37,410 bases of DNA, from the IMG/VR virus record IMGVR_UViG_3300032240_000857, positions 1-37,410 of that record; one strand, written 5' to 3'. Of this stretch, positions 1 to 37,410 are shown piece by piece. Each line of letters begins with the position of its first letter. Positions within the stretch are counted from its first letter, which is position 1. The notes under the pieces were generated by a model. That model saw only the letters and a list, made by a program, of their open reading frames with translations, was not told where the DNA came from and did no database searches. The translations under genes were made by a program, and so were the position numbers. Origin of the DNA: a virus.

Positions 1-138
1 AGACATCACACAATCCTCAATGCGCTCAGTAATAGCACTTTCGGTGGGATTCTCAACATGTTTGTGTGCCAATCTATAACCACGACGCACACCTTGTTCA
101 ATCGCCATCTCTAAGATGACACGAGTTTTAGCTTTCAT
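1..138 (-). CDS. Small conserved-type phage protein, C-terminus cut by window edge
   Basis: Reading frame open from an ATG at 138 to the left edge of the window (46 codons visible, no stop). The visible protein begins MKAKTRVILEMAIEQGVRRG, a basic helical start. The start is chosen because it overlaps the stop of the preceding gene as ATGA and has a GAGGGA-type ribosome site about ten bases upstream; an in-frame ATG at 147 is possible but lies too close to that site. It is the last visible gene of the operon that starts at the 748-776 promoter. Function unknown. The general look, a short helical protein in a chain of ATGA-coupled genes, is typical of cyanophage accessory operons. Confidence 0.75.
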   Translation of the reverse strand, partial: MKAKTRVILEMAIEQGVRRGYRLAHKHVENPTESAITERIEDCVMS

Positions 139-311
139 TCCATCCATTCCCTCAAATCAACAACATCATGCCATTCTAAAGGATACTCTTCTTGTTCGAG
201 TTCCTTCCATTTTGCTTCTGCTTCTTCTTTAGTAGCATAACATCCAACCCAATCACCAGTAAAAGGAGCAGGATAATAATTGTATCCAGCAATTAAAAGA
301 TAAGGTTTCAT
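135..311 (-). CDS. Hypothetical 58-residue protein
   Basis: Translated by hand from ATG at 311: begins MKPYLLIAGYNYYPAPFTGD and ends DLREWME. Its start overlaps the stop of the upstream 71-residue gene (ATGA) and its stop overlaps the start of the downstream partial gene (ATGA), so translation is probably coupled through the whole chain. The N-terminal half is rich in aromatic residues and could form a beta-hairpin. The middle (roughly residues 26-43) is a charged helix rich in Lys and Glu. No catalytic motif is seen. Function unknown; the reality of the gene rests on the double overlap and the protein-like composition. Confidence 0.7.
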   Translation of the reverse strand: MKPYLLIAGYNYYPAPFTGDWVGCYATKEEAEAKWKELEQEEYPLEWHDVVDLREWME

Positions 312-523
312 TCAATCACCTCCCAGTGAGCATCTGCTTTATCACCAAAACGATTTGTGCCAGTACGAGTGCTGACCCACATAAAGTATTTACGATTCTC
401 GGAAGCAAGAAACAACTCACCACCAGTATCCTGCTCTACAATACAAACAGGGTTGCCCTCCATTGTGTTAGCAAGACGATTCTTTGCCTTGCTGGATTTA
501 GGTTTGACTACAACTTTTCTCAT
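308..523 (-). CDS. Hypothetical 71-residue basic protein
   Basis: The start is taken at ATG 523 rather than further upstream, because this ATG overlaps the stop of the membrane-protein gene as ATGA and because the upstream extension is an implausible Cys/Tyr-rich shadow of that gene. The protein begins MRKVVVKPKSSKAKNRLANT and ends in an acidic stretch. The N-terminal 18 residues are very basic. The remainder alternates polar and hydrophobic residues (VCIVEQ, ELFLAS, KYFMWVS), suggesting a small beta-barrel that could bind nucleic acid. That is inference only. It sits in the ATGA-coupled operon behind the 748-776 promoter. Confidence 0.75.
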   Translation of the reverse strand: MRKVVVKPKSSKAKNRLANTMEGNPVCIVEQDTGGELFLASENRKYFMWVSTRTGTNRFGDKADAHWEVIE

Positions 524-723
524 TTGGTAGCTTCGGCAATAGCAGCAATAACAAGAAGAATAGCAATAAAACCAAGCACAATTAGAGCATGAATCCAAAT
601 AGGAGACAATACCCACCACCAAGACCAAGTAACATGGCCAGTCAGTTTCAGACCAATAAACAGAATAGTCAGCAGACCAGTGAAACTGGTGCCACCAGAA
701 GACGAAGAACTGTTGTTAGACAT
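520..723 (-). CDS. Small membrane protein with two transmembrane helices
   Basis: A 67-residue protein starting at ATG 723. It opens with a Ser/Gly-rich cytoplasmic-type tail (MSNNSSSSSGG), then has a hydrophobic segment at about residues 14-31 and a second, longer one at about 38-63, joined by a WSWWWVLSPIW motif. Similar small phage proteins are often labelled transmembrane Fragile-X-F protein in databases, a name that carries no known phage function. The longer in-frame extension to 828 is rejected because it reads through a sigma70-like promoter (748-776). This is the first gene of the operon. A role at the host inner membrane is likely but unspecified. Confidence 0.8.
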   Translation of the reverse strand: MSNNSSSSSGGTSFTGLLTILFIGLKLTGHVTWSWWWVLSPIWIHALIVLGFIAILLVIAAIAEATK

Positions 724-747
724 GGCGTGTCTTTCGTTGATGTATGT

Positions 748-776
748 AATATAACACCCCTCAACACGGATGTCAA
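748..776 (-). promoter_or_regulatory. Sigma70-type promoter, TTGACA-17-TATATT
   Basis: On the minus strand a perfect -35 (776-771) is followed by a 17-base spacer and TATATT (753-748, five of six matches to TATAAT). The first gene, the membrane protein, starts 25 bases downstream of the -10. The promoter lies wholly within a 12-base-pair inverted repeat plus its flank (755-782). Confidence 0.85.
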
Positions 777-782
777 GGGGTG
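755..782 (-). terminator. 12-bp hairpin overlapping a promoter, possible terminator
   Basis: The minus-strand RNA can form a 12-bp stem (two G-U pairs) closed by a UCCG tetraloop, followed by GTTATATTAC. The stem sits between the end of the 91-residue gene (794) and the start of the membrane-protein gene (723). The trailing U-run is poor, so termination may be partial. The -35 element of the promoter is inside the stem. Confidence 0.55.
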
Positions 783-793
783 ATTGATAAGCA

Positions 794-1069
794 TTACTGA
801 TATGATTCTCCCCGATGATATCTGTCAAAGTTGCGTGGTGCTGATGTCAGAAAATCACAGCGAATCTCAAACCACTTCCAGCGGAATGAGAATCCTGTGA
901 GTGAGCGACTACCGAAGCTAATCAGTAGCATTGGAAATATTTCAGTGGCGGGGTATTCATCCCACTGAATAACAACATCCATTAATGCAAAATGTGGATA
1001 GAATGAGAACACTTGGTAATACCATTCGTGCCCGTAATCTTCGTAGTGGTAATAGTTGAAGAGTTTCAT
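794..1069 (-). CDS. Hypothetical 91-residue aromatic-rich protein
   Basis: Begins MKLFNYYHYEDYGHEWYYQV. It is unusually rich in Tyr, Phe and Trp and alternates aromatic and polar residues, consistent with a beta-sheet fold. Its ATG at 1069 overlaps the stop of the upstream 70-residue gene as ATGA, so the two are translationally coupled. It is the last gene before the hairpin and promoter at 748-782, and is therefore the likely end of the operon that begins at the 3121-3150 promoter. No known domain or catalytic motif is recognised. Confidence 0.75.
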   Translation of the reverse strand: MKLFNYYHYEDYGHEWYYQVFSFYPHFALMDVVIQWDEYPATEIFPMLLISFGSRSLTGFSFRWKWFEIRCDFLTSAPRNFDRYHRGESYQ

Positions 1070-1278
1070 TTTCCTAACCTCAATACACGCTCATCAGACA
1101 GATGGGGATGATACAAATCATCATATGGGTAGATGTATTCATTATACCAACCCACATTGATGGTTTCCCAAAACTCACCATAACCCCATCTATCACCTTC
1201 GTTATAGGATTCTAGGGCACCACAGATGTAGTGGAATCCATCAATAAAGTCATCCCATTTGCTTTCTTTAAATCTCAT
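1066..1278 (-). CDS. Hypothetical 70-residue protein
   Basis: The start is placed at ATG 1278, which has a good GAGGA ribosome site five bases upstream and overlaps the previous gene by only 11 bases. The further upstream ATG at 1314 would give 82 residues and a 47-base overlap. The protein begins MRFKESKWDDFIDGFHYICG and has many acidic and aromatic residues, including a run of Tyr/Asp around residues 47-54. It is coupled to the next gene by ATGA. Function unknown. Confidence 0.75.
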   Translation of the reverse strand: MRFKESKWDDFIDGFHYICGALESYNEGDRWGYGEFWETINVGWYNEYIYPYDDLYHPHLSDERVLRLGK

Positions 1279-1462
1279 CCCATTCCTCATAGCGTGTGTT
1301 AATCTTACCATCATTCAGAAAAATATTCAAGTGCCCTGTGCGACCATCTTCCATATAGAATGCCATCCACACATGCTCACCTTCATCCATCACCTCGTAG
1401 TGATAGGATTTGATATTCTCAAGCAAAAACTCGTCTGGGTTGAATAGTTCTTTGTCAGTCAT
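1268..1462 (-). CDS. Hypothetical 64-residue acidic protein
   Basis: Starts at ATG 1462, which overlaps the stop of the upstream 58-residue gene (ATGA), and ends 11 bases inside the next gene. The sequence starts MTDKELFNPDEFLLENIKSY and continues with amphipathic strands (HVWMAFYMEDGRTGHLNIFL), suggesting a small alpha/beta or beta-sheet fold. It is strongly acidic. No known family is recognised, and nothing in the context suggests more than an accessory role during infection. Confidence 0.75.
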   Translation of the reverse strand: MTDKELFNPDEFLLENIKSYHYEVMDEGEHVWMAFYMEDGRTGHLNIFLNDGKINTRYEEWDEI

Positions 1463-1635
1463 AATACATCAAACAAATGTGCCATACCAACCAGTTTACC
1501 ATAGATTTTAGAATAAAACAATTTAGTAAACCTATCGTTGTCTTCTTGTAACATTTCAACCTTAACAAGTGCCATCAATGCTTGAACCTCAGCAGGATTC
1601 AAATCAGCATCTACATTATGTTCTGTGACTTCCAT
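1459..1635 (-). CDS. Hypothetical 58-residue helical protein
   Basis: Translated by hand from ATG 1635. It begins MEVTEHNVDADLNPAEVQAL and ends GMAHLFDVL. The gene fills the space between its neighbours exactly: its start overlaps the upstream stop as TAATG and its stop overlaps the downstream start as ATGA. The protein is predicted to be mostly helical, with heptad-like hydrophobics in the middle (VQALMALVKVEML). Function unknown. The two junction overlaps are the main evidence that it is a real gene. Confidence 0.75.
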   Translation of the reverse strand: MEVTEHNVDADLNPAEVQALMALVKVEMLQEDNDRFTKLFYSKIYGKLVGMAHLFDVL

Positions 1636-2045
1636 TATGAATAGTTAAAGTAGAAGTGTGTTTCCCAATCAAGTGCTGGTTGGTCTCTACGTTCAATCAT
1701 CTTCACAACATATGGAGGAATAAGATTAGCATACTGAATCATAAACTCTTCCTGTGTTGGGAATGTTAGACCATGCATATAATGGTCAGCACCTTCACCA
1801 ACAAACTTAGCAAACCTTTCAAGGTCGTAATCTCTGCCATCGTATAGACCATAGTTACGGCATACTTTTAACCAGTAAGACATACCCTCACCAGTAGCAA
1901 AGTATTCAATCGCAAAGAAACGATAGAATGGTCGCTCAGTTTTAGCAAGCTCTTCTAATGCTGGTGTATACTCTTCGATTGCTTCTTTAGCAATGTTGAC
2001 TGCTTCTCTTTTTGCTGCTTCTTCAAGCATTTCTTCGTGTGTCAT
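1635..2045 (-). CDS. Hypothetical 136-residue protein
   Basis: Begins with a Glu/Ala-rich helix (MTHEEMLEEAAKREAVNIAK), followed by a mixed region with several Tyr/Phe clusters and ending FYFNYS. It is the largest protein of the left-end operon. It starts 23 bases inside the preceding gene and is joined to the next gene by TAATG. No signal peptide, transmembrane segment or recognisable catalytic motif is seen. Function unknown. Confidence 0.8.
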   Translation of the reverse strand: MTHEEMLEEAAKREAVNIAKEAIEEYTPALEELAKTERPFYRFFAIEYFATGEGMSYWLKVCRNYGLYDGRDYDLERFAKFVGEGADHYMHGLTFPTQEEFMIQYANLIPPYVVKMIERRDQPALDWETHFYFNYS

Positions 2046-2325
2046 AGCTCACCTCAAAACATACTGAGTTAAATTTACCTTTGATGCCTCTAAGTTCTAT
2101 TTTAGAATGTTGTGCGTGTATGTGAACATGCTCAACATAATATTTGTCGCCTACAAATAATACAGGATTGGGGTCATCATTGCTACCCCATTGAATCTGC
2201 TCTGGCGAACATCCGAGGAACTTTACAGTGTCTCCTACTTTGATTCTATCCATTAATGCCCACCCTAAATTAGGCCAAGTATCTCTATATATTTGATTGA
2301 GACGTTCGTTACCGTAATCAATCAC
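2023..2325 (-). CDS. Hypothetical protein, small beta-barrel (SH3-like?)
   Basis: The frame opens with GTG at 2325, inside the last codons of the upstream gene, giving 100 residues. An alternative ATG at 2253 (residue 25) is preceded by AGGGTGG at good spacing and would give a 76-residue protein starting MDRIKVGDTVKFLG. The latter is the classic look of a small SH3- or KOW-like barrel, with IKVGDTVKFLG, KYYVEHVHIH and KIELRGIKGKF as alternating strands. Which start is used is open: GTG fits the tight packing of the operon, ATG has the better ribosome site. No specific function can be named. Confidence 0.7.
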   Translation of the reverse strand: MIDYGNERLNQIYRDTWPNLGWALMDRIKVGDTVKFLGCSPEQIQWGSNDDPNPVLFVGDKYYVEHVHIHAQHSKIELRGIKGKFNSVCFEVSYDTRRNA

Positions 2326-2530
2326 CGTTGTGTTTTGGTTCGCTTACATAGGTGCGTGGGTGGTATTTAAGATACTCAAAGAACGTTAATTTCATTTCTT
2401 TTTGTGTCATGCCACAGTGTTTAGCAGCAGCAGGAAGTGTCATTGTGCAATAAAACAACGCTTCATTTGCCTTTTTGACATTCTCTGGGGTTGTTTTAAC
2501 TGCTGGTTCTTTAAGATATAGGTAACTCAA
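2318..2530 (-). CDS. Small protein with possible helix-turn-helix
   Basis: A 70-residue protein. Residues about 17-56 read as three helices, with AAAKHCGMTQKEMKLTFFEY resembling a helix-turn-helix (helix, CGMT turn, recognition-like helix). It could be a DNA-binding regulator, but no operator or known family is identified. The start ATG overlaps the stop of the upstream 62-residue gene by four bases. The C-terminal tail is polar and basic (SEPKHNGD). Confidence 0.65.
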   Translation of the reverse strand: MSYLYLKEPAVKTTPENVKKANEALFYCTMTLPAAAKHCGMTQKEMKLTFFEYLKYHPRTYVSEPKHNGD

Positions 2531-2715
2531 TCAGTTGCCCTCCATTGTTTAAGATTAGTGCGAACAGTTTGAAATTCTTCTACATGCTGCAGAATGCGGT
2601 GTGCTGTCTCTTTCAGATCTTGTTGGGTTTCTTCGTTATCCCAATCAGAAATTTCAGTCCAAACCCAATAGATTTCATCAACGATTGAATCAATCAGTTG
2701 GTCATAATGAGTCAT
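2527..2715 (-). CDS. Hypothetical 62-residue helical protein
   Basis: Begins MTHYDQLIDSIVDEIYWVWT and appears to be all-helical and acidic at the N-terminal end, more basic at the end (TNLKQWRATD). A strong GGAGG ribosome site lies in the end of the upstream 41-residue gene, six bases before the ATG, and the ATG overlaps that gene's stop. The arrangement suggests coupled translation. Function unknown. Confidence 0.75.
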   Translation of the reverse strand: MTHYDQLIDSIVDEIYWVWTEISDWDNEETQQDLKETAHRILQHVEEFQTVRTNLKQWRATD

Positions 2716-2837
2716 TTAATTACCTCCAGTTGACGCTTGAGCGCCTGTTTACGAGCTTTTGCCTGACGCAACATCTGAGGTTTAAGAGTACGTTTGGCGT
2801 CTTTTTTAGAGTGATGTTGCCAGTTTGGAGTGGTCAT
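2712..2837 (-). CDS. Very small basic protein (41 residues)
   Basis: Translated by hand from ATG 2837: MTTPNWQHHSKKDAKRTLKP, then a Lys/Arg-rich helix (RQAKARKQALKRQLEVIK). A good AAGGA ribosome site lies upstream (near 2845). Its end carries the GGAGG site and the ATGA-type junction for the next gene. The high positive charge, about a third Lys plus Arg, suggests nucleic-acid binding, which is inference only. Confidence 0.7.
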   Translation of the reverse strand: MTTPNWQHHSKKDAKRTLKPQMLRQAKARKQALKRQLEVIK

Positions 2838-2865
2838 CGTTCTGTCCTTTATATTTTATATAGGA

Positions 2866-3096
2866 TTATTCAAATTTGGGAACAGTGTAATAGGAAACCA
2901 CGTCGCCCGCTTTAGCAGTACCCCATTCGTGGAACTCTTCACAGAGCGCCAGAATATCTGCTTGACGATCTTGCCCATCAAGGATTTCGAAACGTGCTTC
3001 AACATGGTCGAGAATATCTGAGATAACATTCTCAACCTCTTCCGAGTTAATCATCGGAATCACGCCATCGTCGCCGTAATCAATGATGCCTTTCAT
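2866..3096 (-). CDS. Hypothetical 76-residue acidic protein
   Basis: First gene behind the 3121-3150 promoter. It begins MKGIIDYGDDGVIPMINSEE and is strongly acidic with two amphipathic helices in the middle (residues about 18-52). The start ATG at 3096 has no clear Shine-Dalgarno sequence, but no better start exists between the promoter and the conserved-looking body. Function unknown. The gap to the next gene is 28 bases and holds that gene's ribosome site. Confidence 0.75.
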   Translation of the reverse strand: MKGIIDYGDDGVIPMINSEEVENVISDILDHVEARFEILDGQDRQADILALCEEFHEWGTAKAGDVVSYYTVPKFE

Positions 3097-3120
3097 GGGT
3101 CTTGGGTTCAGTGCTTTGCT

Positions 3121-3150
3121 ACTGTAGCACCCCTGTCAACCGCTTGTCAA
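3121..3150 (-). promoter_or_regulatory. Sigma70-like promoter, TTGACA-18-TACAGT
   Basis: The minus strand carries a perfect -35 (3150-3145), an 18-base spacer and TACAGT (3126-3121, four of six). A second TTGACA lies within the spacer. The -35 contains the stop codon of the preceding glutaredoxin-like gene. It would drive the small-gene run from 3096 to about 794. Confidence 0.7.
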
Positions 3151-3434
3151 GCCCCCTCGGCAGATTTGAAGAAACTTGACGAAATCAACCCATCTCTAAT
3201 GAATTTGCGAATAACGTAGTTATAGCTACCAATTGCCACGCCATCTATAACTACAAAAGGTAAACTTTCTTTCCAATCTATTGCAATATTTTGATTAAAA
3301 TATTCTTCTGTTATATCTTGCCCAACTACAACATATTCAGATTCAACTGAAGTAATAGAATACAATTCTTTCAATTGAGCAAGCGGCAAAGATAAAGTAT
3401 TACCATCTAATGTAATATATGTTTTAATCTTCAT
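3147..3434 (-). CDS. Glutaredoxin-fold-like protein without cysteines
   Basis: A 95-residue protein with the start taken at ATG 3434, which has a GGAAG site upstream and overlaps the previous stop by 11 bases; an upstream start at 3476 would add 14 residues inside the neighbouring gene. Residues 58-74 (LPFVVIDGVAIGSYNYV) match the C-terminal half of glutaredoxins, where a cis-Pro follows Leu/Val and an IDG-IGGYDD-like segment binds glutathione. The N-terminal part could supply the first strand and helix. The protein has no cysteine at all, so the redox CPxC site is absent. If the fold is right, it is a non-catalytic or structural derivative. It is the last gene of the fibre block. Confidence 0.55.
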   Translation of the reverse strand: MKIKTYITLDGNTLSLPLAQLKELYSITSVESEYVVVGQDITEEYFNQNIAIDWKESLPFVVIDGVAIGSYNYVIRKFIRDGLISSSFFKSAEGA

Positions 3435-3789
3435 TTTTTCTTCCACTAAAAGAATTATCGTGTGGCACAGTACCATCTGGAGCTACGACATAAACATATA
3501 TCCAATATTTTTCATCAACTAAAGATTTTACTGGAAACCATTCAGCACATTTTTCTATAGCATATGTTTGAGTGGTAAATTCATAAAAAGTATAATCATT
3601 ATCAAATATTTCTTCGTATTCTGTTTCCGAAATGATATCAAGATAATAATCTTTCACTTCTTTTTTATCTTCTTCACTGAGGTGATAATGATATTTTGTG
3701 TTATCTATACACACAATATATTTGTTTTGCAATTTAGCATAAAGAGCACACAAATCATATACTCTCATTGGATTCATAGAAATCAACAT
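3424..3789 (-). CDS. Hypothetical 121-residue protein
   Basis: The start is placed at ATG 3789, directly after the stop of the chaperone-like gene (TGA-T-ATG) and about nine bases behind a GAGG site. An ATG at 3855 would need a 65-base overlap. The sequence begins MLISMNPMRVYDLCALYAKL, is rich in Tyr, Asp and Glu, and has an aromatic C-terminal segment (EKYWIYVYVVAPDG). No domain is recognised. Because it lies between tail-fibre and oxygenase genes on one side and a glutaredoxin-like gene on the other, a role in fibre maturation is possible, but only from context. Confidence 0.7.
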   Translation of the reverse strand: MLISMNPMRVYDLCALYAKLQNKYIVCIDNTKYHYHLSEEDKKEVKDYYLDIISETEYEEIFDNDYTFYEFTTQTYAIEKCAEWFPVKSLVDEKYWIYVYVVAPDGTVPHDNSFSGRKNED

Positions 3790-3790
3790 A

Positions 3791-4660
3791 TCAGTTATCC
3801 TCAGAATTAATTGGTTGTGGTTTTTCCCAATCACTAGACATATGATTTTCTTCAATAAATCTAATCATTTCTTCCAATGTATTTTCTGGCGCAGAAACCA
3901 CATTGATATCTTTATCTTCTAATGGGAAAGTTGAAACAGAAACTGCAATATAATTTAATATTTTTTGAGTATAATTTTCTAAATTATTATTCGTTAATTG
4001 ATAATACTGATAATCTTTAGTTTCAGCATCTGCTTCTTTCGATAAGTATGGTTGTTTGTATCCACGTTTTTTGTAAATATCAGGACTTATTGGAAAAAGT
4101 ATTTCATATGGATTATAATCTTTTTGCTCTTGTGGAATATCTCTTAATACTTGTCTATAAGTTTTCCACATTTCTTTTTCTTCATCGGAAATAGTCGAAT
4201 CTGGAAGAAAAATCCAATCACTTTCGTCCAGCATAAATTTACGCAAAATTCTAATTTTGTTCCAATTTACTACCGATTGTCCAATATAAGCTGCTCTTAA
4301 TCGATCATTATATGTATTATTATTCGAGGAAACAAAAAGAATATAAAGTTCGATTAATTTTTCATATAAAGCATCTACTTCTTCACTAGAAATTTCTTGA
4401 ACTGGAAATTGATATGAAGACCAATAAAACTCACCAGTTTTGAAATTTTTGCAATATTTATTTTTTACTACCAATATTTCCCCAGTGGATGAATAGGAAA
4501 AAACTTCCAATTTATCTCTATCAGAATCCCAAAATGGATACAAAACATTGACAAAATTTTGTTGCCAAAAAGATTCTGATATGGTTTGAGTTTTGTGCTT
4601 ATATGTAATAGTTCTTTGCGAAGCATTTAAATATAATGCTGATTTTAATTCATCATCCAT
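3791..4660 (-). CDS. Tail-fibre assembly chaperone-like protein
   Basis: A 289-residue soluble protein. Residues 137-176 contain a pattern (IRILRKFMLDESDW, then LPDS, then MWKTYRQVLRDIP) that matches the R-x-x-x-L-x-x-x-D-W ... W-x-x-Y-R-x-x-L-R-D-I signature of phage tail assembly chaperones (family Phage_tail_APC). Such proteins are encoded beside fibres and help them fold or attach, and the gene lies just after the three collar-domain proteins and the oxygenase. The N-terminal ~100 residues and the C-terminal ~110 residues are not recognised. A candidate late promoter (GATAAATA) lies 44 bases upstream. Confidence 0.65.
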   Translation of the reverse strand: MDDELKSALYLNASQRTITYKHKTQTISESFWQQNFVNVLYPFWDSDRDKLEVFSYSSTGEILVVKNKYCKNFKTGEFYWSSYQFPVQEISSEEVDALYEKLIELYILFVSSNNNTYNDRLRAAYIGQSVVNWNKIRILRKFMLDESDWIFLPDSTISDEEKEMWKTYRQVLRDIPQEQKDYNPYEILFPISPDIYKKRGYKQPYLSKEADAETKDYQYYQLTNNNLENYTQKILNYIAVSVSTFPLEDKDINVVSAPENTLEEMIRFIEENHMSSDWEKPQPINSEDN

Positions 4661-4672
4661 TTTGTTATCTCG

Positions 4673-5278
4673 TTATGTTTTGGTAAACCATCCAGTTAAT
4701 ATGTATTTATCTTTGGTATAAACCGTTAATCCCCTATGCACATGTGTTAAACCAGCTGGCCAAATAATAACAGTTCCACATGTGGGGTTAATTCTTCTTT
4801 TTTGATATAAAAATTCTGTTTCTCCTTCATTATCTGGCATATCATTTAAATAAATTGCCCAAACCAATTCTCTGTTTGATGTTTCAAATGTCATATTTTC
4901 ATAATGCCAGACATGATATGCTCCACCAGGCATTGTTTTTTGTGCCTTAACGTAATAAGACCTTAAATGCACTGTACTTAATTGAGAATACTCTTCAATA
5001 TAATGCAATAAACAACAATTTAAATATTCATTAACTTTTCCTGTCAATTCATTATCTATATCGTTTAACATTACTGAAGTATCATATCTACCTATTTTTT
5101 TATTTTCAAATTGTTTACTGCCACTCATAATGAGATGAGAAGAATTTTTTAATCCTTTCTCTAATGTGTCGATAATATCATCGCACAACGCTTTTGGAAC
5201 AAAATTATTCCATGTACCAATAAAATCATCAAAATTGCCCACCATCAACTCAAGTGGTATCAACAGTTTATCATTCAT
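4673..5278 (-). CDS. 2-oxoglutarate/Fe(II)-dependent oxygenase (prolyl-4-hydroxylase type)
   Basis: A 201-residue protein with the double-stranded beta-helix core of the 2OG-Fe(II) superfamily. Likely iron ligands are H125 and E127 in the motif HVWHYEN, an HxE variant of the usual HxD, and H181 in THVHRG. K191 in DKYILTGW is the likely 2-oxoglutarate-binding residue. The WPAGLTHVHRG...KYILTGW layout is typical of phage P4H-like enzymes, which use oxygen and 2-oxoglutarate to hydroxylate protein side chains, commonly proline. The gene starts four bases after the last collar/fibre gene and precedes the chaperone-like gene. The likeliest target is therefore a tail-fibre protein, though this is inference. 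Confidence 0.85.
   Translation of the reverse strand: MNDKLLIPLELMVGNFDDFIGTWNNFVPKALCDDIIDTLEKGLKNSSHLIMSGSKQFENKKIGRYDTSVMLNDIDNELTGKVNEYLNCCLLHYIEEYSQLSTVHLRSYYVKAQKTMPGGAYHVWHYENMTFETSNRELVWAIYLNDMPDNEGETEFLYQKRRINPTCGTVIIWPAGLTHVHRGLTVYTKDKYILTGWFTKT
4704..4711 (-). promoter_or_regulatory. Candidate internal late promoter, GATAAATA
   Basis: Seven of eight matches to the T4 late consensus TATAAATA, lying in the 3' end of the oxygenase gene 44 bases before the chaperone-like gene. A single short match in AT-rich coding DNA can be chance. Confidence 0.35.
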
Positions 5279-5282
5279 AATT

Positions 5283-8200
5283 TTAAAATGCTTTAATTAA
5301 ATATTTAACCTTATGGTATCTAGTTATTAATGGAAGTGGGATTGTTGGAGTTGCTGATGCAGTTGTAGAAACAGGAGTGGAACTACTTAAAGTAAACGTT
5401 CCATCACTAACAGTAATTCCAGATTGTATAGCACTAACTGTTCTTCTAACTTCATTGATACCAGTATCTAACCCAGTATTGTTGGCATTTCCTGGAAGGA
5501 ATGTTCCGCCAGCAGAAACAAATGTAGTAACTTGTTGTGGGTCATAAAAAATAGTTACAGAAGATAATCCATAGGTATCAGTGTCTGCTGGTAAAGTATC
5601 TTGTCTAGGTTGTTTCAAAACCAAGGATGTACCATTAGCTCTAAGTGGACTAGTTGGTGAAATATTAATATCATAAGTTGCCCACCCATTAGAAGTTACG
5701 GTACTTGGTGTTATTATATCATAAAATACTACAGCATTATTATTCAATAATTGATAATATAATTCTAAATTTTGAGCTGGCTTTCCACCGCCATTAGTGT
5801 CTTGACCAACAATAACTGAAAATCTAATTTTATTAACAGCAGATAAATTTATTGCTGAACAATTTAAAGTTCTAGTACCAGTTCCAGCAAATTTAATATA
5901 TTTTGTAACTTTACCATTCCAAGATGGATTTGTTGAACCAGAAGGAATTGTAAATCCATCGGTACTTCCCGTTCCTGTACCAGGAGAAACTACATTGACT
6001 TGATCTGGCGTAGAAGTAGAAAACAAAGGAATATCATTATGCAAGGCAGATGTTGGCACTCCATTTGCATCACAATCATAATACACTCCAGCAGCAGTTG
6101 TTGTGCCAACTGTAGTAGTTCCTCCACCATTTGCTGCAAAATATTGAATTGAAGCATATCCCAAGGTTCCTGTATTTGCTCCAGATCCAGCATTTCCAAT
6201 ACTTATAGGACCAGTTGTAAAACTATTTTGTAAATTTGTGCCACTAATTCTTATTTCGACAGAAGCACCTGCTCCGCCTCCACCGCCAACAGATCCCCAA
6301 TAAGAATTATCAACAGTAGCAGTATAAGTAATATATCCCGCCGAATTTGGATTGTTTGCGAGTGATAATGTTGGTGTTCCATCCCAATAATTTGGGTTAT
6401 AAGCACTACTACCTATAAATCCACCCGCTCCACCATTGCCACCATCAGAAGTATGTCCCAAACCTGCAGGACCACCAGGGCCACCGCCAGGAGCGCCAGA
6501 AGCAGTGCTACCAGCACCGCCACCTCCACCGCCTCCTGCTCCACCAGAACATCCAGCAGTTCCGCCAATTGATCCAACACCAAAATCCATGGCAGCATAA
6601 GATGTAATAGTATATTTTGAACCAAGTTGCCCAGGTCCACCAGTTGAACATGGGTCAGTTGTTCCCGCACCATTATAACCACCACCAGAACCACCGCCAC
6701 CACCGCCGCCACCAGCGCCTAGAATGGGAGTACCAGCAAAAAATAATCCAGTAGCGCCACCACCGCCACCACCAGAACCAGCATTACCCCAAGCACCCTG
6801 TCCACTATTTCCACCATTTCCTGCTCCAAGGCCACCAGCAGAATTACCAGCATCATCATAATGATTACCATCACTTAAATTACCACCTTTAGCGCCTGGT
6901 TGACCAATAATTACACTAAATGTTCCCGACCCAAGCGCAGATAACTTAAGAGAACCAGTTACTGCTGCGCCAGCACCACCAGTACCACCAATAACATTAG
7001 CAGCACATCCAGCATTTCCTTCAGTTGTGGTTCTAAATGCGTCACCACCGCCAGCACCAGCAATTGTAAGAGTAATTGATGTGGTATTAGAAGGCAAAGA
7101 AAAAGATGCTTGATCAGTAGTATATGTAACGGGAGAATTTGTTACAATATTAGTAACAAAAGATGACGTTCCTGCTCCTCCTGCTCCAGCAGGTGTGTTT
7201 GCAATTGTTCCACCTGGAACTGATAGATTTGGACCTGGACTATATCCAGATCCACTTGTTCCCGCTGTTCCTCTATTTGATGCAACCAGAGAAAATTTTG
7301 TATTACTCGATAATGATGCTGGAATTGAAGTACTATATGCGCCACCATTAGCAGAATAATATATGTTTCCCGAATCTCCACCAGCATTACTACTAAATCC
7401 ACCACGACCACCAGTAACCTTTATACTGTAAACAATTCCATCCAAAGTAAAAGTATATGTAGTATCACCACCATCGGTGCCATTAGTTGTGCTGTTTGCA
7501 CCGCCGCCGCCAGAAGAAGTTAATGTTATACCTACTTTTGCAAATGAAGATGGAGAAGTTATTGTAGTTGTTCCAGCAGTAGTTATGGTATTATCTTGTA
7601 CTACGTCATATCCTGCAGGATTATCAATAATAACTTCTTTGCCACCAATAACAGTAGAATTATCTACCACCCACATTCTAGGAGCTACTGTTACTGCACT
7701 AGTTTGAAAAAACCCATTAGCACTGCGTAAAATAACTGTTCCACTAGATGTTGTTGGGTTTGGAGCTGTTAAAGGTACATATCTAAAAAATGTTGTAGAT
7801 AGTCCATCAGCAGATACAGTAAATTGTCCATTAAATGCGTCTGGCGTTGCCCCAGAAACACTAATAACGTTACCAGCAGTCAATCCATGGGCAGATACTG
7901 TATTAACTGACACAAATCCAGTTAATGAACTATATGTCAAATTTCCTTGAACAGGAATTGCTGGTGTTTCTGTTGATCTATAATTTGTTAGTCCATTAGT
8001 TACTACAAATTCACCAATTCCATTTGTATTTCCATATGTAGAAACAGAAATGGCACTCAATCTAGTTCCTACTATACCATGACTATGTGCTAATGGCGAT
8101 CCGTCTTGTGCGACATCACTAACTCCAGATGCTGTTGTTGGTCTAACAGAAGCAGGTGATTGCCCTGGAACGAATTCAATTATATTACCAGTAATGCTTT

Positions 8201-9278
8201 GATAAGCAACAGAATATTTATCAACTTCTGTATAAGATTTTGCATATTCCGTGCTTTGATTTGGCTCGCAATTTAATAAAATGTGTGAGTGGGTAATTGG
8301 TCGAACTAAAGCATAATCTTCAACTGGACCTATTGTAAAACGAACACTGCCAATTAAATTGGAAGATACTACGGTACTGATACTAGAATATCCACTAGTT
8401 TTAACGTCTCCAACTACATAAAAACTTGGATTAGAAATAGTATTTGTTGAAATATACCATCTACCACCAGTAGTACCAACTCCTGCATTTGATCTAGATT
8501 CTATTGTCGAAGATCCAGGACCAGAAATTCCATTTTCTGAATAACCAATCAACTTTTTTTGTCTATAATCTGGAACTCTAAATTTCCCTATAATATATGG
8601 AAAATCATTTAAATTATAATTTTTTGTTATTTTATATGATGGATATGTAACTAACGAAGACCAAGTTCTAGTATATGTTGCTTTATTAACACTTGCCCCA
8701 GAAACACCAGCAACTTTATAAAGATATTCAGTTGACGAAATGCTTATATTGGTAGTAGTAGGAGCGACTAAATTATAAGTTGTAGCAGTTGTCAGCAATC
8801 CTGTTGGAAAACTACCCAAATTAGAAATTAATAGTGCTGCTCCATAAGGGAAAGGTCTTTTAATTAAATTATGGGAAGGGTCTCTAGAATTCCAACTTAA
8901 TGTTGGATCTTGGGAAAAAACTAAATAAAAATCATTTCCATCAAACAATGATCTTTGAATACTTCCCCCAGAAGAAGCATTTGCAGGTGAATATCCATTT
9001 TTAACATCAGACGACAACATATAAGTATTGCCTATTATTTCATATAATCCTGGATAATCTCTAATATCATACAAAGATCCATCACAATATAGATATCCAA
9101 AATAAGAATAATGGGGAGATTGTGCTGCACTACGCAATCCAATTCCAGGATCCCAACTAGAAGGATCAGAATTTCTAGAATATACATCAGCAAGAACTGG
9201 CAACACAGATCCTACAGGAACATATGATCCCTTTTTATCTAAGTAAAAATTTTGATATTTGTTTCTGTAATTTGCCAT
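5283..9278 (-). CDS. Tail-collar-domain fibre protein with long glycine-rich adhesin-like region
   Basis: A 1331-residue protein. The N-terminus (about residues 18-85) has the phage tail collar pattern: a VGSVLPVLAD strand, later GYLYCDGSLYDIRDYPGLYE. Two HxH motifs (H330/H332, H398/H400) resemble the metal-binding motifs of T4 short and long tail fibres. About residue 463 there is an HGLTAGNVISVSG segment of the Ig-like type found repeatedly in these fibres. Residues about 585-1015 are glycine-rich with many GGGG blocks, like host-range adhesins. The C-terminus ends in YLIKAF, a tail shared with the other two collar proteins. It probably contacts the host surface. The ribosome site is AAGG, upstream of ATG 9278. 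Confidence 0.85.
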   Translation of the reverse strand: MANYRNKYQNFYLDKKGSYVPVGSVLPVLADVYSRNSDPSSWDPGIGLRSAAQSPHYSYFGYLYCDGSLYDIRDYPGLYEIIGNTYMLSSDVKNGYSPANASSGGSIQRSLFDGNDFYLVFSQDPTLSWNSRDPSHNLIKRPFPYGAALLISNLGSFPTGLLTTATTYNLVAPTTTNISISSTEYLYKVAGVSGASVNKATYTRTWSSLVTYPSYKITKNYNLNDFPYIIGKFRVPDYRQKKLIGYSENGISGPGSSTIESRSNAGVGTTGGRWYISTNTISNPSFYVVGDVKTSGYSSISTVVSSNLIGSVRFTIGPVEDYALVRPITHSHILLNCEPNQSTEYAKSYTEVDKYSVAYQSITGNIIEFVPGQSPASVRPTTASGVSDVAQDGSPLAHSHGIVGTRLSAISVSTYGNTNGIGEFVVTNGLTNYRSTETPAIPVQGNLTYSSLTGFVSVNTVSAHGLTAGNVISVSGATPDAFNGQFTVSADGLSTTFFRYVPLTAPNPTTSSGTVILRSANGFFQTSAVTVAPRMWVVDNSTVIGGKEVIIDNPAGYDVVQDNTITTAGTTTITSPSSFAKVGITLTSSGGGGANSTTNGTDGGDTTYTFTLDGIVYSIKVTGGRGGFSSNAGGDSGNIYYSANGGAYSTSIPASLSSNTKFSLVASNRGTAGTSGSGYSPGPNLSVPGGTIANTPAGAGGAGTSSFVTNIVTNSPVTYTTDQASFSLPSNTTSITLTIAGAGGGDAFRTTTEGNAGCAANVIGGTGGAGAAVTGSLKLSALGSGTFSVIIGQPGAKGGNLSDGNHYDDAGNSAGGLGAGNGGNSGQGAWGNAGSGGGGGGATGLFFAGTPILGAGGGGGGGGSGGGYNGAGTTDPCSTGGPGQLGSKYTITSYAAMDFGVGSIGGTAGCSGGAGGGGGGGAGSTASGAPGGGPGGPAGLGHTSDGGNGGAGGFIGSSAYNPNYWDGTPTLSLANNPNSAGYITYTATVDNSYWGSVGGGGGAGASVEIRISGTNLQNSFTTGPISIGNAGSGANTGTLGYASIQYFAANGGGTTTVGTTTAAGVYYDCDANGVPTSALHNDIPLFSTSTPDQVNVVSPGTGTGSTDGFTIPSGSTNPSWNGKVTKYIKFAGTGTRTLNCSAINLSAVNKIRFSVIVGQDTNGGGKPAQNLELYYQLLNNNAVVFYDIITPSTVTSNGWATYDINISPTSPLRANGTSLVLKQPRQDTLPADTDTYGLSSVTIFYDPQQVTTFVSAGGTFLPGNANNTGLDTGINEVRRTVSAIQSGITVSDGTFTLSSSTPVSTTASATPTIPLPLITRYHKVKYLIKAF

Positions 9279-9279
9279 G

Positions 9280-10644
9280 TTATACCTTAATTAAATATTC
9301 TACAACTACATAAGGTTGAATATAATCATCTGCTTTCTTTTCTGTCGAAGTACTTACAGTGATAGTAGAGGTTAATCCTTCAGCAGAAAAACTTTGAGCT
9401 TGGGTTTGTACTTGATATGTATGTGGTTGTGCATTTAAGGGCACTCTGTGTCTGTGAGTTCCATCATTTCCATTCTCCGTTGTTTGTGTATTAATATTAC
9501 TTAATCCCATAAATCCAGTCAAAGTAGCAGAACCAGTAGCAAATGGTACTGTGCTAAGAGAATAATTACCACCCAATGTTTGTAAATTTGGATTGGGACC
9601 AAAATCTGATGCTCTTGGTGCGGCATAACTACAAGCAGATACTAATCCACCAAAAAATCCAGAAGGAAAACAACTAAGATATCCAGTGGAGGTATATGTG
9701 ATAGGGCCACCACATAAATTTTGTTGATTAGCACCAGATGAAAAATTGCCGCTAGTATATTCTGCTGGATATTGAAAACTATAAACACACGAATCGCAAC
9801 TTGCTGCACTAGTAGGGATTAAACAAGAAGCACCACCATCAGTTGTATTAAACTTACATGACTGCAAACACATATTAGTAAATTTCCAAGCATTTGATGT
9901 GTTTCCTGGAAAAGAACGAGTAAACGTTCTTGTTGGATAATTTGCTTGGGTTTCTGCAGAATGCTGACAAAGTATCTGATATGTATTTTTATACCACGTA
10001 CAGACATCTAAAGTGGATGTTCTTCTATCATAATTATTTTGAGTAGAAGCAGTATTTGCTCCGCCATAATTTTTGGTTCTACTTCTAACAGTAGTACTAA
10101 AATGGGCATGTGGCATAATAGCATTATATGGCACATCAATATAATCCGTATAATCTCCAGTAGTTCTAGTAAATGATGGTTGCCCCCTCAAATCAACTGT
10201 TATAGAAGGAAGATAAAAACTTCCAGTGTATGATAAAGTATATACGGGATCTATATTTGATAAAACATCCAATCCAATTCCAGATTTTGTTAAAGTAGTT
10301 CCAGTTGTTGTTTGATAATATAAATCATTAAAATCGCCAACGTTTGCTCCAGTGGAAGCTCTAATATGTTTAACTAATAAATCAGGAACTTGAAATTGAT
10401 CATCTCTTAACGTAGTTGTAGATTTTTTAAATTTACAACTATTACCAGTTCCCAATATTTCAGCCAATAAAGGATAAATGTTGGCAGAATAAACCGATCC
10501 GTCACACCTAACATATCCAGCTGGCAATAATCTTCTATTATTATTATCAACTGGTTCGTTGGTTTCTAATTTAGTGGAAAAACTAATAATAGAACCAGTT
10601 AAAGTTCCTAATTTAGATTTTTCTTTGTTGTAAAATACTGCCAT
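9280..10644 (-). CDS. Tail-collar-domain fibre protein
   Basis: A 454-residue virion protein. The N-terminal ~65 residues carry the collar fold (GSIISFSTKL, then LLPAGYVRCDGSVYSANIYP, where the CDG-Y-YP pattern is diagnostic). Two HxH motifs, H179/H181 (MPHAHFS) and H397/H399 (THRHRV), are probable metal sites of an intertwined trimer. The middle, about residues 205-330, is notable for many cysteines, unusual for a phage fibre. The C-terminus ends VVEYLIKV, matching its neighbours. It begins five bases after the 409-residue paralogue, with an AAAGG ribosome site. Confidence 0.82.
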   Translation of the reverse strand: MAVFYNKEKSKLGTLTGSIISFSTKLETNEPVDNNNRRLLPAGYVRCDGSVYSANIYPLLAEILGTGNSCKFKKSTTTLRDDQFQVPDLLVKHIRASTGANVGDFNDLYYQTTTGTTLTKSGIGLDVLSNIDPVYTLSYTGSFYLPSITVDLRGQPSFTRTTGDYTDYIDVPYNAIMPHAHFSTTVRSRTKNYGGANTASTQNNYDRRTSTLDVCTWYKNTYQILCQHSAETQANYPTRTFTRSFPGNTSNAWKFTNMCLQSCKFNTTDGGASCLIPTSAASCDSCVYSFQYPAEYTSGNFSSGANQQNLCGGPITYTSTGYLSCFPSGFFGGLVSACSYAAPRASDFGPNPNLQTLGGNYSLSTVPFATGSATLTGFMGLSNINTQTTENGNDGTHRHRVPLNAQPHTYQVQTQAQSFSAEGLTSTITVSTSTEKKADDYIQPYVVVEYLIKV

Positions 10645-10648
10645 TATA

Positions 10649-11878
10649 TTAATATACCTTTATTATATAAGTAATAGTTTGAGACGGAGTATTTGCATTT
10701 ATACTTATATTTATTGCCCTATCTACATTTACTGGGGTCACACTGCCAGTTCCAACATTATTGTATAATATGGTAGAACTTAAACCCAACCCACCTTTAT
10801 TCATTTCCAAATCTATTGTGCCATGATTATGAGATGCCATAGAAGGACTATTGTATGATTCTTGATTATGCTGCAAAGTAGTGGCATACGTTTGATTTGA
10901 ACTACCTAGATAATAATTTCTAAGAGATTGATATGTGCCAGCAACTGGGATTGTACCAGTAACACCTTCTTGTGCTGTTGAAGGAATTCTGATGCCATTA
11001 TCTGTGTACGGTTGCGTATTAGCATACGAAGATATTGTTCGTGTAGCGGTTATGGGAATTTGAGTGGCAGTATTAGCAAATGTTTTAAAAGAACTAGTTT
11101 CAACCAAAGATGATGCATCTTCATCATAAAAAGTTATTGGAATAGATGGACTTGAAAATGTATCTGGAGTAGAAGTTGCGCCATTATTTCCCAAAGCAGT
11201 AGCACTTGTCCAAGACGATTGTGTTGATGAATTTCCAGCTTCAAATACTCTAGCATATCCAGCTCCTATTGACACAGAATTATATTCAATTCCACTAGCA
11301 ATATTTCTGCCATGAGTATGACTTGGCGTATGATCAATTCCCAATTTTCTAGGAATTGTATAATAAGTATCTAGATAAGATGGATTTCCAATAGATACAC
11401 CAATTAATCTTCCAGCAAGATTATTTGATTGTTCTGTATGAAAACTAATATTAACATAACTAGTTGAAAATGTAGGTGGAGAGGCGCCAGATCCATTTTC
11501 CGAAACATATGGACCGACAATCGTAGTTTCTAATGGATTAAGTAAAGATGCCTCAATATCAACCAATGCTCTTTGACTAAAATTAGGCAAAGAAAAAACA
11601 TCAGTGTGTCCTGTTCTTTGCCCATCGCCATCATAACTAGGATAAGAGTTTATAATGCCAACTGGATCTTGTCCAATTTCTTGATATGGTCCATATGTAT
11701 TACCTATGGTTAAAGCCAAAAGTGGATAGTCCGCTGCTTTCAATTGTCTACCATCACAAACCATCCAACCTTTTGGTATAGAATCTTTCAATGATGAACT
11801 GACACTGCTCCCGCACCATGGTATTATGGTGCCTACAGGAGCAGTATTAGTAGTTTTTACTCTATTGTAATTTGCCAC
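10649..11878 (-). CDS. Tail-collar-domain fibre protein (GTG start)
   Basis: A 409-residue protein with a collar domain at residues about 12-65 (APVGTIIPWCGSS, then IPKGWMVCDGRQLKAADYPL). The start is GTG at 11878: a full GGAGG ribosome site lies eight bases before it, inside the last codons of the giant gene, so its translation is probably coupled to that gene. HxH motifs are at H187/H189 (SHTHG) and H350/H352 (SHNHG). The C-terminus, TITYIIKVY, resembles those of the next two proteins, suggesting the three arose by duplication. In T4-like phages, collar-domain proteins form the short tail fibres or fibre tips. Confidence 0.82.
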   Translation of the reverse strand: MANYNRVKTTNTAPVGTIIPWCGSSVSSSLKDSIPKGWMVCDGRQLKAADYPLLALTIGNTYGPYQEIGQDPVGIINSYPSYDGDGQRTGHTDVFSLPNFSQRALVDIEASLLNPLETTIVGPYVSENGSGASPPTFSTSYVNISFHTEQSNNLAGRLIGVSIGNPSYLDTYYTIPRKLGIDHTPSHTHGRNIASGIEYNSVSIGAGYARVFEAGNSSTQSSWTSATALGNNGATSTPDTFSSPSIPITFYDEDASSLVETSSFKTFANTATQIPITATRTISSYANTQPYTDNGIRIPSTAQEGVTGTIPVAGTYQSLRNYYLGSSNQTYATTLQHNQESYNSPSMASHNHGTIDLEMNKGGLGLSSTILYNNVGTGSVTPVNVDRAINISINANTPSQTITYIIKVY

Positions 11879-11881
11879 AAA

Positions 11882-14800
11882 TCAAACCTCCATCAACCAC
11901 CAACCTTGAACAGTAGAAGGAATTCCTACTTGCCCATTGCTATCAGTGCTTCCGAGATAAACCAAAGTAAATGCAGCATTTGGTGTTTGTACTACCAATT
12001 CTCCCGAAGGATATGCAGTAGATCTACCACCGAATAATGTTCCAGTAGAATCTCCTTGTACTTTAACTGCTGTTCCTGGTGCTCTGACAACTAATGTGGT
12101 TTGGTAACTTAAATTACCACCAACTTCAACAATTTTAACCGTATCACCAGTTTTTGGACTACTTGGTAGTGTTAAAATCAAAGTATCTTGAGCCGTAACA
12201 TTAACCATATAAACAATATTAGGACTTAGTATTTTAGCATCATCAGTAGAAGTAGTAGAAACATATCTGGTATGTCTAGCACCACTAGGAGTATAGAAAC
12301 TAGTATATCCAAACGAATCAATTTCTCCAGTTTGTTTAATTGTAAATTTATTCGCACCATTTACACCCAAATTATCAATAGATAGTGAAGAAATACCAGC
12401 AGATGGTGCTGCGGATGCTACTCCAGTAACACCAAGAGTTAAAAGAACTCTAGCATTTCCTAAGCTATCAACAGAGAAAGTTGGAGAATATCCAGCAGTT
12501 GATATGAGAACTGATTCTGGACAACCAGCGCCATACAAGAAGAAGTCGCCTCTTCCTCTAACATCTGCTATCCATCCAATACTTGCGCTATGCTCTGCGT
12601 GTCCATCATCATTAGAAATTCTAAACAATTCTGAACGATTTGTTGAATCAGTAATAGACAAACTACCACCAATCATTTTAAAATCATTGTTTAATGTTAG
12701 GTTGCCTCTTCTGAATGGAAGAGCACCATCTTTTCTATTTTCATCTATTCCAGGTAAATGTCTAGTTCCCGATAATCTACCCGATTGTATAGTGCCGTCA
12801 CCTTTAGGAACATTAAAGATTGTAGAATAATTACCTCTAACCAATCTAACATATTGATTATAATCAATTTTTTGTTGAACAATATATCCAAGATCAAGAA
12901 TAGCGGATAAGAATGGTGTGGTTGGCGATAATGTGGTGGCAGTTCTAGTTCTTTGTGCAATATCAATTAGATTTGCAGATTCTGGATGTTTAACAATTTT
13001 TCTAACAGTAAGTCCAGCAGTAACCGTAATCTGACCCGTTCCTTCTTTAGCACGATAAACTATCATGCTTCCTGGAGTTAAGAATGGATCGCCACTCAGT
13101 TGCATAATTTCAAATACACCTGTAGTTGTATTACCAACAAGTATTAAATCACCACTAGCAAAACCAGAAATACTTTGAACTGGTAGATAGTAAGTTGAAT
13201 ACAAGCTAGAAGCAAGGGTCATTGATCCAGAAACTGTTGTTAATGGTCCGTTAGGATTAATTGTAGTTGGATCATCAGAATATGCATAAACTACAGTATC
13301 AGTAGAATTTTGATAATCTGTAAGTATAGTACTAATAGATGGTAGATATGATGAGGTTCCGTTGTTGTTGAGAACAAGTGGAACAAGTTCAATTCTAGCA
13401 ACTTGATTACCAATAATAGTATCGCCAGTGCAAGTATTAACTTGGAATGTTGTATCGTAAGTATCAGTTAATTTTAATTTTTCACATTCTGAAGATCCTG
13501 ATGGCGTACCACCAGTAAGAGTAAAACCACCGTAAATACTAAGGTTTCCATTAGATGAAGTTACATTTGGATTACCTATTATAGTATTACCATTAGTAGA
13601 ATCTACACTAAAGAATGTAACTGGTGTTGGAGTTGCACCATCATTAATTGTAAATTTCTTAGGCACAAGTGCAGAACTACTGCTAATTTTAATAGCTTCA
13701 CCAGATTCCGAACCGTTAGCATCATTAGAATCAGTACTGATTCTATCAATAATGATGTAATCCCCCACATTAATAGTACCACCGATTTCAGCGATAGAAA
13801 CACCAGTATCGGTTGTGTTGATAGATGTTGTTATCCAAGTAGAATTAAATTGAATGACTGCTTTATAAATTACAGTATCATCTAAATGACCATTACTTGG
13901 TTTTGGTAAGAATGATCCAAGTGGTATTCTCTTAACTCTAATCCAATATGGACCAGAACCAGAAATTTGAGATAACTCATCAACTTGAACCAACTCTGGC
14001 CATCTATTAGTGCTAGGAGCACTATTAATGTATAGAAAATCATTTACGGAAATACTATTAGCACCAGTAGGAGAATTTTTAAGTGGAAGATAATAATAAT
14101 TTCCGCTCAATGCTGGCAGAGTAATACCAGCACTGACAAATGATTGTTGATAATCTGCATTTGTGGCAGTTGATCCCCAAACACCATTACCTGGAGTATC
14201 AATTTGATTGGAATTGGTAGTAATAATTGAAACTATATCTACATTATTTGTAGTGGGAGGAGTTAAGGATCCAGTATGTCCAGTTACAGTAGATCCTAAT
14301 TGAGATCTGACACCATTAAAATTAAGACCAACTAATCCACCATTTAAAGTAATGTTTGAATTTGCAGTAATGGATCCATTAACCGTTAATGAGTTTCTAA
14401 TTTTTGTGCTTCCGCCTTGTCCACCCATCACTAGGGTTGATACAGCACTACCAAAATTAAGAGTTGATGTTATAGTGTTAAAGAAATTAACTGTTCCAGC
14501 GGTGCTACCAATAGTTAAAGAATCAGATAAACCTCTCTGTGTACCAAATAATACATCACCAGAAATTTTGAAAGATTTGGTATTTACTGAAACATAACTT
14601 TGCGATTCGTTATTTCCATATGCCCCACCAATATTAATTTTAGAAATATTAGATGATGTAGTGGCAGGATTGCCTATATTAATGATAGAATTAGAAGAAC
14701 TAGTACCAACATTGATTGTTTGACCATTTGTAATGGAATTACCGATGTTGATTGCTGCAGTATAATTAGCAAGATTTAAAGTTCCTGTAAATGTATTTTG

Positions 14801-17800
14801 TGTGAGTAAATTAAATACGCCTGTGGTTACACTAGTTGTAATATCACCACCATCAACCTCTAAATCACCTTGGAATAGAACATTGTCACTGATTCTTGCT
14901 TGACCAATAACAACAAATGCTTTATCAAGTTGGGCGTTTGTAGCATTAATACCAACTCTACCACTATTTGTAGTCGCAATTCTAAAGACAGCAGCATTGT
15001 TTGGTGTTGCACTATCACCACCAACTAAGAAAGCATTATCAATAGTAGTTTCGGTTTTTGTTGTTCCAGGTTCATTAAGATAATTAAGGATTTTCTTACC
15101 ACTAATAAACGCATTGCCTACAAGATCTAAGTTTGCTCTTGGTGATGTTTCGACAGAAACAAATGCAGTTGCATAAGCAGATTGTGCAGAACGGGCAACA
15201 GTGTTAATTCCCAGTTTATAATCACCAATAGTGCCAGTTTCTGTTCTAATTGACTCAGAACCAATAACTCCAACTTCTTTCCAAGATGTATTTGAGATAT
15301 AAAAATTGATATTAGGTTCAGTACCAGAACTAATATTATATGTTCCCGTATCAATATAAGTTGAAAGAAGAATATCTACATACGTGTTTTGTGTATTAAA
15401 AGTAGTAGGATCAATTGACCAAGCACCTAATGTTTTGTTTGTTAAAGAATCATTTGCAGGTAAATAAGAACCAGTTATTCTAATCTGATAATTGCTTGAG
15501 GTTATTCCAATAGCAGCATTAGTATATCTATTAGTTGTTGATGGAATCTCATTCCAAGTAATTCTAACTTTATTGTTTCCATTACCATATCCAGTAAAAG
15601 TAAATCTTCTTTGGGCAGGAACTAATTGATAATCATTTGCATAGATCCACCCCAAAGAACCACTTAATCCAACTTGCTCACCTTTGAGTAATAAATCACC
15701 AGTTTGCAGTGAATATAAGCTGCCAAGATCAATTGCAGTTGATCCAAATCTATTTGATTGATCTGGTGTAAATTGTGAAGTTGCAGTTCTTATTGAATAA
15801 TCCTGAAATCCTCTTGCATTAAAGTCAACAACAGCAACTTGTAATCTGTTATTTGAAAGAGTAATATCTCCAGTTGGTCTATTTGTAGAATAATTTGAAA
15901 CAAGATTTAAATCATCTTGTACTGTTCCCTGGAAAATATTCGACTTAATTTTAATTGCTGGAGGTGCCAACAATTGAGTTAATGGATCTTTCGCAGCAAC
16001 ATCCATATCAATTGGTGCGCTGAAAGCAATTGGCCATTTTACTGAGTTTGGTGCAGCAAATGTTACTTTATCATTAAAAGTAACAGGACCATCAAAAGTA
16101 GTTACAAAGTTTCCAATAACATCACCCGCATCTGCACTCGAAACAAGTGCTGCTGATTCTAAGAATGTTTCTTCACCTGTAATAGCATTGATCTTACGAT
16201 TACCAATATAAAGATCACCGTTAGAGTTTAGACCTGTATAGAATACAATACCGCCATTCTCTCTCTTTGCTTGTGCATAGAAATCTTGGATATCTGTGAG
16301 CACAACTTCTTGTCTTGCTGGGAAACCAGTTGAATAGTTACCAGGACCAAAACCAAGATATTCAAATGTATGATTACCTGAACGTGCAATAGAAGGTCTA
16401 CGAAGTTCAACATAAAGTTTTCCTTCTGTTGGATACGCAGAATTGCCAGCAATAGAAATTTTTCTAGCTTCTGAACCAGCAGAAGCGCCGCCATCTTGTG
16501 ATTGAATTGCAGTAGTACCACCGAATTGATATCTACCAGACCCAACATCTTGGATCATATCAAGAACTGCTTCTTTTGTTACACTATTTTTAGCATCATT
16601 AATAGTAACTAAACCATGAACATAATTATCAGCAGAGGAAATTGAAGGGGGTGGATCGATAGCAATGGCATCAATTTGCTTGTACCATTCTGGGTCGTTC
16701 TTGTAGAATTCTGGGTACAACTTAGAAACAGGTTGCGAGAACTTAAAGTTTCTGAAGTTTTCTCCAACACCAGATCCAGTTGGGTATGGTCTGATGTCAC
16801 CACGCATACAAGTTAGATAGTAGATACCATCTTGCTGACCGTAAATTCTTCTACGAACAGTATTAATATCAAAAATATAATAGGTTCCTTCAAAATCTTG
16901 TACATCTTCTATAGATGCAATAGTGTAAGAACCATTTTCTGCAGTTAGTGTATCACCAGGAGTTAATGTGTAAACGTTTGAGCCTTCAATTGCATAAAGA
17001 TTATTAGCAATATCAGATCTACCACCATTTGGCGCAGAAATAAGTTTTGCTGAAACAGATCCTTGAGTAAATGTAGTTGAAGTGAAAGGACTATATGTAA
17101 TCGTTGATGTTACAGATAAATCCTTAAGAATCATGTAGTAATTTCCTTCATAACTGAAGTAAGCATGTACTCTTGCTGTTCCGCTAGATGCACCACTCCA
17201 AGTAATAATATTTGTAGTATTGCTCGATGGGAGATCAGCAGTATTTGCTACAAAATTACCAGTTCCCCCCTGTGGAGTATCAATTTTAACTGTCGTAAAT
17301 AATTTATTTTTATATCCCTGCTCTTCAATACCAATGTTGAATACTGTTAATTGTAAGTATTCAGTACCATTTACAGAAACTCTTCTTGCTGATTGAACAT
17401 AGAAAGTTACCTTCGAATCTGTAGTAATTCTCTTATTGTAACTTGAATTGTATGGATCAAAAATACTAACAAAACTAGGTCCATGTTCAGTATTTGTATA
17501 ACCTAGATATTCTCTATTTGCTGACTTACCAACAACTGCTGCAGAAGTATTTGAAATACTAAATTCTGCAATATTAGCACCCGAGCTAGTTGGCTTGAGA
17601 AGAATCTTCTGTGGCAATAAACGTCTAGTGCTATCATTTCTTGCCTTGATAACAAATCCACGCAATGGATCACGTACTGATTTGAGATACTTAGGAATTA
17701 CATAACGCAATCTATAAACTCTATCTTCTTTGGAACGAGTATCATCAATTCTTTCAAACCAAGTATCTGGTGTTTTATCTTTAGCAGCAAAATCATCTCT

Positions 17801-20800
17801 TCTGATTCTATCCAAAATTGTATTTGGTTTGGATGTATCAGTACCAATATACCACGTACCACCTTTTGAAGTGGCAGCAGAAGGATCAAAACGTAGTGGT
17901 GATCTTTTTTTGTTGGATAAAGTATAGAAACTGCTCGTATATGTCACAAACGAAAGTGGTGTAGCACCAGAAACAGCGCCAGCTAAAGTATCAAATAGTT
18001 TGAAGTATCTGTTTGCAGATCCAGCACGTTTGAAGTAACGAACATAGTATTCTCTATTTGGTGATAGTGTACCACCAGATGATAGAGAAGGAAGTGGATT
18101 TGAACCAATTGCCTTAACAAATACCGCTTGATACTTCTGATTATCTCCAGTATTATAAGCAGATGTTGGAACATCAAATACATGTGGTCCTTCAGTTTCA
18201 AATGTTTCTCCGTCTGTTTGACGAGTTGTATATTGATTAAGGCTGTAATCAACATCTAAAACATACTGATAAACATCAATGATAACGTTTTCATCTACAC
18301 TCTGAGTTTCTGACGAATAGATGTATATACCAGCAGCAGCATTTTCTACACTACTTGCAAGCATGAGGTTCTGTAATGAACCAGTAGATGCGTCGAATCT
18401 TGTAGTACCAGAATAATCATATGGATCGGTCTTTCTACCAGGAGCAATGACGTAATAGACAGTGTTTGTATCAAATCCTTTAGGAAGACGAATTAGACGC
18501 TTATCGACAGTAGCACCATCTTTTGCTCGTGGAACCAATCTAATAGGAGTTCCAGTTTCTAAATGATGGGGGTCTGTTGGAAGTGAACCAGAAGAAAGAT
18601 CAGCAAGAGTAAAGAGTGTCGCTCTTTGTGCAAACGATGTTGTGTTTACAGTTCCGCCAACTTTAACAACAGCATCAATACCATTATTAATAATAGTATT
18701 AAAAGTTGTAAAATAAGTATTAATTGCTTCTACAACCGTAGCACATTCACCATTTGTTGCCGAGTAATTATAATCTTGTGTTACATTTAGATCCACTGCT
18801 GGTTTGAGTGCATTAGCCCAAATACCAGTATCTAATTGGAAGAAGAACTTAATAGGAGTATTTGTTCCGAGTGATGATTTTGCATTTACTTTAATACCAC
18901 TATCAAACTTGCTTCCTTGTGTTCCAAGTTGAACTTGATTAATTGCAAGACCATTTGTTCCATCACCAATCTTCATAATGTAAGCAGTTGATGGAATTGA
19001 ATCAGTGTAGTTTGTATCCTTAGGAACCACTCTACCATTTACAACCTGCTCTAATTCATCATTATAGTTTGTAGCATTTCTGTTGAGTGAACCAGTATTT
19101 GAAGGAATTGCAGTTACACTGCGAACCTTCATACCAACAGCAAGTCCATTCGTACTAGGAACGGTAATGATTGGTGAACTACCAGTTGCTGTACCAGTCA
19201 TGTAAGTGTTGTGATTTCTCATCGAAGAAATCGCAAGATTTCTTACATAATCATATGCATCTAGCGTTTCTACTCTTTCATTTTGAATATAATCAAGTCC
19301 ATTAGCAATGAATGAAATAGAACCAGCAGTGAAACTACCTGAAGTAATTGCAACTGTAATTTGTTGTGAACTATTTACCGATAGAATAGTTGGGTTGACT
19401 CCAAAATTACCAGCACCAGAAGTTTTGCTGAGTGCTTGACCAGCTTGTAACCTAGAAGTATCGGAAAGTCCAGTAATAACACCACCAGAAGAAATTGTAC
19501 CAGATAGCGAATACTGTGAAGTTCCAGTATAGTATGCTTGTGCAGCATTAACTGTATTCTCGTTGCCACCCAATCTGAGGTCAGATGTAACCGCTTCTAC
19601 AATATATCCAATATCTCTACGGCACTTGCTTGATTCGCTAACAGTGCTCCAAGGACCAGGATTTGAAGAAGGAAGATTGTTGACATTTCCTGCTTTGATA
19701 GCACCAGTAAGAATATTGAACAAGCTATCAATTGTGCTTCTTACGTTGGCGCAATCATATGTTCCATCATCAATTGGTGGCAAGCTATTAAGATTACCAG
19801 CAGTAATTACCCCCGTAACAATTGCAAACAAGTTATCTACTGCGGTTCTAACATCAGCACAGGAATTTGGCGAAGTATTAGCAATATTTCCACCGCCACC
19901 ACCGACAGTAGAAGGACCAGCAGAAATGGTTAGATTTTTAACCGTAAGTTGGTTGGTGATTGCTTGTTTTACTAAATTTCTAGCAGCATTAAATGCAAAA
20001 ACTGATTGAGTTTCTTCTCCAACTAATCCATTTGATAATGGAGCGCCAGCAGAAGTGAAATATTCTTTCACAGCAGCAACAGTAAATTCGTTACCTCCCC
20101 AGAATAAATCCTGTGCAATAGAATCTACGATATAACCAATGTCTCTTTTGCACTTAGTATTATTTCCACCAGGAACGGTGAAAGATGGATACGCTACCTG
20201 CATTTGTGAAAATGCAGTATCAATAATTTCTTGGCGATTTGAGTTGATTAGTTTAAGAGTATCTTTAAATCTACCAGCAGTTGCTGTTGCATTTTGTGGA
20301 TCAATCGTTACCGTAGAAACATAGAATGCACCAGTTGCTGGTGATGTAGCAGGAGCAGATGCAACTGTATACTTGAATTGAGTAGCAGTTAATCCAGTTG
20401 CAAGAACTTTTGCCTTATAAACATTATATTGACTTTGAGTTGCACCACCAACGCTGATATCTTGCCCCGATGTTAAACCATGATTAGCAGAGCAGGTTAC
20501 TGTGATTGTAGTGCCACTTGCAGTTAAAGAAGTAACTGGAAGTAGAGAAGTATTTGAAAGTAGGTTAGAAATTGCTTTCTTTGCCCAATCTCTTGCACGA
20601 TTAAATGCAAAGATTGATTGTGTTTCTTCGCCAACCAATCCATTGCTGATTGGAGTACCATCTGGGTTGAAATATGCTTTTGTAGCAGCAAGCATATTTA
20701 CGTTGCCACCATCATACAAGTCAGCAGCAAGAGCATCAATAACTAATCCAATATCACGCTTACACTTGTCTGCGCTAGGTGGCGTGAATGTTGGATAAGA

Positions 20801-23134
20801 TACAATCATTTGATTGTAAGCATAATCAATGATTTCCTGGCGGTTAGAAAGAATGAGATTTCTCGCATCTCTATAACGACCAGTATCAGCAGTGATATTT
20901 GGGTTTACATATGTAATATTTTGTAGATATGGATATTTCTCTAGGATATATCCAAATGCTTCCGCCTGAATAAATGTTTTGTTTGCATCAATTAAGTTAG
21001 CAGCATCCTGGCGAAGATTGAAGAATGTGAGGTCTGCAGCAGTGTTTGCAGTTCCATCCTTATCAACGTCACCCACACCTAAATTTGCTGGGCTAAGAGT
21101 ATCAACGGATGCTGCCCATCTCTTAAATCCTTGTGGATAAACAACAGCACTTCTTGTAGTTGGACCAGTTTCACCAGCTGACTGGTCAGCGGTCATTGTT
21201 GAATAAAGTTTTTCGCACTTATCACTACTAATATATGTTCTAGCACCCAATCTATATCCGTTGATACTTACAGCAGGACGAGATAGATAATTATTTGCCT
21301 TATCACCAGTTAGATACAATTTGCTTGTATTTGTAATTGGTTTTGAAAGTTGAACGTCAACAGGATAGTAACTTGTTTTAACGATTGCAGCAGTATCGCT
21401 AAGTTTTTGTGGAGGAATAATATCGGTGATATATCCACCCTTGTCTTGGTTGAACGCAAACCCTTTATAACCTTTCGAGTGCATCGAAGTGTTACCAAAG
21501 TTTGAGTTAGAGTTGGTGATCGACATGTCACCACCTGACTCAAGCAGGAAGTGATCTGCAAAACCAACAGCAAAGATCGAAACGTTCTGAATAAAGGAGT
21601 CATCAGAAGCACGAACGTGGAAGTTTCTCCAATCATCCTTCCAATATGCATCGCCCTTGATGTGATACGGCGTTGTGGCGAACGCATCTGTTAGAGGTGC
21701 CTGATTCCATGTGTTAGTGAATTCATCGTAGCGAATGAATGCACGGTCATCTTTCTGTAGAGAAACACCTGTATACTGAGCGATAACCATCGATTTGAAA
21801 CCAGTTGCCTTGCGACCGTCAGCCCAGATACCGCAAATACCCCAAGTTGAACGAATCGAAACGTTAAAGACATATGGTGATGCTGATTCTACCGAGTCAA
21901 CCTCTGCCTGAATTGTAGCATTGATATCTGGTACGATTGTTGCACCAGGAATCAATCCAACAGCATTTGCTGTGGTTACAACACGATATATAAACTCTTT
22001 TGGATTTGTTGCGCTGATAGAAAGAACTTGGAAAACACCCTCAAGGTTAGCATTCAATCCAGTATTAGCAACTGCAACGTACTGACCTGGGAATAGATTA
22101 TGGTTGATCTTTGTTCTTACAGTAACATCAAGTAAACCAGATGATGGTTCGGTTACTATAAGTTCATCAATCTGAATAGTATCAGCAAGAGGTCCAACAA
22201 TTCTATTTTCTTGGATTCTATAATCAAATTCACGGGAAATTGTACTCAATCTTTCCCAAAATGTTGTTTCTAAATCTGGACGTTTATTTGTAGAAGCAGA
22301 AATAGCTTTATATCCTTCACCACCAAATACTACAGTTTGATTTTGTGCATAACTTGTGCCAGATACCCAAGTATCTTGCACAATACCAACTTCTGAAGTA
22401 TAAACATCATCAATTGCTTGTTGGTACTTACTAAAGCATTTTGAAATTTTTCTATATAACGAACTCAAATCTTGCTTATCAGCAAAGACAAAGTTTGTCA
22501 TTTTATGGTGCGAAAATACTGGAGTTACCAGTTGAGTGGAATTGGGTTGACTATAAACTTTACCACTTAATGGACCAGTTTCTGGGTTACCGTCAAGGAT
22601 AGTAAACTGCCAGAAATAGCAACCACCAGTTACGTTAAAAAGTGCTGTGCGTGGTACATCTTTATCTGCTGGATCGGGTATATAAAGAGCACGAACCTGT
22701 GTTCTACGAAGGTCTGTACCTACAAGTGATGTACCTCTAGGAATAGTAGCTCCACCATCTTTACCATTAAATCTATAAAGAACGTTATTGGGATTTCCCA
22801 AGTCAAAGATAGACGTATCATTCCATTGATCCGTTACACTATCATAATTAAAAATAGGAATATCAGCTACAGTTAAATCGCCAGGACGGTTATCAATATA
22901 GTGGGTGCCAGGAGCAAGAAGAATAGTAAACTGGTCAAAACGATCGTTATCTACACCAGGAACATACGAATAACGAGCAACTTCAAGGAAAGCTCTTTGA
23001 ATGGTAACAAAAGGTCTTAATGGCGTATTTCCTCTGTTATCTAAAGCATCAGAAGCATTAAAATCGTCTGGTGAAACATAGATGTACTTACCAGTTTTGC
23101 TGGTAATTAGATTATCTAATCTTGTTAATGGCAT
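11882..23134 (-). CDS. Giant virion structural protein (3750 residues), beta-helix and repeat-rich
   Basis: This gene fills 30 percent of the window. The N-terminus has a pectate-lyase-like beta-helix start (GNTPLRPFVTIQRAFLEVAR, residues about 35-55). Residues about 685-1200 contain related blocks of ~125-200 residues, each with a NRQEIID...YP.FT segment, a K-C-K/R-R-D-I-G motif (near 788, 993 and 1167) and, in the first two, SNGLVGEETQS. Between them are two tandem ~40-residue CA-D/N-VR units (about 1087-1155). The C-terminal half has strand-rich fibre-type repeats (such as IINIGN, KINIGG). Similar giant proteins are a hallmark of T4-like cyanophages and are taken as baseplate or fibre components. 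A perfect TATAAATA promoter precedes it. GAAGG abuts the ATG, so the ribosome site is poor. Confidence 0.85.
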   Translation of the reverse strand: MPLTRLDNLITSKTGKYIYVSPDDFNASDALDNRGNTPLRPFVTIQRAFLEVARYSYVPGVDNDRFDQFTILLAPGTHYIDNRPGDLTVADIPIFNYDSVTDQWNDTSIFDLGNPNNVLYRFNGKDGGATIPRGTSLVGTDLRRTQVRALYIPDPADKDVPRTALFNVTGGCYFWQFTILDGNPETGPLSGKVYSQPNSTQLVTPVFSHHKMTNFVFADKQDLSSLYRKISKCFSKYQQAIDDVYTSEVGIVQDTWVSGTSYAQNQTVVFGGEGYKAISASTNKRPDLETTFWERLSTISREFDYRIQENRIVGPLADTIQIDELIVTEPSSGLLDVTVRTKINHNLFPGQYVAVANTGLNANLEGVFQVLSISATNPKEFIYRVVTTANAVGLIPGATIVPDINATIQAEVDSVESASPYVFNVSIRSTWGICGIWADGRKATGFKSMVIAQYTGVSLQKDDRAFIRYDEFTNTWNQAPLTDAFATTPYHIKGDAYWKDDWRNFHVRASDDSFIQNVSIFAVGFADHFLLESGGDMSITNSNSNFGNTSMHSKGYKGFAFNQDKGGYITDIIPPQKLSDTAAIVKTSYYPVDVQLSKPITNTSKLYLTGDKANNYLSRPAVSINGYRLGARTYISSDKCEKLYSTMTADQSAGETGPTTRSAVVYPQGFKRWAASVDTLSPANLGVGDVDKDGTANTAADLTFFNLRQDAANLIDANKTFIQAEAFGYILEKYPYLQNITYVNPNITADTGRYRDARNLILSNRQEIIDYAYNQMIVSYPTFTPPSADKCKRDIGLVIDALAADLYDGGNVNMLAATKAYFNPDGTPISNGLVGEETQSIFAFNRARDWAKKAISNLLSNTSLLPVTSLTASGTTITVTCSANHGLTSGQDISVGGATQSQYNVYKAKVLATGLTATQFKYTVASAPATSPATGAFYVSTVTIDPQNATATAGRFKDTLKLINSNRQEIIDTAFSQMQVAYPSFTVPGGNNTKCKRDIGYIVDSIAQDLFWGGNEFTVAAVKEYFTSAGAPLSNGLVGEETQSVFAFNAARNLVKQAITNQLTVKNLTISAGPSTVGGGGGNIANTSPNSCADVRTAVDNLFAIVTGVITAGNLNSLPPIDDGTYDCANVRSTIDSLFNILTGAIKAGNVNNLPSSNPGPWSTVSESSKCRRDIGYIVEAVTSDLRLGGNENTVNAAQAYYTGTSQYSLSGTISSGGVITGLSDTSRLQAGQALSKTSGAGNFGVNPTILSVNSSQQITVAITSGSFTAGSISFIANGLDYIQNERVETLDAYDYVRNLAISSMRNHNTYMTGTATGSSPIITVPSTNGLAVGMKVRSVTAIPSNTGSLNRNATNYNDELEQVVNGRVVPKDTNYTDSIPSTAYIMKIGDGTNGLAINQVQLGTQGSKFDSGIKVNAKSSLGTNTPIKFFFQLDTGIWANALKPAVDLNVTQDYNYSATNGECATVVEAINTYFTTFNTIINNGIDAVVKVGGTVNTTSFAQRATLFTLADLSSGSLPTDPHHLETGTPIRLVPRAKDGATVDKRLIRLPKGFDTNTVYYVIAPGRKTDPYDYSGTTRFDASTGSLQNLMLASSVENAAAGIYIYSSETQSVDENVIIDVYQYVLDVDYSLNQYTTRQTDGETFETEGPHVFDVPTSAYNTGDNQKYQAVFVKAIGSNPLPSLSSGGTLSPNREYYVRYFKRAGSANRYFKLFDTLAGAVSGATPLSFVTYTSSFYTLSNKKRSPLRFDPSAATSKGGTWYIGTDTSKPNTILDRIRRDDFAAKDKTPDTWFERIDDTRSKEDRVYRLRYVIPKYLKSVRDPLRGFVIKARNDSTRRLLPQKILLKPTSSGANIAEFSISNTSAAVVGKSANREYLGYTNTEHGPSFVSIFDPYNSSYNKRITTDSKVTFYVQSARRVSVNGTEYLQLTVFNIGIEEQGYKNKLFTTVKIDTPQGGTGNFVANTADLPSSNTTNIITWSGASSGTARVHAYFSYEGNYYMILKDLSVTSTITYSPFTSTTFTQGSVSAKLISAPNGGRSDIANNLYAIEGSNVYTLTPGDTLTAENGSYTIASIEDVQDFEGTYYIFDINTVRRRIYGQQDGIYYLTCMRGDIRPYPTGSGVGENFRNFKFSQPVSKLYPEFYKNDPEWYKQIDAIAIDPPPSISSADNYVHGLVTINDAKNSVTKEAVLDMIQDVGSGRYQFGGTTAIQSQDGGASAGSEARKISIAGNSAYPTEGKLYVELRRPSIARSGNHTFEYLGFGPGNYSTGFPARQEVVLTDIQDFYAQAKRENGGIVFYTGLNSNGDLYIGNRKINAITGEETFLESAALVSSADAGDVIGNFVTTFDGPVTFNDKVTFAAPNSVKWPIAFSAPIDMDVAAKDPLTQLLAPPAIKIKSNIFQGTVQDDLNLVSNYSTNRPTGDITLSNNRLQVAVVDFNARGFQDYSIRTATSQFTPDQSNRFGSTAIDLGSLYSLQTGDLLLKGEQVGLSGSLGWIYANDYQLVPAQRRFTFTGYGNGNNKVRITWNEIPSTTNRYTNAAIGITSSNYQIRITGSYLPANDSLTNKTLGAWSIDPTTFNTQNTYVDILLSTYIDTGTYNISSGTEPNINFYISNTSWKEVGVIGSESIRTETGTIGDYKLGINTVARSAQSAYATAFVSVETSPRANLDLVGNAFISGKKILNYLNEPGTTKTETTIDNAFLVGGDSATPNNAAVFRIATTNSGRVGINATNAQLDKAFVVIGQARISDNVLFQGDLEVDGGDITTSVTTGVFNLLTQNTFTGTLNLANYTAAINIGNSITNGQTINVGTSSSNSIINIGNPATTSSNISKINIGGAYGNNESQSYVSVNTKSFKISGDVLFGTQRGLSDSLTIGSTAGTVNFFNTITSTLNFGSAVSTLVMGGQGGSTKIRNSLTVNGSITANSNITLNGGLVGLNFNGVRSQLGSTVTGHTGSLTPPTTNNVDIVSIITTNSNQIDTPGNGVWGSTATNADYQQSFVSAGITLPALSGNYYYLPLKNSPTGANSISVNDFLYINSAPSTNRWPELVQVDELSQISGSGPYWIRVKRIPLGSFLPKPSNGHLDDTVIYKAVIQFNSTWITTSINTTDTGVSIAEIGGTINVGDYIIIDRISTDSNDANGSESGEAIKISSSSALVPKKFTINDGATPTPVTFFSVDSTNGNTIIGNPNVTSSNGNLSIYGGFTLTGGTPSGSSECEKLKLTDTYDTTFQVNTCTGDTIIGNQVARIELVPLVLNNNGTSSYLPSISTILTDYQNSTDTVVYAYSDDPTTINPNGPLTTVSGSMTLASSLYSTYYLPVQSISGFASGDLILVGNTTTGVFEIMQLSGDPFLTPGSMIVYRAKEGTGQITVTAGLTVRKIVKHPESANLIDIAQRTRTATTLSPTTPFLSAILDLGYIVQQKIDYNQYVRLVRGNYSTIFNVPKGDGTIQSGRLSGTRHLPGIDENRKDGALPFRRGNLTLNNDFKMIGGSLSITDSTNRSELFRISNDDGHAEHSASIGWIADVRGRGDFFLYGAGCPESVLISTAGYSPTFSVDSLGNARVLLTLGVTGVASAAPSAGISSLSIDNLGVNGANKFTIKQTGEIDSFGYTSFYTPSGARHTRYVSTTSTDDAKILSPNIVYMVNVTAQDTLILTLPSSPKTGDTVKIVEVGGNLSYQTTLVVRAPGTAVKVQGDSTGTLFGGRSTAYPSGELVVQTPNAAFTLVYLGSTDSNGQVGIPSTVQGWWLMEV

Positions 23135-23171
23135 CCTTCAGTAACCCGTAGTATGGAGATTTCTTCTGAGT

Positions 23172-23179
23172 TATTTATA
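23172..23179 (-). promoter_or_regulatory. T4-type late promoter TATAAATA
   Basis: Exact eight-base match to the T4 late promoter on the minus strand, 37 bases before the start codon of the giant structural gene and one base after the T-run of the terminator at 23181-23205. In T4-like phages such sites are read by host RNA polymerase with the phage late sigma factor gp55 and sliding clamp. Confidence 0.85.
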
Positions 23180-23180
23180 C

Positions 23181-23205
23181 AAAAAAACCTGAGGGCATCC
23201 TCAGG
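23181..23205 (-). terminator. Rho-independent terminator of the tRNA/cpeT island
   Basis: On the minus strand CCTGAGG, a four-base ATGC loop and CCTCAGG form a perfect 7-bp stem followed by seven T. It lies 25 bases after tRNA-Thr and ends the early-type transcript before the giant late gene. Confidence 0.92.
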
Positions 23206-23230
23206 CTTAATTGACTTCCTTCACACGGAG

Positions 23231-23302
23231 AGCCCCCGATCTGATTTGAACAGACGACCAGCGGTTTACAAAACCGCTGCTCTACCACTGAGCTACAAGG
23301 GC
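23231..23302 (-). tRNA. tRNA-Thr(UGU)
   Basis: A full 72-base cloverleaf read from the minus strand. The acceptor GCCCTTG/CGGGGGC has two G-U pairs, the D stem is GCTC/GAGC, the anticodon stem GCGGT/ACCGC encloses TTTGTAA (anticodon TGT), and the T loop is TTCAAAT. CCA is not encoded. The first ten bases overlap the last codons and stop of the cpeT-like gene. It reads A-ending Thr codons, which suit an AT-rich phage. Confidence 0.96.
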
Positions 23303-23769
23303 GATTTGACGAACTGGAATTCTCCATTAAAAGAACCCCAAATATGTTCGTCAGTATGTATATCGTATCCTTTATCGATTACACGATAGTAATCTTTTCC
23401 AAGAATACTTTCTGTTTGAAGATAAGTTTCTTTCCCCGACCAAGAGACAAAGCAGGTTTTACAAAGATTTTTGCCGTGGAATTCATCACCTATCTGTTCA
23501 AACATTATATCACATCCTTCGAGGTGTGTCAACTGTCCATCAGTTTCCTTGTAGTTCTTTACAATAAGGCAGGAATCTTGCTCAGAAACAGAAATGATGG
23601 TGTTGCGATATTCTTTCTTATCCACATAATATCGTTGAATACAACGAAACATATGCATGTCATAAGGAATATGAAGTAGTTCAATCATAGCAAACTTTGT
23701 CGGATATGACATTGCTTGCATTTTGTTCTCAAATGTTCCTTCAAAATATTCACAAAATTTGTCAATCAT
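23293..23769 (-). CDS. cpeT: CpeT-like phycobiliprotein lyase
   Basis: A 158-residue protein resembling CpeT/CpcT lyases, which attach bilin chromophores to phycobiliproteins in cyanobacteria. Family features are the N-terminal FEGTFENKMQAM (residues 9-20), HLEGCDIMF (82-90), a Cys pair region NLCKTCFVSW, and RVIDKGYDIHTDEHIWGSFN (129-148), where D-x-G-x-D and a following WGS are typical. It is somewhat shorter than host CpeT, as phage forms usually are. Such genes are known auxiliary metabolic genes of cyanophages, thought to keep light harvesting going or change it during infection. It overlaps the upstream ORF by eight bases, and its stop lies inside tRNA-Thr. A perfect sigma70 promoter is embedded in its coding sequence. 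Confidence 0.85.
   Translation of the reverse strand: MIDKFCEYFEGTFENKMQAMSYPTKFAMIELLHIPYDMHMFRCIQRYYVDKKEYRNTIISVSEQDSCLIVKNYKETDGQLTHLEGCDIMFEQIGDEFHGKNLCKTCFVSWSGKETYLQTESILGKDYYRVIDKGYDIHTDEHIWGSFNGEFQFVKSPL
23504..23532 (-). promoter_or_regulatory. Perfect sigma70 promoter inside cpeT (TTGACA-17-TATAAT)
   Basis: The -35 is at 23532-23527, the spacer is 17 bases and the -10 at 23509-23504, all on the minus strand. It sits in the codons for QLTHLEGCDIM of the CpeT-like protein, about 200 bases before tRNA-Thr, which is the first gene it could express. Confidence 0.75.
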
Positions 23770-24028
23770 CTTTAGGTAACAACTCAGGGTTTTCTACTTC
23801 TATATCGTACATCAAAGGATGTAATTCTTCCATAATAAGATAATTTGATATTCTATAAAGATCCTCGTCATCATAATCTCTGTGAGTTAGAGCTTCTGTT
23901 TGCACAGAAGGATGATCTTGGATTATTTGTGGAAGTTCATCAAATGTATATGGAAGGTCTTGTATGAAATACATACGCACAACTTCGCCCATATAAAAGA
24001 CGTATGCTTGTGATAATGTGTATTTCAT
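23762..24028 (-). CDS. Hypothetical 88-residue acidic protein
   Basis: Begins MKYTLSQAYVFYMGEVVRMY and ends ENPELLPKDD. The N-terminal third is hydrophobic and aromatic, but not a clear membrane helix; the rest is acidic and helical. It lies between tRNA-Leu and cpeT and overlaps cpeT by eight bases, so the two are probably made together. The ribosome site (GTGGGA) lies in the 3' arm of a 10-bp hairpin directly behind tRNA-Leu, and a CTAAATA late-promoter-like sequence lies in the same hairpin, which suggests timed expression. Function unknown. Confidence 0.75.
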   Translation of the reverse strand: MKYTLSQAYVFYMGEVVRMYFIQDLPYTFDELPQIIQDHPSVQTEALTHRDYDDEDLYRISNYLIMEELHPLMYDIEVENPELLPKDD

Positions 24029-24031
24029 AAC

Positions 24032-24060
24032 ATTCCCACTACAGATTATTTAGTAGGAAT
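24032..24060 (-). promoter_or_regulatory. Hairpin covering a ribosome site, with late-promoter-like CTAAATA inside
   Basis: On the minus strand the 5' arm (24060-24051) and 3' arm (24041-24032) pair over 10 bp (one G-U), with a nine-base loop. The first base is the discriminator base of tRNA-Leu. The 3' arm contains GTGGGA, the probable ribosome site of the 88-residue gene. CTAAATA (24053-24047) covers the arm-loop junction. Confidence 0.55.
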
Positions 24061-24142
24061 GGGCATAGTCGGACTTGAACCGACAAGGGGAAACCCCGAC
24101 TGATTTTAAGTCAGTTGTGTTTACCAATTTCACCATACGCCC
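24060..24142 (-). tRNA. tRNA-Leu(UAA)
   Basis: An 83-base class II cloverleaf with a long variable arm. The acceptor GGGCGTA/TATGCCC has one G-U pair, the anticodon stem ACTGA/TCAGT encloses CTTAAAA (anticodon TAA), the variable arm pairs GGGG with CCCC, and the T loop is TTCAAGT. CCA is not encoded. A sigma70-type promoter lies 13 bases before its 5' end. Confidence 0.96.
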
Positions 24143-24155
24143 AGGTGATGAGACA

Positions 24156-24184
24156 ATCATAGCATGGTCTGCTCAGATTGTCAA
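24156..24184 (-). promoter_or_regulatory. Sigma70 promoter between tRNA-Lys and tRNA-Leu (TTGACA-17-TATGAT)
   Basis: The -35 (24184-24179) begins directly after the last base of tRNA-Lys. It is followed by a 17-base spacer and TATGAT (24161-24156), five of six to consensus. It fills the whole 42-base gap between the two tRNAs and would express tRNA-Leu, the 88-residue ORF, cpeT and tRNA-Thr. Confidence 0.8.
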
Positions 24185-24257
24185 TGGGTCTGGTCGGGCT
24201 CGAACCGACGACTTACAGGTTAAAAGCCCGCTACTCTACCAACTGAGTTACAGACCC
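24185..24257 (-). tRNA. tRNA-Lys(UUU)
   Basis: A 73-base cloverleaf with a perfect GGGTCTG/CAGACCC acceptor, D stem ACTC/GAGT, anticodon loop CTTTTAA (anticodon TTT) and T loop TTCGAGC. CCA is not encoded. It lies four bases after tRNA-Met in the direction of transcription. Confidence 0.96.
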
Positions 24258-24261
24258 AGAG

Positions 24262-24334
24262 TGCTCCTTGAGGGGATCGAACCCACCTGAGGCGAATTAT
24301 GAGTTCGCTGCTTTCACCAGATAGCTAAAGGAGC
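24262..24334 (-). tRNA. tRNA-Met(CAU)
   Basis: A 73-base cloverleaf with a perfect GCTCCTT/AAGGAGC acceptor, anticodon stem GCGAA/TTCGC, loop CTCATAA (anticodon CAT) and T loop TTCGATC. The first acceptor pair is G-C, so it does not have the mismatched initiator end. It is read as elongator Met, although a CAU anticodon converted to lysidine would make it an Ile tRNA for AUA codons. CCA is not encoded. Confidence 0.93.
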
Positions 24335-24523
24335 TCAGCGATAAATGAAGTTGTCTGTCTTCAGTAGTTTACCACACTTTTCCTTTAAGTCAACCAACTC
24401 ATTGATTGTAGCACATCGAAACGTAAGAGTCGTTCCATGCTCTCCTCTGATGATTACTTTCTTATTATAAAGGTCAACCGTGATCTTGTCAAGGGTTTGT
24501 TCAGAAGGATTTTGGAGATTCAT
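24335..24523 (-). CDS. Hypothetical 62-residue protein
   Basis: Begins MNLQNPSEQTLDKITVDLYN and ends LKTDNFIYR directly next to tRNA-Met. The pattern DKITVDLYNKKVIIRGEHG followed by TLTFRC suggests three beta-strands, then a Leu/Lys-rich helix. It is the first gene behind the 24554-24582 promoter. A second perfect sigma70 promoter lies within its codons 11-20, so part of this stretch has a double function. No function is known, and the ribosome site (GAG, about 15 bases upstream) is weak. Confidence 0.65.
   Translation of the reverse strand: MNLQNPSEQTLDKITVDLYNKKVIIRGEHGTTLTFRCATINELVDLKEKCGKLLKTDNFIYR
24464..24492 (-). promoter_or_regulatory. Perfect sigma70 promoter inside the 62-residue ORF (TTGACA-17-TATAAT)
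   Basis: The -35 is at 24492-24487, the spacer is 17 bases and the -10 at 24469-24464. It lies 90 bases downstream of another perfect promoter, and its transcript would begin about 120 bases before tRNA-Met. Confidence 0.8.
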
Positions 24524-24553
24524 AGGATTTGGTTCTCAAAGCGCCACATTGCT

Positions 24554-24582
24554 ATTATAGGGGTATATAGTGGTTTTGTCAA
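24554..24582 (-). promoter_or_regulatory. Perfect sigma70 promoter of the tRNA/cpeT island (TTGACA-17-TATAAT)
   Basis: The -35 is at 24582-24577, the spacer is 17 bases and the -10 at 24559-24554 on the minus strand. It is in the non-coding gap after the spike gene and would start the whole island: the 62-residue ORF, four tRNAs, the 88-residue ORF and cpeT, ending at the 23181-23205 terminator. Confidence 0.92.
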
Positions 24583-24640
24583 GCTCAACTTTTTTTACAA
24601 AAAATTTGCCGAGATTTTTTTTCGACCTTTTTGGTAATTC

Positions 24641-24663
24641 AAGGTCAATTTTGAAATGACCTT
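24641..24663 (-). repeat. Inverted repeat at the end of the spike gene
   Basis: AAGGTCA and TGACCTT form a 7-bp stem with a nine-base loop across the stop codon of the spike gene; a third related GACC/GGTC element follows at about 24623. No T-run follows, so it is at best a weak terminator or an RNA-stability hairpin. Confidence 0.4.
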
Positions 24664-25984
24664 AATTCAAATAAATTCCTGTTGGGTTTTTTATACTTAA
24701 TTTAATTGCATTGATAATAAGACCGCTTTTATTTTCAGAACCAACGTACATTTTTAATGGATCTGTTTTAGAAGTCAAATAAGCTCCAGGTGTTACATTT
24801 GAATATCCTGGAACAGCTTTATCAACACCAGCAACACCAGTTTTTCTATTTGCCAGCACCCAATATCCACTTTCAGTAGCTAAATCTATGTCTCCTTTTT
24901 TACTATAAAATCCCATTCCACCATTATCAGTAGTAACATAAAAAGCATTTGGTGTTGTAGAACTTCCGCCAGATCCAATTGATTTTAGACCAGTAACTTG
25001 GGTCAACCAAGCAGAACTTTGACCAGGAAATAGTGTATTAATAGGATCAATTTTGCATTGAATTTCTGTTCTTTTTTTGCCAGCAATACTTTCATGAAAA
25101 TCACCTTGAGTTGTGATGGAAAACGAACCAGAAGATTGAAATCCAATATGTGCTCTTTTGTTTGTACTTAAATTGCCAGTTTCTGCATCAACTAAATTAT
25201 AATTGACCGATGTATTTTTTCTGTCGGTTGAACATTCTTTATAATAATCTCCGCATTTTATTTCTACAAGACCACCGTAATCTTTTTGTGCTTGTTGATT
25301 TCCACTTGGAGTATTTTTTCCAGTTCCTTCACCAGAAAGAAGAGAAATTTTAGAACCAGCTTTGAGTGTTAATTCATTATCAGCAGATACTGTAATATTT
25401 TTTGCTTTGGCGTTGATCTCACCACCAACAGAAGTAATATCAATGTTACCATAAACAACTAAGGAGAATGCTTTTGCTGTTGAGGATCCTCCCTTTTCGT
25501 CAGCAACAACATTGTTTTTATTTTCAACTTCAATAAGCAATGACTCACCTATTTTAAATCTAGTGCTACCTTGAGATCTAACATCAAATCTTCCTGTCTT
25601 GGGGTCGCCATCTTTCTTTGCGGTAGTGAAAATGATACTACCATCTTCTGCCATCGTAAATGATGACCCATCACTTTTAATTACTTTGATTTGAGTTTCA
25701 TTTGTTTCTGGGTTATGTGTTTCTACTTTTACAACATGACCATCCAAAGATTGTTCTACATTAATATTTGCTGGATCTGTTGCTGTTGTAAAAGATGTAC
25801 CACAACCACCAGTTGTTGATTGTTGTTGTTTTAATTGCAAACCTGTTGTTGCACCATTTATTGTTCCGACTGACTGCCCCAATGTTCTAGGGTTAGCACT
25901 ACCTTGCGAAAAATGTTCTTCAGTTCCAGTTGCATTGTCAAATGCATTAGCAGCACTTATATAACTTGATTGAGTATTAGCCAT
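24662..25984 (-). CDS. Baseplate central spike protein (beta-helix, VgrG/gp5-C-terminal type)
   Basis: A 440-residue protein. From about residue 75 to 220 it has short alternating strands typical of the triangular beta-helix of phage and type VI spikes (IKVIKSDGSSFTMAEDGSII, then NIDITSVGGEINAKAKNI and ELTLKAGSKISLLSG). The C-terminal region (about 330-440) is rich in Gly and Ser. The gene directly follows the OB-fold gp5-like protein, with a 13-base gap containing an AGAGG ribosome site. In T4 the OB fold, lysozyme and beta-helix are parts of one protein, gp5. Here the beta-helix appears to be a separate gene. It would form the membrane-piercing tip of the tail. Confidence 0.65.
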   Translation of the reverse strand: MANTQSSYISAANAFDNATGTEEHFSQGSANPRTLGQSVGTINGATTGLQLKQQQSTTGGCGTSFTTATDPANINVEQSLDGHVVKVETHNPETNETQIKVIKSDGSSFTMAEDGSIIFTTAKKDGDPKTGRFDVRSQGSTRFKIGESLLIEVENKNNVVADEKGGSSTAKAFSLVVYGNIDITSVGGEINAKAKNITVSADNELTLKAGSKISLLSGEGTGKNTPSGNQQAQKDYGGLVEIKCGDYYKECSTDRKNTSVNYNLVDAETGNLSTNKRAHIGFQSSGSFSITTQGDFHESIAGKKRTEIQCKIDPINTLFPGQSSAWLTQVTGLKSIGSGGSSTTPNAFYVTTDNGGMGFYSKKGDIDLATESGYWVLANRKTGVAGVDKAVPGYSNVTPGAYLTSKTDPLKMYVGSENKSGLIINAIKLSIKNPTGIYLN

Positions 25985-25997
25985 TATTCAATACCTC

Positions 25998-28781
25998 TTA
26001 TGGACAATCAACAACATTGTCGGAACCAGAAGGAGCAATCTCTTGTACAAATTGTGAATGTTTGACATCATCACGGCAAACCATAATTGGTAATGCCTTT
26101 GCTCCCAACCCATTGCCGCCAAAAATTTCAACCCTTGGTGTGCAACCAAACGTTTGTGTTTTATCTATAACATCAAAACCTTTGACAAATCCCGTGTTTT
26201 CATCTATAATTGCCTTTACAACATTTGATTTGCCGTTGACATATACTGTAGGTTCTCTATAATATCCAATACCAGGATTAACCAATACAACTTTATCAAC
26301 CACGCAATTATTTCTAGTTCTGTTTGGTGCATATCCAATACCAGAAGAATTGATTTGTATTTTATTTAAATATCCTTCGGCGTCCAATACAGCAATAGCA
26401 GATGCCCCATAACCAGTACCTTCTATAATTACAAATGGTGGCGACAAATATCTATCGCCCCTATCAATAATAGGAATATCCATTATCCTTCCGTCATCAC
26501 ACACTTCGGGTGTGCCAATTACAGGTGGATTAAAAGCGGGAGTAATTGTTTGTTGAGTAGGTGTCGTTGTTGTGCCAGGAACAATTGTAAACGAACGACT
26601 AACAGATGCTTCTAATACATTAAATGACACAATTTCAGGTGCTGTAAAATAAGAATCATCAACAACTGTAATTGTTTTTGTAGCTACATTATTATACATT
26701 GTCATTGTTCCTACAGTTGTATTATCAGAAAAAACATTTGATGTTATATTTGCGCCAAACATTGCGTAATTAAATACCGTAGCATTTTCAACCACACCAC
26801 CATTTGCAACAAGAGTGAACGTAATTGAATCGCCTTTGAATACCATTGTTTTATCCATCAACAATGTATATGTAATCTGCTCTGTAGTTACATCAATTGG
26901 TTCGTAAGAAACATTTGATGAACCAGAAACAACAATCTTGTTTTTATTACCAAAATTAAATCCAAATACATCATACGAATTAATAGTAGATGTGTCTTGC
27001 CCATTTAAAGTTACATCTGTCCTTTGTATATTTGTTCCGCCAAATATCCTCAGTGGTATGTTGGTTGTATTATTATCTAAATCAAGTACATTGAATAATG
27101 CTAATGATGGACTAGTTGCAGGCGTCGAAACAGTTCTTAATGTTGGAGTTGTTAATTCTTGAAGTTCATTTGGCGTGTAAGGAATTCTTGTTCCAGTTGT
27201 TGGGGGAGATGTATTTGTAAATGTTGATGGAGAAAGTGTTTTATCCGTAGATTCTGGCGGCAGTACAACAGGTTCTGAACCTGTGTATCCTGTTGGATCT
27301 GTTGTGCCTCCAACTACATTTACTATTGTTGGTGCTACATCTGGAATATACTTATAGTCGCTGCAGTTTCCAGCAGCAGTGTCTAAGTTTTTGTCTTCAA
27401 TTGCTTTGATTAAATCATCTAAAAAGTTTTTCTTTTGTTCGGTTTTCCCACACGACCCACTACAATCCTTTAATTGTTTCTCCGAAGCACATTTATTCCC
27501 TGGACCACCACATGTAATACCAAGTAAATCAAATATCTTAGCAAGTGCAGCTCCTAAAATGTTTAAAGGATTCGCAATGATAGTTAATAAAGCTTGAAGG
27601 GGACCAAGAATAATATTTAAAGCATCTTCTAAAAATTTTATAATTTGATTTAAAATACTATTAACAATTTTGTCTACCCAACAACGTGCAGCATTGAATA
27701 CTTTGTTTAGCGCATCAAAAATAAGTTTCTCAATAAAATCTTGAAGACGCTTATCAAGGTCTTCCATCGTACAATTAATTTTTTTAAGTTGATCATTAAT
27801 CCACTTAGTAATACCACGAAGCCTACCTACTTTTTTCTTTGCTGGTTTAACTGCTTCTTTTGGATCTGCATATGGACCAACAAATTTGTCTGGTTGTGTT
27901 GGATCTGGAACTTCTTCCGTCAATAAAAATTCTATGATTGCTTTTGCACCTTGCTTGATGAAAGCAAAGATTTCTCCCTTCACTCTTGCTACAACAGAAG
28001 TTGCTACTCTAATTGTTTTATTGACATATCCTTGTGTAATATCAATATAATTATAAAGATTACCAGTGTATTTGCTTACAATTTTATTACCAAATTGTCC
28101 GCCGCTAGTTTGAATATTGAAAAATAATTCTGATAAAATTGTTTGAAATTTTGATTTATCATTGGTGCCACTATCACATTTAGCATCTGAAACTTCCACA
28201 CAAAAGTGCTCTCCCGCTGGATTGGTTTCACTATTGCAACACTTGGTTGCCAATAGAATTGCTGAAGCGGTTTCATTGCTTGAGTTAGGTGGTGCTTTAT
28301 AGTCAGCGGGTTGCCCTGCCTTTTGTTTTTCTGCTTCTGTTGCTGCAGCACCAGTGCTTGGGTTTAAATTTTTATCCGCAAACGTTGTGAATGCTAAACA
28401 ATCTCCCTCGGGTTTGTCTTTTTGTATCTGTGTTGTTGAGTTGTATTGTTGACCAATAGAACCCATGATAACTGGTTGCTGCCCATGAACTCCATCGAGG
28501 AAGAATCCAACAACCCAGTCACCCGCTTTGTATTTGACTGATTGAAAATCTGTGTTACCTTCTCTGCGTGGTGCAGTAGCAGGCATCATTACAATTGCCC
28601 AAGGCAAATCATCATAGGGCACAGCATTGCAATCTTTTAGATGCTGCCCCACAATTCTTACTTTATATCTGTCGTCGGATTTTTTAGGTTGACTGCCCTT
28701 CTGCGTTTCTACTTGGCCCATCCACCAGTAGAAACCATCACGACCAACAAAGTTAGTTTGCCCTAGTAGTTCTTGTATCAT
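25998..28781 (-). CDS. Baseplate hub OB-fold protein (gp5-like, no lysozyme)
   Basis: A 927-residue protein. The first ~115 residues match the gp5 OB-fold: FYWWMGQVE, a DDRYKVRIVGQH strand, DLPWAIVMMPATAPR, then AGDWVVGFFLDG and QQPVIMGSIG. This domain sits on the gp27 ring. Cysteine-rich segments lie at about 180-205 and 425-480, with a hydrophobic helical block between (about 360-425, with IIKFLEDALNIILGPLQALL). The last ~190 residues contain repeated Gly-Tyr beta motifs (GTGYGASAIAVLD, SGIGYAP, NPGIGYYREP). No lysozyme motif is seen; that activity is in the 982-residue protein. Its start overlaps the CP12-like gene by four bases. Confidence 0.8.
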   Translation of the reverse strand: MIQELLGQTNFVGRDGFYWWMGQVETQKGSQPKKSDDRYKVRIVGQHLKDCNAVPYDDLPWAIVMMPATAPRREGNTDFQSVKYKAGDWVVGFFLDGVHGQQPVIMGSIGQQYNSTTQIQKDKPEGDCLAFTTFADKNLNPSTGAAATEAEKQKAGQPADYKAPPNSSNETASAILLATKCCNSETNPAGEHFCVEVSDAKCDSGTNDKSKFQTILSELFFNIQTSGGQFGNKIVSKYTGNLYNYIDITQGYVNKTIRVATSVVARVKGEIFAFIKQGAKAIIEFLLTEEVPDPTQPDKFVGPYADPKEAVKPAKKKVGRLRGITKWINDQLKKINCTMEDLDKRLQDFIEKLIFDALNKVFNAARCWVDKIVNSILNQIIKFLEDALNIILGPLQALLTIIANPLNILGAALAKIFDLLGITCGGPGNKCASEKQLKDCSGSCGKTEQKKNFLDDLIKAIEDKNLDTAAGNCSDYKYIPDVAPTIVNVVGGTTDPTGYTGSEPVVLPPESTDKTLSPSTFTNTSPPTTGTRIPYTPNELQELTTPTLRTVSTPATSPSLALFNVLDLDNNTTNIPLRIFGGTNIQRTDVTLNGQDTSTINSYDVFGFNFGNKNKIVVSGSSNVSYEPIDVTTEQITYTLLMDKTMVFKGDSITFTLVANGGVVENATVFNYAMFGANITSNVFSDNTTVGTMTMYNNVATKTITVVDDSYFTAPEIVSFNVLEASVSRSFTIVPGTTTTPTQQTITPAFNPPVIGTPEVCDDGRIMDIPIIDRGDRYLSPPFVIIEGTGYGASAIAVLDAEGYLNKIQINSSGIGYAPNRTRNNCVVDKVVLVNPGIGYYREPTVYVNGKSNVVKAIIDENTGFVKGFDVIDKTQTFGCTPRVEIFGGNGLGAKALPIMVCRDDVKHSQFVQEIAPSGSDNVVDCP
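26236..26263 (+). promoter_or_regulatory. Sigma70-like sequence antisense to the gp5-like gene
   Basis: The plus strand has TTGACA, a 16-base spacer and TATAAT (26258-26263), both hexamers perfect. No gene lies downstream on this strand. It could start an antisense RNA or be a chance match. Confidence 0.3.
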
Positions 28782-28990
28782 ACGTCAAATACTTTACACT
28801 CTGGTGCGCTTGGATTTTTGTCGCAATATAATTCTAATGGAGAAGGATCGTGATCATCTTCGGGGTGATTTGCATGATATGTTTCTAATGATTCCAATTC
28901 TTCTTCAGCATGACGACGAGTTTGTGATGATACCATGGGATCATCTACAATTTTTCTATCATGTTCGATATGTTTTTGAATGTTTTCCAT
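28778..28990 (-). CDS. cp12: CP12-like Calvin-cycle regulator
   Basis: A 70-residue acidic, probably largely disordered protein. Its C-terminal 22 residues (PSPLELYCDKNPSAPECKVF and the end) match the CP12 signature, a C56/C65 pair with eight residues between and the final acidic EC-x-V-F/Y-D. Upstream, RRHAEEELESLETY resembles the CP12 core helix. In cyanobacteria oxidised CP12 binds GAPDH and then phosphoribulokinase and switches off the Calvin cycle. The N-terminal Cys pair of canonical CP12 is absent. Cyanophages are known to carry CP12. The gene has a strong AGGAGA ribosome site and lies between the gp27-like and gp5-like genes, overlapping the latter by four bases. Confidence 0.82.
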   Translation of the reverse strand: MENIQKHIEHDRKIVDDPMVSSQTRRHAEEELESLETYHANHPEDDHDPSPLELYCDKNPSAPECKVFDV

Positions 28991-29004
28991 AATTATTCTC
29001 CTTT

Positions 29005-30480
29005 TTACGTGCTTAATGTGAAGAGACCAAATGAATCTCTGATAAGAGTTATATTTGTGACAGCGGAATTAGTTTTCCCCGATCTTTGCCTGTGAAATTC
29101 ATAAGAAATATTTTTAATTAAATAATTTCCGCTATGTTGTTTGTCATAACTTCCATCTTCTTTTTGACTTTTCACTGCAAATTTTGGTAATAAAATATTA
29201 ACTTTATCTCCCGCCCGTAATGTTAAGTTTCCATGAACAGTTATATTTAATTGTTGATTGCCCATCAATAATGTTCTGGCAACTGATTGAGCCATGTAAA
29301 ACTTTTTATAATCAGGGAATCTTGTGCCAGAATTTTTGTTGTCTTTAGGATTTATTGAAGCAATGTCAACCCCATCATAAAAAGTTTCATCATCTAAAAA
29401 TTGAGTCATAATCCTCGTAGGATATTTAGACAACTGTTTAGGACCATCTGGTATCTTTTCTTCTTTTCCTAAGTGTGCCATCTTGGAATAAGATTGATCA
29501 ATATCATAAACATATTCTTCGTATTGTCCTGTTGATGGATTGAAAAAAACCATTAGAGAACTATAGGTTCCATACCTCATTTTTTTCATAACATCAATTT
29601 CATTTACATAATTATATTCCAATATATTTTTACCAGAATCTAAATTGTCTACATTTGCGAGCTGATATATTAAAGTATCTTTGACTGGATCTCCTCTGAA
29701 GTTACCACCTGATGAACAAAGTTTATCAAATGATTTAAATTTATATCCTTCCTGTGTTTCCCAAAAACAATATCCAGCACTACCAGAAATATTTTCTGCA
29801 ACATCTTTTGATGGAGTATTTGTTGAAGAAGATTTTGCAGATGACGTTGTTGATTGAGTGATAGATGAAGATGTTGATTGTTGTTTTGGAATAGATGCAG
29901 ATTCAGATACACATCTTGGAAGTAAACTTGCAATTAAATCAAACGGTCTTTTGTTGGATGGAATATATTTTATTTGATATTGACATTTTTCAAATTCAGA
30001 ATCAGAAATTTTTGCTGATGCATCCAAGTAATCTTTTAAAATATTTTTAACTACTTCATCAGCACTTCCAGTTAATACTTTACCAACTCTTGTTGCTTCA
30101 TTTCTTAATCCCTCATAGGAAATTAAATCTAAAGTATAATTTTGTATTTTCTTATCTGCATATCTATTTCTGATTGCATAAACTCTGAAGTCATACTTAT
30201 ATTCTTTATCAGAAAAGTATGGTGTTTTAATTCCAAAAGTAATGCGCTCCATTCCTTGCAGAGGAATAGTTCCAATTAAATTGAGTGCAATGTCAGTAAC
30301 ATTTAATTCCGCCAAAAGATATGGAGTTTCAATTGATTCAAAAATATTGAGATACATTACTTCAATATCTTTTATGTCATCTTTGGGAGATGCTAGAATA
30401 TAATTTTTACCAGCACTATCAGTAAGAACCATGTCAGTAGTAAGAGTATATTTTCCTACATTAGTATTTGTTACTGCCAT
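29005..30480 (-). CDS. Baseplate hub protein (gp27-like)
   Basis: A 491-residue protein with the order of segments typical of the gp27/gpD tail-hub fold: an N-terminal barrel (IEVMYLNIFESIETPYLLAE-like stretch, residues about 34-55, and GMERITFGIKTP), an inserted Ser/Thr-rich linker at about 200-225, and a C-terminal barrel with LTLRAGDKVNILLPKF and SGNYLIKNISYEFHRQR (about 405-465). In T4 this protein forms the trimeric ring that carries gp5 and connects to the tail tube. It starts two bases after the M23-domain gene and precedes cp12 and the gp5-like gene. At 491 residues it is longer than T4 gp27 (391). Confidence 0.78.
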   Translation of the reverse strand: MAVTNTNVGKYTLTTDMVLTDSAGKNYILASPKDDIKDIEVMYLNIFESIETPYLLAELNVTDIALNLIGTIPLQGMERITFGIKTPYFSDKEYKYDFRVYAIRNRYADKKIQNYTLDLISYEGLRNEATRVGKVLTGSADEVVKNILKDYLDASAKISDSEFEKCQYQIKYIPSNKRPFDLIASLLPRCVSESASIPKQQSTSSSITQSTTSSAKSSSTNTPSKDVAENISGSAGYCFWETQEGYKFKSFDKLCSSGGNFRGDPVKDTLIYQLANVDNLDSGKNILEYNYVNEIDVMKKMRYGTYSSLMVFFNPSTGQYEEYVYDIDQSYSKMAHLGKEEKIPDGPKQLSKYPTRIMTQFLDDETFYDGVDIASINPKDNKNSGTRFPDYKKFYMAQSVARTLLMGNQQLNITVHGNLTLRAGDKVNILLPKFAVKSQKEDGSYDKQHSGNYLIKNISYEFHRQRSGKTNSAVTNITLIRDSFGLFTLST

Positions 30481-30481
30481 T

Positions 30482-33400
30482 TTAAGAACCTAATAATGAA
30501 TATGGGGTTAATGATGCAGCAGTAGATAATGGATCAGCCATAGAAGAACCACCATATGGTGAAAACCCCATATGTTCTGTCGTCGATGGAAGAGATAAAA
30601 CACCCGATCCATTGTTAACAGGCACAGGGATTAAAGCTGGTTGAGTTAATCCAGCAGATGGTGCTGCTCCAGTTGGTGCTTTCAATGGTTGGAAAGGAAT
30701 AGGAGAAGTAGTAGGAATGGTAGGTTCTTTTGACATCAACCCATATGCTTTAGTAACAGCCGACGACAAACTTTGTAGGAAGTTCAAAGTATCTTGTACT
30801 GGATCTGTGCTTTCTGTTTTTTCCTTATCATTAGCACCTGATGGATCAATTTGCGTAGAATTATCTAGTCCATCTCCAGGTTTTGGGGTGCCAGTAAATG
30901 GTGTCATATAAGAGTATTTACTTAGTGGATCTTTTCTATCGCCCGTTCCTGGTGGTAGTCCCAACATTCTTGGATTGTCTGCCATTTCCCAATGTAAATG
31001 AGGACCAGAAGATTCTCCTGTAGAACCAACTGTCCCTAAAATTTTTCCTTTTTTAATTTGAGTATTTACCTCAGTATTTTTACCAAAAGCAGACATGTGT
31101 GCATATAAATGTCCTATTCCCGTTGTTTTTTCTACCCAGTAAATACTATTTCCGTATCCACCATCGTGGTGTCCAGATTCTCTTTTATCTTTTATTATTC
31201 CATCAGCAAATGCATATAATTTAGTACCTGTTGGAGCTGCAATATCTGTACCTTCATGCATTTGCCTTGAACCATTGAGAATTCTTTGCCCTCTTCTGCT
31301 GGTAATAGCTATGCCAGATTCTGCTTTGATTTTAGATATATCTATGTCAGGTCCGTATGGTTTGTCTCCAAAATTTTTCTTTTCGTTAGGATTAAGATTA
31401 GAAATAGGTGTGGTAATTACTGTATCATGGGCTAAACCTTGCCCCTGTTGGTTTTTAACTACACCATTTTTTTCATAATTATAAAATCCAATTGGTGGAG
31501 CATTTGTAACCACTACTTCTCCTGTTGTTAAATTTCTATAAAATTTTCCTGCATCTCCTAACCCTTGTTTTAACTCAGAAGTGCTAACTTCTTTAATTGA
31601 TTTTTGTCCTAATGTAGGATCAATAAAAAATACTTTTCCTGTGTTATCATAATAATATTTGTCGGATAATTGACCGCCCCAATCAACCATCTTAACTCTT
31701 TTTACACCAGCTTTATTTGTACCAGTAACGGCTGATATAACTCTTTTAACACCACCGTTATCAACTTGTTTATCTACGAAGTTAACATTTTCTTGTAGAT
31801 TTTGTAATGTTGTTTTTTGGGGTGGTTGCTCGCCAGGTGGACCGCCAGGTGGCGCCCCAGTTGGTGATGGAGTATCTGGATTAGTATCATCTGGTAATGC
31901 ATCACCACCACCTCCACCACCTCCACCACCGCCAGCATTCTCTTTCTTTTTGTTTGGTTGTAGTTTTTCAAGGGAACCTTTTACAAGTTCCTCCATATAT
32001 TTTTCACCTTCTTTCTGTGCATTTGGATTCTTCTTCAAGGATGCACCGCCAACATCTATTTTAGTTGCAGTTGCTGGAATATCAAATACCCTGCCCAATT
32101 TATCGACATCTTGTTCAATAACTGGAGCAACAGATTGTCCAACTGGTCCCAATCCTTCCACGAAATCTTTTGTAACAGCAAGCATACCACCAGCAGCAGC
32201 GTTATATGGTTGCTGATATGCATCATTCAATGCAGTATTATCACCACCCAACATTTTTTTTCCATCCGCTGAGTGTAATGATGTGACCATTTCTGGTCCC
32301 GCTTCCCCAATCATCACACCACCAGCAGCCATTTTCTTTTGATTACCTGCCATCATATCTTTAGCTCTATCAAATAACCAACCACCCAAAAAGTCGCCAA
32401 GCACACCACCACCCACTAAAGCAAATGGTTCTAAGAATGGTAGAGGAGCTGATAATAATCCAAACAAAGCACCACCAAGCATTGATCCTACTGACTTTGC
32501 TATTGCTCGATCGATTGGTTCTCCCATTGCTAAGCTAACAAAGAAATCAATAATACCACCAAAGATAGGTATTCTTTTTAAAATTGGTCTAAGAAATCCT
32601 TTGAAGAATCCACCAGCACCAGCTGCTGCTCCTTCTGCGGCACCAGCTGCTGCTCCCTCTGCAGCACCACCAAACATTTTAAGTATTCTTCCACCGCCAG
32701 GTATTTTTTGTAGTATACCTTTCAAAGCATTTCCAATAGTTTCTGGCAACATTTTGAAGAATGATTTTATGCCATTAAATGCTTCTAATATACCAGCAAT
32801 ATTAAATCCACTACCAGGAACAAACGTTGACGTAGCAGATGAAGTACCACCAGAAACATTTGATTGCTCTAATGATGCTTCTGCTGCTTGCAACTTCTGT
32901 TCTTGTGCTTGCTCTTGTTGTACTTCAAACTGTTTTGATATAATTTGTTTTAGTTCTGCTAAACTTCCACTGACTTTATAAATTGTTCCTAATTGTTTAT
33001 TGAATAAACTAGTGAGACCAGACAACGAATTTGCAATTGCTTGTATGTCTGTTACTATTTCACCTAAAGAATTAATTACAACAGATCCGCCTCCGCCACC
33101 ACCCATGCCACCAGATGGTGTTTCCTCGTCATCTTTTTGTGAAGATTTATAACCAGATCTATCAAACCCACCTTTTTTTATAGAGAATCTTTTTGCAAGA
33201 ATTTTATCTTCTAATTTTCTACCTTTCTTTCCAAAGAAACCAACAAAGTTTGCACCAGATTCTATCTTCTTATTCAAAGATTTTTTTATATCTTTGATCG
33301 GATTAGATATAAATTGTTGTTTTAATGCTTTTACAAATAATCCTTTCTTAGCAGAGTCAGGTACTTCTCCACCTTTTGCTTCTAATTTTTCTTGGAATTT

Positions 33401-33517
33401 CTTTTCATCTTTTGCTGCTTGTGCTGCTGCTAGAACTTTAGACGCAACAATACCACCAAAGTTTATACCACTTCCAGGTACATATGTTGATGTTGCTGAC
33501 TGTGATCCCGCTGCCAT
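30482..33517 (-). CDS. Tail-tip structural protein with M23 endopeptidase domain
   Basis: A 1011-residue protein. The N-terminus and a second site near residue 228 share a SATST-Y/F-VPGSG motif, an internal duplication. A coiled coil lies at about 160-220, and a Gly/Ala-rich hydrophobic region at about 240-390, as in tape-measure proteins. Residues about 735-875 form an M23 (lysostaphin-type) metallopeptidase with all zinc and catalytic motifs: H754 and D758 (HEGTD), HLYAH (803-807) and H840/H842 (GPHLHWE). Such domains cut peptide cross-links of the cell wall during DNA entry. The 160-690 scaffold resembles the upstream lysozyme protein. It starts 24 bases after that gene, with a CTAAATA late-promoter-like site at the junction. 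Confidence 0.85.
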   Translation of the reverse strand: MAAGSQSATSTYVPGSGINFGGIVASKVLAAAQAAKDEKKFQEKLEAKGGEVPDSAKKGLFVKALKQQFISNPIKDIKKSLNKKIESGANFVGFFGKKGRKLEDKILAKRFSIKKGGFDRSGYKSSQKDDEETPSGGMGGGGGGSVVINSLGEIVTDIQAIANSLSGLTSLFNKQLGTIYKVSGSLAELKQIISKQFEVQQEQAQEQKLQAAEASLEQSNVSGGTSSATSTFVPGSGFNIAGILEAFNGIKSFFKMLPETIGNALKGILQKIPGGGRILKMFGGAAEGAAAGAAEGAAAGAGGFFKGFLRPILKRIPIFGGIIDFFVSLAMGEPIDRAIAKSVGSMLGGALFGLLSAPLPFLEPFALVGGGVLGDFLGGWLFDRAKDMMAGNQKKMAAGGVMIGEAGPEMVTSLHSADGKKMLGGDNTALNDAYQQPYNAAAGGMLAVTKDFVEGLGPVGQSVAPVIEQDVDKLGRVFDIPATATKIDVGGASLKKNPNAQKEGEKYMEELVKGSLEKLQPNKKKENAGGGGGGGGGGDALPDDTNPDTPSPTGAPPGGPPGEQPPQKTTLQNLQENVNFVDKQVDNGGVKRVISAVTGTNKAGVKRVKMVDWGGQLSDKYYYDNTGKVFFIDPTLGQKSIKEVSTSELKQGLGDAGKFYRNLTTGEVVVTNAPPIGFYNYEKNGVVKNQQGQGLAHDTVITTPISNLNPNEKKNFGDKPYGPDIDISKIKAESGIAITSRRGQRILNGSRQMHEGTDIAAPTGTKLYAFADGIIKDKRESGHHDGGYGNSIYWVEKTTGIGHLYAHMSAFGKNTEVNTQIKKGKILGTVGSTGESSGPHLHWEMADNPRMLGLPPGTGDRKDPLSKYSYMTPFTGTPKPGDGLDNSTQIDPSGANDKEKTESTDPVQDTLNFLQSLSSAVTKAYGLMSKEPTIPTTSPIPFQPLKAPTGAAPSAGLTQPALIPVPVNNGSGVLSLPSTTEHMGFSPYGGSSMADPLSTAASLTPYSLLGS

Positions 33518-33538
33518 TTAAATATATCTTCTTATTAA

Positions 33539-33546
33539 TATTTAGG
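33539..33546 (-). promoter_or_regulatory. Candidate late promoter, CCTAAATA
   Basis: Six of eight matches to TATAAATA at the junction of the two hydrolase genes, overlapping the stop of the first and 21 bases before the start of the second. It shares CTAAATA with the sites at 24047 and 37402. Confidence 0.35.
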
Positions 33547-36490
33547 GTATCCTAAGAGCATTTACACGATCTACAATCTGAGAATGTCTCAATGTGTTTG
33601 TCCTAATAAATTTATCAGGGGATGTATGTTGCGGTGCTTGCTGTGATATACTTGGTTGAGAAGCAACTGGAAGATATTGTATATTAGTATTTGATTTTTT
33701 ATTTAATGTTTTTACTGGAGGATTTTTATATCCAGGAGAATTTTTGTATGAATTTGGACCTGATATTTGATCATAATCGGCAGTTCCTTCTGGGAATAAC
33801 ATGTCGCCAACAAGTGGTAAATTACCTATCTCCAAAGCTTTACCACCTAATCTCAATAATCCACCAGCAATTTTACTAAAACTTCCTGCACTGCGAGCAG
33901 TTTCACTAATCAACTGAGCACGAAGTTTATTTGCTAAAGGACTATTAGCATATTTACCAGACAATAATTTGTCTGCTAATAATTTTCCTTTGTCAAATGT
34001 TCCTGGAGCAACTGCTGCTTGTGGTTCTAGGAAATTAATTCTTCTGGCACCACCAGGAACAATACTTTTAACAACCCCACCAGCAGTTTGCCTACCACCT
34101 AATGATCCACTGGTTCCAGCATATCTTTGGGCTCCCTTCATAGTAGGAGCAGAATAGGCACCACGCCCTAAGATTTGTGGTTTAAATCTACCTAATCTAA
34201 ATTTGTCACCACCCATGATAGCATCAAAACCTTCTTTGTTCATGCCAGTAAACCCAGCCTGAACTCCTCTGGTGCTGAGACCTCTTCCACCCGTTTCATA
34301 TCCTTTCTTTACGCTAGTATTACTATTAAGAATTTGTTGCCACCTAGAAATTGTTTTTAGTGGATCATTTTCCATACTGAACTTTCTATTTTCAATAGGA
34401 AGAATTGTAAATCCTTTTTCGTATTGAACAACTGCTTCTTTACCATGCATTGTTCCAATACCAGGAACAGGATAACCCGAATTAGGACCAGTTAAAGTGA
34501 ATGAATCGACAGGTTTTCCCTGAGAATTATTCATACCAATTTCCGCAGATACTTTCGAATACTTATTATAAATTCCCTTAGCAAGAGAAGCTCTATGTGG
34601 AGATTCTATTCCATAATCTCCAGGAACTTCTATTTCTTTCAACCAAATATCAGATGCCTCTTGGATAGATTTTGCGTTTTTAATTTTATCAATTGACGAT
34701 TTATAATACTTATCAGTTTCCCATTTTAATCCAAGCAACTGACCTTCTATGCTATTAGGATCTTTTTTGATTGATTGTATATACTTAGAAACTCTGGGCC
34801 ATCTTGTATCAGGATCCCATTGCATCAATCCGTGATATCCGTAGGCATTACTTATTTTTGGATTAAACCCAGATTCTTGTGTTAAATTTCCCATGATGCC
34901 AGCAGTTTGATTTTCATCAAACCCCTGTGATTTTAAAAAATTCCAAGTTTTTTCAGCATTTTCTGATCCTTCAAATTTTATTGCATCAATGTTATCATCT
35001 TCATTTGTCCTTTTTTCTTTCGTTTCTTTTTCCGAATCATCACCAATTTTTATACCAAACAATGACATTAAGTTTTTCCAAATGTCGGAAAAGATATCTT
35101 TCTGTCTTTCTGCATCAGTGGCAGCAGCATAAGCAGGACCACCTAACAAAGCATTGATAACTCCAACAGGAACATCTAATACTCTTGCCATTGCTCCAAC
35201 TATACCATTAATATATGGAGCAAAAAATCCAGCAACAGGTCCAAGTGCTCTGATAAATTGACCAGCTAATGCCACCATAGCAGAACCAATTGCTTTGAAT
35301 GGTTGTTGCATTACCTCAGCAAATGGTTGATGTAACTTTTCTATTTTCTTATCTGGTTTATCTCCTAAGATTTTTTTACCATAATTCCTATTCAATGGAA
35401 TGACCGCTTGCCCTGGCATTAATCTTCCCCTTGTTGGTTTGTCATACAATCCAGGTTGTATAACTCCCTGAGCATAAGATACTGTTCCAGGCAATCCTGT
35501 AGCAGGATACATTGATATACCACCATCACCCAAAGCATTTGTAGCAGGGAATGGGGTGTTTAAAAATCCACCACCAGCCATTTTTTTGGGTCCACCAAAT
35601 TTTGGCAAAGAAATTTTTCCTAAAAGTCCTTTGCCTTTTCCTAAGAAATTTTTAACAAATCCAAGAGGTCCACTATTGTCTGTTTCTTTTACAGTTGACT
35701 CCGCTTTATCAGATCCACCAGAAACATTAGTTTGTTCTAAACTTTTTTCTGTTGCTGCTTCTTTCTGTTGTTGTATTTGTTCTTGCGTTGCCTGTAGTTG
35801 TGAAGCAAAAACTTGTTTGATTGAATTTAGATTCGCTAGAATATTACCATAAGTATTGTCAGATGCTTCTGCTACTTTTACTTGTGTAGCAATACTCCCC
35901 TTAATATTTTCAAGTGATGCCTTTAAAGAATCTAAATCATTGGATGATTCTTCTTCTTCTTTTGCTTCAGGTTTTTTTTCTTCCTCTGGTTGTTCTTCTG
36001 GTTGTGGTTCAGATTCTGGTATTAATTCTTCAACTTCATCTATCGTTTCTTGTTCTTGCTGTTCATCATCCTGCTCTTCTTGCTTTGGTTCCTCTTCTTT
36101 TTTTGGTTCGTTTTTCTTTGCCTCTTTTCTTTGCTGAATAGTTCTTTCTATTTCAGCATCTTCAATCTTTTTATTTGTTTCTTCACGGAATGGTTTTTCG
36201 AGGTATTCTTCTACCAACCACTCTTGGTATTTTTGTAGATTTTCATACTCTTTAGCGCCACCAGTATTATTAAACTGTGGATACCCTCTTGGATCCTTCT
36301 TTAGATTTTCAATTAACCTATCAGCATCTGCTTCAGACAAGTTAACAAACGATGAATACTGAGTTCCATCATCCATCTTTCTGCCAGTTAACCTAGCCTT
36401 AAGAAGCATCCAAGTTCTCTCCCCCACCTTGGCACTATACCAAGGTATCTTCGGATCTAATACTCCTTCTGGCGGTTGTGGAAGATTCAT
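33542..36490 (-). CDS. Tail-tip structural protein with phage tail lysozyme domain
   Basis: A 982-residue protein. Residues about 100-185 are a Glu/Gln-rich charged stretch, about 190-250 a coiled coil ending SLEQTNVSGG, and about 310-450 a Gly/Ala-rich hydrophobic scaffold (KMAGGG, then ALGPVAGFFAP, then RVLDVPVG). A lysozyme-like domain follows at about 515-650 with AGIMGNLTQESGFNP (probable catalytic E539), GLMQWDP and a C-terminal PHRASLAKGIYNKY, the pattern of the phage tail lysozyme family. It would degrade peptidoglycan glycan strands at infection. The C-terminal ~320 residues are unrecognised. Its ATG overlaps the stop of the gp51-like frame (ATGA). Confidence 0.8.
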   Translation of the reverse strand: MNLPQPPEGVLDPKIPWYSAKVGERTWMLLKARLTGRKMDDGTQYSSFVNLSEADADRLIENLKKDPRGYPQFNNTGGAKEYENLQKYQEWLVEEYLEKPFREETNKKIEDAEIERTIQQRKEAKKNEPKKEEEPKQEEQDDEQQEQETIDEVEELIPESEPQPEEQPEEEKKPEAKEEEESSNDLDSLKASLENIKGSIATQVKVAEASDNTYGNILANLNSIKQVFASQLQATQEQIQQQKEAATEKSLEQTNVSGGSDKAESTVKETDNSGPLGFVKNFLGKGKGLLGKISLPKFGGPKKMAGGGFLNTPFPATNALGDGGISMYPATGLPGTVSYAQGVIQPGLYDKPTRGRLMPGQAVIPLNRNYGKKILGDKPDKKIEKLHQPFAEVMQQPFKAIGSAMVALAGQFIRALGPVAGFFAPYINGIVGAMARVLDVPVGVINALLGGPAYAAATDAERQKDIFSDIWKNLMSLFGIKIGDDSEKETKEKRTNEDDNIDAIKFEGSENAEKTWNFLKSQGFDENQTAGIMGNLTQESGFNPKISNAYGYHGLMQWDPDTRWPRVSKYIQSIKKDPNSIEGQLLGLKWETDKYYKSSIDKIKNAKSIQEASDIWLKEIEVPGDYGIESPHRASLAKGIYNKYSKVSAEIGMNNSQGKPVDSFTLTGPNSGYPVPGIGTMHGKEAVVQYEKGFTILPIENRKFSMENDPLKTISRWQQILNSNTSVKKGYETGGRGLSTRGVQAGFTGMNKEGFDAIMGGDKFRLGRFKPQILGRGAYSAPTMKGAQRYAGTSGSLGGRQTAGGVVKSIVPGGARRINFLEPQAAVAPGTFDKGKLLADKLLSGKYANSPLANKLRAQLISETARSAGSFSKIAGGLLRLGGKALEIGNLPLVGDMLFPEGTADYDQISGPNSYKNSPGYKNPPVKTLNKKSNTNIQYLPVASQPSISQQAPQHTSPDKFIRTNTLRHSQIVDRVNALRIP

Positions 36491-36657
36491 TGATTTTTAT
36501 TTTGCTCTTCGATATGTTGATTAAGCATACTCACATAAACTTGCCTTTCCCACGGTAACATGTTATCCAATTCAGTCAAAGAAAATTTATGATGATACAT
36601 CAAATTAAAATTTGACTGGTAATGATTAATCAATGACTCATGGAATAGGCTTATGCG
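36487..36657 (-). CDS. gp51-like extension reached by -1 frameshift from gp26
   Basis: An open frame of 56 codons in the -1 frame relative to gp26, continuous with it and ending ATGA-coupled to the lysozyme gene. From the codon after the slippery site it reads R-I-SLFHESLINHYQSNFN, then SLTELDNMLPWERQVYVSML. The LPWER-x-x-Y segment is like that of tape-measure chaperone second reading frames. No ATG exists near its beginning: the first is codon 19 of the frame counted from the ATA at 36654, without a ribosome site. Translation by -1 slippage would make a 293-residue gp26-gp51-like fusion. Independent start at ATA 36654 or TTG 36633 cannot be excluded. Confidence 0.7.
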   Translation of the reverse strand, partial: RISLFHESLINHYQSNFNLMYHHKFSLTELDNMLPWERQVYVSMLNQHIEEQNKNQ

Positions 36658-37367
36658 AAAAAATTTACCAGACCCTCAATCTCATATGTACATTCCACAC
36701 CAGTATTAGGATTTATAATTTTAATAGTATGTGCTAGTTTAGGCATGGTAGCAAAGAACTCTCTGATCTTTTCAAATTGTTTAGTAGTAAGAGATTCTAT
36801 GTACTCCGCAATTTCTTTACGAGAAGATGTGCTGGAATCATAAACATCTTCGCCATCAATAATCTGATCAACAGAATCAATAATGATATCAAACACTTCT
36901 TCTGTAGATGGTTCCTTCTGCATAATTTGTGTCTTCACAAATTGATCATATCCAGGATACTTCATTATCATTCCTCTGGTTTCATCCAACATGATTTTAT
37001 TATCATGCCCTTCGAGGAATTGAACTTTAACATCTTCAAGGTTCATAGTATAATCAACTTGAGTTTCATTATCATCTGTGCAAGTGAACTTCATCTCAAC
37101 CATTTCACTAACAGATTTGGCACGAATGTTCATAAAGATATATTCAATATCAAACATGGCAAGAGATTCTAATTTAATACTCTTTGTAAGAATACAACTT
37201 TTTAGAATCTGAACAACAGCATTTTTAATTTGGTTGGCATCTTGTGATTCCATTGCAATCAACAGAACCTTTTCTTCTTTAACTAGGAAAGGTCTAAATT
37301 GTATTTTCTTTTTACTTGATGGAATAATCAAGTCATAAGTAGGCACTGGGGGTTTTGGTAAAGCCAT
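36651..37367 (-). CDS. 26: Baseplate hub assembly protein gp26
   Basis: A 238-residue protein of the T4 gp26 baseplate family. The N-terminus has the family pattern PTYDLIIPSSKKKIQFRPFL followed by VKEEKVLLIAMES, then AMFDIEYIFMNIRAKSVSEM (residues about 69-89). A GGAG ribosome site precedes ATG 37367. In T4, gp26 and gp51 are needed to assemble the central hub. The last four sense codons, AAT TTT TTC GCA, contain a slippery run just before the TAA, suggesting that a fraction of ribosomes continue into the next frame. A TCTAAATA late-type promoter lies 35 bases upstream of the start. Confidence 0.88.
   Translation of the reverse strand: MALPKPPVPTYDLIIPSSKKKIQFRPFLVKEEKVLLIAMESQDANQIKNAVVQILKSCILTKSIKLESLAMFDIEYIFMNIRAKSVSEMVEMKFTCTDDNETQVDYTMNLEDVKVQFLEGHDNKIMLDETRGMIMKYPGYDQFVKTQIMQKEPSTEEVFDIIIDSVDQIIDGEDVYDSSTSSRKEIAEYIESLTTKQFEKIREFFATMPKLAHTIKIINPNTGVECTYEIEGLVNFFA
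36657..36666 (-). other. Candidate -1 ribosomal frameshift site AAATTTTTTC
   Basis: On the minus strand two overlapping canonical slippery heptamers, A AAT TTT and T TTT TTC, are both in the reading phase of gp26 (GTA AAT TTT TTC GCA TAA). The stop follows one codon later, and the -1 frame stays open for 56 codons. No strong downstream pseudoknot is obvious by eye. Confidence 0.7.
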
Positions 37368-37401
37368 GATTTACTCCAAGAGTTAATGTAGTTCGTTGAA
37401 T

Positions 37402-37409
37402 TATTTAGA
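37402..37409 (-). promoter_or_regulatory. Candidate late promoter TCTAAATA upstream of gp26
   Basis: Seven of eight matches to TATAAATA on the minus strand, 35 bases before the gp26 start codon at the right window edge. It would start the hub and tail-tip operon late in infection. Confidence 0.55.
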
Positions 37410-37410
37410 T

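Follow-up and report, generated by a model that had tools for sequence, protein, structure and literature searches.

The window, i.e. the whole stretch of DNA from a marine T4-like virus that was analysed (37,410 nucleotides), carries on its minus strand a gene for gp26 (positions 36651–37367; ATG at 37367, TAA stop at 36653–36651), a 238-residue protein read here as the short form of a tail assembly chaperone (TAC-N). The protein matches PF12322 (T4_baseplate; E 8e-63, above the cut-off) and phrog_150, a baseplate hub family (E 1e-69), and its gene is the only one with PF12322 in this 37-kb record, which may be a fragment. The gene ends in GTA AAT TTT TTC GCA TAA, and its product in ..VNFFA. 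An earlier note on this DNA had pointed to two overlapping slippery heptamers at this end, and both were indeed found in phase with gp26: A_AAT_TTT at 36666–36660 and T_TTT_TTC at 36663–36657, the latter in the 0-frame phase NNT TTT TTC. A slip at either would lead to an identical peptide, ..VNFFRIS.., and thus to the same fusion product. As the note had also described, the −1 frame is open over 56 codons (36657–36490, minus strand), encodes an LPWER segment (RISLFHES..LPWERQVY..) and ends in a TGA (36489–36487) that overlaps the ATG (36490–36488) of the next gene in an ATGA arrangement. This extension, considered here a gp51-like TAC-C domain, corresponds to phrog_634 (E 4e-23), a family annotated as gp51, baseplate hub assembly catalyst. 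Joined to gp26, it would give a protein of 293 residues, the length proposed earlier, with a calculated mass of 34.3 kDa rather than ~33 kDa; this long form would read ..VNFFRISLFHES...LPWERQVY....

The locus lies, as had been noted, just before two genes for long tape-measure-like proteins, a position that counts in favour of gp26 and its extension being a chaperone pair. The first (33542–36490, minus strand) encodes 982 residues, matches tape-measure PHROGs and bears a phage tail lysozyme domain (PF18013, E 4e-29), while the second (30482–33517, minus strand) encodes 1011 residues with a peptidase M23 domain (PF01551, E 4e-21). These adjacent genes (30482–36490) therefore contain two different wall-degrading domains.

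An AlphaFold2 model of gp26, for which only the window and IMG/VR loci were used as input, reached a pLDDT of 85. Its residues 1–95 matched the HK97 tail assembly chaperone structures 2OB9 and 3FGX over 84–86 residues with a Z of 7.6, a value below the level of 8 taken as safe in such comparisons; the next chain had a Z of 2.1. Since 2OB9 and 3FGX stand far above the remaining rows, with alignments over most of the target domain, there is moderate support, at the level of a predicted model, for a chaperone fold in the N-terminal domain of gp26. A Foldseek comparison of the model with the PDB gave nothing significant (E 1.8), and a search of the PDB by sequence gave no match.

Conservation of the slippery run

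Relatives of gp26 were drawn from IMG/VR and from annotated phages, rendering 294 distinct gp26 genes with a readable stop; this set excludes the two-gene phages T4 and RB43, K474 with its missing heptamer, duplicate loci and the second copy of the window itself. Genes below 85% nucleotide identity provided 56 representatives. An in-phase T_TTT_TTN near the stop, followed by an open −1 extension, was present in 294/294 genes, which included those of cyanophages, KVP40, Aeh1, rhizobial and Stenotrophomonas phages and uncultured marine phages. The agreement of so many distinct genes rules out a sequencing error as the cause of the split frames. The heptamer was T_TTT_TTC in 286 cases, TTTTTTT in four, TTTTTTA in two and TTTTTTG in two. 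An in-phase T_TTT_TTN occurred at only five of 13,055 other gp26 codon positions, as compared with 56/56 representatives at the junction.

The codon preceding the run was AGT, TCT, AAT, GAT, GCT, ACT or CGT, its T being constant while the amino acid varied (N, S, D or T ahead of the TTT in the 56 representatives). Under synonymous codon use, the presence of NNT at this position in 56/56 representatives had a log10 P of −9.5, and that of TTT as the first Phe codon, likewise in 56/56, a log10 P of −8.4. Of the two heptamers noted in the window, only T_TTT_TTC was conserved; A_AAT_TTT is lineage-specific, being restricted to the window clade and some other lineages, and was dropped as the main slip site because it is not conserved. 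Its role is probably auxiliary or incidental.

The same run was found in 11 of 12 phage records with a single PF12322 gene (S-PM2, S-CAM3, Aeh1, KVP40, S-CRM01, P-SSM2, two rhizobial phages, Ps15, XG4, K474 and Citrobacter phage Ci1). The exception, and the only deviant found among the one-copy phages, was the Vibrio phage K474, a distant relative whose gp26 gene ends in ACG CTT TTT GCG TAATGATG (locus L091, 3690–3723). Since it has no canonical heptamer, K474 may, to judge from this sequence, use a single-codon slip or re-initiation instead.

Elements flanking the slippery run

A Shine-Dalgarno (SD)-like sequence, present in the window as TGAGGG (36673–36678, minus strand), lies 9 nt upstream of T_TTT_TTC. 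The Glu codon five codons ahead of the run was GAG in 36/40 representatives, against a background of 28%, and GG came next. Anti-SD pairing showed a sharp peak at GAGGG and was stronger than in synonymous recodings (Wilcoxon p 3e-9); its mean at this element was −6.7 kcal/mol, as compared with −3.1 kcal/mol at the start of gp26 itself. These data indicate that the SD-like element is under selection at the nucleotide level. No start codon was found shortly downstream of it in 55/56 representatives, which rules the motif out as an initiation signal for gp51; TGAGGG is likely to be a frameshift stimulator.

Downstream of the heptamer, folding z-scores for segments starting 0–10 nt past it had means of −1.4 to −1.6, versus about −0.3 elsewhere. 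Hairpins could be formed in roughly half of the lineages, in several registers and with some compensatory changes; their pairing percentages are biased upwards because the hairpin groups were picked by their own folds. RNAalifold gave no consensus structure over all lineages, and neither the window (−3.7 kcal/mol over 60 nt) nor its closest relatives showed a strong downstream hairpin. A tentative picture, which we would rate slightly below an even chance, is that frameshifting is driven by a conserved, dnaX-like SD stimulator ~9–10 nt upstream of T_TTT_TTN, with lineage-specific hairpins whose register differs and which were gained or replaced independently of one another; the window clade would make do with the SD-like element and two overlapping slippery heptamers, and no hairpin. 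The SD-like element and the shifting hairpins may be details that have not been described before.

The arrangement resembles that of E. coli dnaX in having an SD-like stimulator upstream and, in some lineages, a hairpin downstream; the stimulator of dnaX lies about 10 nt upstream of its slippery site, a similar spacing to that seen here. The differences are that the dnaX site is A_AAA_AAG, that the gene is unrelated and that its frameshift leads to a shorter, not a longer, product.

Probable translation of the −1 frame

Taken together, the comparative evidence and the fold match support the proposal of the earlier note that the locus specifies a pair of tape-measure chaperones of the lambda G/GT type: gene 26 very probably gives rise to a short and a long form by −1 programmed frameshifting. 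That ribosomes slip here we infer from the slippery run, the open frame, the homology and the conservation observed. Most ribosomes would terminate at the TAA, producing the 238-residue short form (TAC-N). A fraction of them, probably positioned by the TGAGGG about 9 nt upstream, would slip back one base on T_TTT_TTC with tRNA-Phe in both the P and the A site; as both tRNAs would re-pair perfectly after the slip, the heptamer is well suited to tandem slippage. These ribosomes would go on in the −1 frame to make the 293-residue long form (TAC-NC), whose last 56 residues, with the LPWER segment, are the domain called gp51. If the two forms act as lambda gpG/gpGT do (PMC5009743), the N-terminal part that they share would probably coat the product of the tape-measure gene that follows, and the domain present only in the less abundant long form would probably recruit tail-tube subunits, making the tape measure and the tail-tube protein the probable binding partners of the two forms.

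Several observations count against frameshifting. In synthetic constructs assayed in E. coli, U_UUU_UUA/U was far less shift-prone than A_AAA_AAG (PMC5009743). In addition, a strong hairpin downstream is missing from the window and its nearest relatives, K474 lacks a canonical heptamer, and some homologues carry an ATG early in the −1 frame at which ribosomes could re-initiate.

This last possibility, in which ribosomes stop at the TAA of gp26 and restart at a nearby −1-frame start codon to make a separate gp51, is the alternative that survives best, although it is very unlikely. The earlier note had expected both the slippery run and the missing ATG to be conserved among homologues, and had regarded a proper ATG with a ribosome site for the second frame as evidence against frameshifting. 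The run was conserved (294/294); the missing ATG was not universal, since an ATG occurs among the first seven −1-frame codons in 27/56 representatives, and the gp26 stop is part of a TAATG or TGATG in 12/56. At a few of these early ATGs the SD is moderate (down to −5.7 kcal/mol), and public records list gp51 as a separate gene whose start varies (37 aa in S-CAM3, 57 aa in S-PM2). Yet all of these homologues keep the slippery run, the invariant phase of which would be unnecessary for re-initiation, and 29/56 representatives have no such ATG. The window is among the latter: as had been noted, its −1 frame has no ATG at its start (none before codon 20), and no SD was found for its early TTG (36633). 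Moreover, no start codon lies at a usable distance from the conserved SD-like element, and T4 gp51 runs through the junction as one protein. In the representatives with TAATG or TGATG beside the slippery run (L029, 2150–2156; L041; L086, 3814–3818; and others), both a free gp51 and the fusion might be made.

Slippage of the RNA polymerase on the T run, giving a mixed mRNA population without ribosomal frameshifting, is more improbable still. In its favour, the site is a run of T only, of length six in 53/56 representatives and eight in the other three, although six bases are few for polymerase slippage. A polymerase would need neither the constant NNT TTT TTN phase nor the final C (286/294), while the spacing of the SD-like element and the hairpins points to the ribosome. 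Least probable of all, and hardly credible, is that an ancestral frameshift split the gp26 and gp51 frames and left the latter as an untranslated remnant, since every homologue has retained an open extension, in which the changes between close relatives lie mainly at its own third codon positions, 15/21 codon differences to the closest relative being synonymous.

T4 genes 26 and 51 and other systems

Ribosomal frameshifting at this locus does not extend to T4, where gene 26 (208 aa) is on one strand and a distinct gene 51 (249 aa) on the other. Both products match PF12322 over its full length, the C-terminal end of gp51 carries phrog_634, and the two can be aligned with each other (BLASTP E 2e-6 in that single comparison). 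When a profile of the cyanophage fusion was aligned with the T4 proteins, the match to gp26 broke off at the junction, whereas that to gp51 extended across it; T4 gp26 is thus like the short form and T4 gp51 like the long one, the difference being that they come from separate genes without a slippery site. The 3′ end of T4 gene 26 reads GAG TTC TTT GAG, which is not slippery. Two PF12322 genes were also found in RB43, Aeromonas phage 31, a Krischvirus, KARL-1 and phiP4-3, and none of the five short genes inspected (T4, RB43, Aeromonas phage 31, KARL-1 and phiP4-3) has a slippery site. T4 genes 26 and 51 can thereby be explained as two paralogues that together fill the role for which other T4-like phages rely on frameshifting, in agreement with a 2022 proposal by Vladimirov, Gautam and Davidson.

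The frameshift reading of gp26/gp51 is very strongly supported but not new; the earlier note had known of no description for the T4 type. Frameshifting was reportedly seen by Vladimirov and colleagues to be conserved in several T4-like groups, and their abstract is said to name T4 genes 26 and 51. Their paper (Virology 566:9–15, 2022; pmid 34826709) is cited in the literature for polyT slippery sequences in T4-like TAC-N genes, as well as for T4-like phages that instead possess two genes, one short and one long. The gene family and arrangement are the same as here, with no fundamental difference. In a 2016 review, T4 was still listed as an exception to G-T frameshifting (PMC5009743).

With lambda gpG/gpGT and P2 E/E′, the locus would share the production of a short/long chaperone pair by frameshifting, although no sequence similarity to them was shown. 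The lambda slippery site, G_GGA_AAG, differs from the T_TTT_TTC of gp26.

In this large group of marine T4-like phages, then, one gene most likely encodes both lengths of the tail chaperone. If the frameshift reading is true, the start calls of gp51 are a recurrent annotation error. In many public cyanophage records gp51 is listed as a gene of its own, its start chosen arbitrarily, as in S-CAM3 and S-PM2, or is omitted; in Aeh1, too, the frame is left unannotated. The loci concerned are L082 (2288–2401), L081 (2175–2348), L093 (2723–2896) and L085 (3717–3884). The 294 natural variants are ready material for studying the trade-off between slippery run, SD spacing and hairpin. Elsewhere in the window, the longest open frame encodes 3750 residues (11882–23134, minus strand), probably a giant structural protein.
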